DNA of 64,000 nt from Salinicoccus carnicancri Crm. GTDB lineage: Bacteria > Bacillota > Bacilli > Staphylococcales > Salinicoccaceae. Location: assembly GCF_000330705.1 (NCBI RefSeq), contig NZ_ANAM01000001.1, forward strand, positions 310,001 to 374,000, written 5' to 3'. The position numbers and the translations under genes are program-made. Shown here in pieces: positions 1-64,000 of the stretch (positions are counted from its first letter, which is position 1; each line of letters opens with the position of its first letter). The notes below the pieces were generated by a model. The model was not told the DNA's origin and did not search any database. It saw only the letters and a list, made by a program, of their open reading frames with translations.

Positions 1-1
1 T

Positions 2-91
2 GTCCTCCTTGTCATAGTGAATGCCATGAGGCTGATCAGGCTGAAGGACAGGCGGACCATAGCGGCGGAGCTCCGGGAAGGAGTGGGCTGA
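2..91 (+). CDS. C-terminal end of a heavy-metal P-type ATPase (partial)
   Basis: Only the last 29 codons are in the window, ending at a TGA. The tail reads VLLVIVNAMRLIRLKDRR, which resembles the final membrane helix and basic end (V-x-x-N-A-x-R-L) of heavy-metal-exporting P1B-type ATPases of the CadA/ZosA/CopA group. Metal specificity cannot be told from this piece. It is followed 24 bases later by a Crp/Fnr regulator on the same strand; the two may be co-transcribed. The family assignment is inference from a short C-terminal motif. Confidence 0.55.
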   Translation, partial: VLLVIVNAMRLIRLKDRRTIAAELREGVG

Positions 92-115
92 TTAGCAGGG
101 TATGGGGGAAGAGAA

Positions 116-778
116 GTGAAAAATCATCCAGGTCAGAAACTTTGTGTAAGGAACGTTCCTATTTTCAATCATCTGACAGACGGGGAAATGAATGAAGTGT
201 TCAGCAAGGTCCATTCCACAGATTACAGAAAGAATGAACATCTTTATATGGCCGGGGATCTTGAACAGTCGCTGTATGTTCTTCACCAGGGCAAGATAAG
301 GATCTACAGGCTGACTGATGAAGGCAGAGAACAGCTGATAAGGGTGCTGAAGCCCGGGGAGTTCACCGGGGAACTTTCCCTCTTCGGGACCGACAAGCCG
401 CATGAATCATATGCGGAAATGATGGAGAAATCACAGGTCTGTGAAATCACCAAAGACGATATATACGGGTTGATGAAGGAATATCCTGATATCGGCATAA
501 AGATAGTTGAGGAATTTTCAGAACGTCTTGAAGCGGCGGAACAGCAGACGACGAACATATCCCTGCTCAGCAGTGAAGAACGTCTGCTGGAATATATCAG
601 GGGGCATGTGGATCAGGACGACTATGTGCAGCTTGAGATGACCAAAAGAGACCTGTCATCATACCTCAGTATGCAGCCCGAGACGCTGACACGCCTGTTT
701 AAAAAGCTCGAGGCCCGGGGGGATGTTGAAAAACTGGACAATAAGACCTACAGGGTGCGCAACTATTCAATACTCTGA
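116..778 (+). CDS. Crp/Fnr family transcriptional regulator
   Basis: A 220-residue protein with the two-domain Crp/Fnr plan: a cyclic-nucleotide-binding-like beta roll at about residues 15-125 (containing GEFTGELSLFG), a dimer helix, and a C-terminal helix-turn-helix at about 174-200 (MTKRDLSSYLSMQPETLTRL). It starts at GTG behind a purine-rich GGGGAAGAG stretch. The N-terminus has a single Cys in LCVRNVPIF and not the four-cysteine cluster of oxygen-sensing FNR; a subgroup with this N-terminus occurs in Firmicutes, often next to metal ATPases, as here. The effector is unknown. Dps follows 90 bases downstream on the same strand, so a redox or metal stress role is plausible but inferred. Confidence 0.88.
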   Translation: MKNHPGQKLCVRNVPIFNHLTDGEMNEVFSKVHSTDYRKNEHLYMAGDLEQSLYVLHQGKIRIYRLTDEGREQLIRVLKPGEFTGELSLFGTDKPHESYAEMMEKSQVCEITKDDIYGLMKEYPDIGIKIVEEFSERLEAAEQQTTNISLLSSEERLLEYIRGHVDQDDYVQLEMTKRDLSSYLSMQPETLTRLFKKLEARGDVEKLDNKTYRVRNYSIL

Positions 779-868
779 GTGTCTGAGAGTTTCAGCAGTA
801 TGGTTTATGCATGACAGCACCGGGTAGATTCATAATGATACTGACTATATTGGGAGAGGTGATAATGA

Positions 869-1348
869 ATGGCTAAAACGAAAGACGGCAAGAAGACGGA
901 CAGGAAGAATGAGGTCAAAAAGTCACTGAACAAACAGGTGGCGAACTTTACCGTGCTATGGACGAAACTCCACAACTATCACTGGTATGTAAAGGGCCCC
1001 AATTTCTTTTCCCTGCATGAGAAATTCGAGGAACTCTACACCACTGCGGGCACCTATGTCGATGAACTGGCGGAAAGGCTGCTCGCCATCGGCGGTGAAC
1101 CGATCGGCAGACAATCCGATGCCATTGAGGCAGCCAGTGTAAAAGAGGCGGAGTATGACACAGAAGCCGACGATATGGTGAAGCAGCTGGTCAAGGATTA
1201 CAGTACTGTGATCAAAGAGCTTGATAAAGGTAAGAAGGCAGCAGAGGATGCAGGGGATGATCGCACGGCCGATATCTTCATCGGCATGATTACGGAAGTT
1301 GAGAAGAACAACTGGATGCTGAAATCCTTCCTCGGAAAGGATGTATAG
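869..1348 (+). CDS. dps: Dps family DNA-protecting ferritin-like protein
   Basis: Dodecameric mini-ferritin that oxidises Fe(II) with hydrogen peroxide, stores the iron and protects DNA. The 159 residues carry the Dps signature around HNYHWYVKGPNFFSLHEKFE; by alignment with Listeria Dps the inter-subunit ferroxidase ligands are His38, His50, Asp65 and Glu69, all present. A lysine-rich N-terminal tail (about 20 residues) is longer than in Listeria Dps and could bind DNA. ATG is preceded by GGGAGAGG at 8 bases. It ends in a strong terminator. No convincing PerR box was found in the 90-base upstream gap, although such control is common in the family. Confidence 0.93.
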   Translation: MAKTKDGKKTDRKNEVKKSLNKQVANFTVLWTKLHNYHWYVKGPNFFSLHEKFEELYTTAGTYVDELAERLLAIGGEPIGRQSDAIEAASVKEAEYDTEADDMVKQLVKDYSTVIKELDKGKKAAEDAGDDRTADIFIGMITEVEKNNWMLKSFLGKDV

Positions 1349-1356
1349 ATGAGGGC

Positions 1357-1391
1357 GAAAAAAGTGGCTGGTACACCAGCCACTTTTTTTG
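1357..1391. terminator. Bidirectional terminator between dps and the BCCT gene
   Basis: The stem AGTGGCTGG / CCAGCCACT with loop TACA is flanked by an A-run on the left and a T-run on the right, so it can end transcripts from both of the converging genes. Confidence 0.9.
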
Positions 1392-1403
1392 GTTCACGTA
1401 TTT

Positions 1404-2966
1404 TTATTTGTCAGGTTTTCTGATGTTATACTTCCACGCTTCATCTTCATCCATCATTTTCTTGGCGGCATAGATCATGAGGAACTGGATGAAAATGATC
1501 GGGATGCCCATGATGCCCGAAACGACTTCGAGTGGTGCAAGACCGCCAATCTGCATGAGTACCAGGGCAAGTGCCGTTATGACGAAAGCCACAAAGATTC
1601 TGAGAAATTTTGACGGTTCCATCCTGCTCATGTCATTTCTGCTCGTGTAGGTGGCAATGGTGAATGTAGTGGAGTCGAGCGTCGTCGTCAGGAAAATCAA
1701 TGCAATGATGATGAAGAGCACCATCATCAACCCTGACAGGGGCAGTGTCTGCAGTATAGCCGGTATGAGCTGTACGGCCTCGTTATCCCCGAGCATCCCC
1801 AGGACATCGGTGCCGCCGTTCAGCTGCGCATTTACGCCAACACCTCCGAGGATTCCTGTCGCAACCCATGATATTGCCGTCGGTGCGAGCAGATATGTCA
1901 GGATCATCTCCTTGACGGTCCGGCCCCTGGAAATTTTGGCGGCGAATACACTGTGGAGCATCGCCCATGTTGCATTGTATGCCATCCAGAATATCAGGTG
2001 GTTTCTGATGAAAGTCGTCTGCTCTGTGGCCACTGAATCAGTGTAGAATGAGAACGTGAAATAGTTTGTGAGCAGATGGCCTATGGTCTCGGTGAAAAAG
2101 TCCATTATAAAGACACCTGGTCCGATGACCAGTATGAGCAGTGCCAAAAAGGCTGCCATGTAGATATTGAAGACACTGAGCTTCTTAATCCCCTTCTCGA
2201 TACCCCGGTAGGCGCTCAGCGAGAACAGCGCCACCCAGACGACGGTTACAATCATGGTCATTGTAAAGGTGACTTCTGTGTTGAGAAGTTCTGCAAGGTT
2301 GGTCGTGATGATGGGCGTACCGAGTCCGAGAGTGACTGCTGCTCCTGAAAGGATGCTCATGAGAAACAATATGTCCAGTATGATGCCGCCCGCGCCATCT
2401 GTGAACCGATCGCCGAATATGACGCGGGTCGCTTCGGATATTCGCATCATCGGCCGTTTCTTCACATGAATGATATAAGCCATCGCGGGTGCGGCCATTA
2501 CGAAAACGGAGAATACCTGGAAACTCCATATATACATCGCATAGGAATTGCCCCAGAGGAGTGCTTCGGCGGAACCCGCCTCCACGCCGAGCGGCGGGTT
2601 GTCCGCAACACCCGCCCACTGTACCATGCCGGTTCTCATTATTGTCGAGCCCAGACCCATTGCAATCAGCAGCGATGCATATTCAAACAGCGTGAACTGC
2701 GGTCTTTCATCCGGTGCTCCGAGAACTACCTTGCCGTATTTTGAGAAGGACAGGTAAAGCCCTGCAGCCAGCAGTATATTTGCATACCAGATATATCCCC
2801 ATCCGAACTGGGCAACGATCTGGTCGAATATATTATTGAGGATTGCAAGGGATTCCGATTCATACAGTGCCAAAGGAATACTGATCAGCACTATGATGAT
2901 GACGGCGGGCAGGAATATTTTATGATCGACAGTTTTCAATCCTCCGCGTCCCGGTTTCTCTTCCAT
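1404..2966 (-). CDS. BCCT family transporter (atypical substrate motif)
   Basis: About 520 residues and 12 predicted membrane helices of the betaine-choline-carnitine transporter family, which imports trimethylammonium or related solutes with Na+ or H+. The family region near helix 8 is clear (LIFWMAYNATWAMLH followed by AKISRGRTVKEM). The usual glycine-rich substrate helix (GMGIGLLFWGVAEP) is replaced by MGLGSTIMRTGMVQWAGVA, so betaine specificity should not be assumed. The start is chosen at the ATG (9 bases after GGAGGA) and not the TTG six bases upstream. It is divergent from a MarR regulator, 172 bases away, which might control it. A solute-uptake role for osmoprotection or nutrition is inferred. 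Confidence 0.88.
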   Translation of the reverse strand: MEEKPGRGGLKTVDHKIFLPAVIIIVLISIPLALYESESLAILNNIFDQIVAQFGWGYIWYANILLAAGLYLSFSKYGKVVLGAPDERPQFTLFEYASLLIAMGLGSTIMRTGMVQWAGVADNPPLGVEAGSAEALLWGNSYAMYIWSFQVFSVFVMAAPAMAYIIHVKKRPMMRISEATRVIFGDRFTDGAGGIILDILFLMSILSGAAVTLGLGTPIITTNLAELLNTEVTFTMTMIVTVVWVALFSLSAYRGIEKGIKKLSVFNIYMAAFLALLILVIGPGVFIMDFFTETIGHLLTNYFTFSFYTDSVATEQTTFIRNHLIFWMAYNATWAMLHSVFAAKISRGRTVKEMILTYLLAPTAISWVATGILGGVGVNAQLNGGTDVLGMLGDNEAVQLIPAILQTLPLSGLMMVLFIIIALIFLTTTLDSTTFTIATYTSRNDMSRMEPSKFLRIFVAFVITALALVLMQIGGLAPLEVVSGIMGIPIIFIQFLMIYAAKKMMDEDEAWKYNIRKPDK

Positions 2967-3138
2967 GATCAAATCTCCTCCTTCAACATTTGAGTAAAAG
3001 TTCTGGAATTTTAAATATACGGACAGTCTAACATATACCCAAAAGTTAATATGATATACTCATCTAAAAATGTAATTGTATAATAAAAGTATATTTTGAT
3101 GGAAAAGAATAATGGGAAAGAACAGAAGGAGGATGAAG

Positions 3139-3579
3139 ATGTCGGAAGAACACGATGACCGACAGCTGTCACTGAAACTGTATATAGTCATGCACCATGC
3201 TTTCAATTCGATGCAGGACCAGTCGTTCAAAGACATGAAAAGGTATGGGCTGAACCCGACTGAATTCGCTGTGATGGAGCTGCTTTACAATAAAGGCCCC
3301 CAGCAGATACGGGAGATAGGCAGCCGGGTGCTGCTTGCCTCCGGATCCATTACGTACGTTGTGGACAAACTGGTGAATGAAGGGTATGCAGTAAAGGAAC
3401 GTTACGAGATGGACAGGCGGATAACGTATGTGTCGCTCAGGCCCAGAGGCAGGAAGCTGATGGATGAAATCTTCCCGCAGCATGCAGAACAGATGGAGAG
3501 GATAACGAGCGGACTGACTGTAATAGAGAAGAGAAGGCTGACAGAGCTTCTGAAAAAACTGGGGAAGAATGTTGAGTGA
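3139..3579 (+). CDS. MarR family regulator, MhqR-like
   Basis: A 146-residue winged-helix regulator. The stretch LSLKLYIVMHHAFNSMQDQ, then GLNPTEFAVMELLYNKGPQQ and ASGSITYVVDKLVNEG, closely follows Bacillus MhqR (YkvE), the repressor that senses quinones and diamide. The MarR wing motif DRRITYVSL is present. MhqR's regulatory cysteine is not evident. The upstream ATG at 3112 is in frame but lacks a site; AAGGAGG lies 6 bases before the ATG at 3139, which is chosen. Divergent BCCT transporter gene and convergent mntR flank it. Target genes are unknown. Confidence 0.85.
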   Translation: MSEEHDDRQLSLKLYIVMHHAFNSMQDQSFKDMKRYGLNPTEFAVMELLYNKGPQQIREIGSRVLLASGSITYVVDKLVNEGYAVKERYEMDRRITYVSLRPRGRKLMDEIFPQHAEQMERITSGLTVIEKRRLTELLKKLGKNVE

Positions 3580-3603
3580 TACGGATGGCAGTATGGAAGG
3601 CCG

Positions 3604-3653
3604 ATGTCAAAAAGCGTTTCCCGGGAAATTTCCCGGGAAACGCTTTTTGACAT
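3604..3653. terminator. 50-bp perfect palindrome, bidirectional terminator
   Basis: Two 25-base arms are exact reverse complements with no spacer; the arms read ATGTCAAAAAGCGTTTCCCG and onward to GGGAAA at the centre. It sits between the convergent marR and mntR genes and touches the mntR stop codon. The arms carry A5/T5 runs on the outside, as in bidirectional intrinsic terminators. Confidence 0.85.
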
Positions 3654-4315
3654 CATATATGCTCGACGAACAAGTATTGGGCAATTGTCTGGCTGATCTG
3701 TATCTCCTTATCCGTGGTACCGTGATTCAAGGTGAGGAGGTCGAGGCCTGAATCCCTGCCGGTCACTGTGACCCGGTCCCCGATTTTGAGGTCATGGTTT
3801 TCAAAATATCGGAGCAGCCTGTCTTCATCAACAATACGGGAAATGCGAACCGGTACCCCGAGCACTGCTTCAGTCAGGTGCACTGTCATGTCTTCCTGCT
3901 CCTCCATCAAATCGGTGGATATGGCGCCTCCGTGCGGACAGTACTCCGGAAATTCCAGGTAGGCCTCCAGCCTGTCGGCGAGTTCGGCACTGGTAGAGTG
4001 TTCCAGAAGTTCCGCCTCAGGATGGACTTCATTGATGTTGAAGCCGAGATGTTTCACAAGGAACACTTCCCACAACCTGTGCTTGCGGATCAGTTTTTTT
4101 GCATAGTCGGTGCCCTCCTGGGTCAGCTTGCTCCCTTTGTACGGCGTATAAACCACCCATCCCGCTTTGACCAGGCTGTTCATCATTTCCGTCACGGTGG
4201 GCGGGGAGATGCTCAGCCGGTTGGCTATTTCCTTATTCGGCACCTGTTCGGTCCGGCCGCCGAGTTCAAACAGTATTTTTAAATAATCTTCCTTCGTTGG
4301 GCTCATGGGTCTCAC
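3653..4315 (-). CDS. mntR: DtxR-family manganese-responsive repressor MntR
   Basis: Metal-activated repressor of metal uptake. The 220 residues show an N-terminal winged helix (about 1-65, SPTKEDYLKILFELGG), a metal-binding and dimerisation domain (about 66-140, including HPEAELLEHSTS and CPHGG, typical ligand segments) and a C-terminal SH3/FeoA-like domain (about 150-220). This long form resembles staphylococcal MntR/SirR and not the 142-residue Bacillus MntR. It lies directly behind the mnt transporter operon on the same strand, 37 bases from the last permease, and may be read from the operon, giving autoregulation. Mn versus Fe selectivity is inferred from the context. Confidence 0.88.
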   Translation of the reverse strand: MRPMSPTKEDYLKILFELGGRTEQVPNKEIANRLSISPPTVTEMMNSLVKAGWVVYTPYKGSKLTQEGTDYAKKLIRKHRLWEVFLVKHLGFNINEVHPEAELLEHSTSAELADRLEAYLEFPEYCPHGGAISTDLMEEQEDMTVHLTEAVLGVPVRISRIVDEDRLLRYFENHDLKIGDRVTVTGRDSGLDLLTLNHGTTDKEIQISQTIAQYLFVEHI

Positions 4316-4352
4316 TCCATTTTGAATTAATTACTATTATGAAGAAAAACAT

Positions 4353-5444
4353 CTATATCGGCAATTCATATTTGCTCCGGGTGTAATGTGTGTATTCCTC
4401 GCCCCGTTCTGTAAGGGTGTACTGTCCATTCTTCTTTTCGATGTAGTCATTGATGAGCAGATGCTCCATATGATTATCGAACTGTTTTTGGTTCAGGTTG
4501 AAGTGGGATGTGATTTCGCCGGCTGTAAGACGCGTATGCCCGTGTTCATTCATGAGCATCAGTATCATCGCCCGGGTGAAGGTGCGCTTTTGCCTGAGTG
4601 CCCTGAGTTTGCCGTTTAGCCAGCCATCGGGACTGAATATGAACACTGCCATGAAAGTGACGAGCGCCGTAAATGAAGTGACACCGGCAATGGACAGGTC
4701 ATAGCTGAAACCGATTATATATCCGATCACACTGTTCCAGACTGCAAAAAGCATCGACAGCCAGATCATCGCACTGAGTCGCCTCACAAGCAGGTAGGCC
4801 GTGAGGGCGGGGGCCACGAAGAAGTTGATCACAAGTATGGAGCCGACCGCATCAAATGCAGCCACTGCAGTGACGGAAACGAGTGTCATGAGCGCGTAAT
4901 AGATTAAGGTGGCTGAAAAACCTGCGATGAACGCGAATTTCGGGTCAAAGGTCGTAAGCTTGAGCTCTTTATAGAACAGTGCGATGAAAGCAAAGTTCAC
5001 AAACATTATGATCGACAGCTGCCACAGGGCGGCGGGGATGCTGAAGCCGAAGACATCTATCCGGTTGAATGGTGCGAAGAGGACTTCCCCCATCAGGACA
5101 ACATCCATATCCAGGTGGGCGTTCCCCGAGTATTTGGAAATCAGTACGATGGCAGCTGCAAACAGTGCAGTGAAGACCAGACCGATGGCTGCATCCTGAC
5201 GCACCAGCTGCGTTCTTGAGACCAGTTCGATGATATAGACAGTGGCGATGCCGATGATGCTCGCTGCGATGATCAGCCATGGCGAGCGTATATCATTCGT
5301 CATGAAGAAGGCAAGGACGATGCCGAGCAGGATCGTATGGCTGATGGCGTCAGTTGTCATCGACAGCCCGCGGAGTACGAGGAATACACCGGGTACACTC
5401 GTGGCAAGTGCTGTCACGATGAGGACAAGCAGAACTTCAATCAT
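4353..5444 (-). CDS. mntC: Manganese ABC transporter permease with C-terminal winged-helix domain
   Basis: ABC-3 family membrane permease that moves Mn2+ (or Zn2+) delivered by the lipoprotein. Residues 1-280 hold about eight or nine membrane helices (start MIEVLLVLIVTALATSVPGV). Residues about 285-363 are soluble and look like a winged helix (TRAMILMLMNEHGHTRLTAG, then HFNLNQKQFDNHMEHL and a wing YTLTERGEEYTHY). Ordinary family members stop near 290 residues; Bacillus MntC and chlamydial YtgC also have extra C-terminal DNA-binding-like domains. The start overlaps the previous permease gene by 4 bases (ATGA), a sign of translational coupling. Whether the tail binds DNA is unknown. Confidence 0.88.
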   Translation of the reverse strand: MIEVLLVLIVTALATSVPGVFLVLRGLSMTTDAISHTILLGIVLAFFMTNDIRSPWLIIAASIIGIATVYIIELVSRTQLVRQDAAIGLVFTALFAAAIVLISKYSGNAHLDMDVVLMGEVLFAPFNRIDVFGFSIPAALWQLSIIMFVNFAFIALFYKELKLTTFDPKFAFIAGFSATLIYYALMTLVSVTAVAAFDAVGSILVINFFVAPALTAYLLVRRLSAMIWLSMLFAVWNSVIGYIIGFSYDLSIAGVTSFTALVTFMAVFIFSPDGWLNGKLRALRQKRTFTRAMILMLMNEHGHTRLTAGEITSHFNLNQKQFDNHMEHLLINDYIEKKNGQYTLTERGEEYTHYTRSKYELPI

Positions 5445-6319
5445 GATACACCACCCATTCTTCTTTTATATATGTTTCTCCTGATGATACCTTTCGGCGC
5501 GCAGAATAAAGAGAGTGCCATCAAGAAAGAGAGCGTAAGGATGATGGCGGGCCCCGTCGCTATGTTTTCCCCTGCGGTACTGATATATGTACCGGTAAAG
5601 GCGGCAAATGCACCTGAAGACCCGGCAATCAGAAGCACGGTGGAAAAACGGCTGGACCATAACTGTCCAATGACGGCCGGGGCGATCAGAAGGTTGACGA
5701 TAAGTATCGCCCCGACCGCCTTCAGACCGACTGAAATCAGCAGTATGGTGATGATGAGAATGATGAAATTCATCAGGGTGTTGTTGATTCCCGCCGTCCT
5801 GCTGAAGACGGGGTCGAATATATAGATTCTGATCTGTATATAGAATGCTGCGAGTATGAACAGGCTGATGACGGAGGCGGCAGTGATAAGGTAGACATCG
5901 CTTCTCAACATATAGGCAGCCTGTCCGAATATATAGTCATTGAGCCCCTGAGTACCTTCAAAATCCGGATTTCCCTGTACAAAACTCATAAGGGCCATGC
6001 CAAGTCCGAAAAATGACGAGAGGACCAGGGCGAGCGCACCATCCAGTGTGACCTTGGAATGATTCGTTATCATCTGGATGGTGAGGAAAGCGATGATGCC
6101 GAACAGGACAGCGCCAAGTGCCAGCGTATACGTTTCCTTTACGCCGATGAGCATGAATGCGAGTACTATGCCGGGGAAAGTGGCATGTCCGACGGCATCC
6201 CCTATCAGGCTCTGGCCTTTCATCACACTGATAGCCCCCACCATGCCGCCGGCGAATGCAAGGATCATTGTGCCTGCTGCGACAACGATGAACGTGAAGC
6301 TGGTCAGTACTTCCATCAT
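5441..6319 (-). CDS. mntD: Manganese ABC transporter permease
   Basis: Second ABC-3 family permease (292 residues, about eight membrane helices), pairing with the neighbouring permease to form the channel. It begins MMEVLTSFTFIVVAAGTMI and contains the family's GxxxxxxLIGDAVGHATFPG segment facing the metal path. It overlaps both neighbours by 4 bases (start inside the ATPase stop, stop inside the next start). No extra domain, unlike its partner. Mn as the substrate is inferred from the linked mntR and its boxes. Confidence 0.92.
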   Translation of the reverse strand: MMEVLTSFTFIVVAAGTMILAFAGGMVGAISVMKGQSLIGDAVGHATFPGIVLAFMLIGVKETYTLALGAVLFGIIAFLTIQMITNHSKVTLDGALALVLSSFFGLGMALMSFVQGNPDFEGTQGLNDYIFGQAAYMLRSDVYLITAASVISLFILAAFYIQIRIYIFDPVFSRTAGINNTLMNFIILIITILLISVGLKAVGAILIVNLLIAPAVIGQLWSSRFSTVLLIAGSSGAFAAFTGTYISTAGENIATGPAIILTLSFLMALSLFCAPKGIIRRNIYKRRMGGVS

Positions 6320-7041
6320 ACGCCGACGCCTTTCTCCCGGTAGGCTTTTTCTATGTTGTCCCCGGTGAATACTGCGTCTGTCGGGCCATCGGCAATGATG
6401 GTTTTGTTCATGATTACAACATGATCGAAATACTCCTTGACGGTGTTCAGCTGGTGATGGACGACGATGAATGTTTTGCCCTCCGCCTGCAGTTTTCTGA
6501 TGACGTCCATTATCAGATTTTCAGTGGTGATGTCAATGCCCTGGAGCGGCTCATCCATTACATATATATCTGCATCCTGTGCAATTGCGCGGGCAAGGAA
6601 TGCCCTCTGGCGCTGGCCGCCTGACAACTCTGAAATCTGCCGGTCGCAAAACGCCTCCATTTTCATGGTTTTCAATGCTTCCAGTGCAATATCCCTGTCC
6701 TTTTTTTGAGTGCGTTTGACCCAGCCCTTATGGACATACCGTCCCATCAGGACGACATCCAGCACCGTTGCCGGGAAGTCCCAGTTCACCTCCCCTTTCT
6801 GGGGAACATAGGCAATGTTCTTCAACACACCCTTGTCGGTGCGGCCGTCGATCTCAATACTTCCGGATACGGGGCGGATCAGTTTCATCATCGTCTTGAT
6901 CATCGTTGACTTGCCGGCACCGTTGGGTCCGACGATGGCGGTGCGGCTATTCTTTCTGATATCCAGATTGATGTGCCACAGGGCGGGTTTATCCTGATAT
7001 GCGACATTCAGGTCTTTGATTGTAATGATAGTGCCATCCAT
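6316..7041 (-). CDS. mntB: Manganese ABC transporter ATP-binding protein
   Basis: Cytoplasmic ATPase of the uptake system, 241 residues. Walker A GPNGAGKST at residues 38-46, Q-loop at YVPQKGEVNWDFP, signature LSGGQRQR at 139-146, Walker B YVMDEP at 160-165 and the switch histidine in VVHHQL. The segment GEVNWDFPATVLDVVLMGRY is typical of the metal-specific MntB/ZnuC/SitB group. GAGGAGG lies ahead of the ATG. It is 13 bases after the lipoprotein gene in the same operon. Confidence 0.93.
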   Translation of the reverse strand: MDGTIITIKDLNVAYQDKPALWHINLDIRKNSRTAIVGPNGAGKSTMIKTMMKLIRPVSGSIEIDGRTDKGVLKNIAYVPQKGEVNWDFPATVLDVVLMGRYVHKGWVKRTQKKDRDIALEALKTMKMEAFCDRQISELSGGQRQRAFLARAIAQDADIYVMDEPLQGIDITTENLIMDVIRKLQAEGKTFIVVHHQLNTVKEYFDHVVIMNKTIIADGPTDAVFTGDNIEKAYREKGVGV

Positions 7042-7054
7042 TTTCAGGACCTCC

Positions 7055-7981
7055 TCATTTCAGGTTTTCTACGATCGTGTCGATATTGTGCCGGTACATG
7101 CCGATATAAGTGTCCCCGGGCTCTCCCGCTTCTCCGAGGGAATCGGAGTAGAGTGCCTCGTCGGCACTGCCGATGACATTCACCGTACCGCCCCGGGTCG
7201 AAACGATCTCCTCAAGCCGCCGCATCTGATCGGGGTTGGTCGTCGTTTCCACGAATACAGATTTGACATCACGTTCCATGATGATGTCCGCGGTCATGCT
7301 GATCGTGTTATTGGATACTTCTGATGCAGTGGAAAAGCCCTGGGGTGCATGCACATCCAGGTCATATGAAGCGCTCAGATATCCGAATGCATCGTGCGGT
7401 GTAATCAGAATCCTGGATTCGGCGGGGACTTCAGAGAGTCGCTCCCGGACATAGGACTCCAGCTCGTCGAGTTCTCTGAAGTATGCTTCCATATTGGCCT
7501 GGAATTTCTCTTCGTGGTCGGGCGACGCTTTGGAAAGTTCCGTTTTGACAATTGTCATCGCCTCCTTGTAAAGTTCGATGTTGAACCAGAAATGGGGATC
7601 CGTCTCCCCTTCCTCTTCAGTTTCAAGAGAGGCGCTGTCAAAGCTCTCGGCAACGGGGATGCCGTCTGTCAGTACATCAGCCATGCGTCCTTCGAAGTTG
7701 AGCCCCTGATAGAATAGAATATCCGACTCCAAAATCGTTGTCAGATTGCTCGCCTTCGGCTGATAGGTATGTGGATCGACGCCTGCGGGTATGATCAGTT
7801 CGGTGTCGAAGGCATCGGCACCTTCATCCAGAACTTCCACCATATCCAGAAGGAATGTCGTCGTAACCGCGACATCCTGCCTTTTGTCGTCGGTGGCGGA
7901 CTCATCTCCGCCGTTTCCCGAGCACCCGGCGGCTGTGACCATGAATATCATCATGATGGAGAATAGTGCGGTCTTTTTCAT
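7055..7981 (-). CDS. mntA: Metal-binding lipoprotein, manganese ABC transporter
   Basis: Cluster A-1 solute-binding protein, 308 residues, anchored by a lipid at Cys20 (lipobox TAAGC). The metal site residues appear as His71 (AGVDPHTYQP), His130 (DPHFWFN), His196 (ITPHDAFGY) and Asp280; this His-His-His-Asp set matches TroA-like Mn/Zn binders more than PsaA, which has Glu at the third place. Mn is favoured because the operon carries mntR. It is the first gene of the operon, behind a promoter covered by two MntR-like boxes. Zn as substrate cannot be excluded. Confidence 0.92.
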   Translation of the reverse strand: MKKTALFSIMMIFMVTAAGCSGNGGDESATDDKRQDVAVTTTFLLDMVEVLDEGADAFDTELIIPAGVDPHTYQPKASNLTTILESDILFYQGLNFEGRMADVLTDGIPVAESFDSASLETEEEGETDPHFWFNIELYKEAMTIVKTELSKASPDHEEKFQANMEAYFRELDELESYVRERLSEVPAESRILITPHDAFGYLSASYDLDVHAPQGFSTASEVSNNTISMTADIIMERDVKSVFVETTTNPDQMRRLEEIVSTRGGTVNVIGSADEALYSDSLGEAGEPGDTYIGMYRHNIDTIVENLK

Positions 7982-8009
7982 AATCTGTCCTCCGATGTTG
8001 AAAGTTGAT

Positions 8010-8049
8010 ATTTAGGTTACCCTAATATATAAATTTAGTCAACCCAAAT
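8010..8049 (-). promoter_or_regulatory. mnt promoter with two MntR/DtxR-like boxes
   Basis: Read on the minus strand there is TTGACT, 17 bases, then TAACCT, upstream of mntA. Two inverted repeats of DtxR-family style cover it: TTTGGGTTGACTAAA (8034-8048) over the -35 and ATTAGGGTAACCTAAAT (8010-8026) over the -10. This layout predicts repression by metal-loaded MntR. The box assignment is by resemblance to TTAGGTTAGCCTAA-type sites. Confidence 0.72.
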
Positions 8050-8074
8050 AAAAAAGACCGGTGTCACCGGTCTA
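8050..8074 (-). terminator. Terminator of the HAD hydrolase gene
   Basis: AGACCGGTG and CACCGGTCT are exact inverted arms separated by a single base, followed on the minus strand by T6. The stop codon of the gene lies inside the stem. Confidence 0.85.
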
Positions 8075-8756
8075 GAATACGGAACAGTTCATTCAGCTGC
8101 CTGATTTCAAAATCCGCTTTGAATCCAAAAGGGTTCTCTTTGGCATCGGGGTTGTACCAGCACGTATCAATTCCGCTATTGATACCGCCGAGTATGTCTG
8201 AAGTCAGTGAATCTCCTATGATGAGTGCATCATTGGGCGTGAATCCGTCGATACAGGCGGCCACATGTTCGAAGAATTCCTTCATGGGTTTCTGGAACCC
8301 TGTGTCTTCGCTGATGAAGACATCCTGAAAATAAGGATTTATCCCGGCATTTTCGAGTCTCATTTCCTGAGTTGCCTTCACGCCGTTTGTAATGATATAC
8401 AAAGGAAAGGCTTCAGACAGGATGCGAAGGACATCAAGGGCGCCGTCAAACATCCGGTGTCCGTGTTCTGCGATCTGTGCCATATACATTTCATTGATAA
8501 GCGCACCATCCACACTGTGTCCAAGTTCATCGAAGAAGACTTCATGCCTCTTTGCCAGCGCACGCTCTTTTGTCAGTTCATTCCTTTCAAGCATTTCCCA
8601 GTGCGCCTGGTTGATTGTCTTATACCGGTCATAGAGTTCCGGGGAATTGTCAACACTCTGGCTCTCAAGGACAAATTCGAGCGCCCTGTTTTCAGCAGCA
8701 CCGAAGTCAAGGATGGTGTCATCAAGATCAAACAGCAGGTACTTGTAATTTTTCAT
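8064..8756 (-). CDS. HAD-superfamily hydrolase, YjjG/YfnB type
   Basis: Probable pyrimidine 5'-nucleotidase-like phosphatase (230 residues) of the YjjG/YfnB group, which dephosphorylates nucleotides and can clean up non-canonical ones. HAD motif I is FDLDDTILDFG (Asp10, Asp12), motif II is IITNG, motif III Lys in FQKPMKEFF and motif IV IIGDSLTSDILGG. An all-alpha cap lies between residues about 20 and 90. Single-gene unit with its own terminator. Substrate is not provable from sequence. Confidence 0.88.
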   Translation of the reverse strand: MKNYKYLLFDLDDTILDFGAAENRALEFVLESQSVDNSPELYDRYKTINQAHWEMLERNELTKERALAKRHEVFFDELGHSVDGALINEMYMAQIAEHGHRMFDGALDVLRILSEAFPLYIITNGVKATQEMRLENAGINPYFQDVFISEDTGFQKPMKEFFEHVAACIDGFTPNDALIIGDSLTSDILGGINSGIDTCWYNPDAKENPFGFKADFEIRQLNELFRILDR

Positions 8757-8809
8757 GGATCAAACCTCTTTCCTGATACTGCAAATACTCATGGACCTAT
8801 CATATCATT

Positions 8810-8864
8810 CTGACATGGAGAGGGAATATGATATAATGAAAGCGTATCAGTGCAAACGTTTGCA
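8810..8864 (+). promoter_or_regulatory. malQ-glgP promoter with LacI/MalR-type operator
   Basis: CTGACA (8810-8815), 16 bases, TATAAT (8832-8837). Just downstream of the expected start site lies TGCAAACGTTTGCA (8851-8864), a perfect 14-base palindrome matching the GCAAACGTTTGC core bound by LacI-family maltose repressors. Its position suggests repression by blocking initiation or elongation. Confidence 0.8.
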
Positions 8865-8882
8865 CCAAAGGGGAGGATGTCT

Positions 8883-10367
8883 ATGAAAAAGCGGTCCAGC
8901 GGAGTGCTTCTGCATGTTTCTTCATTGCCAGGGAAATACGGCATCGGGGATTTTGGAAAAAAGGCCTATAAGTTTGTCAGGCTGCTTGCACGCTCCAATA
9001 CTAAGTACTGGCAGATACTGCCGCTCGGCGTCACCGGTTTTGGAGATTCACCATATCAGAATTTTTCCGCATTTGCCGGCAATCCGTATCTCATCGATCT
9101 GGATGAACTGATTGAGAAGGGATGGCTGTCAGAAGAGGAGGCTGCGGGAGCGGATCTGGGTGATGATCCTGAAAAAGTGGATTTTTCAAAACTTTATACG
9201 CATAAGATGCCGCTGCTTGAATCAGCATACCGCCGCGCGGCAAAAGAGATTGGCAGTGAATTGGAGGTTTTTCTCGCCAGGCACAGTGGGTGGCTCCATG
9301 ATTTTGCGTTGTACATGTCGATAAAAAAGGTGCATGGCGGTGATTCCTGGATGGAGTGGCCTGATGAGTACAGGCTGAGGGAGAGAGGTGCCCTTGATGC
9401 ATTTTATGAGAAGCATAAAAACGAATTTTTCTTCTGGGTGTTTACCCAGTACCTGTTTTTCGGGCAATGGGGGAGGCTCAAGAAGTATGCAAATGATCGT
9501 GGCATACGGATCATGGGGGATATCCCGATCTATGTGGCGGAAGACGGGGCGGATATCTGGTCACAGCCGGAGCTGTACAAGCTGGATGCGGATCTGAGGC
9601 CGACGGTCGTCGCAGGTGTGCCGCCGGATATGATGAGTGGCACGGGGCAGCTGTGGGGAAACCCGATATACGACTGGGATGCGATGGCACGTGATGGCTA
9701 CCGATGGTGGATCAGGAGGATAGAGGAAAGCTTCAATCTGTATGATACGGTCAGAATCGACCATTTCAGGGGGTTTGAGTCGTACTGGGAGATCCCCGCC
9801 GGGAGCCCGACGGCCGAAAACGGCAACTGGGTGAAAGGTCCGGGCATGGATCTTTTCAGTGCTGTGAAGGAAGTGCTTGGAGATCGGGACATTGTGGCTG
9901 AAGACCTCGGATTCCTGACGGAGAAAGTGTATAAGCTGATTGAGGATACGGGGTACCCGGGTATGAAAATACTGCAGTTCGGATTCGCCCCTGGGGAGGA
10001 TTCGGAATATCTGCCTCACAATTACGGACGGCATACCATCGCCTATACCGGGAATCATGATACACAGACGATGCGGGGGTGGCTCGACTCCTCTGACAGG
10101 GAGACATACAAAAAAGCGGAGGCATACCTGAACCTGACAGAAGAGGAGGGGCTGACTGAAGGATGCATCAGGGGTGTATTTGCCTCACATTCGTACCTTG
10201 CCGTCATTCCCATGCAGGATCTTCTCGGACTGGGAGAGAAGGCGCGGTTCAATACACCATCCACCATCGGGGGTAACTGGGAGTGGCGCATGCCCAAAGA
10301 TGCTCTGAAAAAGCACACGCTAAAAAAGCTGAAACGATTGAACAGACTTTACGGGAGGTCACTATGA
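8883..10367 (+). CDS. malQ: 4-alpha-glucanotransferase (amylomaltase)
   Basis: Glycoside hydrolase family 77 enzyme that transfers alpha-1,4-glucan chains between maltodextrins, releasing glucose. From the ATG at 8883 (GGGGAGG 6 bases before) the protein has 494 residues. The catalytic residues fall where expected: nucleophile Asp293 in VRIDHFRG, acid/base Glu340 in VAEDLGF and stabiliser Asp393 in TGNHDTQTM. The stop overlaps the glgP start by 4 bases (ATGA), so the pair is translationally coupled. The GTG at 8850 is in frame but lies inside the operator and is unlikely to be used. No glycogen synthesis genes are in the window, so maltodextrin use is the simpler role. Confidence 0.95.
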   Translation: MKKRSSGVLLHVSSLPGKYGIGDFGKKAYKFVRLLARSNTKYWQILPLGVTGFGDSPYQNFSAFAGNPYLIDLDELIEKGWLSEEEAAGADLGDDPEKVDFSKLYTHKMPLLESAYRRAAKEIGSELEVFLARHSGWLHDFALYMSIKKVHGGDSWMEWPDEYRLRERGALDAFYEKHKNEFFFWVFTQYLFFGQWGRLKKYANDRGIRIMGDIPIYVAEDGADIWSQPELYKLDADLRPTVVAGVPPDMMSGTGQLWGNPIYDWDAMARDGYRWWIRRIEESFNLYDTVRIDHFRGFESYWEIPAGSPTAENGNWVKGPGMDLFSAVKEVLGDRDIVAEDLGFLTEKVYKLIEDTGYPGMKILQFGFAPGEDSEYLPHNYGRHTIAYTGNHDTQTMRGWLDSSDRETYKKAEAYLNLTEEEGLTEGCIRGVFASHSYLAVIPMQDLLGLGEKARFNTPSTIGGNWEWRMPKDALKKHTLKKLKRLNRLYGRSL

Positions 10368-12715
10368 AATCAATTGACTTGAAAACAAGGATTGAAGCCC
10401 AGGCGCATAGAAGCTATGGCCGGTCATTTTATGAGCTGCATGAAAAAGAACAGTTCGTCGCAGTGGGAAATGCAGTGATGGAGTACCTTGTACCTGAATG
10501 GATACAATCCAAAAAGAAGTTCAGGGATCAGAAACAGGCGTACTATTTTTCGGCTGAATTTTTGCTGGGGCGGGCGTTAAGTAACAACCTGGCCAATCTG
10601 GAAATAGAAAAAGAAGTGAAGGAAACACTCAGTGAAATGGGTGTCGACTACAATGCCCTGGAGGATGCCGAAGATGATGCCGGTCTGGGGAATGGCGGAC
10701 TGGGCCGTCTGGCTGCCTGTTTCCTCGATTCCGGAGCAACGCTCGACTATCCGCTGTCTGGATACGGAATACTGTACCAGTACGGCATTTTCAAACAGAA
10801 TTTCGTCAACGGCTTCCAGGTTGAAGAGGGTGACCCATGGCTGGAATACGAAAACCCCTGGCTCGTCAAGGACAGCAATGATGCGGTCATTGTAGAATTC
10901 AGCGAAGAAGACAAGGTTGAGGCTGTTCCATATGATATGCCGATAGTCGGATACAGAGGGCAAACGATCAATACGCTCAGGCTCTGGAGCGCCGAAGCGA
11001 TAGAGAAATTCGATTTCAAAACTTTTGATGAAGGGAACTATATTGATTCCGTAAAGGCCCAGAATGAAGCGGAGACGATTTCACGGATACTGTACCCGAA
11101 TGACTCCACGGATGAAGGGAAGCGTCTCAGACTCAAACAGCAGTACTTCTTCACATCAGCGTCGCTTCAGGACCTGATTCGGAAATTCAGGAAAGATGGG
11201 CATAAGAGCTTTGACGACTTTGCCAGGCTGCACTCCATCCAGCTGAATGATACCCATCCGTCGCTTGCGATACCGGAACTCATCCGTTTATTGGAAATGG
11301 AAGGTGTGGAATTTGAGAGGGCATTTGATATTGTGCAGAAGACGATGGCGTATACAAACCATACACTCATGGCTGAGGCACTGGAAGTATGGAATGAAGA
11401 ACTTTTCATATCCGTGCTTCCGAACCTGATGCCGTATATCAAAAAAATCAACGAAAGGCTCATCGGGGAACTTGAGGAATGGAAGGTGGACAAATCCCTG
11501 TGGGATAAGTTCCTCATCCTCCAGAATGAATCCGTGCATATGGCATTCATGTCAATCTATGTATCACGTGCGGTGAACGGTGTGGCTGCAATCCATACCA
11601 ATCTGCTGAAATCGGAAGTGATCCGTGAGTGGGATGAGCTGTTCCCGGGACGGATCGTCAATAAGACCAACGGCATCACCCAGCGGAGATGGCTGCTCCA
11701 GGCCAACCCCGGGCTCAGCAACATGATTACAGAACTGCTCGGTGGTGATGAATGGATCACAGATCTGGGCCTGCTCAAAAATCTTGAGGGCAGGTGTGAG
11801 GATGATGGGATAATCGAGCGGTTCATCGGCATCAAAAATGAGAAGAAGCAGGAACTTGCAGAGTATATCCGGTTCCATGAAGATGTGGATATCGATCCGG
11901 AATCGATTTTCGACATACAGATCAAAAGGCTGCATGAGTACAAGAGGCAGCTGATGATGACATTTTACATCGCCGACCTGTTCAACCGTATAAAAGAAAA
12001 TCCCGGGGCGGAGTGGGCAAAGCGCACATTCATCTTCGGAGCCAAGGCGGCGCCGGGATACTACATGGCGAAAGCGATCATCAAATTCATCAATGAACTC
12101 GCCGGCCGGGTAAATACGGATGACGATACGAAAGACATCATCAAGGTGGTGTTTGTTGAAAACTACGGAGTATCATATGCAGAAAAACTCTTCCCGGCGG
12201 CCGATGTATCGGAACAGATTTCAACTGCCGGCAAAGAAGCCTCCGGGACGGGCAATATGAAATTCATGCTGAACGGTGCAGTGACGGTCGGTACGATGGA
12301 CGGCGCAAATGTTGAGATTGTCGAAGAAGCGGGGAGAGAAAATAACTATATCTTTGGTATGGAGGTCGGCGAGGTCGCGGCAAAACGGGGGGAATATGAC
12401 CCGGAAATACCGATGCGGGAAACAGAGGGACTCGGAGCAGTTGTTGCATCACTTGTTGACGGCACCTATCAGGATAACGGCACCGGGATGCTGCGTGATC
12501 TGTATGACAGCATTGTCGGGAGGGACGAGTACTTTGTGCTGGAGGACTTTGCCTCCTACAGAGAAACGCAGGACAGAATTGCACATGACTACAGGGACAA
12601 AAAAACCTTCTATAAAAAAGGTTATATGAACATGGCGAACGCAGGCATATTCTCCTCAGACAGAACAATCGAAGAATATGCCGAGGAAATCTGGCATATC
12701 AGTAGAAGACAATGA
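10364..12715 (+). CDS. glgP: Glycogen/maltodextrin phosphorylase
   Basis: Pyridoxal-phosphate-dependent enzyme that releases glucose-1-phosphate from alpha-1,4-glucans, GT35 family, 783 residues (family about 750-840). The PLP lysine is Lys633 in ASGTGNMKFMLNG; other family blocks are present (GLGNGGLGRLAACFLDS near residue 110 and LNDTHPSLAIPELIRLL near 295). ATG is preceded by GGGAGG. Coupled to malQ; together they convert maltodextrins to glucose and glucose-1-phosphate. Whether glycogen or imported maltodextrin is the substrate is open. Confidence 0.95.
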   Translation: MKSIDLKTRIEAQAHRSYGRSFYELHEKEQFVAVGNAVMEYLVPEWIQSKKKFRDQKQAYYFSAEFLLGRALSNNLANLEIEKEVKETLSEMGVDYNALEDAEDDAGLGNGGLGRLAACFLDSGATLDYPLSGYGILYQYGIFKQNFVNGFQVEEGDPWLEYENPWLVKDSNDAVIVEFSEEDKVEAVPYDMPIVGYRGQTINTLRLWSAEAIEKFDFKTFDEGNYIDSVKAQNEAETISRILYPNDSTDEGKRLRLKQQYFFTSASLQDLIRKFRKDGHKSFDDFARLHSIQLNDTHPSLAIPELIRLLEMEGVEFERAFDIVQKTMAYTNHTLMAEALEVWNEELFISVLPNLMPYIKKINERLIGELEEWKVDKSLWDKFLILQNESVHMAFMSIYVSRAVNGVAAIHTNLLKSEVIREWDELFPGRIVNKTNGITQRRWLLQANPGLSNMITELLGGDEWITDLGLLKNLEGRCEDDGIIERFIGIKNEKKQELAEYIRFHEDVDIDPESIFDIQIKRLHEYKRQLMMTFYIADLFNRIKENPGAEWAKRTFIFGAKAAPGYYMAKAIIKFINELAGRVNTDDDTKDIIKVVFVENYGVSYAEKLFPAADVSEQISTAGKEASGTGNMKFMLNGAVTVGTMDGANVEIVEEAGRENNYIFGMEVGEVAAKRGEYDPEIPMRETEGLGAVVASLVDGTYQDNGTGMLRDLYDSIVGRDEYFVLEDFASYRETQDRIAHDYRDKKTFYKKGYMNMANAGIFSSDRTIEEYAEEIWHISRRQ

Positions 12716-12721
12716 CAGGAA

Positions 12722-12761
12722 AACAGCCGTTACGGGGCGATATCGCCCCGTAACGGCTGTT
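12722..12761. terminator. 40-bp perfect palindrome after glgP
   Basis: Two exact 20-base arms (first arm AACAGCCGTTACGGGGCGAT) with no spacer lie between the convergent glgP and the hemerythrin-like gene. The T-run is poor (TGTTGTTTG), so it may act by stem strength, or have another role. Confidence 0.7.
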
Positions 12762-12782
12762 GTTTGAGTGTGCATATCATTA

Positions 12783-13223
12783 TTACTCACTGCCGCCGAG
12801 CAGGAGATTTTCTTCATCTCTCGAGTGGAGTTCATCCACGAGGATTATGGAGACGGAGTGATCGATGAGCTTCTGGAAGTCGACTTCATCTTTCGAGAGT
12901 TCCTCTTTCATGCGGTCGATCATCATTCTGATGAGTTCATGATCCCGCTTCAGTCCCTGCACTTTATCGTGCAGGGCGGGTTCGCGCCCGACGACCCTGT
13001 CGTACAGGCCACTGCTTGTTTCCTCTTCATCGAAATGGCCGAGGACGCGCTCCTCGACATATTCAATGAAGGATTCCATCTCATCTGCAAGTTCATTGTG
13101 TTCCAGTTTGTTGAGCAGGGTTTTCATAGATTCGAGCTGTTCCTCTGCACCTCCCAGTATTTCGTCATGCAAATTCCCGTGTGCGGAATAATCATCGAGC
13201 GGCAGGTTGTCCATCTGATTCAC
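12783..13223 (-). CDS. Hemerythrin-like HHE-domain protein
   Basis: A 146-residue, all-helical protein with spaced His/Glu pairs of the HHE cation-binding fold: an early His near residue 19, GHFDEEETSSGLYD near 62, LKRDHELIRMM near 92 and VDELHSRDEENLLLGG at the end. Such proteins bind a di-iron centre and deal with oxygen, NO or iron; the exact role is unknown. It precedes no other obvious iron gene. The SDR gene lies 21 bases upstream on the same strand, so the two are probably co-transcribed. Confidence 0.72.
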   Translation of the reverse strand: MNQMDNLPLDDYSAHGNLHDEILGGAEEQLESMKTLLNKLEHNELADEMESFIEYVEERVLGHFDEEETSSGLYDRVVGREPALHDKVQGLKRDHELIRMMIDRMKEELSKDEVDFQKLIDHSVSIILVDELHSRDEENLLLGGSE

Positions 13224-13244
13224 CGCCTCCTTACATCAAAGCTG

Positions 13245-13967
13245 TCATTTTTCTTTCGGAATCGGATTAGTCGCCCACATCTGGCTCGTTTTGATGAATG
13301 TTCTATGATTCAGCTTCAGCTGGCTCACGATGATGTCGGCGATATCCTCTGCGTGTGTCATCGAATCTTCCTCGAGTTTTGCCTCACCAATCAGATCTGT
13401 CAGCACTGCCGAAGGGGTGAGATAGGACACTCTGATGTTATGTTTCCGCATCTCCTGCATGATGCCCTCAGTCATGCCGATGACTGCAAATTTAGTGGCT
13501 GAATAAAGTGACGATCCGGGGGTCCCTTTGAGTCCGGACATGGAGGAGATGTTGATGACGTCCCCTTTCTTCTGTGCTGTCATCTGCGGCAGCACAGACT
13601 GCATCGTGTAGTAGGGGCCGAAGACGTTGACATCCATCATCTTTCTGAATTCATCTTCGCTGGATTCAAGGAAAGGTGTATGTCCCATGATGCCGGCGTT
13701 GTTGATCAGGATGTCGATGGTGGGGAATGTCTCATTGATGGAGGCGATCATGCTCCCGACCTCTTCACGGCTGGATACATCACCGTTCGCCCCGATGACC
13801 TGTACGCTGTATTTGCCCAGTTCCTCCACGGCGTTATCAAGTGTTTCCCGGTTGCGGCCGATGATGGCTACATTGACGCCTTCATTTGCCAGTGCATGGG
13901 CTGTTGCAAGGCCGATCCCCCGTGTGCCGCCTGTGATGACTGCATTCTTGCCTTTGATATTCTGCAT
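13245..13967 (-). CDS. SDR family oxidoreductase (FabG-like)
   Basis: Classical short-chain dehydrogenase, 240 residues. NAD(P)-binding TGGTRGIG at 12-19, NNAG at 89-92 and the catalytic set Ser142, Tyr155 and Lys159 (YSATK). Arg38 after the second strand suggests NADP preference. The C-terminal FIKTSQMWATNPIPKEK resembles staphylococcal and Bacillus FabG-like oxidoreductases outside the fatty acid cluster. Substrate unknown. First gene of a probable two-gene unit with the hemerythrin-like gene. Confidence 0.9.
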   Translation of the reverse strand: MQNIKGKNAVITGGTRGIGLATAHALANEGVNVAIIGRNRETLDNAVEELGKYSVQVIGANGDVSSREEVGSMIASINETFPTIDILINNAGIMGHTPFLESSEDEFRKMMDVNVFGPYYTMQSVLPQMTAQKKGDVINISSMSGLKGTPGSSLYSATKFAVIGMTEGIMQEMRKHNIRVSYLTPSAVLTDLIGEAKLEEDSMTHAEDIADIIVSQLKLNHRTFIKTSQMWATNPIPKEK

Positions 13968-14114
13968 AATTAGCGCTCCTCTTTTTATGATGTTATATTC
14001 ATTGTAGCAAGAGAGGCGGATAGTATCATCGATGATGCTTTTTATTTGCGGGAATCGTTGTATAATGAAAATAGAAAAGGCTTACAATCGTGATGTTAAC
14101 ATAGGAGGTATTTG

Positions 14115-15380
14115 ATGGAGAAATGGTTGCAGGAAGCGAAAAGAAAAGATGGTGCGGATGTGCTCGGACACTTCAGGGACGAGTTTTATATCGGAGAGGG
14201 TGTCTATTATATGGACGGCAATTCCCTGGGGCTGATGTCCAAGCGGGCGGAGCAGTCACTCCTTGAAGTGATGGATGACTGGAAGCACCATGGCATAGAC
14301 GGCTGGGTAAAAGGAGAGCGGCCATGGTTCTACATGAGTGAGGCCATCGGGGAGAAGATGGCTCAGCTTGTCGGTGCCGGTGCCCATGAAGTACTGGCGA
14401 CGAACTCGACTACGAACAATATACATCAGACCGTGAGGACACTTTACGAGCCGGCAGGGGAGCGTTACAGGATCATGGCGGATGACTTGAACTTCCCGTC
14501 AGATATATATGCCCTCCAGTCCGTCCTGGATGATCATGGTTACAGCGATGGGATGGTGAAGGTGTCGTCAGAAGACGGGCATCTCCTTGATACTGAAACG
14601 ATCATCAGCATGATGGATGAAAGCATCGCACTCATGCTGCTTCCATCCGTCCTCTACCGGAGCGGGCAGGTGCTGGAGATGCAGAAGATTACGGAGGCCG
14701 CCCATGAAAAAGGAATCATTGTCGGATTTGACCTGTGCCACTCCATTGGTGCACTCCAGCATCAGCTGAAAGAATGGGACGTGGATTTCGCCGTCTGGTG
14801 CACATATAAACATTTAAGCGGTGGGCCGGGGTCGGTTGCGGGATTATATGTTCATGAAAGGCACCATCATAAGAGTGTGAGTCTCAAAGGCTGGTTCGGC
14901 AACAACAAGGAAACGCAGTTCGATATGGCACACGATTTTGATCAGGCGGCGGATATCAGCCAGTACCAGGTGGGGACACCTCACATCCTCTCCATGGCGC
15001 CGCTTTATGGTGCCCTGGAGATATTCGGGGAGGCGGGCATTGGAAACGTCCGTGAAAAGTCCCTCGGTCTGACCGATTTCATGATTGCGATGATTGAAGA
15101 CGTGCTCGCCGGCTATGATATTGATATCGTTACGCCGAAAGCGCATGAATCACGCGGCGGACACATCCTGATCGGACATGAGAAGGCCGCCGGCATCAAT
15201 CAAGCCCTGAAATCCAAAGGGGTGATACCTGACTTCAGGGCACCGAGTTATGTCAGAATTGCCCCGGTGGCACTGTATAATTCATTCGAAGATGTATATC
15301 ACGCAGTCATGATCCTCAAAGAGATAATGGATGACCGGCTGTACGATAAATTTGATAACAGACGGGGAGTCGTTGCCTGA
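14115..15380 (+). CDS. kynU: Kynureninase
   Basis: PLP enzyme (421 residues) cleaving kynurenine to anthranilate and alanine. N-terminal VYYMDGNSLGLMSK, substrate loop DGWVKGERPWFYM and the PLP lysine Lys232 in TYKHLSGGPGSVAGLYV mark the family; YQVGTPHILSMAPLYGAL is also typical. The ATG is used, 6 bases after AGGAGG. First gene of kynU-kynB-kynA, the last step of the pathway being encoded first. Its stop overlaps the kynB start by one base (TGATG). A TATAAT lies at 14061-14066, but its -35 is poor. Confidence 0.95.
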   Translation: MEKWLQEAKRKDGADVLGHFRDEFYIGEGVYYMDGNSLGLMSKRAEQSLLEVMDDWKHHGIDGWVKGERPWFYMSEAIGEKMAQLVGAGAHEVLATNSTTNNIHQTVRTLYEPAGERYRIMADDLNFPSDIYALQSVLDDHGYSDGMVKVSSEDGHLLDTETIISMMDESIALMLLPSVLYRSGQVLEMQKITEAAHEKGIIVGFDLCHSIGALQHQLKEWDVDFAVWCTYKHLSGGPGSVAGLYVHERHHHKSVSLKGWFGNNKETQFDMAHDFDQAADISQYQVGTPHILSMAPLYGALEIFGEAGIGNVREKSLGLTDFMIAMIEDVLAGYDIDIVTPKAHESRGGHILIGHEKAAGINQALKSKGVIPDFRAPSYVRIAPVALYNSFEDVYHAVMILKEIMDDRLYDKFDNRRGVVA

Positions 15381-16012
15381 TGTGGATTGATATTTCTCAG
15401 ACACTTGAATGCTCCATCGCCCATTGGCCGGAAGATACACCGTTCAGTTACACGACACCTGTGACGAAAGCACAGAGCGGCTCCGTCAATATCGGCAAGA
15501 TTGAGACGAGCACTCATATCGGCACCCATATCGATGCGCCTTTCCATTTCGATGACGCCGGCGCGAAAGTGGATGAACTGGATATTAACCGGTATATCGG
15601 TGATGCAACAGTCATAGAAGTGAGGAACAGGGAAATCATCACGAAAGAGGAACTTGAGAGTTTTGACATCAGGGGCACGGTACTGCTTGTAAAGACAAAA
15701 GAGCGTGCGGAGCAGGATGTTTTTCCGGAGACCGTACCCGTGCTTGATGAGGAGGCGGTAGAATATATTGCCGGAAAGGGAGTCCGTCTTTTCGGTGTGG
15801 ATGTAACATCGGTCGATCCGGTGGACTCGAAGACGTTAGACATCCACCATAAGCTGCATGAGAACGATATAATGATCATTGAAAACACGGTGCTTGAAGC
15901 GGTCGGCGGAGGCTATTACGACTTCATAGCACTGCCTCTGAAAATCAGGGGCGCTGACGGCTCTCCGGTGCGTGCTGTACTCAGGGTAAAGGAGGAGATG
16001 GACCATGAATGA
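15380..16012 (+). CDS. kynB: Kynurenine formamidase (arylformamidase)
   Basis: Metal-dependent cyclase-family hydrolase (210 residues) that converts N-formylkynurenine to kynurenine. Zinc-site motif THIGTHIDAPFHF with His46, His50 and Asp52, plus His56; a second conserved block is LFGVDVTSVDPVDS. Length agrees with bacterial KynB (about 208). The ATG overlaps the kynU stop and the 3' end overlaps kynA by 8 bases, so translation is coupled through the operon. Confidence 0.95.
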   Translation: MWIDISQTLECSIAHWPEDTPFSYTTPVTKAQSGSVNIGKIETSTHIGTHIDAPFHFDDAGAKVDELDINRYIGDATVIEVRNREIITKEELESFDIRGTVLLVKTKERAEQDVFPETVPVLDEEAVEYIAGKGVRLFGVDVTSVDPVDSKTLDIHHKLHENDIMIIENTVLEAVGGGYYDFIALPLKIRGADGSPVRAVLRVKEEMDHE

Positions 16013-16847
16013 ATATCAGGATCATACGCTGGCCGGTGAGAATGTCAAAACGGATTTTCTGAAGGACATGACGTACAGTGAATACCTGAATCTGGATCAG
16101 ATACTTACGGCACAGAGTCCGTTGACGGACCAGCATGATGAAAAACTGTTCATCATCATCCATCAGGTTTCGGAACTGTGGATGAAGCTGATCATCCATG
16201 AACTGAATTCCGCCATGGAGGATATAAAACACGATGATTTCAGGCTGGCTTTCAAGAAGCTTGCACGGGTGACGAACATCCAGAACCAGCTGATCAACTC
16301 CTGGAGTGTGCTGGCAACGATGACACCGAGCGACTATCTCAATTTCCGGGACGAACTCGGCAATGCATCCGGATTCCAGTCCTATCAGAACCGCATGATG
16401 GAGTACTGCCTGGGTTATAAGACCACGCATGCCCTGAGCATCTATGAAAAGGATCCGGGCATCCACAGCCGGCTCAAAGCACAGCTCGGGACACCGAGTA
16501 TTTATGACGAGGCCATCCGTGCCGTTGCGAGACAGGGCTTCCATATCGATCGGGAAGTGTTATCGCGCGATGTAACTGAAAACTATGTGCCGAACGAATC
16601 GGTCAAGGAAGCATTCAGGCAGATTTACCTCAATACGGAGGAGTATTTTGAACTGTACGAGATGCTTGAAAAACTTGTTGATGTTGAAGATCTGTACAGC
16701 CAGTGGCGTTTCAGGCACATGAAGACGGTTGAACGCATCATCGGCTTCAAGAAGGGGACCGGCGGCAGCTCGGGCGTCAATTATCTGAAGCGGGTGATTG
16801 ATGACTATTTCTTCAGGGAGCTTTGGGAGCTGCGCACAGAACTATAA
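16005..16847 (+). CDS. kynA: Tryptophan 2,3-dioxygenase
   Basis: Haem enzyme (280 residues) opening the indole ring of tryptophan to give N-formylkynurenine, the first step of the route. Active-site His53 in IIHQVSELWMKL and the proximal haem ligand His238 in RFRHMKTVERIIG; the GTGGSSGVNYL loop is diagnostic. Starts 8 bases inside kynB. With kynU and kynB it forms a complete tryptophan-to-anthranilate operon; no 3-hydroxylation or quinolinate genes are seen, so catabolism or anthranilate supply is likely, not NAD synthesis. Confidence 0.96.
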   Translation: MNEYQDHTLAGENVKTDFLKDMTYSEYLNLDQILTAQSPLTDQHDEKLFIIIHQVSELWMKLIIHELNSAMEDIKHDDFRLAFKKLARVTNIQNQLINSWSVLATMTPSDYLNFRDELGNASGFQSYQNRMMEYCLGYKTTHALSIYEKDPGIHSRLKAQLGTPSIYDEAIRAVARQGFHIDREVLSRDVTENYVPNESVKEAFRQIYLNTEEYFELYEMLEKLVDVEDLYSQWRFRHMKTVERIIGFKKGTGGSSGVNYLKRVIDDYFFRELWELRTEL

Positions 16848-16867
16848 TGGGACAGGAGAGGTGTGGC

Positions 16868-17188
16868 ATGAGGGATTACGGTCAGACGAACATATTTGAT
16901 GATGTAATGAAGGAGGACGAATCCTTCGTCATCGTCGTGCAGGAAGTGACTGAACAGGCGGGACAGCTCCAGAAGCGGGTGCTCAGGGAATATCCCGGCC
17001 TGCAGATGGAAGGTATGAGGAACCTGTTTGAACATCTGAAGGATGTCTACCTGTCGGAAAATTTTTCCGACAGGGGTAAATACTTCGATCTCACAGTATA
17101 TACGAATGAGGACTATGCGGCGGAAAATATATACGCCCATGTAAAAAGATACCGGAACAGCAAAGAATGGACCACAACTGCAAAATGA
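16868..17188 (+). CDS. Hypothetical protein at the end of the kyn operon
   Basis: A 106-residue acidic-to-neutral protein, not recognised. It begins MRDYGQTNIFDDVMKEDESF, is predicted mostly helical (QEVTEQAGQLQKRVLREYPG) and has no signal or membrane segment. The ATG is chosen because GGAGAGG sits 7 bases before it; the reading frame stays open upstream into kynA. It is 20 bases after kynA and before the operon terminator, so it is co-transcribed with the tryptophan genes. No function is proposed. Confidence 0.7.
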   Translation: MRDYGQTNIFDDVMKEDESFVIVVQEVTEQAGQLQKRVLREYPGLQMEGMRNLFEHLKDVYLSENFSDRGKYFDLTVYTNEDYAAENIYAHVKRYRNSKEWTTTAK

Positions 17189-17194
17189 CAGAGG

Positions 17195-17221
17195 AAGCAC
17201 CTGGAATTCCAGGTGCTTTTT
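17195..17221 (+). terminator. kyn operon terminator
   Basis: AAGCACCTGGAA followed directly by TTCCAGGTGCTT and a T-run: a perfect 24-base palindrome with no spacer. Confidence 0.88.
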
Positions 17222-17325
17222 GATGTAGAAGAACTTAAAATAAATCAGAAAATTCCGTTTATTGGGAGCGTTTATATGTTACAATATGGTGTAAGTAAGG
17301 AAAAAAATTGAAAGGGGACTTGTAA

Positions 17326-18321
17326 ATGAAGAAACTCTCTTGGTTTTTAGTACTTGTGTTCGCGATGGCTATGTTCTTGGCAGCATGTGGAGGAGGCGGG
17401 GGAGATTCAGGTTCCTCGGAAGAATCCGAAGATGCAGCTTCCAATGAAGGATGGGTGGAGAACATAACGCTGCTTACCGGCGGTGAAGCAGGTGTCTACT
17501 TTCCGCTCGGGGTTGCACTTGCTGATGTCATCGATGCCAATGTGGACGGGGTTACTGCGACCGGAGTGTCCTCGGGGGCATCGGTTTCGAATGCTGAGCA
17601 GCTGAATAACGGTGAGGCGCAGTTGGCGCTTGTGCAGAATGATATCGCCTATTATGGTGCAGAAGGGATGAACATGTTCGAGGAAACATTGGATAATTAC
17701 GGCGGTGTATTCACTATTTACAATGAGACGATCCAACTGGTAACACTTGCTGATTCAGGTATCGAATCTGTTGCGGACCTGGAGGGCAAAAGGGTTGCAA
17801 TCGGTGATGTAGGCTCAGGCACAGAGGCGAATGCGACACAGATTCTGGAAGCGCACGGGTTGAGTGTGGATGATATCAACGCCCAGGCGCTGGATTTTGC
17901 AGACGCTTCAACCAACCTTCAGGACGGTAATGTGGATGCGGCATTCGTTACAGCCGGTACACCAACCGGGGCGATTCAGGAGCTGAGTGCGAGTGCGGAT
18001 GTAAGGATTGTCAGTCTGGATCAGGATGCCATCGATTCTCTGATGGAGGAATACACATATTATGTCCAGGAGGATATCCCATCCGATGCCTATGACAATT
18101 TTGACAGTACGGCGACAACAGTTGCAGTACAGGCGATGCTCATCGCTTCCAATGATATTCCTGAAGACCAGATGCAGGAGATTACCAGTGCTATTTTCGA
18201 TAACCTGGATGAAATCGCCAATGCGCATGTAAGGGGGGAAGAACTGTCAGTGGATACTGCGCAGGATGGCATGTCCATCGATCTTCACCCGGGTGCAGCA
18301 GCGTACTACGATGAACAATAA
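17326..18321 (+). CDS. TAXI family TRAP transporter solute-binding lipoprotein
   Basis: Extracytoplasmic receptor of a TAXI-type TRAP transporter, 331 residues. A lipoprotein signal ends at Cys21 (FLAAC) followed by a glycine/acid-rich linker. The mature protein has the TAXI pattern: TGGEAGVYFPLGVALADVI, SSGASVSNAEQLNNGEAQLA, and LEGKRVAIGDVGSGTEANA. These systems import small organic acids or glutamate with Na+ or H+; the ligand here is unknown. It is followed with overlap by a DUF1850 gene and then the fused membrane subunit. Confidence 0.93.
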   Translation: MKKLSWFLVLVFAMAMFLAACGGGGGDSGSSEESEDAASNEGWVENITLLTGGEAGVYFPLGVALADVIDANVDGVTATGVSSGASVSNAEQLNNGEAQLALVQNDIAYYGAEGMNMFEETLDNYGGVFTIYNETIQLVTLADSGIESVADLEGKRVAIGDVGSGTEANATQILEAHGLSVDDINAQALDFADASTNLQDGNVDAAFVTAGTPTGAIQELSASADVRIVSLDQDAIDSLMEEYTYYVQEDIPSDAYDNFDSTATTVAVQAMLIASNDIPEDQMQEITSAIFDNLDEIANAHVRGEELSVDTAQDGMSIDLHPGAAAYYDEQ

Positions 18322-18853
18322 AAATTTGCAGGGAACGGGCAGTAAAAAGACATTGTTTTCACGCAATGTCTTTTTAGCCCTTATCGGGGGCACAGTCATC
18401 GGAATTGTGGTGGCCCTTTATGTCTGCAGGCCCACATATCTGATCCTGGCGGAGCTGGAATCAGGAGAGATACTCCACCGGACAAGGGTGGAGGATGGTG
18501 AGCGCTTTGCCGTCACCTATATACATTCCGTGGAACGGTCTCCGGTAAAGGAAATTTTCGAAGTCAGGGGTGAGGCAGTCTACACGATGGAAAGTCATAC
18601 TGAATCCTTCGGCGCGGGAATGCCTTATGAAGGGGATGATGTGGAAATCGAGGACGGGAAATTCATCATCCGGAATATCGATCGCAAAGTGCATGGCGGC
18701 AGTCTCAAAGTGAGGCCGTCATCAGTATTTCCCCATCATGTAAGAGTCGGCGGGGAGGTAATCACAATATCGGAGCCGCCGTATGCAGAAAAAAATCTCG
18801 AAATTAGAATAGTCAGGGGCTATTTTAAGGGGGGAGGAAATATTGGACGATAA
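18311..18853 (+). CDS. DUF1850 protein, TRAP transporter partner
   Basis: About 180 residues with one N-terminal membrane helix (about 19-37, VFLALIGGTVIGIVVALYV) and an extracytoplasmic domain with the DUF1850 features FAVTYIHSVERSPVKEIFEV and ESFGAGMPYEGD. DUF1850 genes regularly lie between the receptor and the fused permease of TAXI transporters. The start at 18311 overlaps the receptor stop by 11 bases and the 3' end overlaps the permease by 11 bases; a clear ribosome binding site is missing, so coupling is likely. Its mechanism is not known. Confidence 0.82.
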   Translation: MNNKNLQGTGSKKTLFSRNVFLALIGGTVIGIVVALYVCRPTYLILAELESGEILHRTRVEDGERFAVTYIHSVERSPVKEIFEVRGEAVYTMESHTESFGAGMPYEGDDVEIEDGKFIIRNIDRKVHGGSLKVRPSSVFPHHVRVGGEVITISEPPYAEKNLEIRIVRGYFKGGGNIGR

Positions 18854-21062
18854 AGCGCAGCAGAAGATGATACAGGAATTGGAAGGAAGTGACAGGGAGC
18901 TTGGCAGAAACCTGGCTCTGCTTGTAAGCACTGTGGCCATAGGTCTGGCGCTGTTCCATCTGTATGTAGCCGGTTTCGGTCTTCCGGGAATCGGGTCCAG
19001 GACATTCCTGATCATACACCTGATACTTGGCATGACACTGGTTTTTCTTATTTTTCCGATCAGGAAAGGGTTAAAGCAGAGAACGATACCCTGGTATGAC
19101 TTCCTGATAGCTGCGATAACATTTGCAGCTGGGGTATATCTCATAGAAAGGCAGGAGGCGGAAGCCATACTTTCTGCCCGCCCGACTGAAATAGACCTTG
19201 TGGTCGGCACGCTTTTTATAATTCTGGTGATTGAAGCGACCCGGAGGGTAGTCGGTCTTCCTCTGGTGATCATTGCAGGTTTCTTCATCCTCTATTTTTT
19301 CGTCGGTGAATTCATGCCCGGCCAGTTTTATCATAATCGTGGTGATTTTTCACGGTTCATATATGAAATAGTGTATCGCAGTAATGGAATTTTTGGTACG
19401 CCGATATATGCATCTGCCCAATTCGTCTTCATCTTCATACTTTTCGGAGCCATATTGGAATCGACGGGGGCAGGAAAGATGTTCATCAACCTAGCTATGC
19501 GTGCAGTGGGGAAATATAAAGGGGGACCGGCGAAAGCCAGTGTTGTTGCAAGCGGTATGATGGGCAGTATTTCAGGGAGTTCCACGGCAAATGCAGTGAC
19601 GACGGGCACCTTCACAATCCCTCTGATGAAAAAAGTTGGTTACCCTCCGCATGTATCGGGCGGTGTTGAAGTCGCTTCATCATCGAGCGGCCAGTTCCTG
19701 CCGCCGGTTATGGGCGCAGCAGCCTTCATCATGGTGGAATTCACCGGAATTCCTTATTATGAAATCATTACCAGTGCTTTCATACCGGCATTGCTTGCCT
19801 ATGTCGGCATACTGTTCATGGTGCATTTTGAAGCGAGCAAGCGCAACATCAAAGGTATAGACAGGTCGGAGATGTCTTCCGGCAGGAAACTGCTCATCAA
19901 CCAGGGGTATCTCATGATTCCGGTCTTCATCCTGCTGTATTATCTGGTTATTGAAAGGACTTCGGTCAACGCCGCCGCTTTCTATTCCATCACAGCGATG
20001 ATCGTAATCGCGCTTTTTGCCTACCAGTTCAAAAAGAGTCTGGGCAGGGGGTTGCTGTATGCAGCAATCCTGCTGGCAGTCACATTGTCGATGCAGTTCC
20101 TGATAGGGCTTGTCAATCAGGGACTCATGGGGTTGAATGATCTGATTGGAATCAGTCTCTTCAGCCCAGAGATGATACGCTGGCGCGACCCGATCTTTAC
20201 GATGGTTCTTGGAGGAATCATTGTCTCCCTCATATTCGCCGTTTTCAGAAAATCCGCCAATTATGGCTCGGATGCTGAGAAATACGGCATGAAAGAGCTG
20301 GTGTCAGGTCTGGATAATGCCTCCCGCAATGCACTCAGTATCATCGTTGCCTGTGCCACGGCCGGTATACTGATCGGTGTTATCACAACAAGCGGTCTTT
20401 CCACTAAATTTACGCGCATAGTCATTGATTTTTCAGGCAGGATTGAGTCGTGGCTGCCGGGCTTCATGATTACGGATAACACCCAGGTTTATATTGCACT
20501 TGTCCTGACAGTGTTTGCCTGTCTGTTTCTGGGAATGGGACTGCCGACGACTGCCACATACGTAGTTCTTGCAGCGGTAATCGCACCGGTACTTACAGGC
20601 CTTGGCCTGCCGGTCATTGTCGCACATCTGTTTGTTCTGTACTACGGGGTGCTGGCTGATGATACACCGCCGATCAATCTGCCTGCCTACGCCACGGCCG
20701 GCATAGCCAACGCTGGACCGATACGGACCGGGGTTCAGGGGTTCAAATATGACTCTGCGGCACTGCTGCTCCCTTTCATGTTCGCAATCAATCCGACCAT
20801 ACTGCTAATCACCGAAGCCTCGGCATTTGAGATGGTCTGGTCAGTTGTTACGGCTGGTATCGGCATGGCAACTTTTGCGGCATTCATCCAGGGATATATG
20901 TTCGCCAGGCTGAATATAGTTGAGAGGGTGGCCACAGTTGTTACGGCACTATTGTTCATACAGAGTGATTTTGTCACTGATGCGGTGGCATTCAGCCTGT
21001 TCATCATTATTGTCCTTTTTCAAATGTACAAAAAGAAAAAGGGAGCAGCTCAGGCTGCATAG
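18843..21062 (+). CDS. TRAP transporter fused permease (4TM/12TM)
   Basis: A 739-residue membrane protein joining the small (DctQ-like, first four helices after a soluble head) and large (DctM-like, about 12 helices) subunits of a TRAP transporter. The DctM signature is seen in SVVASGMMGSISGSSTANAV and VEVASSSSGQFLPPVMGAAA; a second half repeat has FLGMGLPTTATYVVLAAVIA. Translation most probably begins at TTG, five bases after AAGGGGGGAGG; no better ATG exists nearby. Forms one transporter with the two preceding genes. Confidence 0.94.
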   Translation: MDDKAQQKMIQELEGSDRELGRNLALLVSTVAIGLALFHLYVAGFGLPGIGSRTFLIIHLILGMTLVFLIFPIRKGLKQRTIPWYDFLIAAITFAAGVYLIERQEAEAILSARPTEIDLVVGTLFIILVIEATRRVVGLPLVIIAGFFILYFFVGEFMPGQFYHNRGDFSRFIYEIVYRSNGIFGTPIYASAQFVFIFILFGAILESTGAGKMFINLAMRAVGKYKGGPAKASVVASGMMGSISGSSTANAVTTGTFTIPLMKKVGYPPHVSGGVEVASSSSGQFLPPVMGAAAFIMVEFTGIPYYEIITSAFIPALLAYVGILFMVHFEASKRNIKGIDRSEMSSGRKLLINQGYLMIPVFILLYYLVIERTSVNAAAFYSITAMIVIALFAYQFKKSLGRGLLYAAILLAVTLSMQFLIGLVNQGLMGLNDLIGISLFSPEMIRWRDPIFTMVLGGIIVSLIFAVFRKSANYGSDAEKYGMKELVSGLDNASRNALSIIVACATAGILIGVITTSGLSTKFTRIVIDFSGRIESWLPGFMITDNTQVYIALVLTVFACLFLGMGLPTTATYVVLAAVIAPVLTGLGLPVIVAHLFVLYYGVLADDTPPINLPAYATAGIANAGPIRTGVQGFKYDSAALLLPFMFAINPTILLITEASAFEMVWSVVTAGIGMATFAAFIQGYMFARLNIVERVATVVTALLFIQSDFVTDAVAFSLFIIIVLFQMYKKKKGAAQAA

Positions 21063-21068
21063 TGAACT

Positions 21069-21099
21069 GCCGGCACCTGTAAAATCAGGTGCCGGTTTT
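21069..21099 (+). terminator. TRAP operon terminator
   Basis: CCGGCACCTG, loop TAAAAT, CAGGTGCCGG then TTTTG. Confidence 0.85.
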
Positions 21100-21154
21100 G
21101 ATTTGAATCCTTTACATTCCTGCCACAATTTATCTGGTATAAAATCATAAAAAT

Positions 21155-22396
<1,242 letters not shown>

Positions 22397-22412
22397 AGAA
22401 AGAGGTAATGGC

Positions 22413-23549
22413 ATGAAGATTGCGATTGTCACCGAAACATTTTTGCCGTCGACAGACGGTATTGTTACAAGATTGACAAAAGCCATTGACTACTTCATGC
22501 GGGAGGGGCATGAGGTCCTGGTCATCGCGCCTGACCTCGGCGTGCATGATTATAAGGGGGCAAGAGTGGTCGGTATCAAACCGGTCACTTTCCCTTTTTA
22601 CAGATACCGCAAATGGGGTTTTCCTTCCCGCAGGGTATATCATATACTGAAAGATTTTGAACCGGATGTCGTGCATGCAGTCAATCCTGTCCTGCTTGCG
22701 ACAAGTGCTGTCAGGGCAGCACAGAAGCTCAATATACCGCTCGTTTCTTCATACCATACGCACCTGCCGAAGTACCTGGATTACTATACAGTCTATAAAC
22801 CCGCTAAACCTCTGCTCTGGTGGTACATCAGACGCAACCATAAAAATGCAGACCTCAATCTGGTCACCTCCCGCGCAATCAGGGATGAACTGGATGCCGA
22901 AGGTATAAAACGCCTGGATATCATTCCCCGCGGAGTGGATGTGATAAACCGTCATCCCGGTTTCAGGGACAATGAGATGCGCAACAGGCTGAGCGGCGGC
23001 AAACCGGAAAACAAACTGCTTGTGTTCATAGGAAGGCTTGCCGTGGAAAAAGAAATCCATAAGCTTCTGCCGCTACTCGATGCCCGGGAGGATATCAGCC
23101 TGGCAATTGTCGGCGATGGCCCCGCACGTAATGAAATCGAGAAGAAGTTTGAAGGCACGAATACCGTGTTCACCGGTTTCATGCACGGTGAAGAACTGTC
23201 GAAGGCATTCGCCTCCGGCGATGCTTTCATATTCCCGTCCGTGTCGGAGACGCTGGGACTTGTCATACTTGAATCCATGGCTTCAGGCCTGCCTGTCATC
23301 GCCGCCAAGAGCGGACCGACAAACGAACAGGTCACTGATGGAGTGAACGGCATGCTTTTTGAGAACGAGGACCTGAAGAGCATGATCAGAGCCGTGGAAG
23401 TATTGGAAGATGAAGATAAGCTTGCCGAGATGAAACAGAACGCCCGCAGGGAAGCGATGGGCTACGCCTGGGACAAGACGTCCCAGAGACTGATTGATTT
23501 TTACATGGATGCGAGAGACAGGCATTCGACGGGTGACAAAAAGGCTTGA
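22413..23549 (+). CDS. sqdX: Glycosyltransferase family 4, SQD2/SqdX-like
   Basis: GT4 retaining transferase (378 residues). N-terminal domain starts MKIAIVTETFLPSTDGIVTRL and contains SSYHTHLPKYLDYY, the acceptor-side motif seen in sulfoquinovosyl- and glucosyl-diacylglycerol synthases; the C-terminal donor domain has FIGRLAVEKEI and the E-x7-E motif in SETLGLVILESMASG. GT4 members of this look also include mannosyl and glucosyl transferases, but adjacency to an SQD1 homologue (16-base gap) points to transfer of sulfoquinovose to diacylglycerol at the membrane. No transmembrane helices; peripheral membrane attachment likely. Confidence 0.85.
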   Translation: MKIAIVTETFLPSTDGIVTRLTKAIDYFMREGHEVLVIAPDLGVHDYKGARVVGIKPVTFPFYRYRKWGFPSRRVYHILKDFEPDVVHAVNPVLLATSAVRAAQKLNIPLVSSYHTHLPKYLDYYTVYKPAKPLLWWYIRRNHKNADLNLVTSRAIRDELDAEGIKRLDIIPRGVDVINRHPGFRDNEMRNRLSGGKPENKLLVFIGRLAVEKEIHKLLPLLDAREDISLAIVGDGPARNEIEKKFEGTNTVFTGFMHGEELSKAFASGDAFIFPSVSETLGLVILESMASGLPVIAAKSGPTNEQVTDGVNGMLFENEDLKSMIRAVEVLEDEDKLAEMKQNARREAMGYAWDKTSQRLIDFYMDARDRHSTGDKKA

Positions 23550-23566
23550 TAAAGGATGTGTAAGTG

Positions 23567-24868
23567 ATGAGAATGGTGGATTTGATAGCAAAGAAGCGCG
23601 ATGGCGGAGTTTTGACGAAAGAGGAGATCGATTTCTTCATCAAAGGCTACACGGCTGGGGATATACCTGATTACCAGGTATCCAGTCTGATGATGGCTTT
23701 ATTCTTCCGGGATATGACCGAGGATGAGCGGGCGGATCTGACGATGGCAATGGTCAGATCGGGGGATGAAATCGACCTTTCATCAATTGAAGGTATAAAA
23801 GTGGACAAGCATTCCACGGGCGGTGTAGGTGATACAACCACACTCGTCCTGGCCCCGCTCGTGGCGGCACTCGATGTGCCTGTTGCGAAAATGAGCGGCC
23901 GCGGACTCGGTCATACCGGCGGTACCATCGACAAGCTCGAGGCAGTGGAGGGGTTCCATGTCGAGATTACTGAGAAGGAATTCGCAGATATCGTCAACCG
24001 GGACAAGGTGGCGGTGATCGGCCAGTCCGGCAATCTGACACCAGCCGACAAAAAACTTTATGCCCTGCGTGATGTGACGGCGACGGTTAACTCTATCCCA
24101 CTGATTGCAAGCTCGATCATGAGCAAGAAGATCGCTGCCGGGGCCGATGCAATCGTCCTCGACGTCAAAACAGGCGACGGTGCATTCATGAAGAGCGAAG
24201 AGGATGCTGTTGAACTTGCCAGGGCGATGGTATCCATCGGCAACAACGTGGGCAGAAAGACGATGGCGATCATTTCAAGCATGGCGGAACCGCTCGGCCA
24301 TGCCATCGGTAACGCCCTTGAAGTGAAAGAGGCGATTGAAACGCTCCGCGGGGAAGGGCCTGAAGATCTGACTGCCCTCTGCATGGAGCTCGGCGCCCAG
24401 ATGACGGTGCTCGGCGGCAAGGCGGAAACGCTCGACGAAGCGAAAGAAAAGCTGCATCAGGTCATCGATGACGGCAGTGCGCTTGAAAAATTCAAAGTGT
24501 TCCTGTCCAACCAGGGCGGTGACGCATCTGTTGCGGATGATGTTTCAAAACTGCCGCAGGCACAGTATAAAATTGAAGTGAAGGCGGAGTATTCAGGATA
24601 CGTCGAAGAGATTGCCGCTGAGGAGCTTGGTGTTGCTTCGGCGATGCTTGGTGCCGGACGGCAGACAAAAGATGATGTCATCGACCTTGCGGTCGGTCTG
24701 ATGCTCGAGAAGAAAGTCGGCGACCGTGTGGAGGAAGGCGAGACACTGGCTGTTATCCACTCAAACCGGGAAAATGTAGGGGATGTCAAAGATAAAATCC
24801 TCGATAACTACAAAATAGGCGATAAAGAAGTGAACATCTCACTCATCAAACAGGTGATCACTGAATAG
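23567..24868 (+). CDS. pdp: Pyrimidine-nucleoside phosphorylase
   Basis: Cleaves uridine, thymidine or deoxyuridine with phosphate to give the base and (deoxy)ribose-1-phosphate; 433 residues. The start [14 protein letters not shown] is the family norm and lies behind AAAGGATG. Signature [19 protein letters not shown], phosphate site [17 protein letters not shown] and the C-terminal biotin-like domain (KLYALRD, then [16 protein letters not shown]) are complete. It lies 17 bases after the sqdX-like gene, so it probably shares its transcript, an odd partnership for a salvage gene. Confidence 0.95.
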
Positions 24869-24878
24869 AGAGGCGTGT

Positions 24879-24907
24879 GAAGTACCGGAATTTCCGGTAC
24901 TTTTTTA
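24879..24907 (+). terminator. pdp terminator
   Basis: AGTACCGGAA, one base, TTCCGGTACT and T6: almost loopless palindrome. Confidence 0.88.
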
Positions 24908-24920
24908 ATGCGGCTTATTT

Positions 24921-24950
24921 TTTACAGGGCGTGCACAATTGGATTATAAT
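24921..24950 (+). promoter_or_regulatory. Promoter of the UDP-sugar pyrophosphorylase gene
   Basis: TTTACA (24921-24926), 18 bases, TATAAT (24945-24950), just after the pdp terminator. Confidence 0.6.
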
Positions 24951-24979
24951 GAAAGAAATAGAAGTATGGAGGCAGAGCA

Positions 24980-26125
24980 ATGATAACAGAATGGATACCC
25001 CAGTTTGACAGGCTGGCGGAAAACTACCAGCAGAAAGTGGAGGAGCAGTTTGGAACACTGCCGCTTGATGAAATCCGTGAGGCATATGAAGAGGTATATG
25101 TGAATCCGGAGCCGGTGGACATGACGACCGTAGAAGAAGTTCCTTTTGTAAGAAGGGAGGAACTGGATACAGAGCACCTGACAGATACGGCAAAAGAAGC
25201 GATTAAAAACGGTGAAGTGGCTGTGCTCCTCATGGCGGGCGGCCAGGGCACACGTCTTGAACATCCCGGGCCGAAAGGCACGTTTTCCTTTGACGGGCTT
25301 TCTCTTTTTGAATTGCAGGCGAAACAGATCAAAGCGGCCGGACATGCTTATGGACGGCCTGTCCACTGGTACATCATGACAAGTGATATCAATCATACAG
25401 AGACACTTGATTTTTTCCGGGAACACAACAACTTCGGATTTGAAGAGGACAATATCCATTTCTTCCGACAGGAGCATTTCCCGGCCCTGTCCAAAGACGG
25501 CGGGCTGCTTCTGACGGAAAACAAGGATATCATGCTTACTCCAAACGGCAACGGAGGCATCTTCAGCGCGCTCAAAAAAAGCGGCATGCTTGAAGACATG
25601 AAGGACCGTGGCATCAGGCATGTGTTCATGAACAACGTGGACAATGCAGTGGTCAAAGTGCTTGATCCGATTCTTGTCGGACTGCATGTCAGGGAGGACA
25701 ACGATGTGACTTCAAAATCGATTCTCCCGAAACCAGGTGAGAGTGTCGGCCGTCTGAGTCTCGTCAACGGAGAAAAGAGTGTCGTAGAATATACAGAACT
25801 GCCCGAAGGTATCGGGGAAAAATTCCAGAACGGCAACATCGGCATCCACGTGTTCGGCATGGACTATCTCGACAGAGCGGCTGCGGCGAAAGTGCCTTAT
25901 CATCTTGCTGTGAAAAAACTGGAGCATATGAATGAAAATCTGCTGCTCGTCAAAGATGAGGTGCTGAAATTCGAGAAGTTCTACTTCGACGCATTCCGTC
26001 ACGCGCGTAAACACAAGACATTGCAGGTGGACCGTAAAGGTGAATTCTCGCCTCTTAAGAACAAAGTGGGTAAAGACAGCATCGAAACAGCATACAATGA
26101 TCTGAAAGACGAAGGGATTGTATGA
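24980..26125 (+). CDS. UDPGP-family uridylyltransferase
   Basis: A 381-residue nucleotidyltransferase of the eukaryote-like UAP1/UGP family, forming a UDP-sugar from UTP and a sugar-1-phosphate. The nucleotide loop LLMAGGQGTRLEHPGPKG lies at 83-100; HWYIMTSDINHTET, and GNIGIHVFGMDYL are further family blocks. Staphylococci carry a homologue of about the same length whose sugar is uncertain (GlcNAc-1-P, GalNAc-1-P or Glc-1-P). GGAGG precedes the ATG. Near a sulfolipid locus, UDP-glucose supply is a tempting idea (plant UGP3 does this), but it has its own promoter and is only a neighbour. Confidence 0.88.
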   Translation: MITEWIPQFDRLAENYQQKVEEQFGTLPLDEIREAYEEVYVNPEPVDMTTVEEVPFVRREELDTEHLTDTAKEAIKNGEVAVLLMAGGQGTRLEHPGPKGTFSFDGLSLFELQAKQIKAAGHAYGRPVHWYIMTSDINHTETLDFFREHNNFGFEEDNIHFFRQEHFPALSKDGGLLLTENKDIMLTPNGNGGIFSALKKSGMLEDMKDRGIRHVFMNNVDNAVVKVLDPILVGLHVREDNDVTSKSILPKPGESVGRLSLVNGEKSVVEYTELPEGIGEKFQNGNIGIHVFGMDYLDRAAAAKVPYHLAVKKLEHMNENLLLVKDEVLKFEKFYFDAFRHARKHKTLQVDRKGEFSPLKNKVGKDSIETAYNDLKDEGIV

Positions 26126-26160
26126 CGGAGAAAAAACACCGGTATAGAGGAGACATCCTC

Positions 26161-26844
26161 ATGGAAAAGGAAAAGATGACCAGGAAACTGGAAGGGTCTC
26201 TGAGAAATATCGTCCCCCTCTCTTTCGGAGAAGAAGTCGGTAACAGTGTCAGCCACGGTGTGGCCGCACTCCTGTTCATCTTCATGCTGCCATTCACCGC
26301 CGTATATATGTATGCAGACGGCGGCGCGCTCCATGCATTGGGAGGTTCGGTGTTCGTCATCAGCATCCTGCTGATGTTCCTTACGTCGACGCTCTACCAT
26401 TCGATGGCGCATAACACCCAGCATAAATACATCATGAGGCTGCTTGACCACAGCCTGATATATATAGCGATCGCCGGTACATACACTCCCGTGGCACTTT
26501 CCGTTATCGGCGGCACATGGGGGATCATCACCCTCATAGTGCAGTGGGCTGCAGCAGTCCTCGGTATCCTGTACAAAGTGCTGAGCCCGAAAGTGAATTC
26601 GAAGGTCAGCCTGACCTTCTATCTTGTAATGGGGTGGATGGCAGTGATTTTCTTCCCGGCCATCATTGTCAATACACACTGGATGTTCCTGCTTATGCTC
26701 GCCCTGGGAGGGGTGGCATACACAGTGGGCGCCTGGTTCTATGCGCAGAAAAACCGCAGGTACTTCCATATGATATGGCATTTCTTCATAATCGCCGGAA
26801 GCACATTGCATTATATCGGCATTGTATTTTTCATCCATGCCTGA
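26161..26844 (+). CDS. Hemolysin III / PAQR family membrane protein
   Basis: A seven-helix membrane protein of the PAQR (TrhA/YqfA, hemolysin III) family, 227 residues from the ATG at 26161. Conserved marks: SHGVAALLF in helix 1, STLYHSMAH at helix 2-3, LDHSLIYIAIAGTYTP and the last-helix HxxxH pattern in MIWHFFIIAGSTLHYIG, which forms a metal site in the family. The ATG at 26122 is in frame and overlaps the preceding stop, but AGAGGAGA with 7-base spacing favours 26161. Role in membrane lipid or fluidity balance is known for some members; haemolysis is not implied. Confidence 0.9.
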   Translation: MEKEKMTRKLEGSLRNIVPLSFGEEVGNSVSHGVAALLFIFMLPFTAVYMYADGGALHALGGSVFVISILLMFLTSTLYHSMAHNTQHKYIMRLLDHSLIYIAIAGTYTPVALSVIGGTWGIITLIVQWAAAVLGILYKVLSPKVNSKVSLTFYLVMGWMAVIFFPAIIVNTHWMFLLMLALGGVAYTVGAWFYAQKNRRYFHMIWHFFIIAGSTLHYIGIVFFIHA

Positions 26845-26858
26845 ATATTTATCGATTT

Positions 26859-26886
26859 TTGATTTTTTTATTCAGTTTGTTATGAT
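26859..26886 (+). promoter_or_regulatory. proC promoter
   Basis: TTGATT, 16 bases, TATGAT, placed 39 bases ahead of the proC start. Confidence 0.55.
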
Positions 26887-26924
26887 AGGAACTGTTGCGC
26901 AAAAAAATAAATGGAGTTGATTCG

Positions 26925-27740
26925 ATGAAAATTGTCTTTTATGGTGCGGGGAACATGGCGAGTGCCATCTTTATCGGAATGATTGAAAATCGCGTCGTCA
27001 AGCCGGAACAGATTTACCTTACGAGCAGAAGCCAGAAAGAGAAGATCATGTTCTTCAAGGAAAACCTCGGTGTGAATATTTCATATGATGATATGGAACT
27101 GCTCGAGGGGGCGGACTATGTCATTCTTGCCAGCAAGCCGCAAAGTTTCCCGGATGTTGCGAAAAGGATCCGGCCGCACCTTGAGGAAAAGACAAAGATC
27201 GTATCTGTTATGGCCGGCACCCAGATAAAGACGATCAGACGCGAACTTAAGACTGAAAATCCGATCGCCAGGATCATGCCGAACACGAATGCCATGGTGC
27301 AGCATTCCGTCAGCGGAATCACCTATTCTGAAAATTTCCCGAATAAGGATGAATTGGTCGAATTGATGAAAAGCTTCGGTACGACAGTTGTGGTCGAAGA
27401 GGAAGAGGAGATGCACAACATCACTGCAGCGACGGGGTCGGGTTCTGCGTTCCTTTATTATATATATGAAAAATATGCGGAAAGCCTCATGGATCTCGGA
27501 TTCAGCGAAGAGGAAGCAATGTTCCTGACAACGAACCTCGTGATCGGCGCAGGTAAGATGGTTGAGGATTCCGAATTGCCATTCAGCCAGCTCCGCAGGA
27601 ACATCACTTCAAAACGGGGTACGACAGAAGCGGGGCTTGATGCACTGGACGGAGAAGGGATCAAGGAAATCCTGTCCAGGACGCTCAATGCAGCTGCAAC
27701 CCGGAGTCAGGAACTCAGCAAAGACGACGCGGACGAATAA
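26925..27740 (+). CDS. proC: Pyrroline-5-carboxylate reductase
   Basis: Last step of proline synthesis: NAD(P)H reduction of pyrroline-5-carboxylate. 271 residues, Rossmann start MKIVFYGAGNMASAIFIGM, and the C-terminal dimer domain signature SQLRRNITSKRGTTEAGLDA. RIMPNTNAMVQHSVSG marks the middle. GGAG precedes the ATG; the GTG-like in-frame start at 26895 would lie close to the promoter. Proline is a common compatible solute in salt-tolerant cocci. Own promoter and terminator. Confidence 0.95.
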   Translation: MKIVFYGAGNMASAIFIGMIENRVVKPEQIYLTSRSQKEKIMFFKENLGVNISYDDMELLEGADYVILASKPQSFPDVAKRIRPHLEEKTKIVSVMAGTQIKTIRRELKTENPIARIMPNTNAMVQHSVSGITYSENFPNKDELVELMKSFGTTVVVEEEEEMHNITAATGSGSAFLYYIYEKYAESLMDLGFSEEEAMFLTTNLVIGAGKMVEDSELPFSQLRRNITSKRGTTEAGLDALDGEGIKEILSRTLNAAATRSQELSKDDADE

Positions 27741-27759
27741 AAGAGTTAAGGAATAGTGG

Positions 27760-27794
27760 TACTTCATATAAGCTATATATGAAGTATTTTTTTC
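27760..27794 (+). terminator. proC terminator
   Basis: TACTTCATATA, loop AGCTA, TATATGAAGTA and a T-run. Confidence 0.8.
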
Positions 27795-27807
27795 TAGGAG
27801 GGGTCTT

Positions 27808-29364
27808 GTGAAAACACTGTATTATAACGGCATCATATATACGATGAACCGCGAAGGGGAGACGGCAGAAGCGGTTCTGGCGGATAAGGGACGGATTGTC
27901 AGGACCGGCGGCCACGGCGAACTGGAGGCGGAGGCTGATTTTAAAATCGATCTCGATGGTCAGACGATGCTGCCCGCCCTCACGGATGCACATATCCATC
28001 TCATCATGCTCGGCAAGAAGCTGAAATCCCTGGCGCTGCATCATACAGATGATATCACCGAGATGAAGCGCCTGATCGGTGAATTCAGGACGGATCAGCA
28101 ATGGAATCTGATTCTTGGATATGATGAAAACAATCTCTCGGATAAATACCGCATGGACCGTTTTGAACTCGACCGTCTGACGGATAAGCCGACACTTGTC
28201 ACACGTGTCTGCCATCACGCCGGATTCGTGAATACAATGGCCCTGGAATTTCTGGGCATCGACCAAAGCGTAAAAGATCCGGAAGGCGGCTATTTTGAAA
28301 GGGACGGGAACGGGGAACTCACCGGCTGGGTGTATGATACAGCGTTTGACCTCATAAGGGATCGGACGGTGGATGATGATGTCAGGTCATTGTCGAGTGA
28401 CCTCGCCACAGCCATTGATCATATGTACAGTTACGGCATCGCCGGCGCACACACGGAGGATATGTCCAACTACGGACCTTATGAAATGCCGTTCAAGGCC
28501 TATCTTGAGACCATCGGCCCGGACAGGAAGAAATTCAGGGTCAATCTGCTGAGAAATGAAAAAGTGTACCCTCAGATGGTCCGGGACGACCCTGACTATC
28601 TCGAAGACTGGATTGAAAAGGATGCAATGAAGATTTTCATGGACGGTGCTTTCGGTGGCAGCACGGCCCTTCTCAAAGCACCTTATGTTGGCACGGAGGA
28701 CTGCGGGCTGCAGATCCATTCCAGGGAAGCACTTTTGACAATGGTGAAGCGTGCAAGGGAAAACAATGATGCGATTGCGGTCCACATGATCGGCGATAAG
28801 GCATGCGAACTGGTGCTCGATGCGATTGAGGAATATCCGGCACCCGAAGGGAAGCATGACCGGCTGATTCACTGCAGCCTGCTTGATGCAGGGCTCATTC
28901 AGCGCATGAAGGCGCTGGATGTCATATGTGATATCCAGCCCACCTTCCTGACTTCGGATATGCCATGGGTAATGGAACATCTTGGAGAGGGACGTGCACA
29001 ATATCTGTACGCCTTCAAAACGATGCAGGATAACGGGCTTATCCTTGGCGGCTCGTCGGATGCGCCAATAGAAGACGTCAACCCTCTGCTTGGCATCCAT
29101 ACACTGGTAACGCGCAAGGGCAGCAGCGGAGTGTACAATGAAGCTGAACGGGTAAACCGTTTCGAAGCATTTAAAATGTATACGGTAAACCCTGCGGAGA
29201 TTGCCTATAAAACAGACAGGGCCGGCAGGATAAGTGCCGGGTATTATGCGGACTTTGCCGTCTTCGACAGGGATGTCATGCAGATTGACGCTGACGAACT
29301 GCTTGATGCACGGGTGACAAGGACTGTAATAGATGGTGATACAGTATATCAGATCAATGAATAG
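27808..29364 (+). CDS. YtcJ-like amidohydrolase
   Basis: Amidohydrolase superfamily, YtcJ subgroup, 518 residues, cytoplasmic. Metal-binding DAHIH (His62, His64), a further histidine in VHMIGDKACELVLDAIE, HCSLLDAGL and the Asp of LGGSSDAPIEDVNPLLG. The GTG start lies 7 bases behind TAGGAGGGG. These enzymes hydrolyse C-N bonds of varied small molecules; the substrate is not predictable. The next gene (opine-dehydrogenase-like) follows 11 bases later, so they may act in one route. Confidence 0.9.
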   Translation: MKTLYYNGIIYTMNREGETAEAVLADKGRIVRTGGHGELEAEADFKIDLDGQTMLPALTDAHIHLIMLGKKLKSLALHHTDDITEMKRLIGEFRTDQQWNLILGYDENNLSDKYRMDRFELDRLTDKPTLVTRVCHHAGFVNTMALEFLGIDQSVKDPEGGYFERDGNGELTGWVYDTAFDLIRDRTVDDDVRSLSSDLATAIDHMYSYGIAGAHTEDMSNYGPYEMPFKAYLETIGPDRKKFRVNLLRNEKVYPQMVRDDPDYLEDWIEKDAMKIFMDGAFGGSTALLKAPYVGTEDCGLQIHSREALLTMVKRARENNDAIAVHMIGDKACELVLDAIEEYPAPEGKHDRLIHCSLLDAGLIQRMKALDVICDIQPTFLTSDMPWVMEHLGEGRAQYLYAFKTMQDNGLILGGSSDAPIEDVNPLLGIHTLVTRKGSSGVYNEAERVNRFEAFKMYTVNPAEIAYKTDRAGRISAGYYADFAVFDRDVMQIDADELLDARVTRTVIDGDTVYQINE

Positions 29365-29375
29365 GGGGATCAAGT

Positions 29376-30470
29376 ATGGCACTTAAAATCAGTATTTTCG
29401 GAGCCGGAAACGGTGGTATTACTGCAGCTGCTGATATGACGGCAAAAGGACATGAGGTCACTTTGCACCAGTCGGGGAATTCACAGAGGGACCTCACCAG
29501 CATTGCGGAGACCGGCATAATCAAATTCAACGGCAAACCGGTCAAAATCCATAAGTTTACCAGAGAGGTGGAGGAAGCGGTGCGCGGCAGAGATGTCATC
29601 ATGCTGACGATACCGGCAACAGCCGTTGAGCCGATTGCCGAAAAACTCGCCCCTTATCTTGAAGATGGCCAGTATGTATTTATAAACAGTGCGAGTGCAA
29701 TGAGCAGCCTGAGATTCAAACGTGTGCTGAATAATATGAAAAGGGATATCGATGTCAAAGTCGGTGAAACGATGTCACTCACATATGCATCCAGATATGA
29801 TCAGGAGACGAATGAAGCGACGCTGCTCTCATACAATGAACACAACCTTTTTGCGGCATATCCTTCACGGTTCACAGAAGAAATGCTGGAGGTCCTGGGA
29901 CGGATGTATGATCATCTGAAGCCGGCGAAAAGTATCATAGAAACGACACTGAACAACGGCAATCCGGAAAGCCATCCCGGACCGTCTATTCTCAATGCCG
30001 GCCGCATCGACGCTGCCGGTGATGACTTCTATCTGTATAAAGAGGGGATTACCGAGCATACAGTGAACGTCATACACAAAATCGATGCGGAGCGGCAGCA
30101 GATATGCAGGATGCTGGGTTTTGAAGCGATGTCAAAATCGGAGCGCAGCGTGAGGAGCGGCTACTTCGAAAAGTCAGGACTGCTTCGGGAACAGTATAAT
30201 CATTCCCCGGTGCTCGCGGATATAAAAGGACCGGGAGATCTTGAAAGCAGATATGTGACTGAAGATGTGTCCAACGGGCTCGTCCTCTGGGCGAGCATCG
30301 GTGATGCATCCGGTGTGGAGACCCCTGTGATGGATGCTGTCATCACACTGGCCGGTGTACTGCTCGGAAGGGATTATTTCAGCGAAGGCGTCACGCTCAA
30401 GAAACTGGGCATTGAAGATGCGGATGCTGCCCGGCTCAATGCATTGATGGAATATGATCATACCAAATAG
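29376..30470 (+). CDS. Octopine/nopaline dehydrogenase family protein
   Basis: NAD(P)-dependent dehydrogenase of 364 residues. N-terminal Rossmann fold with IFGAGNGGITAAADMTAKGH (residues 7-26) and the C-terminal opine dehydrogenase domain with the family block EFxxTLNNGNPExHPG-like ETTLNNGNPESHPG followed by NAGRID. Enzymes of this family join or split an amino acid and a 2-oxo acid. Distinct in sequence from staphylopine dehydrogenase and not linked to metallophore genes. Translated from ATG after GGGGGA. Operon with the YtcJ amidohydrolase suggests opine or N-alkyl amino acid breakdown, which is inference. Confidence 0.87.
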   Translation: MALKISIFGAGNGGITAAADMTAKGHEVTLHQSGNSQRDLTSIAETGIIKFNGKPVKIHKFTREVEEAVRGRDVIMLTIPATAVEPIAEKLAPYLEDGQYVFINSASAMSSLRFKRVLNNMKRDIDVKVGETMSLTYASRYDQETNEATLLSYNEHNLFAAYPSRFTEEMLEVLGRMYDHLKPAKSIIETTLNNGNPESHPGPSILNAGRIDAAGDDFYLYKEGITEHTVNVIHKIDAERQQICRMLGFEAMSKSERSVRSGYFEKSGLLREQYNHSPVLADIKGPGDLESRYVTEDVSNGLVLWASIGDASGVETPVMDAVITLAGVLLGRDYFSEGVTLKKLGIEDADAARLNALMEYDHTK

Positions 30471-30473
30471 GGC

Positions 30474-30497
30474 ACGGGCCGCATGGCCCGTTTTTTA
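30474..30497 (+). terminator. Terminator of the amidohydrolase-opine unit
   Basis: CGGGCC, loop GCAT, GGCCCG and T6. Confidence 0.85.
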
Positions 30498-30990
30498 AAA
30501 CCATCTTTTTCCCGTATACGCTCACAGGCGGGCTGTGTGCATAAAATACTCCGCTCCCCTCTTCGTCGATTATAATTTCGTCAGGACGATTTTCGGTGTG
30601 ATCCACCCGTATTTCCCCCGTATGTGTTTCGCCGACATGCATCTTTTTATACCCTTCCTCCAATCCAGTGGAGATGACAACGGCACATCCCGAACCTGGG
30701 ATGTCCTCAGTGCCGAAACGGACCCAGCCGATTGTATCCGGGTGGTCAAAATAATCTTCCTGATTGCCGTAAGCAAGATTTTTCCGGGCGCCGGGCAGAA
30801 CACCGAGTTCATCTTTTTTCCGTCAATCTTATGTTCACCGTTAATGCCGTGGCAGTCTTCGTATTATCCACGAATGTCACAGAATTCCACGGGTTTTACG
30901 CGACCATTGACCGGTCGAATATATGTGGCAGACCGAATGCTGCTTTCCCAAGCCCCGCTGTGTAGAAATTATAATGGAGCCTGACATCGG
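30498..30990 (-). pseudogene. Decayed alpha-amylase (GH13) remnant
   Basis: Reading the minus strand from 30990 gives fragments of a bacterial alpha-amylase in the right order but in broken frames: DVRLHYNFYTAG, then IFDRSMVA, an in-frame TAA at 30896-30898, NPWNSVTFVDN, a gap where the HD catalytic-region and about 50 residues are gone, GINGEHKIDGKK, a one-base frameshift in a six-T (plus strand) run at 30814-30819, DELGVLPGARKNLAYG, YFDHPDTIGWVRFG and the C-terminal beta domain (MHVGETHTGEIRVDHTENRP, ending VSVYGKK). The N-terminal catalytic half is absent and the frame runs on into the neighbouring gene's terminator. It fills the long gap between the opine gene and the channel-like gene. 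Clearly non-functional; family assignment is by recognised motifs. Confidence 0.8.
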
Positions 30991-31160
30991 TCCTTCTGAA
31001 ATTATTATGCTATGTATATCCGTTATCAGACTATTTAACCTTCTCCCCTCCGCACGGATGAAAATTTTTGACATCATACAGAAAAAAATTATGATATCCT
31101 GTTTATCGCAATTGTACTTAGGTTATAAGAAAATAGACTACAAATAAGGAGGAGTTATAC

Positions 31161-32111
31161 ATGAATAGCATCGGAGACCAATTCATGTCCGTGTTGAACA
31201 GTATTATTAACTTTATTCCAAATCTTATCAGTGCAATTCTGTTCTTACTTTTAGCATGGATCATCGCAGTAATCGTCAAGAACATTATCGTGAAAGGACT
31301 CAAAGCAGTCGGTTTCGACAAATGGCTTGAGAAGAAAGGGCTGAGCAGCCCGGATGAAGCGAAGCGGGAGTCGGAAGGACTGATAGCGACGCTTGGCAAA
31401 CTTGCCTACTTCCTAGTCTTCATTCTGTTCCTTCCGCCGGTATTTGATGCTCTGAACATGCAGTCCGTTTCAGATCCCATAAGGGAAATGATGACTGCAG
31501 TGCTGAACTTCATTCCGAGGTTCTTTGTTGCAGCCGTGCTGGTTCTGCTCGGGCTGTACCTGGCTAAAATACTGGGGAAACTTGTCACGAATCTGCTTAA
31601 GAGCCTGAACGCAGGCAAATTCAATTCCTATGTGAATTTCGGCGACAAATCCAAAGAGGGCATAGATATTCCAAGCGCTCTTGGATGGGTTGTTGCAGTA
31701 CTGATCGGCCTGTTCTTCGTGGTGCAGGCGCTGAGTGTACTTAACCTTGAAGTGTTCAATACGATTGGAACGGCAATCATCGCCTATATTCCATTGGTGA
31801 TTTCGGCACTCATAATCCTCGCACTCGGTTTTATCGGGGGCAACCTGCTGTCCACTGTCATCACTAAAAGTACAGGAAATGCATTCGTTGGTGAAATCGC
31901 AAAATACCTTATCATCATCGTGGCAGTATTCATGACACTCGATCAGCTGAATTTTGCACAAAGCATTGTCAACCTCGCCTTCCTGTTCATCCTGGGCGCA
32001 GCGGCCATCGCCTTTGCAATCAGTTTTGGCATCGGTGGCAGAACATTCGCCGAAAAACAGCTGCATAAATTTGAAGACAAAGTACAAAAAGAAGACCGTG
32101 GCAACCAGTAA
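31161..32111 (+). CDS. Mechanosensitive-channel-like protein with TM-helix repeats
   Basis: A 316-residue membrane protein with repeated TM-helix segments (NFIPNLISAILFLLLAWIIA, NFIPRFFVAAVLVLLGLYLA and AYIPLVISALIILALGFIGG are the same pattern three times), as in CmpX-like proteins related to MscS but lacking its beta domain. AAGGAGGAG precedes the ATG. C-terminal FEDKVQKEDRGNQ is soluble. Family members affect envelope stress or osmotic responses; ion conduction here is unproven. Single gene with terminator. Confidence 0.82.
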   Translation: MNSIGDQFMSVLNSIINFIPNLISAILFLLLAWIIAVIVKNIIVKGLKAVGFDKWLEKKGLSSPDEAKRESEGLIATLGKLAYFLVFILFLPPVFDALNMQSVSDPIREMMTAVLNFIPRFFVAAVLVLLGLYLAKILGKLVTNLLKSLNAGKFNSYVNFGDKSKEGIDIPSALGWVVAVLIGLFFVVQALSVLNLEVFNTIGTAIIAYIPLVISALIILALGFIGGNLLSTVITKSTGNAFVGEIAKYLIIIVAVFMTLDQLNFAQSIVNLAFLFILGAAAIAFAISFGIGGRTFAEKQLHKFEDKVQKEDRGNQ

Positions 32112-32136
32112 CAGAATGTGATTGAATTTAATTCGA

Positions 32137-32175
32137 ATCCAAACACTTTATACATAAAGTGTTTGGATTTTTTTG
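32137..32175 (+). terminator. Terminator of the TM-helix protein gene
   Basis: ATCCAAACACTTTAT, loop, ATAAAGTGTTTGGAT and T7; also A-rich on the far side. Confidence 0.88.
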
Positions 32176-32241
32176 ATTATATAAATAGTATGTTGTGTTA
32201 TCATGAATATATTAACCATAGGCGTAAAGGAGAATTTTTGA

Positions 32242-33288
32242 ATGATCACCAGAGATCAAGTTGAAGAAATCGTTGGAAATATAAATGATCCGATACTGAA
32301 TGTACCGATTGCAGAGACAGAAGGCATTCAGGAGATCAGCATCAAAGAAGAAAAGAACCACGTAAGCATCAAGGTTGCAATCGGCCGTCTGGGAGGGCAG
32401 GAGCAGCTGGACCTTCAGATGAAGATTGTAAATGCTGTCAAAGAAGCGGGGGCTGATTCAGTCGGGCTCAGGTTCGGAGAACTGGATGAAGAAACGATCG
32501 AACGCCACCGCGGGACTGCAGGCAGCGAAGTTGAGAACCGTTTCAAGGAAAGCGATACGGAATTCATCTCCATCGCCTCCGGTAAAGGCGGGGTCGGAAA
32601 ATCGACAGTTGCGGTAAACCTTGCAGTTGCGCTTGCCAATCAAGGGAAGAAAGTCGGCCTGATCGATGCAGATATATATGGTTTCAGTGTTCCGGACATG
32701 ATGGGCATCACTGACAAACCGGCAATCGAGGATAAAACACTCATCCCCGTGGAACGCTTTGGGGTCAAAGTGATTTCAATGGCTTTTTTTGTAGAGGAAA
32801 ACACGCCTGTCATATGGAGAGGGCCGATGCTCGGCAAGATGATCAACAGCTTCTTTGACGAAGTGAGGTGGGGGGAGCTCGACTATTTGCTTCTCGACCT
32901 GCCTCCGGGTACGGGAGATGTGGCATTGGATGTCCATCAGCTGCTGCCGCACAGTAAGGAAATCATCGTTACCACACCGCACCCGACGGCTGCCTTTGTA
33001 GCTGCAAGGGCCGGGGCGATGGCACAGCATACAGATCATGAAATCATCGGAGTCATAGAAAATATGAGTTATTTCGAAAGCAAAAATACCGGTGAGAAAG
33101 AATTCATCTTTGGCAAAGGCGGTGGCGAGAAGCTCGCCAGGGAACTGGGTGTACCGATGCTCGGACAGCTTCCTCTCGGTCAGCCGGAATGGGATGAATC
33201 TGATTTCGCACCTTCTGTCTATGGAGATGATGAAATCGGAAAAGTGTATCAGAGCATTGCAGAAAATGTAATCCGGGAAAGTGAATAG
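32242..33288 (+). CDS. salA: Mrp/ApbC-type P-loop ATPase (SalA-like)
   Basis: A 348-residue MinD-like ATPase with an N-terminal DUF59/MIP18 domain (about 1-85) and a deviant Walker A GKGGVGKST (114-122). Mrp/ApbC members carry iron-sulphur clusters; here the CxxC before FIFGKGGG is replaced by FESKNTGEKEFIFG, with no cysteine, as in Bacillus SalA, a regulator. Gene order salA-kbaA-rRNA matches Bacillus. The start is preceded by AAAGGAG. It could still serve cluster transfer in a non-cysteine mode; function uncertain. Confidence 0.9.
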   Translation: MITRDQVEEIVGNINDPILNVPIAETEGIQEISIKEEKNHVSIKVAIGRLGGQEQLDLQMKIVNAVKEAGADSVGLRFGELDEETIERHRGTAGSEVENRFKESDTEFISIASGKGGVGKSTVAVNLAVALANQGKKVGLIDADIYGFSVPDMMGITDKPAIEDKTLIPVERFGVKVISMAFFVEENTPVIWRGPMLGKMINSFFDEVRWGELDYLLLDLPPGTGDVALDVHQLLPHSKEIIVTTPHPTAAFVAARAGAMAQHTDHEIIGVIENMSYFESKNTGEKEFIFGKGGGEKLARELGVPMLGQLPLGQPEWDESDFAPSVYGDDEIGKVYQSIAENVIRESE

Positions 33289-33303
33289 GCGGGGAAGTAG
33301 AAC

Positions 33304-34083
33304 ATGACATCAAAATATCTAGTTAAGTTTTACTTCAGGACACTCCTGCTCGGGATGATCATCACTGCAGCAGTCAGCCTGATCACTGAGTACCAGAATG
33401 TCACACGGTATCTGTTCGAAGGACAGATCGGCGAATTCCTGGCAGGACTTGTATGGTTCCTCGGCTACGGACTGCTCATTGCAACAGTCAGCCAGGTTGC
33501 TTTCTTCATATACTTGTTCCTCCATCCACTCGGCATGGGGATATTCGGGAGAATATGGCCGTATGTCCAGCTCCTGCTTGTGATGTACGCAATCTTCGAC
33601 CTTTTCTATTTGAGATTCTACAGGTTTGGCCTTGAATCCGGTCAGGTCTGGAGCTTCATCTGGATTCCGGTCCTTGTCGTTGCAGCGGGCTTTATTGTAG
33701 CGGGAATGAAGAACAAATACTCGGAAGGTACGAACATCTTCATCCCGGCTCTCTTCTATATGATATTTATGACTTCAATAACACTCATTCCGTTTTTGAG
33801 TGTGGAAGATACGTCATGGATATACAGATCAGTATTCACACTCATCATATGTAATGCAGCCCAGCTTCTGACATTGCCGTCTTATATAGAGGCCTCTGAA
33901 AAAGAGAAGGAAGAGCGGGGCAGAGTGACAAAAAGTGATATCAATGAACAAAAGAGAGCTGAATTAAAACACCAGGAAGCAGCGCAGAAGAAAAAGGAAG
34001 AGTCCCAGACAAAGAAAAGAAAGAACATGAAGTATAAAAATGAGACCCGCATGGCGGAAAATCGCAAAAAGAAGAAGAAATAA
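33304..34083 (+). CDS. kbaA: KbaA family membrane protein (KinB-signalling activator)
   Basis: A 259-residue protein with about six membrane helices (residues 10-195) and a very basic Lys/Glu/Gln-rich cytoplasmic tail (about 200-259, ending RKKKKK). Sequence and position match Bacillus KbaA, which activates the sporulation kinase KinB. No sporulation gene such as gerD separates it from salA here as it does in Bacillus, so in this probably non-sporulating organism it must do something else. It is 15 bases after salA, co-transcribed. Confidence 0.82.
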   Translation: MTSKYLVKFYFRTLLLGMIITAAVSLITEYQNVTRYLFEGQIGEFLAGLVWFLGYGLLIATVSQVAFFIYLFLHPLGMGIFGRIWPYVQLLLVMYAIFDLFYLRFYRFGLESGQVWSFIWIPVLVVAAGFIVAGMKNKYSEGTNIFIPALFYMIFMTSITLIPFLSVEDTSWIYRSVFTLIICNAAQLLTLPSYIEASEKEKEERGRVTKSDINEQKRAELKHQEAAQKKKEESQTKKRKNMKYKNETRMAENRKKKKK

Positions 34084-34104
34084 ATTGGGGTGAAACCCTG
34101 ACAT

Positions 34105-34131
34105 GCAGCGCTTTTGCGCTGCTTTTTCTTT
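34105..34131 (+). terminator. salA-kbaA terminator
   Basis: GCAGCGC, loop TTTT, GCGCTGC, then TTTTTCTTT. Confidence 0.9.
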
Positions 34132-34170
34132 ATCCGGTGTAAAACTCCAATATATTTATCAATCAAATCG

Positions 34171-34199
34171 TTGACACTAAACCACACGCTTGGTAAGAT
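34171..34199 (+). promoter_or_regulatory. rRNA operon promoter P1
   Basis: TTGACA (34171-34176), 17 bases, TAAGAT (34194-34199). Confidence 0.75.
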
Positions 34200-34277
34200 A
34201 TATCTTGTCGCTGAAACACGGCGTCCGAAAAAACAAAAGCACAGCACACATCATGAAAAACAAATTTCAAAAAGTGC

Positions 34278-34309
34278 TTGCAATCAAGTTGCTGGAATGG
34301 TAATATAAT
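34278..34309 (+). promoter_or_regulatory. rRNA operon promoter P2
   Basis: TTGCAA (34278-34283), 17 bases, TAATAT (34301-34306), overlapping TATAAT at 34304-34309. Tandem promoters are usual for Bacillales rRNA operons. The leader after it carries the typical ATTGAAAACTGAAT. Confidence 0.6.
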
Positions 34310-34337
34310 AAGGCAACGCAAAAAGAGAACATTGAAA

Positions 34338-34358
34338 ACTGAATGACAATATGTCAAC
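34338..34358 (+). other. 5' arm of the 16S rRNA processing stem
   Basis: ACTGAATGACAATATGTCAA at 34338 pairs with GTTGACATATTGTATTCAGT at 36044-36063, forming the long stem around 16S rRNA that RNase III cuts; one base bulges. Confidence 0.8.
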
Positions 34359-34466
34359 GTTAATTCCGAGAAAGCGACACACACAGTGTGTCACAGATTG
34401 AGGCGGACAATATAAACGCAGTGCGGTGCCGGAGACGGCACGGCAGGAGCTCGAGATGGGCTTTCC

Positions 34467-36024
<1,558 letters not shown>

Positions 36025-36043
36025 ATAATTACGGAACGGAATG

Positions 36044-36063
36044 GTTGACATATTGTATTCAGT
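36044..36063 (+). other. 3' arm of the 16S rRNA processing stem
   Basis: Complement of 34338-34358. The 190-base spacer to 23S carries no tRNA gene; it holds a GC-rich hairpin near 36170-36195 (GTGCCGC, TTTCG, GCGGCAC). Confidence 0.78.
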
Positions 36064-36073
36064 ATCATGTACA

Positions 36074-36098
36074 TTGAAAACCGGATAGAGAAGCAATA
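36074..36098 (+). other. 5' arm of the 23S rRNA processing stem
   Basis: GAAAACCGGATAGAGAAGCA pairs with TGCTTCTATCCGGTTTTGAA downstream of 23S at 39140-39162. Confidence 0.8.
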
Positions 36099-36210
36099 AA
36101 TGATTTTTAACCGAAAATCAAAGCGTAGAAAACCGAGAACTGAAATTAAAAAGAGTTCACACAAACACGCGTTGTGCCGCTTTCGGGCGGCACACTCACA
36201 AATTCATTGC

Positions 36211-39099
<2,889 letters not shown>

Positions 39100-39139
39100 A
39101 AGAATGATGAAGAAACCGTGTTTCGGTTTATGCGCAATC

Positions 39140-39162
39140 TATTGCTTCTATCCGGTTTTGAA
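39140..39162 (+). other. 3' arm of the 23S rRNA processing stem
   Basis: Pairs with 36074-36098 to enclose 23S rRNA. Confidence 0.78.
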
Positions 39163-39234
39163 TGTGACATGAAACGGGGCACTGCAGATGTTTATGCAGT
39201 GACACTGGATCTGACACATTCGCATATGACATTG

Positions 39235-39349
39235 TCCGGCGGCGATGGCGGAGAGGCCACACCTGTTCCCATGCCGAACACAGCAGTTAAGCTCTCCAGC
39301 GCCGATGGTAGTTGGACTGACGTCCCGCAAGAGTAGGACGCTGCCGGGC
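39235..39349 (+). rRNA. rrf: 5S ribosomal RNA
   Basis: TCCGGCGGCGATGGCGGAGA at the start, the conserved CCCATGCCGAACACAGCAGT and the tail GAGTAGGACGCTGCCGGGC; 115 bases; ends estimated. Confidence 0.95.
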
Positions 39350-39379
39350 AGTGTGTTTTTGTTTTAAATTTATTAGTTT

Positions 39380-39454
39380 TCCACAGTAGCTCAGTGGTAG
39401 AGCTATCGGCTGTTAACCGATCGGTCGTAGGTTCGAATCCTACCTGTGGAGCCA
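39380..39454 (+). tRNA. tRNA-Asn (GTT)
   Basis: Cloverleaf with anticodon GTT in CTGTTAA, T-arm GTTCGAATC and encoded CCA. Confidence 0.96.
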
Positions 39455-39483
39455 TTTTTTGTTTTAGGCATATATTTTATACT

Positions 39484-39555
39484 GGCCCGTTGGTCAAGCG
39501 GTTAAGACACCGCCCTTTCACGGCGGTAACACGGGTTCGAGTCCCGTACGGGTCA
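39484..39555 (+). tRNA. tRNA-Glu (TTC)
   Basis: Anticodon TTC in CTTTCAC, T-arm GGTTCGAGTC. CCA is not encoded; the gene ends at the discriminator A and must be completed by CCA-adding enzyme. Confidence 0.95.
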
Positions 39556-39561
39556 TATTTT

Positions 39562-39637
39562 GGAGAATTAGCTCAGCTGGGAGAGCATCTGCCTTACAAG
39601 CAGAGGGTCGGCGGTTCGAACCCGTCATTCTCCACCA
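39562..39637 (+). tRNA. tRNA-Val (TAC)
   Basis: Anticodon TAC in CTTACAA, encoded CCA. Confidence 0.96.
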
Positions 39638-39638
39638 T

Positions 39639-39722
39639 GGAGGGGTAGCGAAGTGGCTAAACGCGGCGGACTGTAAATCCGCTCCTTCGGGTTCGGCAGT
39701 TCGAATCTGCCCCCCTCCACCA
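39639..39722 (+). tRNA. tRNA-Tyr (GTA)
   Basis: Class II tRNA with long variable arm (GCTCCTTCGGGTTCGGC region), anticodon GTA in CTGTAAA, encoded CCA; only one base after tRNA-Val. Confidence 0.95.
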
Positions 39723-39734
39723 TTTTTATATCAT

Positions 39735-39809
39735 TGGGCTATAGCCAAGCGGTAAGGCAACGGGTTTTGGTCTCGTCATGCGAAGGTTCGAATCCTTCTA
39801 GCCCAGCCA
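39735..39809 (+). tRNA. tRNA-Gln (TTG)
   Basis: Anticodon TTG in TTTTGGT, T-arm GGTTCGAATC, encoded CCA. Confidence 0.95.
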
Positions 39810-39813
39810 TCAT

Positions 39814-39886
39814 GAGCCATTAGCTCAGTCGGTAGAGCATCTGACTTTTAATCAGAGGGTCAGAGGTTCGAATCCTCTATGGCTCA
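39814..39886 (+). tRNA. tRNA-Lys (TTT)
   Basis: Anticodon TTT in CTTTTAA, T-arm GGTTCGAATC. CCA is not encoded. Confidence 0.95.
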
Positions 39887-39891
39887 CTTAT

Positions 39892-39924
39892 GGACATCTT
39901 CTTCGGAAGGTGTCTTTTTTTAAT
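39892..39924 (+). terminator. rRNA-tRNA operon terminator
   Basis: GACATCTTC, loop TTCG, GAAGGTGTC and T7. Confidence 0.9.
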
Positions 39925-40029
39925 TTTTATGCATATAAACGGTTGTTTTTACATTTTTATAAATCGTTGCATAAAAATCCAATGTTGTATAATATGAAGT
40001 TATACTTGATTTGAAAAGGGGATATTTTT

Positions 40030-40941
40030 ATGAATCATAAGGTAGATATTATCGGCGCTTCCACATGCTTCGGCCAGCCGAAACTTGGAGTGGATTTTGG
40101 ACCGGATGCGATACGTTACGCCGGCCTTGTCAAAGCATTGGAAATACAGGGGATGAATGTTGAAGATAAAGGGAACATCACGGGCCAGTATAAAGTGGAC
40201 CCAACACTCCATTCCGCAAAAGAGGAGATGGGGCTTCTCAATTTCGAACAGGTGAAAGATTTCAGTACTGAACTGGCGGAAGAGGTCGAAAGTTCGGTAA
40301 AACTTGGGCGCTTTCCGCTGATACTCGGAGGGGATCATTCGCTTTCGATTGGTTCCATAGCTGGAATCAGTCCGAATTACGAAAACCTTGGCGTCATATG
40401 GTATGATGCCCACGGGGATCTCAACGACAGTGAGACTTCGCCATCAGGCAATATACATGGCATGCCGCTTGCTGTGGCATGCGGCGTTGGACATGAGAGT
40501 TTGGTGAATCTTCACCAGCCCGGGGTGAAGGTGAAACCGGAAAATGTTGTTTTAATAGGCATGAGAGATCTTGATGTGGGTGAGAGGGAGTACATCAAAG
40601 AAAATGATATTCTTACTTTCACTGCAACTGACGTCAGGGAAAAAGGCATGGCCGATGTCATGGATGAGGCGATTGCCTACCTGAGAGGCAAAGTTGATGG
40701 TTTGCATCTCTCCCTTGATGTCGATGGGCTCGACCCGATGGAAACGCCGGGGACAGGTACGCCTGTTGACGGTGGTATGTCGCTTTCTGAAACACAGCTT
40801 GCGATGCGCATGCTGAATGAATCAGACCTGGTGACTTCGATGGATCTTGTAGAGGTGAATCCATTGCTTGACGAGAAGAATATTACTGCAGAGAAGGCAG
40901 TGGAGATTGCTTCATTCCTGTTTGGGAAAAAACAGCTGTAA
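40030..40941 (+). CDS. rocF: Arginase
   Basis: Mn-dependent hydrolase (303 residues) splitting arginine into ornithine and urea. Metal ligands: His103 in GGDHS, Asp126, His128 and Asp130 in YDAHGDLN, and the Asp pair in LSLDVDGLDP; the substrate loop SGNIHGMPLA is intact. AAAAGGGG precedes the ATG; a TATAAT lies at 39988. In staphylococci rocF also lies close to the cdaA-glmM region. The manganese need ties in with the mnt operon of the window. Confidence 0.95.
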   Translation: MNHKVDIIGASTCFGQPKLGVDFGPDAIRYAGLVKALEIQGMNVEDKGNITGQYKVDPTLHSAKEEMGLLNFEQVKDFSTELAEEVESSVKLGRFPLILGGDHSLSIGSIAGISPNYENLGVIWYDAHGDLNDSETSPSGNIHGMPLAVACGVGHESLVNLHQPGVKVKPENVVLIGMRDLDVGEREYIKENDILTFTATDVREKGMADVMDEAIAYLRGKVDGLHLSLDVDGLDPMETPGTGTPVDGGMSLSETQLAMRMLNESDLVTSMDLVEVNPLLDEKNITAEKAVEIASFLFGKKQL

Positions 40942-40957
40942 ATATAATTGTCCATAT

Positions 40958-40998
40958 AAAAAGGGATATCATCTGTAATGGATGCTATCCCTTAAAAT
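40958..40998. terminator. Bidirectional terminator between rocF and the ArsR-like gene
   Basis: AAGGGATATCATC and GGATGCTATCCCTT form a 13-pair stem with one mismatch, flanked by A and T runs. Confidence 0.8.
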
Positions 40999-41005
40999 AT
41001 TGCAT

Positions 41006-41479
41006 TTAAACTTCATTATCATTGCTATCATCTCCCAAAGGCATGAGCTGAACCTTGTATTCATCAGTTCCTTTGGTGTTTTTCTTTTCTGAGTGCTTCT
41101 TCACAAAATTCTTGAGATCTTTTTTGAACTGTTTCAGGTCTTCCTCTTCAATGTTCAGGTTATAGGACATGCTGTCTTTCTTCTTTTCATCGGGGATATA
41201 CTTCAAAAGGTCGAGATTCGGCACCACTTTTTTTGCCACGGGGGCATAAAATTTCTGGATGATACTGTTCTTCTCCTCGGTCTTTACCACATGGATGATT
41301 TCATTTTTCAGCAGTTCATTGAGATGATAGTGGATCTTTGCACGGGGAATATCCAATTCATCCGCAAGGTTCTGGCCCGTTTTAGGTTTTTCACCAAGCA
41401 TGGTGAGGAGTTCGATCCGGAATGGGTCACTGACACTTTTCAGTTGGGCCAGATTATCAATAACCAGTAATTTTTTCAT
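41006..41479 (-). CDS. ArsR-type winged-helix regulator
   Basis: A 157-residue protein; N-terminal winged helix (about 5-75) with LKSVSDPFRIELLTMLGEKP and IPRAKIHYHLNELLKNEIIH, typical of HTH_20/ArsR-like repressors. No metal-binding CVC motif. The C-terminal half is highly charged (DLKQFKKDLKNFVKKHSEKK). The start is the ATG behind AAGGGGTG; a longer frame begins at 41542 without a site. It is divergent from a TPR regulator, 163 bases away. Effector unknown. Confidence 0.8.
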   Translation of the reverse strand: MKKLLVIDNLAQLKSVSDPFRIELLTMLGEKPKTGQNLADELDIPRAKIHYHLNELLKNEIIHVVKTEEKNSIIQKFYAPVAKKVVPNLDLLKYIPDEKKKDSMSYNLNIEEEDLKQFKKDLKNFVKKHSEKKNTKGTDEYKVQLMPLGDDSNDNEV

Positions 41480-41642
41480 GAAGAAACACCCCTTATGAGA
41501 TATATTTATAGTATGATTAACTGTAAATAGCTTGTCAATCAAATAAACATCTATTTACAAAAGTTGAACGCCTTTTAATCATTTGTTGCATAATTGCGAA
41601 TTTGGTATGATGTAACTGTACTACAGTGAAAGGGGCAACATT

Positions 41643-42590
41643 ATGATCGGGCAGAGAATCAAGGAAATACGCAACAATAACAATCTGACACAGGAAGAAT
41701 TGGCGGACGGCATCATTTCCAGGACCTATCTCAGTTTGATAGAGAAGGGCAGCGTGCATCCTTCGACCAACGTCCTCATAAAACTGAGCGAACGACTGAA
41801 CTGCTCTGTCAACGATTTTATGCAGGAAGTGTCCCATTTCAGGTATAATGATGTTGAGATACTGAGGGAGATTGCCTATTATGAACAGAAAATTGAAAGC
41901 GATGATTTCCCATCTGTAATCTCTTTCATAGAAAAAGAATATGAAATGGTCGAGCAGGTCCCACCGCAGGACAGCGGGCGGATCCATCTGATCTATGCCA
42001 AGTATTATAATAAAACAGGCGAGCCGGTAAAAGAGAAGCATCATGTGGATCAGGCGCTCAGGCTGCTTTCCACGGTTTCGGTCAACCAGTCCTACATAGA
42101 TGCAATAATTTTAAAAACACACATACTGGTTTCCCAGGATGAAGTGGAAGAGGCGCTGGACCTTCTGGAGGACACGCTGTATATCATTTTAAGGCTTACT
42201 GAACTTGATCTCGGAACCATCAGGGTCATGTTTGAAATCGCTTCATGTTATCATATCAAGAAGGAGTATTTTACGTCTGAGCGGATTCTTCTGAGACTGA
42301 AAAAACAGTCGGAAATCCTTCATATAGACTACAAAAGGGACACATTCAATCTTCTCGAGGCAAAAAACATGGCAATGCTGGAGTCTTTCGAAAAATTGGA
42401 AAAAATGACCGAACATGAAGATTCGCCGTCAATGGTGCTTCTGAACTGCTATGCAAGTTTCAATAATGGCAATATCAAAGAATGCAAGAGCAGGTTCAAA
42501 AGCATGGGGATTGAGAAAAGCATGTTCAGAGGAGATGTGGTTTTAACCGGCATATATGACATGCTGGATAAGCGTTTGGATTTTATTTGA
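41643..42590 (+). CDS. XRE regulator with TPR-like C-terminal domain
   Basis: A 315-residue protein with an XRE helix-turn-helix at about 5-60 (IGQRIKEIRNNNNLTQEELA) followed by about 250 residues of helical repeats resembling tetratricopeptides, the plan of RNPP-type peptide receptors (PlcR, NprR, Rgg-like). TTGTTG, 17 bases, TATGAT lies upstream. It ends only 23 bases before cdaA, and shares its strand, so it likely belongs to the same transcript. No signal peptide gene is visible next to it. The ligand, if any, is unknown. Confidence 0.82.
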   Translation: MIGQRIKEIRNNNNLTQEELADGIISRTYLSLIEKGSVHPSTNVLIKLSERLNCSVNDFMQEVSHFRYNDVEILREIAYYEQKIESDDFPSVISFIEKEYEMVEQVPPQDSGRIHLIYAKYYNKTGEPVKEKHHVDQALRLLSTVSVNQSYIDAIILKTHILVSQDEVEEALDLLEDTLYIILRLTELDLGTIRVMFEIASCYHIKKEYFTSERILLRLKKQSEILHIDYKRDTFNLLEAKNMAMLESFEKLEKMTEHEDSPSMVLLNCYASFNNGNIKECKSRFKSMGIEKSMFRGDVVLTGIYDMLDKRLDFI

Positions 42591-42613
42591 AATATTGAGA
42601 GAGGGACGGCAAT

Positions 42614-43435
42614 ATGCAGACAGATAATTTTTTTGAGAACGTCACAACGGCAGCCATAATTTCGAGCATTGTCGATTTGCTGATTGTCTGGTACGTACTT
42701 TATCTTCTGATTACCGTAATGAAAGGTACGAAAGCCATCCAGCTGATCAAAGGGATATTCTTCATCCTGATCGGCCGGGCGATCAGTAATTTTTTCGATC
42801 TTGCGACGACGACACAGATGTTCGATACAGTTTTGGAGTGGGGTTTTTTGGCGATTATTGTGATATTCCAGCCGGAACTCAGACGGGCGCTTGAACAGCT
42901 CGGCCGCGGGAGCCTCTTCCGTACCAGCAGTACAGCAGCAAGTTCGGAACATGATAAGATGCGGGAAGCCATGGTGAAATCCATCAGATACATGGCAAAA
43001 CGCCGCATCGGGGCGCTGATCGTCTTTGAAAAGGAGACGGGGCTGAAGGATTACATCGAAACGGGAATACCCATAAACGGAAACATATCATCAGAGCTTC
43101 TGATCAATATATTTATCCCGAACACTCCGCTGCATGACGGGGCCATGATTATACAGGGGGATAGGATTGCCACAGCTGCCAGTTACCTGCCACTGTCCGA
43201 CAGCAGCAAGATTGCCAAAAATCTTGGAACAAGGCACAGGGCGGCTGTCGGTGTATCGGAAGTGACCGATGCATTCACTATAGTGGTCTCCGAAGAAACA
43301 GGCAACATCTCAGTGACTTATGACAGTAAGCTTACGCGCGAAATATCACTTGAAGAGCTTGATTCCATGCTGAAAACACATTGGAGTCTGCTCCCTGAAT
43401 TGAAGGAAGGAGGTGGACTCTTTGCTAGAAAGTAA
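42614..43435 (+). CDS. cdaA: Diadenylate cyclase CdaA
   Basis: Makes cyclic di-AMP from two ATP at the membrane. 273 residues: three N-terminal helices (about 15-85) and a DAC domain with DGA at 175-177 (PLHDGAMII) and RHR at 207-209 (GTRHRAAVG), both catalytic. c-di-AMP controls potassium and osmolyte uptake, important for a salt-adapted cell. The 3' end overlaps the cdaR start region; cdaR and glmM follow, the standard cda-glm cluster. Confidence 0.96.
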   Translation: MQTDNFFENVTTAAIISSIVDLLIVWYVLYLLITVMKGTKAIQLIKGIFFILIGRAISNFFDLATTTQMFDTVLEWGFLAIIVIFQPELRRALEQLGRGSLFRTSSTAASSEHDKMREAMVKSIRYMAKRRIGALIVFEKETGLKDYIETGIPINGNISSELLINIFIPNTPLHDGAMIIQGDRIATAASYLPLSDSSKIAKNLGTRHRAAVGVSEVTDAFTIVVSEETGNISVTYDSKLTREISLEELDSMLKTHWSLLPELKEGGGLFARK

Positions 43436-44357
43436 ATGGGGACTCAGATTTGTGGCCCTGGTTCTTGCATTGTTCATGTTCCTTTCTGTAAATGACGTTT
43501 TTGAAAATCTGTTCAATGATGACGGTGAAAATCCCGAATCACAGATGATTGAGGGTGTGCCGGTGGAGTTGCAGTATGACAAGGAGAACTACTATGTCTC
43601 CGGTGCTCCGTCAGAGGTCAATGTCCAGCTGTTTGGAAACAATTCCAATGTGAAAAGGCTCCAGACAACAAGGGATTTCAATGTTTCCCTCGACCTCCGG
43701 AACCGGGATGTGGGAGAATATGAGGAGCACTTCACAGTGGAGGGACTGCCTGAGAATGTCACGGCTGAAGTTGTTCCTCAGACTGCAAACATCAACATAC
43801 AGGATCTTGTTACAAGAACATTCGAGGTGCAGGCTGAGGTGAGTGAAAGCCGGGTGGGACCGAACCACCAGCTCTCCGAGGTCAACGTCATACCGTCCAC
43901 GGTCACTGTGATGGGTGGCGAAAGTGAAATGAATCGTATACAATATGTGCGTGCCACACTGAATGACAGCTCAAGGATCACAGAGGACCGCGTCGAAGAG
44001 GCGGAAGTAAGTGTATTCGACTCACAATTCAACAAGCTTGATGTGCGGATCGATCCAACCGACGTAAGGGTCGAAATCTCGGTGGACGAGCGCAGCAAGG
44101 AAGTCCCGGTGGAATTTGAAGTGAACGGTGAAGTTGCTGAGGGCCATACGCTGGAAGATGTTCAGCTCAACTATGAAAATGTGACGGTATTCGGCAGCGA
44201 AGAAGTGCTCGCAAATATCGATTCTGTCAATGTTGAAGTGAATGTGGACGGCATGGAAAATTCAGAAACGAAAGACATAGAAATGGAACTGCCTGAAGAT
44301 GTCAGTAAAACAGAGCCGGCAGTGCTGCAGGCAGAAATAGAAATAACCGAAAGTTGA
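43422..44357 (+). CDS. cdaR: CdaR (YbbR) regulator of diadenylate cyclase
   Basis: About 311 residues: one N-terminal membrane helix (about 8-26, LRFVALVLALFMFLSV) and four extracellular YbbR repeats. It binds and modulates CdaA. The start is most likely TTG at 43422, 8 bases behind AAGGAGG, giving a 14-base overlap with cdaA; a GTG at 43413 is in frame but lies within that site. Between cdaA and glmM as in Bacillus and Staphylococcus. Confidence 0.92.
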   Translation: MLESKWGLRFVALVLALFMFLSVNDVFENLFNDDGENPESQMIEGVPVELQYDKENYYVSGAPSEVNVQLFGNNSNVKRLQTTRDFNVSLDLRNRDVGEYEEHFTVEGLPENVTAEVVPQTANINIQDLVTRTFEVQAEVSESRVGPNHQLSEVNVIPSTVTVMGGESEMNRIQYVRATLNDSSRITEDRVEEAEVSVFDSQFNKLDVRIDPTDVRVEISVDERSKEVPVEFEVNGEVAEGHTLEDVQLNYENVTVFGSEEVLANIDSVNVEVNVDGMENSETKDIEMELPEDVSKTEPAVLQAEIEITES

Positions 44358-44393
44358 CTGACATAAGACTACACAATGAAAAAGGAGAAAGAC

Positions 44394-45749
44394 ATGGGTA
44401 AATATTTTGGTACTGATGGAGTAAGAGGCGTTGCAAATACGGAGCTGACTCCGGAACTGGCTTTTAAACTGGGAAGGCTTGGCGGATATGTACTATCCGG
44501 GCAAAAAGAGGAGGATAAACCGACCGTGCTGGTCGGACGCGACACACGCATTTCCGGTGAGATGCTGGAATCAGCGCTCGTTGCCGGGCTGCTTTCCATG
44601 GGAGCGGAAGTGATGCGCCTCGGAATCATCTCCACCCCGGGTGTAGCATACCTTACGAAAGAGATGGAGGCAGATGCGGGTGTAATGATATCCGCATCCC
44701 ACAATCCGGTGGCGGATAACGGCATCAAATTCTTTGGTTCAGACGGTTTCAAACTCTCTGATGCGCAGGAAGAGGAAATTGAAAAACTCCTCGATGCAGA
44801 GGAAGATACGCTGCCAAGACCGAGTGGTACCGCGCTTGGCCATAAATCCGACTACTTTGAAGGCAGCCAGAAATATGTGAGCTATCTCAAGTCCACAATT
44901 GATACGGACCTGGAAGGTTTGAAGATTGCGCTGGACGGTGCCCATGGTTCCACATACTCGCTTGCTCCTTATCTCTTTGGTGATCTCGAGGCGGATACAG
45001 TGACGGTCGGGTGTAACCCGGACGGCACCAACATCAATGATGGCGTCGGTTCTACACATCCGGGCAAACTGGTTGAACTCGTGAAAGAACAGGAAGCGGA
45101 TTTCGGGCTTGCCTTCGACGGTGATGGGGACCGCATCATTGCAGTGGATGAGAATGGAGAGATCGTCGACGGCGATAAGATCATGTTCATCCTTGCCCAG
45201 CACCTGAAGTCCATAGATATGCTGAAGGATGACATGGTCGTCTCCACAGTGATGAGCAATCTGGGATTCTATAAAGCTCTGGAAGCCCATGGCCTGAACA
45301 GTGACAAGACCAAAGTCGGCGACCGCTATGTAGTGGAGGAGATGCGCTCAGGTGGATACTCACTCGGCGGCGAGCAGTCCGGACATATCATCATGATGGA
45401 CTACAATACTACAGGTGACGGCCTGCTGACAGGCGTCCATCTTGCTGCAATCGTCAAGGAATCCGGCAAAAAGCTCAGTGAACTGGCAGCGCAGGTGGAA
45501 ACATTCCCACAGGAGCTCGTAAACGTACGTGTGACAGATAAATACAACGTAGTGAACAACGATAAGGTTTCTGCGAAAATTGATGAGGTAGAGGCGGATA
45601 TGGACGGTAATGGACGAATCCTCGTCCGTGCCTCCGGTACAGAACCTCTGGTCCGTGTCATGGTGGAAGCTGAAACTGAAGAATTAGCCGAGCAGTACAG
45701 CAATGATATTGCTGAGGTCGTCAAGGCTGAAATGGGTCTCGACAAATAA
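44394..45749 (+). CDS. glmM: Phosphoglucosamine mutase
   Basis: Converts glucosamine-6-phosphate to glucosamine-1-phosphate for peptidoglycan. 451 residues; N-terminal [15 protein letters not shown], catalytic phosphoserine Ser102 in ISASHNPV, metal loop DGDGDR and sugar loop GGEQSGHI. The ATG follows AAGGAG; the in-frame ATG at 44376 lies upstream of that site. Third member of the cdaA-cdaR-glmM set. GlmM can bind and restrain CdaA in relatives. Confidence 0.96.
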
Positions 45750-45762
45750 TGGAAGAGCAATC

Positions 45763-45797
45763 CTGCCGGTCCGGATATCCCGGGCCGGCAGTTTTTT
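45763..45797 (+). terminator. glmM terminator
   Basis: CTGCCGGTCCGG and CCGGGCCGGCAG pair around ATAT with T6 behind. Confidence 0.85.
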
Positions 45798-45919
45798 ATG
45801 ACCATACCTCCAAAAATGTCGGTTTGAGTCAGTTTAATACGAAATTTTTCTGTTGCAGTATATACATATTTCCCTTACAATGTGAATGTTGACTAAAAGG
45901 AGGGCAGGATATCAAAAAC

Positions 45920-46072
45920 AATCGGAATAGCGCCTGAGCAGATGGGAGCCATCTGCTGACGAGGAGGACAGCCATCGAATTTCGGCGGATGCTGTCCCGG
46001 ATACTGAAGTATTCGTGAGACCGGATGTTAAAACTGACAAGTGATTGTCAGCACAGAGCATCGGAACTTATA
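45920..46072 (+). promoter_or_regulatory. glmS ribozyme/riboswitch
   Basis: Self-cleaving RNA in the leader of glmS, activated by glucosamine-6-phosphate. The core is readable: AGCGCC at the cleavage site (cut between A45929 and G45930), CTGACGAGGAGGACAG, CATCGAATTTCGGCGGATGC, CTGTCCCGG and the 3' pairing domain ending near CAGAGCATCGGAAC. It leaves 25 bases before the glmS start. A product-sensing off switch for amino-sugar synthesis. Confidence 0.94.
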
Positions 46073-46097
46073 CCTTAAATGGAAAGGAAGTCAGTAT

Positions 46098-47900
46098 ATG
46101 TGCGGAATAGTTGGTTATATCGGCAATGACAATGTCTTGGAGATACTGCTCAAAGGTCTTGAGAAAATGGAGTACCGAGGCTATGACTCTGCAGGAATCG
46201 GGGTCAGGAATGATGAAGAGGTGAAGGTGTTCAAAGAGAAGGGGCGCATCAGGGACCTCAGGGAAAAAGTGGAGACGGACTTCGATGCGACAGTGGGTAT
46301 CGGACACACAAGATGGGCGACACACGGTGTGCCGAACGTGGTCAATGCCCACCCGCACCAGAGTACTAACGGCCGTTTTACACTGGTCCATAACGGTGTC
46401 ATCGAGAACTATGAACAGCTTAAGAATGATTACCTTGGAGACGTTGAACTGGTTTCCAGCACGGATACTGAAATCATCGTCGAAGTGATTGCGAAGCTGG
46501 CAGATGAGGGTATGACAACAGAAGAGGCTTTCAACAGGGCACTTGGTGAAATGCATGGTTCCTACGCGCTCGGATTACTGGATGAAGAGGATCCTGATGT
46601 AATCTATGTGGCCAAGAATAAATCCCCGTTGCTTCTCGGTAAAGGGGAGGATTTCAATGTCATCACTTCAGATGCGATGGCAATGCTGCAGATCACGAAT
46701 GAATTCGTGGAACTGATGGACGGCGAAGTCGTACTCCTCAAAAAAGATGATATCGTCATCAAGGATAAAGAGGGGAATGCAGTGGAAAGGGATTCCTACA
46801 TTGCGGAAATCGATGCAGGAGATATAGAAAAAGGTACGTATGACCACTACATGCTGAAAGAGATCAATGACCAGCCGGCGGCAATGAGGAAGATTATCCA
46901 GGAATACCAGGATGAAGATGGGAATCTTAAGATCGATCCATCGATCATCAAACAGCTGAGGGATGCCGACAGACTCTATGTCATTGCTGCAGGAACGAGC
47001 TATCATGCGGGTCTCATCGGCAAGGAGTATTTCGAGAAATGGGCAGGCGTGCCGACAGAAGTCCACGTGGCTTCAGAATTCGTATACAATACACCGATGC
47101 TGTCCGAGAAGCCACTGTTCATCTTCATCTCACAGTCCGGAGAAACAGCGGACAGCCGCGCCGTACTTGTTGAAATCAAGAAACTCGGACACCAGTCTCT
47201 GACAGTGACGAATGTACCCGGATCAACACTTTCACGCGAAGCGGATCAGACGCTCATCCTGCATGCAGGACCTGAGATTGCCGTTGCCTCGACGAAAGCA
47301 TATACAGCACAGATTGCGGTCCTTTCCATCCTGGCACAGGTCGCAGCCCGCGAGCTTGGAAAAGATACGGGCATCAACCTGATGACAGAGCTTGCGAAAG
47401 TTACAACAGCGATCACGGCAATCATCGATGATGCGCCCGCCATCGAGCAGATTGTGAACGAGTACCTCGAAACGACCAGAAATGCCTTCTTCATCGGCAG
47501 GACGATGGATTACTACGTCGGCCTGGAAGGTGCGCTGAAGCTGAAAGAGATTTCCTATATCCAGGCGGAAGGATTCGCCGGCGGGGAACTCAAGCACGGT
47601 ACCATCGCCCTGATAGAAGAGAATACGCCGGTATTCGCACTGGCAACCCAGGATAAGATCAACCTGAACATCCGTGGGAATGCGCAGGAAGTCGAAGCAC
47701 GCGGAGCCAAAGTGTGCATGATCACCATGGAGGGGCTCGAGCAGGACGGAGATACGTATGTGATACCGCATGTGCATGAAATGCTTACACCGCTCGTATC
47801 CGTAGTCGTGTACCAGTTCATCGCATACTATGCAGCACTGCACCGCGGAAACGATGTGGACAAGCCAAGGAACCTTGCGAAGTCGGTAACAGTAGAATAA
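46098..47900 (+). CDS. glmS: Glutamine-fructose-6-phosphate aminotransferase
   Basis: Makes glucosamine-6-phosphate from fructose-6-phosphate and glutamine. 600 residues: N-terminal glutaminase with nucleophile Cys2 (MCGIVGYIG) and HTRWATHG, then two SIS domains ([12 protein letters not shown] and [10 protein letters not shown]) and the C-terminal AKSVTVE tail. The start is fixed by Cys2 and by GGAAAGGAAG. Controlled by the upstream ribozyme. Downstream of glmM but separated from it by a terminator. Confidence 0.97.
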
Positions 47901-47930
47901 AAGCACAATGGAATATTGAAATTTGCAGCA

Positions 47931-47971
47931 GGGTGCTCCGTTTCATCGGAATGATGAACGGGGCTTTTACT
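47931..47971 (+). terminator. Probable glmS terminator
   Basis: GCTCCGTTTCAT and ATGATGAACGGGGC form an imperfect stem followed by TTTTA. Confidence 0.5.
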
Positions 47972-48010
47972 GTGTGAAGGAATAAATCAGAATATAATAC
48001 GGTGAATATT

Positions 48011-48727
48011 ATGAACTATGGAAAAGGTGAAGGAAAATTGATTACATTGGCAGGAACAATCGGCGTAGGAAAAACGGAATGGGGTAAAGTGATCGCCAAA
48101 CATTTTGGTGTTGAATTGCTGGAGGAAAAAGTGGAAGGTAATCCGTTTCTTGCGAAATATTATGAAGATCCGCAGAGGTACAGCTTCCATCTGCAGATAT
48201 TCTTCCTGAACCACAGGTTCAGTGCCATAAAGGAAGCCATGGCACACCCGAATTCAGTGCTCGATCGCTCCATTTACGAAGATGCGATGATATTTGCAAG
48301 GCTCCAGTATGAGAATGGCTCAATGGATGAAGCGGAGTATGCTACATACCTTGAGCTGCATGAAAACATGATGCAGGAGCTGGCGGATCTATATAAGCAG
48401 CAGGTTTTATTCAAAAAATCACCGGATCTTATGGTGATGGTGCATGGTTCTTTCGAAGAGATCATGAGGAGGATCAAAAAGCGCGGAAGGTCATATGAGC
48501 AGATCGATGGTAATCCGGAACTGTACAAGTATTACCAGGATATATATGAAATGTATGACAGGGACTTCAAGAAGAATTACCTGGATAAGAATATATCCCC
48601 TGTCTATGTCATAGATATTGACAAGATGGATATTTTCAACCCGCGAGATGTCAAGGCTGTACTGGATGGAATTGAAGAAACATTGGAGCGAAACAGGGGG
48701 TTTGTACTGCCTGAAGAGCTGGAGTAG
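48011..48727 (+). CDS. Deoxynucleoside kinase (dGK/dCK family)
   Basis: Phosphorylates deoxynucleosides for salvage; about 238 residues. P-loop GTIGVGKTE near the N-terminus, the DRS motif in LDRSIYEDAMIFA and the lid RIKKRGRSYEQ. Choice between deoxyguanosine and deoxyadenosine/deoxycytidine cannot be made. The start is uncertain: GTG 48002, ATG 48011 and a TTG at 48038 are in frame, none with a textbook site. Single gene with a terminator behind. Confidence 0.88.
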   Translation: MNYGKGEGKLITLAGTIGVGKTEWGKVIAKHFGVELLEEKVEGNPFLAKYYEDPQRYSFHLQIFFLNHRFSAIKEAMAHPNSVLDRSIYEDAMIFARLQYENGSMDEAEYATYLELHENMMQELADLYKQQVLFKKSPDLMVMVHGSFEEIMRRIKKRGRSYEQIDGNPELYKYYQDIYEMYDRDFKKNYLDKNISPVYVIDIDKMDIFNPRDVKAVLDGIEETLERNRGFVLPEELE

Positions 48728-48754
48728 GGCCCAATGTGAATACATGCAACAGCA

Positions 48755-48790
48755 GGATGGTCCGCCGAAAAAGGCGGGCCATCTTTTTTA
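48755..48790 (+). terminator. Deoxynucleoside kinase gene terminator
   Basis: GATGGTCCGCC, GAAAAA loop, GGCGGGCCATC and T6. Confidence 0.9.
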
Positions 48791-48936
48791 TGCGCACGGT
48801 CAGGTTGAGTCTCGATACATATTATGGAAAAAGTATTTATATTATGATGCGGGAGTGATAAGGTGATATTAGGGTTGTTCAGATTTCTGGACAGTAACCA
48901 TACATATCAAAAGCAACAGCGGTAAGGAGTATGTAC

Positions 48937-50652
48937 ATGAAAAAAAAGAATATTGTAATCGTTGCAATCATCGGATTTGCAGTTATCCTGTTAACAGCCA
49001 CCGCTTTTTATGGTAATGACGGCGGAGCAGAGCCGGAGGAATCAGATGAGACTGGGGAACAGCCGGATACTGAGGTTGCAGAGGAGGAAGCCGCAGAAGC
49101 GGATTATGACTACCCGCCGGAAAAGGCGGAGCAGGTGCTTGCAGAACAGGAGGAACTGGAGTCTGAGATGCTTGCCGAAAGTGAGGGGAGTACCCTCGAC
49201 AATCCGTATGTGAATGTTGACCCATATAATCGGAGCCCCCTGTCCGCCCTTGTGATTTTCGATACGGAAGAACGGGCAAAGGTCACTTTCACAGTAAAGG
49301 GAAAGGATGACAGGGCGGACATTTCGGAAACCGTAAAGGAATACAGGAGCCACCATGAACTGCCTGTCCTGGGGTTGTATCCAGGGTATACGAACACGAT
49401 AGAGATTTCCGCAGAAACTGAATCCGGGGAAGTGTTGAAACATACCTTTACAGTGACTACGGAAGACCTGCCGGAAGAAATGCCGGAGATTGAAATCAAA
49501 GAAGCCCAGCCTGAAAAAATGAAACTCGGAGAAAGTGAACTGACTTTCTATATTCCGAGTACGAGATATGCGTTTGCATTTGATGTAAATGGCGATGTCC
49601 GCTGGTATGGTTCGGGGTTCAACAGCCATGTTCTGCAGGAGCTGGATAATGGGAACCTGCTCTATCTGGGTAAGGATGATAACAGTGGAAGTGCTTATAA
49701 CCGTCTGCTTGAAACAACCTATATAGGTAAAATCCACAATGCCTTCAGGATAAGTGAAGGGGCTGCGGAAAGTGAAGTTGAGGGGTTTGAATCGACACTG
49801 ATCCATCATGACGTGGCGGAACTCCCCTCGGGGAATCTGCTCCTCACTGTCAATGACGGAAGTGATGTTTACATGGAGGATACCATGATAGAGATGGACA
49901 GGGAGACAGGGGAAGTCGTAAAAGTACTGGACCTGAAAGATCTTTTCCCGAAGGAAGTCTATGAAAAGTATGAGCCGAGGGAAGACAACGGCCTTATAGA
50001 CTGGTTCCATCAGAACTCCGTCGTGTATGATGAGAGTGATGACAGCATCATCATTTCGGGAAGGCATCAGGATACAGTGATGAAAATCGATTATGGGACA
50101 GGCGAGATAAAGTGGATCCTGGCTCATCCCGAGGGATGGAATGAAGAGATGGAAGAATATGTCGTGGATGGGGACGGCGGGGATTTCAAATATCCGGCAG
50201 CCCAGCATGACGCCACCATCCTTCCTGATTTCGACGATGACCCGGAAACGGTCGATGTATTACTGCTTGATAACAATACAGTGGTCACCCGCGGGAACGA
50301 AAAGGTTTCGGAACAATACAGTGCCGGAACACACTACCGCATCAACGAGGAAACATTGGATGCAGAAATAATATGGACTTATGGGGAAGAGCTCGGCGAG
50401 GATTACTTTACAAATATCATTAGCAGTGCAAGATACCGTGAAGCCAGCGGCAATGTACTGCTTGATTTTGGCCACACGGATGGAGGAGAGAGAAGTTCAT
50501 TCGTGGAGGTCACACATGATGAACAGTCTGAAATCGTGTTCGAAGCCGAAATGACAGGTTTCCGTACAGGTGCCTGGGCATACCGCTCTTCAAGGAATGC
50601 TTTATATAATGACAAATGGGAGGAGAGATTCTCCCTGGGCGGGGAAAGCTGA
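48937..50652 (+). CDS. Arylsulfate sulfotransferase (ASST), membrane-anchored
   Basis: PAPS-independent sulfotransferase family, 571 residues, which moves sulfate between phenolic compounds outside the membrane. An N-terminal helix (about 6-24) is followed by an acidic linker and a beta domain, then a six-bladed propeller. The four active-site positions of E. coli AssT find counterparts in LIHHDVAELP, DWFHQNSVVYD, IISGRHQDTVMKIDYG (Arg) and PAAQHDATILPD (transient sulfohistidine). AAGGAG with 7-base spacing picks the ATG at 48937. No DsbA-type partner is linked and the protein lacks a cysteine pair. Donor and acceptor unknown. Confidence 0.87.
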   Translation: MKKKNIVIVAIIGFAVILLTATAFYGNDGGAEPEESDETGEQPDTEVAEEEAAEADYDYPPEKAEQVLAEQEELESEMLAESEGSTLDNPYVNVDPYNRSPLSALVIFDTEERAKVTFTVKGKDDRADISETVKEYRSHHELPVLGLYPGYTNTIEISAETESGEVLKHTFTVTTEDLPEEMPEIEIKEAQPEKMKLGESELTFYIPSTRYAFAFDVNGDVRWYGSGFNSHVLQELDNGNLLYLGKDDNSGSAYNRLLETTYIGKIHNAFRISEGAAESEVEGFESTLIHHDVAELPSGNLLLTVNDGSDVYMEDTMIEMDRETGEVVKVLDLKDLFPKEVYEKYEPREDNGLIDWFHQNSVVYDESDDSIIISGRHQDTVMKIDYGTGEIKWILAHPEGWNEEMEEYVVDGDGGDFKYPAAQHDATILPDFDDDPETVDVLLLDNNTVVTRGNEKVSEQYSAGTHYRINEETLDAEIIWTYGEELGEDYFTNIISSARYREASGNVLLDFGHTDGGERSSFVEVTHDEQSEIVFEAEMTGFRTGAWAYRSSRNALYNDKWEERFSLGGES

Positions 50653-50663
50653 TTCACATCCCC

Positions 50664-50696
50664 GTCTGTCCTGCATCTTCAGGATGGACTTTTGAT
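50664..50696 (+). terminator. Probable ASST gene terminator
   Basis: GTCTGTCCTG, loop CATCTT, CAGGATGGAC then TTTTG. Confidence 0.65.
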
Positions 50697-50844
50697 ACCG
50701 GGAAGTTCCTCATGAGGACTGATATCCTGTCATGGAATGTTCAATTTTTTCATATGGATTTTCCATCCCGGCACACGATGAGTGGACATTGGAATATGAT
50801 GTGTTAGAATGACGGACAATAACGCATTGTAAGGAGAATCAATT

Positions 50845-51663
50845 ATGAAAAAATGGTTAACAGGATTATCAATCGCCTCTTCGATGCTGGTACTCGGTGC
50901 CTGCGGCGGCGGGGATGATTCGGGTGAAGATACAGGAAACGCGGAAAATCAGCAGGAGTCCCAGGGACAGACGGCTTCTGGCAGCGGTGAAGAAGGAGGC
51001 CAGTCTGCCGAAGGAGGCGGTGAAGGCCAGCAGCAGGAAATGCCTGAACCCGACATGGAGGGTGTGCCTGATGTCGTCGCTGAAGTGAACGGGGAAGAAG
51101 TTACGAAAGATGAATTCCAGCAGGCTTACGAGAGCCAGTTCCAGCAGGCCGCCATGCAGCAGCAGATGTCCGGTCAGGAAGTGAATCAGGATGAACTGAA
51201 AAAGCAGGTTGCCGATGGCATGGTTTCACAGGAACTTCTGATACAGGAAACTGAAAACCGCGGAATCGAAGCACCTGAGGACGAGGTCAACAAAACACTG
51301 GACGATATTGTCAAACAAAATCAGATGGAATCCCAGGATGAGTTCTTCACTACAATGGAAGAGCAAGGCATGAAAAAGGATGAAGTGATGTCCCAGATTG
51401 AAACGCGGGTCAGGATGGATCAGCTTATCGCTGAAGAGACCGGTGATATCGAACCATCCGATGATGAGCTGAAAGAGATCTATGACCAGCAGAAAGAACA
51501 GATGTCACAGATGCAGGGTGAAGAAGGCGGCTCGGAGATGCCATCCTTCGACGAGATGAAACCGCAGCTTAAAGAGCAGGTTGTAATGCAGAAAGAGAGT
51601 GAAGCTACACAGACACTTGCCGAAGATCTGAAAGAAAAATCGGATGTAACAATAAATCTGTAA
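50845..51663 (+). CDS. SurA-N/PrsA-like lipoprotein
   Basis: Secreted lipoprotein of 272 residues; lipid at Cys20 (LVLGAC), then a Gly/Ser/Glu/Gln linker of about 50 residues. The folded part (VVAEVNGEEVTKDEFQQAYE and the helices after it) matches the SurA N-terminal chaperone domain. The parvulin prolyl-isomerase domain found in PrsA is missing; the protein ends soon after the helical part. Probably a folding helper on the outer face of the membrane. Single gene with AAGGAG site and terminator. Confidence 0.85.
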   Translation: MKKWLTGLSIASSMLVLGACGGGDDSGEDTGNAENQQESQGQTASGSGEEGGQSAEGGGEGQQQEMPEPDMEGVPDVVAEVNGEEVTKDEFQQAYESQFQQAAMQQQMSGQEVNQDELKKQVADGMVSQELLIQETENRGIEAPEDEVNKTLDDIVKQNQMESQDEFFTTMEEQGMKKDEVMSQIETRVRMDQLIAEETGDIEPSDDELKEIYDQQKEQMSQMQGEEGGSEMPSFDEMKPQLKEQVVMQKESEATQTLAEDLKEKSDVTINL

Positions 51664-51679
51664 TTGAATGGATGGGGTG

Positions 51680-51717
51680 ATCGCCGTTTTGGATGTATGT
51701 CCAAAACGGCGATTTTT
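51680..51717 (+). terminator. SurA-N lipoprotein gene terminator
   Basis: ATCGCCGTTTTGGA, loop TGTATG, TCCAAAACGGCGAT and T5. Confidence 0.9.
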
Positions 51718-51787
51718 ATAAGCAGGTTTGTTGTATGCTGGAAGTATGCAAAATGTTGAAGATCATTGAAATGAAAGGAGCGGTAAT

Positions 51788-52138
51788 ATGGCCGGGCATA
51801 AAATATACACCATGGCATTTTCAAACGTCTATCCCCACTATGTCACCAAGGCTGAAAGGAAGGGACGAACGAAGGAGGAAGTGGATGAAATCGTCCTCTG
51901 GCTGACGGGCTACAATCAGAGTCAGCTTGAAGAACATCTGGAGAAGGATACTGATTTTGAAAATTTCTTTGCCGGAGCACCGGATATGAACCCGTCGAGA
52001 GATATGATCACAGGCGTGATATGCGGAGTGCGTGTCGAAGAAATCGAAGAGCCGCTTATGCAGGAGATCCGTTATATGGATAAACTGATAGATGAGCTGG
52101 CCAGAGGCAAAGCGATGGAGAAGATTCTGCGGAAATGA
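51788..52138 (+). CDS. DUF2200 family protein
   Basis: A 116-residue cytoplasmic protein of the DUF2200 family: [39 protein letters not shown] and [20 protein letters not shown] are the family's conserved blocks and the length is normal. The function is unknown; the family is common in Firmicutes and taken as a single-domain protein. Own transcript. GAAAGGAG lies before the ATG. Confidence 0.87.
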
Positions 52139-52161
52139 TGGGATGAAATTATCCAGGCCTG

Positions 52162-52190
52162 TTGAAAGGAATACTTTCAATGGGTTTTTA
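52162..52190 (+). terminator. Probable terminator of the DUF2200 gene
   Basis: TTGAAAG, loop GAATA, CTTTCAA then TGGGTTTTTA. The rest of the 170-base gap holds nothing recognisable. Confidence 0.6.
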
Positions 52191-52311
52191 CTTTGCTGCA
52201 TCTGCGGAGATTTTTATCATGCCAAGTTCATGCAATGAGGAGTTTTTTACATCCTGATAAAGGGAATCTGTTTGGAAGAGTATTAAAAACACGCTGAAGG
52301 AGCTGGATAGG

Positions 52312-53325
52312 ATGAAGACTTTGTATTTCTCTGCCGGCAATTCACTCTACGAAATAAAAGAAGAAAAAGGCGGATGGGTGATGACAGAAAAGCCTGCACC
52401 GAATGTCCTGCTGTGTCTTGCGGCCGATCCGGATAATCCGGGCCGGCTGTACGGGGGCACATTTGATGACGGGCTCTTTATCAGCGATGACGGCGGCGGG
52501 ACATGGGAGCCTGCCGGGGCCGGCATTACACATAACCGGGTGATGAGCCTAGCTGTCAGTCCCACTGAGAATATACACGGCTACAGAGTCGTGTGGGCCG
52601 GTACGGAACCGAGCGGCCTCTTCCGATCGGAGGACGGCGGGCGGACGTGGACGGATTGCCCGGCGCTCTTGGATCTGCCATCAAAGTCAACATGGAGTTT
52701 CCCGCCCCGGCCTGAGACACATCATGTGCGTTTCATCGAGCCGGATATTCATGATGCAGAACGTATTTTCGCGGGAATAGAACTCGGCGGTGTCATGAGA
52801 AGCGAGGATAAGGGACGGAGCTTCGAAGACCGTAAACCGGGGTCGCAGCATGACAGCCATACGCTGGCGACCCATCCGGAAGTTACGGGACGTGTGTATG
52901 AAGCGGCAGGCGGGGGATATGCGGAAAGCTTCGATTCGGGCTCTACATGGGAGACATTCAACGATGGCCTTGACCCGTACAGCTATCTGGTCGGCATCGC
53001 TGCGGACAGCGGGAATGCAGACATCACCATTGTGTCGGCGGCAAAAAGTCCGATGACGGCATATAAACCATCAAATGCGGAAACGATTCTGATGCGTCGT
53101 GAAAATGGAGGAAGATGGGAACGGGTCCATGAAGGTCTGCCGGACCCCGACGGCTCTGCAATTTTCTCTCTCGCCTCAGACAGAGTGGCGGCAGGAGTGT
53201 TCTATGCTTTGAACAACACCGGTTTCTATATTTCCAGAGATTCAGGGGAAACATGGAACAAAGTGAATGTTGAATGGCCGGGCCATCTCAAGGATAAGGG
53301 AGTAAACTGGATGACGCTCGTATAA
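52312..53325 (+). CDS. BNR-repeat / sialidase-like beta-propeller protein
   Basis: A 337-residue protein with several Asp-box (BNR) repeats: FISDDGGGTWE, FRSEDGGRTWT, AESFDSGSTWE and YISRDSGETWN. This is the VPS10/sortilin-like WD-type propeller that appears in many soil and halophilic bacteria. There is no signal peptide, so it seems cytoplasmic, unlike true sialidases; sialidase catalytic residues are not seen. AAGGAG precedes the ATG. Function unknown; glycosyl hydrolase labels in databases should not be trusted for it. Confidence 0.8.
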   Translation: MKTLYFSAGNSLYEIKEEKGGWVMTEKPAPNVLLCLAADPDNPGRLYGGTFDDGLFISDDGGGTWEPAGAGITHNRVMSLAVSPTENIHGYRVVWAGTEPSGLFRSEDGGRTWTDCPALLDLPSKSTWSFPPRPETHHVRFIEPDIHDAERIFAGIELGGVMRSEDKGRSFEDRKPGSQHDSHTLATHPEVTGRVYEAAGGGYAESFDSGSTWETFNDGLDPYSYLVGIAADSGNADITIVSAAKSPMTAYKPSNAETILMRRENGGRWERVHEGLPDPDGSAIFSLASDRVAAGVFYALNNTGFYISRDSGETWNKVNVEWPGHLKDKGVNWMTLV

Positions 53326-53338
53326 CAGAGGGAGGGGG

Positions 53339-53367
53339 GGGGCATCTGAGGATGCCTCTTTTTTTCG
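53339..53367 (+). terminator. Terminator of the BNR gene
   Basis: GGCATC, loop TGAG, GATGCC and CT7; it is preceded by a run of nine G at 53334-53342. Confidence 0.75.
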
Positions 53368-53397
53368 TAATCATATTAAAAAAGTAACAAAAAACAC

Positions 53398-53539
53398 TTG
53401 AAAGTCAAATAAGGTCAATGTATAATATAGTTAAAGGTCAAACTTAGTCAAATGGCAACAAGGTATGTGAGCATCATGATTGAAAATCTGAATGGAGACC
53501 TTTATACTGTATTTATAGTCAAAGATAGTCAAGGTCAAA
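53398..53539 (+). promoter_or_regulatory. clpE control region: two promoters and three CtsR boxes
   Basis: Promoter 1: TTGAAA (53398-53403), 17 bases, TATAAT (53421-53426), with the CtsR box AGTCAAATAAGGTCAAT (53403-53419) filling the spacer. Box 2 GGTCAAACTTAGTCAAA (53436-53452) lies at the start site. Promoter 2: TTGAAA (53480-53485), 17 bases, TATACT (53503-53508), followed by box 3 AGTCAAAGATAGTCAAG (53517-53533) with a further GGTCAAA half. Each promoter has at least one heptad pair, so both should be repressed by CtsR, which is not in the window. Confidence 0.9.
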
Positions 53540-53573
53540 TTGGGCTATCATCACGAATAGGAGGAATCTACGC

Positions 53574-55706
53574 ATGAAATGTCAAAACTGTGGTGTTAAT
53601 GAAGCAAATGTCAATCTTGCGATGAATGTTAACAACCAGAAAATGCAAGTACATTTATGTGATGAATGTTTCCGTGAAATACAAGGTCAAATGATGAATT
53701 CCAACGATTTCTTTTCTGGATCACCTTTTGAAAATACAAACTCCAACAATAAATATTTCCAGGGAAACGGAGGAAGCGCTACGGGAACGAAAGTAAAAGA
53801 GAAACAAAACGGCGGGAACGGCCTGCTTGATCAGTTAGGTAAAAATATATCTGATGAAGCCAGGTCCGGCAACGTTGACCCGGTCATCGGCCGTGATATG
53901 GAGGTCAAGCGTGTCGTTGAGACTCTGAACAGAAGGAACAAGAACAACCCGGTACTGATCGGTGAGCCTGGTGTCGGTAAAACTGCCATTGCAGAAGGGC
54001 TGGCTCTTAAAATCGTCGAAGGGACTGTCCCGTCCAAGCTGATGGATAAGGAAATATATATCCTTGACGTGGCTTCCCTTGTGGCAAATACAAGTATGCG
54101 CGGTCAGTTTGAAGAGCGCATGAAACAGCTGATCAGTGAACTGCAGGAACGTAAAGACGTCATCCTGTTCATTGATGAAATCCACCAGATCGTAGGTGCG
54201 GGTACGGCAGAGAGCTCCCAGATGGATGCAGGTAACATACTGAAACCTGCATTGGCACGCGGCGAGCTGCAGATCATCGGTGCTACGACCCTGAAGGAAT
54301 ACCGCCAGATTGAAAAAGACGCAGCACTTGAACGCCGTCTGCAGCCGATCATTGTGAAAGAACCGTCATTGGAGGAAGCGGAACTGATACTGCAGGGTAT
54401 TAAAGACCGTTACGAAGCATTCCATGAAGTACGCTACTCCGATGAGGCAATCCGTGCATTCGTCGGCCTGTCAAACAGATATATACAGGATCGTTTCCTG
54501 CCGGATAAGGCAATTGACCTTATGGATGAAGTCGGTTCCCGTCTGAACCTGTCCAACGCAGAGAACGACTCCGGCTCAATCAGGCAGAAGCTTGAAAAGA
54601 TAGCGAAGGAAAAAGATGAAGCTGCTGAACAGGAAGATTATGAAAAGGCGGCAAACTTGAAATATCAGGAACTTCAGCTTGAAAAACAGCTCGAAAAAGC
54701 TGAGGACACAGCGCAGATCATTGATGTGGACGTTTCCGATATCCAGTTGATAGTGGAAGAAAAAACAGGTATTCCTGTGACGAAGCTCCAGGCGGATGAG
54801 CAGGAGAAAATGCGCGATCTCCAGGGTCAGCTGGGCGCGAAAGTCATAGGTCAGGGAGAAGCCGTGGGCAAAGTGGCAAAAGCCATCCGACGCAGCCGCG
54901 CGGGCCTTAAATCCAAATACCGCCCAATCGGTTCATTCCTGTTCGTCGGACCGACCGGTGTCGGCAAGACAGAGCTGACAAAAGCACTTGCCGAGGAAAT
55001 GTTCGGTTCACGTGAATCACTTATCCGTCTTGACATGAGTGAGTACATGGAAAAACATGCTGTTTCCAAGATCATCGGTTCACCTCCAGGCTATGTCGGC
55101 CATGAGGAAGCAGGGCAGCTGACGGAAAAAGTCCGTCACAACCCTTATAACATCATACTGCTCGATGAAATAGAGAAAGCACATCCGGATGTACAGAACA
55201 TGTTCCTGCAGATCATGGAAGATGGCCACCTCACGGATTCACATGGCCGTACGGTAAGTTTCAAAGAAACAGTCATCATCATGACAAGTAATGCCGGTAC
55301 AGGTGTGAATACTGCAAGTGTCGGCTTTGGCCCGGAAAAACATGATTCAGTATCCACGCTGGATAACCTGAGTGACTACTTCAAACCGGAATTCCTGAAC
55401 CGTTTCGACTCCATCATCAACTTCAATGAACTGTCAGAAGAGGATCTGCTGCAAATTGTGGATCTGATGCTTGCAGAACTTCAGGAAACAGTGGAAGAAA
55501 ATGAACTCAGCATCACAATCACGGATGAAGCAAAACAGATACTGGTAAAACTCGGCTATGACAAACGCTTCGGTGCAAGACCGCTCCGCAGGGTAATCCA
55601 GGATAAGATCGAAGATCAGCTTACAGATCTGATCCTCGAAGAAGAAACTCTGGAAAACGTCAAAGTCGAAGTACAGGATGAAGAGATACAGGTGGTAAAA
55701 GCATAA
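53574..55706 (+). CDS. clpE: ATP-dependent Clp protease ATP-binding subunit ClpE
   Basis: HSP100 unfoldase of 710 residues. The N-terminal zinc finger is CxxC-CxxC (Cys3, Cys6, Cys29, Cys32), which separates ClpE from ClpC. A short linker, then AAA domain 1 with GEPGVGKT and [10 protein letters not shown], a UVR-like coiled coil ([20 protein letters not shown]), and AAA domain 2 with GPTGVGKTE. It hands denatured proteins to ClpP and helps restore CtsR repression after heat shock. The start follows AGGAGG; the control region has CtsR boxes. Confidence 0.97.
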
Positions 55707-55715
55707 ACATGAACA

Positions 55716-55757
55716 AAAAAGGCTCTGGATCCTCAAAGGATTCAGAGCCTTCTTTAA
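55716..55757. terminator. Bidirectional terminator between clpE and ybaK-like gene
   Basis: AAGGCTCTGGATCC, TCAAA loop, GGATTCAGAGCCTT with flanking A and T runs. Confidence 0.85.
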
Positions 55758-55758
55758 T

Positions 55759-56241
55759 TCAGACAGTAATATCGGCATATTGTCCGCCGGTGATTCTGAG
55801 CAGTTCAGCCGGAGAAAGTTCCATCTGCATGCCTCTTTTTCCGGCGGAGACCACGATGGATTCCATGGAGGCAGCTTCTGAAGAAACATATGTGGGGAAC
55901 TGTCTTTTCATACCTACAGGAGAACAGCCGCCGCGTATATAACCTGTCGTCTTTTCCAGGTCTTTCATATGCAGCATTTCCACTTTTTTGTTGCCGCTTT
56001 GCTTGGCGAGACGTTTCAGATCGAGTGACTGTCCGGCCGGGATGCAGACGACAACTTCCCCTGTAGTGCCGCCTGTGGCGACAAGTGTCTTATATATCGT
56101 CTCAAGCGGCATCTCCACTTCATCCGCAGTACTTTTCGCGTCCAGGTGGTCTTCATCCCATGGGTACTCATGAATCTTATAATCAACCTTATTGTTCTCG
56201 AGAATCCTCATCGCATTTGTCTTCTGCATTTTCTTCTTCAC
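55759..56241 (-). CDS. Cys-tRNA(Pro)/aminoacyl-tRNA deacylase, YbaK/EbsC family
   Basis: Editing domain protein of about 160 residues that removes Cys (or Ala) mistakenly loaded on tRNA-Pro. Family marks: QKTNAMRILENNKVDYKIHE, the catalytic Lys region in TIYKTLVATG and GYIRGGCSPVGMKRQFPTYV. GTG with GGGAGG at 7 bases is the best start; a longer frame begins at 56277. Lone gene, convergent with clpE. Confidence 0.92.
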   Translation of the reverse strand: MKKKMQKTNAMRILENNKVDYKIHEYPWDEDHLDAKSTADEVEMPLETIYKTLVATGGTTGEVVVCIPAGQSLDLKRLAKQSGNKKVEMLHMKDLEKTTGYIRGGCSPVGMKRQFPTYVSSEAASMESIVVSAGKRGMQMELSPAELLRITGGQYADITV

Positions 56242-56302
56242 GTCGATACCTCCCGGTGGCGATGATATAATAATCATATTAGCATATTAAGGGGTGAAGG
56301 GA

Positions 56303-56620
56303 ATGATGATTTTCGGTCATACGGTCGACAGGGAGACACGATGCATCCACTATCGCGGCACACGGGATATCATTGCTATAAAATTCAGGTGTTGCGGTAG
56401 ATACTATCCATGCTACAAATGCCACGATGAGTGCGAAAGGCATGAAACTGGAACATGGAAGGTCCATGAATTCGATGAGAAAGCGATATTATGCGGAGTG
56501 TGCGATACTGAGCATACAATTGCAGAGTATATGGATACAGGCAGATGCAAAAACTGTGATTCGGAATTCAACCAGAACTGCCGTCTCCACCATCATCTGT
56601 ATTTTGACATCGGCAGATGA
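56303..56620 (+). CDS. CHY zinc-finger protein
   Basis: A 105-residue cysteine/histidine-rich protein beginning MMIFGHTVDRETRCIHYRG with the CHY signature (Cys-Ile-His-Tyr), then FRCCGRYYPCYKCHDECERH and two CxxC pairs near the end (ILCGVC and RCKNC). It should bind three zinc ions. Related to the zinc finger of plant CHY-RING proteins and to yeast Hot13; bacterial role unknown. Start by AAGGGGTG six bases before the ATG. Confidence 0.88.
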   Translation: MMIFGHTVDRETRCIHYRGTRDIIAIKFRCCGRYYPCYKCHDECERHETGTWKVHEFDEKAILCGVCDTEHTIAEYMDTGRCKNCDSEFNQNCRLHHHLYFDIGR

Positions 56621-56707
56621 AGCCGATATGTTGAAAGGCGGTGCTTCTTCGGATATGATTTCCGGAGAAGTATTTTTTATATTCGGAAAACTATCGGAGG
56701 TAATATC

Positions 56708-57364
56708 ATGTCAGAAGAAAGCCTGTACCAGAAATCGAACCTTGAAAGACTGCCTGAATTATCAAAGCTTGCCCCTGAAGCCTTTAAGGGTTTCGGTCAA
56801 TTCGATAAAGCGGCACTGGCTGACGGAGTGATTCCGCAGAAGACGAAAGAGCTCATAGCAATTGCAGTGGCACATGTTACAGGATGCCCGTACTGCATCG
56901 ATATCCATGTGAACAATGCAAAAGGCCTGGAAGTTTCCAGAGAGGAAATGGGGGAAGCCATCCTTGTGGCCACTGCACTTAAAGCGGGGTCTGCGATGGC
57001 CCATGGTGTGAATGCCCTCGAAGCATATGATGGCAGCAATGAGGGGGATCTTTACAAGAAATCCAACATCAGCAGACTGAAGGAATTTTCAAAACTTGCC
57101 CCCGAAGCATTCAAAGCCTTCACACAGCTGGACAGGGAAGCAATGCAGCCGGGAGAGATTTCACAAAAAGACAAGGAACTGATCGCCGTTGCAGTGGCGC
57201 ATGTTACAGGATGCCCGTACTGCATAGAAATCCATACAAACAACGCCAAAGACCTGGATGTTACCAAAGAAGAGATGGCGGAAGCCATCCTGGTCGGCAC
57301 AGCATTGAAGGCAGGCTCTGCCGTCGCCCACAGCGTCAATGCACTCAATGCGTATGATGCATAA
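56708..57364 (+). CDS. Duplicated AhpD/CMD-like alkylhydroperoxidase-fold protein
   Basis: A 218-residue protein made of two copies of one carboxymuconolactone-decarboxylase/AhpD domain (about 1-108 and 109-218), each with the redox motif GCPYC followed three residues later by His (VAHVTGCPYCIDIH and VAHVTGCPYCIEIH). Both copies begin LYQKSN/LYKKSN-like. Such proteins can act as peroxidases using a lipoyl or thiol partner. Single-domain homologues assemble as oligomers; here a fused pair could replace a dimer. AGGTAATATC lies before the ATG. Confidence 0.9.
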   Translation: MSEESLYQKSNLERLPELSKLAPEAFKGFGQFDKAALADGVIPQKTKELIAIAVAHVTGCPYCIDIHVNNAKGLEVSREEMGEAILVATALKAGSAMAHGVNALEAYDGSNEGDLYKKSNISRLKEFSKLAPEAFKAFTQLDREAMQPGEISQKDKELIAVAVAHVTGCPYCIEIHTNNAKDLDVTKEEMAEAILVGTALKAGSAVAHSVNALNAYDA

Positions 57365-57369
57365 ATAAG

Positions 57370-57402
57370 AAAAGATGAATCGGGGCCGATTCATCTTTTT
57401 TG
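57370..57402. terminator. Bidirectional terminator, near-loopless
   Basis: AAAAGATGAATCGG, two bases, CCGATTCATCTTTT then T2; arms are exact complements. Confidence 0.88.
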
Positions 57403-57414
57403 CGTTTCGAAAAG

Positions 57415-58590
57415 TCAATGAACAGGTTTTTCATGGATTTCCTGATTGAATGAAGTGAACTGCTCGATGCCGTTTTCTGTGACCAGGATGGATTCTGTTA
57501 TTGCGACCCCGAATCCATCGAACCACAGCCCCGGCATGAGATGGAAGGTCATATCGGGTTCGAGTATCGTGTGGTCGCCTTCCCGGAAGCTGATGGTGTG
57601 CTCACCCCAGTCGGGCGGATAGCTCATGCCGATTGAGTAGCCGATGCGTGAATTCTTTTCATAGCCGTGTCTGGCGATGGCCCGGCTCCACGTGCTGTTG
57701 ACTTCTGCTGCTGTGATGCCGGGTTTCATGATTGCCATGGTTTCATGGATGCCGTCGATGATGACTTTCCCGGCTTCCCTGATGTAGTCTGGTATCCGGC
57801 CGATGGATACGGTTCTTGCCATGGGCACATGATACCTGTGGTAGCATCCGGCAATCTCTATCGTCAGTGAGTCGCCCTCGGTGTACCTTTTGTCACTCCA
57901 ATTCAGATGGGGGCTGGCGGTGTATTTTCCGGTCGGTATCATGGGGACGATGGATGTATAATCCCCGCCGAATGTGTCGCTGCCGTATATCTGTGCATGC
58001 GTGATGGCGGCAGCGACCTCATTTTCACGCACGCCGGCACCGACCGTGTCGTATGCTGCCTGCATTGCATTGCCGACGATCTCTGCTGCATTACGCATAC
58101 AGTCTATCTCCGCTTCACTTTTATACACCCTTACCCAGTTCACCAGCCCGCTCGCATCTTTGAGCTCCGAATCAGGAAGTCCGACTGTGAGGCGTTCGTG
58201 GCACATGGCGGTATAATAGAATGCATCCATTTCAACGCCTGTTTTCCTGTCGCCCTTGCCCCGGCACAGGAGTTCCGCGGCGATGAAATCCATCGGATGT
58301 TTGATGGTGGACTGTACATAATCATCGGGATAGTAGATGATATTCGATGTGCTCATCCATGTGGTCAACTCGGCCCCTCTGGCGTCCATACCACGGCCGA
58401 TCCACAGCGGCTCCTTTTCATCGATGAAGACGATGACCGCCTGATGGACATAGAAGCTCCATGCATCATAGCCGGTGAGGTAACAGATATTGGAGGGGTT
58501 GGAGAGTATCAGCACTTCCACGCCATATTCCAGCATCTTCTGTTTTGTCCTGTTCATCCTTGTTTCGTATTCCTGTCTGGAGAACATCAT
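57415..58590 (-). CDS. doeA: DoeA-like ectoine hydrolase / M24 creatinase-family enzyme
   Basis: Pita-bread fold enzyme of 391 residues. It matches the ectoine hydrolase DoeA (EutD) pattern: NICYLTGYDAWSFYVHQAV, GMDARGAELTTWM, YPDDYVQSTIKHPMD, FGGDYTSIVPMIPTG, EIAGCYHRYHVPMARTVSIG and GYSIGMSYPPDWGEHTISF. DoeA opens the ectoine ring to N-acetyldiaminobutyrate. Creatinase and Xaa-Pro peptidase relatives share the fold, so the substrate is inferred. No DoeB deacylase is adjacent; the neighbour is a PLP enzyme transcribed just upstream (36-base gap). Confidence 0.8.
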   Translation of the reverse strand: MMFSRQEYETRMNRTKQKMLEYGVEVLILSNPSNICYLTGYDAWSFYVHQAVIVFIDEKEPLWIGRGMDARGAELTTWMSTSNIIYYPDDYVQSTIKHPMDFIAAELLCRGKGDRKTGVEMDAFYYTAMCHERLTVGLPDSELKDASGLVNWVRVYKSEAEIDCMRNAAEIVGNAMQAAYDTVGAGVRENEVAAAITHAQIYGSDTFGGDYTSIVPMIPTGKYTASPHLNWSDKRYTEGDSLTIEIAGCYHRYHVPMARTVSIGRIPDYIREAGKVIIDGIHETMAIMKPGITAAEVNSTWSRAIARHGYEKNSRIGYSIGMSYPPDWGEHTISFREGDHTILEPDMTFHLMPGLWFDGFGVAITESILVTENGIEQFTSFNQEIHEKPVH

Positions 58591-58626
58591 ATCTCCCCTT
58601 TCCCTGTATGTTTGAATGAAGAATGC

Positions 58627-59814
58627 CTATGACTCTTCCAGAATTGCCAGGGCATTTTCCAGATCATTTTTAAGGTCTTCGAAAGATTCGATCCCTGCTG
58701 AATATCTTACGAGACTCTCGGGGATGCCGAGGGCCTCGAGCTCCTCTGGCGTCGACTCCACGTGACTCGTGGTGTTTGCCGGTCCAACCGTCGTCTCTAC
58801 AGCGCCGAGGTTGGCTGCACGGTTGGCGAATTCAAGGCGGGGGAGTACTTTTTTGACAGCCTCCATGCCGCCGGCGAGTGCGAAACTGAGTACTCCGCCA
58901 TAACGCTTCATCTGTCTCCTGGCAATATCATGGTTCGGGTGATCGGCAAGACCCGGATAGAAAACTTTGGAAACTGCCGGATGTGAAGAAAGGTATTCAG
59001 CAACCTTCTCAGCATTATCACACTGCTTTTGAACCCTCAAATCGAGTGTCTTCATCCCCCTGATCATAAGATAGGCCCCGTTCGGATCCATTGTTGCCCC
59101 ATTGATTTCACGGTAGTGGAACACCTGGTCCACCAGGTGTTTGGCACCGCACAGCGTTCCGCCGAGTGCATCCGCATGTCCGCCGAGGAATTTCGTTGCA
59201 CTGTGGATGACAAGGTCGGCCCCTGATTCAAGCGGATTCTGCAGTATCGGCGTGGCGAAAGTGTTGTCCACAACGAGCAGCGCATCCGATTCTTTTGAAA
59301 CTTTCGCAATCCGTTCGAGGTCGGTGATCTTCAGGGTGGGGTTCGTCGGTGTCTCCAGGTGTACGACTTTACAGCCTTTCCTGATTTCTTCCTCCAGAGC
59401 CTCATGATCCCCTGTTTCACAGAGAGTCACTTTGATGTTCATATGCGGCAGGAAGTCACTGAAAATCCTGTTTGTCCCGCCATATGTGTCCTTGATGCTC
59501 ACAATCCGGTCACCGGGACGTAAAAATGTGTACATGGTGTTGCTGATTGCCGCCATGCCCGTGGAAAAGCTTGTGGCAGCTTCTGCGCCCTCCAGGCGGC
59601 AGATCTTGTCTTCAAAAGATGCGAGGGTCGGATTGGTATTCCTGCCGTATATGTGCCCGTATGCCCGGCCTTTGGCAACATCATACCAGTGGTCCAGATC
59701 CCTATATTCATAAGCAACACTGTTCACTACAGGCACCTGGCTCGCACCATGCGCCCGGTAATCCTTTTCACCCGCCCACACAGTCTCTGTAGAGAGCTCC
59801 GTCCTCTTGTTCAT
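58627..59814 (-). CDS. Cys/Met metabolism PLP enzyme (cystathionine gamma-lyase-like)
   Basis: A 395-residue trans-sulfuration-family enzyme. The PLP lysine is in HSATKFLGGHADALGG; YGRNTNPT, the aromatic stack, and GMAAISNTMYTFLRPGD and the tail LVRYSAGIESFEDL identify the group. It could be a cystathionine gamma-lyase/synthase or methionine gamma-lyase. ATG at 59814 has GGGAG at 8 bases. It is the first gene of the unit with the DoeA-like gene. Confidence 0.87.
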   Translation of the reverse strand: MNKRTELSTETVWAGEKDYRAHGASQVPVVNSVAYEYRDLDHWYDVAKGRAYGHIYGRNTNPTLASFEDKICRLEGAEAATSFSTGMAAISNTMYTFLRPGDRIVSIKDTYGGTNRIFSDFLPHMNIKVTLCETGDHEALEEEIRKGCKVVHLETPTNPTLKITDLERIAKVSKESDALLVVDNTFATPILQNPLESGADLVIHSATKFLGGHADALGGTLCGAKHLVDQVFHYREINGATMDPNGAYLMIRGMKTLDLRVQKQCDNAEKVAEYLSSHPAVSKVFYPGLADHPNHDIARRQMKRYGGVLSFALAGGMEAVKKVLPRLEFANRAANLGAVETTVGPANTTSHVESTPEELEALGIPESLVRYSAGIESFEDLKNDLENALAILEES

Positions 59815-59989
59815 AATCATCACTCCCGATATGTTATAATTTATTTGTAAGCGATTTCATTAGACGGGAATAAAAAACACTCCCCCGAATATACAGTCAA
59901 TCCAACGGGGAGTAAAATTACTCCTTAATGACACTGTACCATCTGAAGCATGCTTTGATAAATGAAAATGAATTATTGGAGTGGAATAT

Positions 59990-60142
59990 ATGACAAAGCA
60001 GTCAATGAGCCGGAAGTTTGACCGCCAGGCAAAGTCATATGAAAAAAGGCGCAACAGAGATAAAGCATTCAAATACAGAGAAAAATATTTTCTATGTCAG
60101 AAGTGGATTATTTTTTTTACCCTCATTCAGCTGGTTAAATAA
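59990..60142 (+). CDS. Possible small basic protein
   Basis: A 50-codon frame in the 387-base gap between the PLP gene and sodC. Starts MTKQSMSRKFDRQAKSYEKR behind GGAG (8-base spacing) and ends QLVK. It is strongly basic with a hydrophobic end. The first 20 residues resemble the N-terminus of some SAM methyltransferases (FDRQAKSYEKR), so it could instead be the stump of a lost gene. Nothing else in the gap was recognised except a short stem (ACTCCCCC/GGGGAGT) at 59878-59914. Confidence 0.35.
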   Translation: MTKQSMSRKFDRQAKSYEKRRNRDKAFKYREKYFLCQKWIIFFTLIQLVK

Positions 60143-60201
60143 AGTTTACTTTTAAATTTAAAGGGAATCAAAACATTAACTACGATTGAAAGGGGTATTC
60201 G

Positions 60202-60777
60202 ATGAAACGCTGGATGTTCCTGATGCTGACTGTTGCGCTGATCGGAGTTCTTGCAGCCTGCAGTGGAAATAACGAAGAGTACCAGGGGGACGAAGAAGAA
60301 ACAGAGTCATTTGGTGAAACGGGCGATTCCGAAGTGATTGTCGATCTGATGGACACCAATGAAGAACAGGTGGCCACAGCGACGCTGACTGAAGGGGAAT
60401 CCGGAGTCAACATCGTCCTTGAAGGTGAAAATCTCCCGCCGGGCGAACACGGATTCCATTTCCATGAGACCGGCTCTTGTGAACTCCCCGACTTCGAGTC
60501 GGCGGGCGGCCATTATAATCCGACAGATGCAAATCACGGCATGAACGACCCTGATGGCCCCCATGCAGGTGATATGGAAAATATAGAAGTGAGTGAGGAC
60601 GGTACAGTGGATACTGAAGTCACAGCAGATATGGTTACACTTGAGGAAGGGCAGGATAACACGCTCTTTACTGAAGAGGGAACGGCACTCATGATCCATT
60701 CTGAAGCGGATGACTATGAGTCTCAGCCGTCAGGTGATGCGGGCGACCGTATCGCATGCGGTGTAGTGGGTGAATAG
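60202..60777 (+). CDS. sodC: Cu-Zn superoxide dismutase lipoprotein
   Basis: Extracytoplasmic superoxide dismutase of 191 residues with a lipid anchor at Cys20 (GVLAAC) and an acidic linker. Copper and zinc ligands: GFHFHETGSCELPD, GGHYNPTDANHGMNDP and GPHAGDMEN; the structural disulfide cysteines (Cys in GSC and near the end RIACGVVGE) and the late His in LMIHSEADDY are present. Protects the cell surface from superoxide. GAAAGGGG precedes the ATG. Confidence 0.94.
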   Translation: MKRWMFLMLTVALIGVLAACSGNNEEYQGDEEETESFGETGDSEVIVDLMDTNEEQVATATLTEGESGVNIVLEGENLPPGEHGFHFHETGSCELPDFESAGGHYNPTDANHGMNDPDGPHAGDMENIEVSEDGTVDTEVTADMVTLEEGQDNTLFTEEGTALMIHSEADDYESQPSGDAGDRIACGVVGE

Positions 60778-60785
60778 GCATATTC

Positions 60786-60823
60786 CGGAGAAGGCCGCCA
60801 GATGGACGGTCTTCTCCATTTTG
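60786..60823 (+). terminator. sodC terminator
   Basis: GGAGAAGGCCG, loop, CGGTCTTCTCC then ATTTTG. Confidence 0.65.
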
Positions 60824-60908
60824 ACATTGAGCTCAAATTTATGACATCATGTAATATTAAATGAGATAATGAATCCGGAGGTTAATGCACGAAAGAAAGA
60901 GGTATTTG

Positions 60909-61061
60909 ATGAAAAAGAGGAGTATATTTGTGCTGGTCATGGTCCTGGTCTTATCCGCATGCGGCATGAACAACAATGACGAATCGGAATTCGATCAGCA
61001 GCAGACGATCAATGATACGAACTACCAGGACAGTGATGGCAGCCCGGATAATGGTGACTGA
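60909..61061 (+). CDS. Small lipoprotein
   Basis: A 50-residue precursor: MKKRSIFVLVMVLVLSACGM with a clear lipobox (LSAC, Cys18), then an Asn/Asp/Gln/Ser-rich tail ending SDGSPDNGD. Mature form about 33 residues. AAAGAGG lies 6 bases before the ATG and a terminator follows, so it is very likely a real gene despite its size. Located between sodC and a membrane protein. Function unknown. Confidence 0.72.
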   Translation: MKKRSIFVLVMVLVLSACGMNNNDESEFDQQQTINDTNYQDSDGSPDNGD

Positions 61062-61092
61062 TTTTTTAAGATGTATGGACCAAAGCAGACAA

Positions 61093-61131
61093 AAGATCCA
61101 TCCGGCAGTTTACGCCGGCATGGATTTTTAT
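61093..61131 (+). terminator. Small lipoprotein gene terminator
   Basis: GATCCATCCGGC, loop AGTTTA, CGCCGGCATGGAT, T5, one bulge. Confidence 0.75.
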
Positions 61132-61285
61132 GTAGGAACAGGTATGAAAACATTGAAAAAATATTTTAACGGATCCCGTTTAAATAATTGATGGATGTGA
61201 ATACTATAGTTAGAATAGTTACTGTCGAATACAGAGAATATTCAGTAATATAATTGACGGAAAAGATTCCGCGAAGGGGAGAAAT

Positions 61286-61882
61286 ATGATGGAAAACAGC
61301 GCACTGGATTGGGACTTTGAAGCTGCAAGGGCAAGTGCCCCCCATGCTCTCATCATGGTGGGATTCACAGTGGCATTTTCAATCTGGTTCGGCTTTGCCT
61401 GGGGCATAGCCGGGTGGATACTGTTTGCAGCGGTGATGGTCGGCGCTGCCTATATATTGGTCGGCAGTCTCAGGAACCGGGAGCTTTCAAAATCCGCCGG
61501 CAATGACAGGACCTCTGATGTCGTACGTATAGAACGGTCGATCGGCTTTCTCGTCGGTGTCACTTACGCTACAATTCTTATTGTTGTCATACTTATGTTC
61601 GCACTTGAAGTAGCCATGTTCATCGTCCCGTTCATCACGCTGGTCATGGGTATACACTTCCTTCTGCAGGCACCGATCATGAACCGGAGATTCGATTACT
61701 ACATCGCGCCACTGCCTTTGATATCGAGCTGTATCGCTGCCTATTTTGCATTCCAGCCGGACGCATCGATTTATACGGTCTACGCAATTGCGGGTGTTGG
61801 GGGGGTGGCGGCCGCACTCATTTATGGCTACTATGTCATAGATACCTACAGGAAACTCGTCAAAAGCAGAAAGGCTGCCTGA
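61286..61882 (+). CDS. Hypothetical membrane protein, about six helices
   Basis: A 198-residue protein with roughly six hydrophobic segments (about 20-35, 40-58, 85-107, 109-125, 140-158, 161-180), paired as three hairpins, and a basic end (YRKLVKSRKAA). Not assigned to any family I know. AGGGGAG precedes two alternative ATGs at 61286 and 61289. Single gene with a strong terminator. No function offered. Confidence 0.78.
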   Translation: MMENSALDWDFEAARASAPHALIMVGFTVAFSIWFGFAWGIAGWILFAAVMVGAAYILVGSLRNRELSKSAGNDRTSDVVRIERSIGFLVGVTYATILIVVILMFALEVAMFIVPFITLVMGIHFLLQAPIMNRRFDYYIAPLPLISSCIAAYFAFQPDASIYTVYAIAGVGGVAAALIYGYYVIDTYRKLVKSRKAA

Positions 61883-61897
61883 TGGGCAGCCGGTTTA

Positions 61898-61934
61898 AAG
61901 GCGCCGGAGGAAACCGTTCTCCGGCGCCTTTTAT
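61898..61934 (+). terminator. Terminator of the membrane protein gene
   Basis: AAAGGCGCCGGAG, loop, CTCCGGCGCCTTTT. Confidence 0.9.
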
Positions 61935-62040
61935 AGCCTCAGTGTACAGGTTGACCTAAGATATAATCCTGCAATGTCAAAGCAATTGTATGAGAGATGG
62001 TATACTGTGATGCATACCATGATTGTGAGGAAGGATAGCA

Positions 62041-62625
62041 TTGAAGAAGAGTAATATATATTTCATCCCTCTGTATGCCGCACTGTTTGCCATACTGGCC
62101 ATCAGTATCAGACTGGGTTTCACGGATGGTGCTGACAGATTGGCGTATCTGTTTCTGAGGAAATTTGCAGATGCCGGGTGGCTGGAAGGATACCTGTCAT
62201 CCCTCTCCCGTATCTTCAAGCCCTTCCATGCGACAATCATATTCATCATTGTGACTGTGATATATTATTTCAAAAAGGATCCTCATTTCTGGCTGTATAC
62301 GATCGGCGCCGGAGCAAGCCTCGCAATCGGGACCGCAATGAAATATACCTTCCAGAGGGCGCGGCCGGATGTTGAACATGCGGCATTCGATGGTTACAGT
62401 TTTCCGAGTATGCATGTGCTGTCGTTCATGGTCCTTGTCACTCTGATGTTCCGGCTCAGCCGGAACATCTATATCAGGGCAGTCCTGGTCTTCCTTGTCA
62501 TTTCAATGATGATTTCCCGTATCTACCTTGGTGCCCACTACCTTTCGGATACAGTGGCCAGTGTCATTGTCATTGCGCTGATCCTCCATGTGATGGAGGA
62601 AGTCAAAACAAGGTATTCAGGGTGA
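62041..62625 (+). CDS. PAP2 family lipid phosphatase
   Basis: Membrane phosphatase of 194 residues with five or six helices. All three PAP2 motifs: KYTFQRARP (motif 1), PSMHVLS (motif 2) and SRIYLGAHYLSD (motif 3, with catalytic His). Likely acts on phosphatidate-type or undecaprenyl pyrophosphate lipids outside the membrane. TTG start behind GAGGAAGGA. The 3' end overlaps the convergent TauE gene by 9 bases. Confidence 0.92.
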   Translation: MKKSNIYFIPLYAALFAILAISIRLGFTDGADRLAYLFLRKFADAGWLEGYLSSLSRIFKPFHATIIFIIVTVIYYFKKDPHFWLYTIGAGASLAIGTAMKYTFQRARPDVEHAAFDGYSFPSMHVLSFMVLVTLMFRLSRNIYIRAVLVFLVISMMISRIYLGAHYLSDTVASVIVIALILHVMEEVKTRYSG

Positions 62626-63342
62626 CAGCATACTCTGTATGAGAAGATATAAGCCTGTGCCGCTTAGGAGAACATAGGTGAAAATCCTGAATGCATCCTG
62701 ATTGATCCACTTGTAGATATACCGGCCGATTACAAGGCCTGAGAGCACAGCGGGTACCGCATAAAGGCTGTATTTCCAAATCAGTACGCTGGTCCCGGTA
62801 AAAATGATCTGTGTGACGAGGCTGACGGAATAGATGAACAGGTAGAATGCAAGTGTCGTAGCACGCACCCTGTCCTTGTCCATGCTGGTGCCGGTGAAAT
62901 AGACCAGTATCGGTGGGCCGGGCATACCGATGCTTGTGGTGAACAGTCCGGACAGCCCGCCGGTCAGATTATCCCGGGCCGGTGTCTGATTGATCCTGAA
63001 ATTCAAAATGAGCAATAAAGTAAGCATGAGCAGCAGAACGCCAACAGAAAGCTTGAAAGCCTCTATGTTGATCGTCATATGGATTGCTATGCCGAAAGGG
63101 ATGCCGGCCAGACTTGCTGCTATCAGCCGCTTCAGGAGGGTGAAGTCGACCGAGGGCATGATGGAACGGATGATTGATATTGAAATGACGAGGGACAGGA
63201 TGATATTTATCTGGATCGCTTCCTGTGGATGAAACAGCACCAGAAACAGCGGGGTGGCCATTATGGAGAAGCCGAACCCTGTACTTGTCTGCAGTATGGA
63301 AGCGATGAGCGCTATGCATAAGAAGAATATAAAAGCGGACAT
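62617..63342 (-). CDS. TauE/SafE family anion exporter
   Basis: A 241-residue membrane protein with about eight helices of the TauE/SafE (sulfite/sulfoacetate/organic anion exporter) family: repeat motif ASILQTSTGFGFSIMATPLF and GLSGLFTTSIGMPGPPILVY. The ATG at 63342 with AAAGGATG is preferred to the long frame that starts at 63456 on the far side of the tag gene. Substrate unknown; in a window with sulfolipid genes, sulfite or a sulfonate is worth considering. Confidence 0.87.
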   Translation of the reverse strand: MSAFIFFLCIALIASILQTSTGFGFSIMATPLFLVLFHPQEAIQINIILSLVISISIIRSIMPSVDFTLLKRLIAASLAGIPFGIAIHMTINIEAFKLSVGVLLLMLTLLLILNFRINQTPARDNLTGGLSGLFTTSIGMPGPPILVYFTGTSMDKDRVRATTLAFYLFIYSVSLVTQIIFTGTSVLIWKYSLYAVPAVLSGLVIGRYIYKWINQDAFRIFTYVLLSGTGLYLLIQSMLSP

Positions 63343-63418
63343 GGTATCATCCTTTCTGGGGGACAGGTTACATAATGACCATGATACCATGTAGAGAAAA
63401 GCTGCGAGGAGGATTTTG

Positions 63419-63976
63419 ATGAAGAGATGCCAGTGGGCGGGAGAGGATCCGCTCATGCAGCAATATCATGACAGAGAGTGGTGTGTGCCATCCCGCGATG
63501 ACCGGTACATTTTTGAAATGCTGTCGCTGGAAGGGGCGCAGGCGGGTCTTTCGTGGAAACAGGTCCTGCATAAGAGGACAGCCTACAGGACAGCCTTCCA
63601 CGATTTTGATATCGTCCGCTGTGCGAATCTTACGGACGAGGAGCTCAGCGGTATCAAAATGAATCACGGTGTCATCAGACACATGGGAAAGCTGGAGTCG
63701 GTGCGGACGAATGCCGGGGCGGTGCTTGAAATCCGGAAGGAGTTCGGAACCTTTGCGGGTTACCTGTGGGGCTATGTTGATCATGCACCGATTGTGAACA
63801 GGCATAAGACGGATGATGATATTCCCGCATCCACCGAACTGTCGGAGAGGCTGAGCAAAGATCTTAAAAAGCGTGGTTTCAAATTTACGGGTCCGGTCAT
63901 CATCTATTCATTCATGCAGGCCATCGGGATGGTCAACGACCATGTCGAGGCATGTGGATGCCATCCGGGAATTTAA
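63419..63976 (+). CDS. tag: DNA-3-methyladenine glycosylase I
   Basis: Base excision repair enzyme of 185 residues removing 3-methyladenine. Family start MKRCQWAGEDPLMQQYHDRE, the QAGLSWKQVLHKR block, FVG-like KFTGPVIIYSFMQA and the zinc ligands near both ends (Cys4, His17, then His and Cys in NDHVEACGCHP). ATG lies 5 bases after AGGAGGA. Divergent from the TauE gene, 76 bases away. The last 24 bases of the window hold a GGGGG-rich site of a following gene. Confidence 0.94.
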   Translation: MKRCQWAGEDPLMQQYHDREWCVPSRDDRYIFEMLSLEGAQAGLSWKQVLHKRTAYRTAFHDFDIVRCANLTDEELSGIKMNHGVIRHMGKLESVRTNAGAVLEIRKEFGTFAGYLWGYVDHAPIVNRHKTDDDIPASTELSERLSKDLKKRGFKFTGPVIIYSFMQAIGMVNDHVEACGCHPGI

Positions 63977-64000
63977 ATTTGAAAGATGTGCAGGGGGATG

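Follow-up and report, generated by a model that had tools for sequence, protein, structure and literature searches.

Among the permease-repressor fusions described to date, the chlamydial permease YtgC carries the repressor YtgR, which has conserved DtxR metal-coordinating residues and is released by cleavage (PMC5599777, PMC7755916, PMC6504234). Orthologous metal permease-regulator fusions have been reported from 11 phyla, and the usual interpretation of such fusions follows Chlamydia, where the repressor is cleaved off (PMC5599777). Our search of the literature found no paper on the fusion analysed here, in which a permease of Salinicoccus ends in a winged-helix domain.

Within the window (the whole 64,000-nucleotide stretch of Salinicoccus carnicancri Crm DNA that was analysed), the fusion is encoded by a minus-strand operon of five genes, in the order lipoprotein, ATPase, first permease, tailed second permease and MntR (Table 1). 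Its ABC-3 domain and its operon with a ZnuA-type binding protein and an ATPase place it among the ABC-3 metal permeases, and homologues in S. sediminis and S. halodurans show 97% and 87% identity, respectively. As the initial annotation had noted, it is about 70 residues longer than its partner permease (363 vs. 292 amino acids, a difference of 71) and a separate MntR is also present. The gene of the latter lies 37 bp downstream of the tailed permease gene in the same direction, and its product combines the Pfam domains Fe_dep_repress, Fe_dep_repr_C and FeoA. A long inverted repeat (gcgtttcccgggaaatttcccgggaaacgc) at 3605-3655, between a MarR-like gene and mntR, is probably a terminator for both strands. 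In one relative, the binding-lipoprotein gene is split over two frames of 123 and 212 amino acids (L097:6951-7997), possibly by a frameshift or a sequencing error.

Table 1. Features of the manganese importer locus; positions are those of the window and residues those of the tailed permease.
Feature	Position	Strand	Basis
MntR/SirR-type DtxR-family regulator, 220 aa	3653..4315	-	ORF, Pfam
Tailed ABC-3 permease, second permease of the operon (MntD clade), 363 aa	4353..5444	-	ORF, Pfam, tree
Permease domain, residues 1-270	4635..5444	-	Pfam ABC-3, E 4.6e-41
Helix 275-299, basic juxtamembrane stretch into winged-helix helix 1	4548..4622	-	AF2, charges
Winged-helix tail, residues 281-359	4368..4604	-	Pfam HTH_45, AF2, fold search
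Recognition helix, residues 319-331	4452..4490	-	AF2 model, conservation
C-terminal helix, residues 346-359 (ERGEEYTHYTRSKY)	4368..4409	-	AF2 model, conservation
First permease (MntC clade), 292 aa, without tail	5441..6319	-	ORF, Pfam, tree
Transporter ATPase	6316..7041	-	Pfam
Metal-binding lipoprotein (ZnuA family)	7055..7981	-	Pfam
Operator (TTTAGGTTACCCTAA), upstream of the operon	8011..8025	+	Box comparison across relatives, genome search

That the additional residues form a winged helix, as first annotated, was borne out by profile and structural comparisons. With the full-length protein, the Pfam HTH_45 model matched residues 305-351 (E 1.8e-6, 28.3 bits, above the curated cut-off of 25.5 bits), and with the tail alone it returned an E-value of 1.1e-7; a match to the NCBIfam Sso10a chromatin protein stayed below its cut-off. 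An AF2 model of the tail alone (84 residues, seven aligned sequences) reached a pLDDT of 89.8 and a pTM of 0.81, with the elements, in tail numbering, H2-20, E26-28, H29-36, H40-52, E56-59, E62-65 and H67-79. The full-length model, built from a 7-row alignment, has a mean pLDDT of 48.9 and a poor membrane part, so that only its tail is usable; there, residues 281-350 are predicted at pLDDT 71-88 in the same order, H-E-H-H-E-E-H. Fold searches with VIA-align placed the tail nearest to CggR (Z 12.6), the MarR and PadR families and an Escherichia coli DtxR-like protein (Z 11.3), all within Z 11-12.6. Pfam, AF2 and the structure matches thus agree on a winged helix-turn-helix of the H-H-H-wing type.

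In the AF2 model, helix 275-299 enters the first helix of the winged helix without a linker, at modest confidence before residue 281. The juxtamembrane residues 274-287 carry a net charge of +4 to +7 in all 16 genomes that encode the tailed protein. Under the positive-inside rule positive charge marks the cytoplasmic side, and this charge therefore fits a cytoplasmic position, where the tail would lie. The chain stops right after the post-wing helix, and a search of the tail for Fe_dep_repress and Fe_dep_repr_C gave no match at E-values up to 10; judged by these profiles, the tail is devoid of the metal-binding and dimerisation domain of DtxR. Residues E300, H303, H314, E350 and H353, some of them absent from the divergent tail of genome G001, are conserved in the tail and may constitute a metal site. 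A free tail produced from an internal translation start was considered and rejected, as no ribosome-binding site is visible upstream of the in-frame ATGs at residues 293-326.

The tailed protein is found end to end in 16 of the 33 genomes of the family, 10 of the same genus and six of genus g4, that is, in every genome of these two genera that retains the operon. G001 encodes a related protein of 366 amino acids with a divergent tail, which scores 23 bits against a profile built from the other 16 tails. In most genomes of genus g3, and in genome G018, the orthologue has 283-291 amino acids and ends where the permease does. Outside the family, among the 299 genomes of the class and 199 of the phylum that were sampled, no strong match extends into the tail (the aligned part of the model ends no later than residue 299), and a search of the 299 class genomes for other proteins with this tail gave only weak matches, at E 6e-5 or worse, to regions resembling a winged helix. 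The tail is not essential, since it is missing in family members with a presumably working transporter. Two genomes of the same genus are without the operon. In one of them, G032, a deletion has removed the manganese operon together with its operator, and what remains is mntR, the final 36 tail codons and fragments of the permease and lipoprotein genes (L042:7880-8140); the idea that G032 retained the tail on its own was therefore dropped. Near relatives with a complete locus retain MntR beside the transporter genes. In a genome from another family of the order (G033, L103), both permeases branch from inside the clade formed by the window's family, close to those of genus g3, which suggests horizontal transfer of the operon.

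The initial annotation likened the fusion to Bacillus MntC, and the likeness holds for the fused winged helix and fails for orthology. A tree of 94 permease domains, which did not include the chlamydial YtgC, clearly separates first from second permeases (SH-aLRT 100), and the tailed permease falls in the second-permease (MntD) clade rather than with MntC. In Bacillus-type genomes, of which we take Bacillus subtilis MntC to be the named example, the extension is on the first permease (420-476 amino acids for the whole protein), and the second permease has about 290 amino acids. With hhalign, the Bacillus-type tails matched MntR over 122 columns (probability 97.4), from which we regard their likeness to DtxR as extending through the helical part. 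The Salinicoccus tails are shorter: they matched the Bacillus-type tails over 70 columns (probability 95.7) and MntR over 51 columns (probability 88-90). The tail may stem from mntR, from an MntC tail or from another winged helix, the similarity between the profiles being of a generic level only. Judging from the tree, the relationship to Bacillus MntC is one of parallelism, not of orthology.

The pattern of conservation within the tail bears on whether it reads DNA. Across the 16 genomes, the recognition helix shows 37% mean pairwise identity with one of its 13 positions invariant; it is the least conserved stretch of 13 residues in the protein, none of the 346 stretches compared being lower. 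It thus falls short of the conserved recognition helix of DNA-binding regulators of the MarR, PadR, CggR or DtxR kind. In the same genomes, the recognition helix of MntR has 96% identity and 11 of 13 invariant positions. Helix 1 of the tail has 74% mean identity, and the C-terminal helix has 80%, with eight of its 14 positions invariant, including the polar residues T352, H353, Y354, R356, K358 and Y359. In winged-helix folds, helix 1 and the C-terminal helix are protein-contact faces. In the pairs for which dS could be measured, the entire domain has a dN/dS of 0.03-0.32, which indicates purifying selection; given this and its occurrence in 16 genomes, the tail is neither a chance extension nor simply decaying. 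Its dN is roughly double the value for the permease domain. Fifteen Bacillus-type MntC tails follow a comparable pattern, with H2 (16%) and H3 (22%) least conserved and the post-wing helix (45%) most conserved, whereas in representatives of MntR the recognition helix H3 (67%) is the best conserved region. Aligned with the others, two Bacillus-type tails (L094:3277-4566 and L118:2950-4224) lack some of the helix-turn-helix and keep the post-wing helix, which would be in line with a loss of DNA reading.

The operator is the sole near-exact copy of its sequence in the genome and likely overlaps the -10 region of a promoter with a TTGACT element. Box and upstream TTGACT are alike in front of the operon in tailed and tailless (L106, L107) relatives, and related boxes precede more distant tailless operons (L084, L085). 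With the same box present in tailless relatives and MntR kept beside the transporter genes, there is no need for the tail to bind it, and MntR would account for the operator; binding of this box by the tail was rejected as the main reading. The initial proposal of a second regulator reading positions 8010-8049 is accordingly disfavoured, given also the poor conservation of the tail's recognition helix against the near-invariant one of MntR.

We favour, with about as much doubt as confidence, the reading that the tail is a winged-helix docking or regulatory module that does not read DNA, stays on the importer and acts by protein contacts. Transcription of the operon would be left to the separate MntR at its operator. 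The last membrane helix would pass via the basic helix straight into the first helix of the winged helix; this helix and the C-terminal helix, both conserved, would dock on a partner, the candidates being the ATPase or permease of the same transporter, another tail, a second transporter and MntR; and the docked tail would tune or stabilise transport. As the transporter has two different permeases, each complex would bear one tail. That protein contact is the function of the tail is what we infer, and several points weigh against it: the conserved residues of helix 1 may partly reflect the hydrophobic core, the variable recognition helix could mean a different DNA site in each species, and non-specific DNA binding is possible without a conserved recognition helix. 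The earlier suggestion that the tail senses the state of the transporter may hold, and is close to the favoured reading. In a bolder form, which we consider quite unlikely, the permease-borne winged helix would hold MntR at the membrane, or bind the ATPase, depending on the transport state, and would have arisen separately on both permease subunits of the manganese importers of Bacilli. If true, this would make it a transport-coupled sensor, a former DNA-binding fold turned into a protein-docking module.

The fold neighbours CggR, MarR and PadR are DNA-binding domains, and together with the sub-cut-off Sso10a match they lend some plausibility to a membrane-tethered regulator that binds other, lineage-specific sites or DNA in general; a fast-changing recognition helix would suit such shifting targets. 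Nevertheless, the tail is not basic, with a net charge of -1 in the window protein and of -4 to -10 in five of the six g4 genomes, where the recognition helix is acidic, and a heterodimeric transporter would present only a single tail. Charge is weak evidence, because the winged helix of MntR is also neutral to acidic in g4 genomes, and on balance we hold a tethered regulator to be unlikely. An extension that stabilises the fold and has no regulatory role would agree with the tailless orthologues in the same family and with the raised dN of the tail, but it sits poorly with the retention of the tail wherever the two genera keep the operon and with the invariant polar residues of the C-terminal helix, and seems to us rather doubtful. 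Release by a protease, after which the tail would repress the operon as a free protein, appears improbable. It would have a precedent in YtgR, which is cut from YtgC and represses (PMC5599777, PMC7755916), and here too the winged helix is fused to a permease of the same family. However, YtgR has about 139 amino acids with conserved DtxR metal ligands (PMC6504234, PMC5599777), whereas the Salinicoccus tail has about 80 and stops short of the metal-binding and dimerisation domain; its degenerate recognition helix, the conserved separate MntR and the operator retained in tailless relatives also speak against such a repressor.

The DNA-reading helix ranks with the most variable parts both in the Salinicoccaceae tails and in those on Bacillus-type MntC, and in both the scaffold is kept, which suggests that many such tails are parts of the transporter rather than repressors. 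The likeness to YtgCR drawn in the initial annotation extends to the permease-repressor type of fusion, in which an ABC-3-type metal permease encoded in a metal importer operon ends in a winged-helix domain resembling those of regulators, and does not extend to a complete DtxR-like repressor with metal ligands. YtgR is DtxR-like with such ligands, is cleaved, and is the only known iron regulator in Chlamydia; the Salinicoccus tail is truncated, without the metal-binding and dimerisation domain and with a degenerate recognition helix, and has a separate MntR beside it. With MntR/SirR the tail weakly shares the winged-helix N-terminal domain, but it is without both the metal-binding/dimerisation domain and the FeoA/SH3 domain, and its recognition helix is not conserved. 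With Bacillus-type MntC it shares the two-permease manganese importer, the fused winged helix and the variable DNA-reading helix, whereas the tail of the latter is on the other permease clade, is about twice as long (140-165 amino acids) and has a DtxR-like helical part. The Salinicoccus fusion differs from the known fusions in the subunit that bears the tail, in its length, in the missing metal-binding domain and in the lost conservation of the recognition helix.
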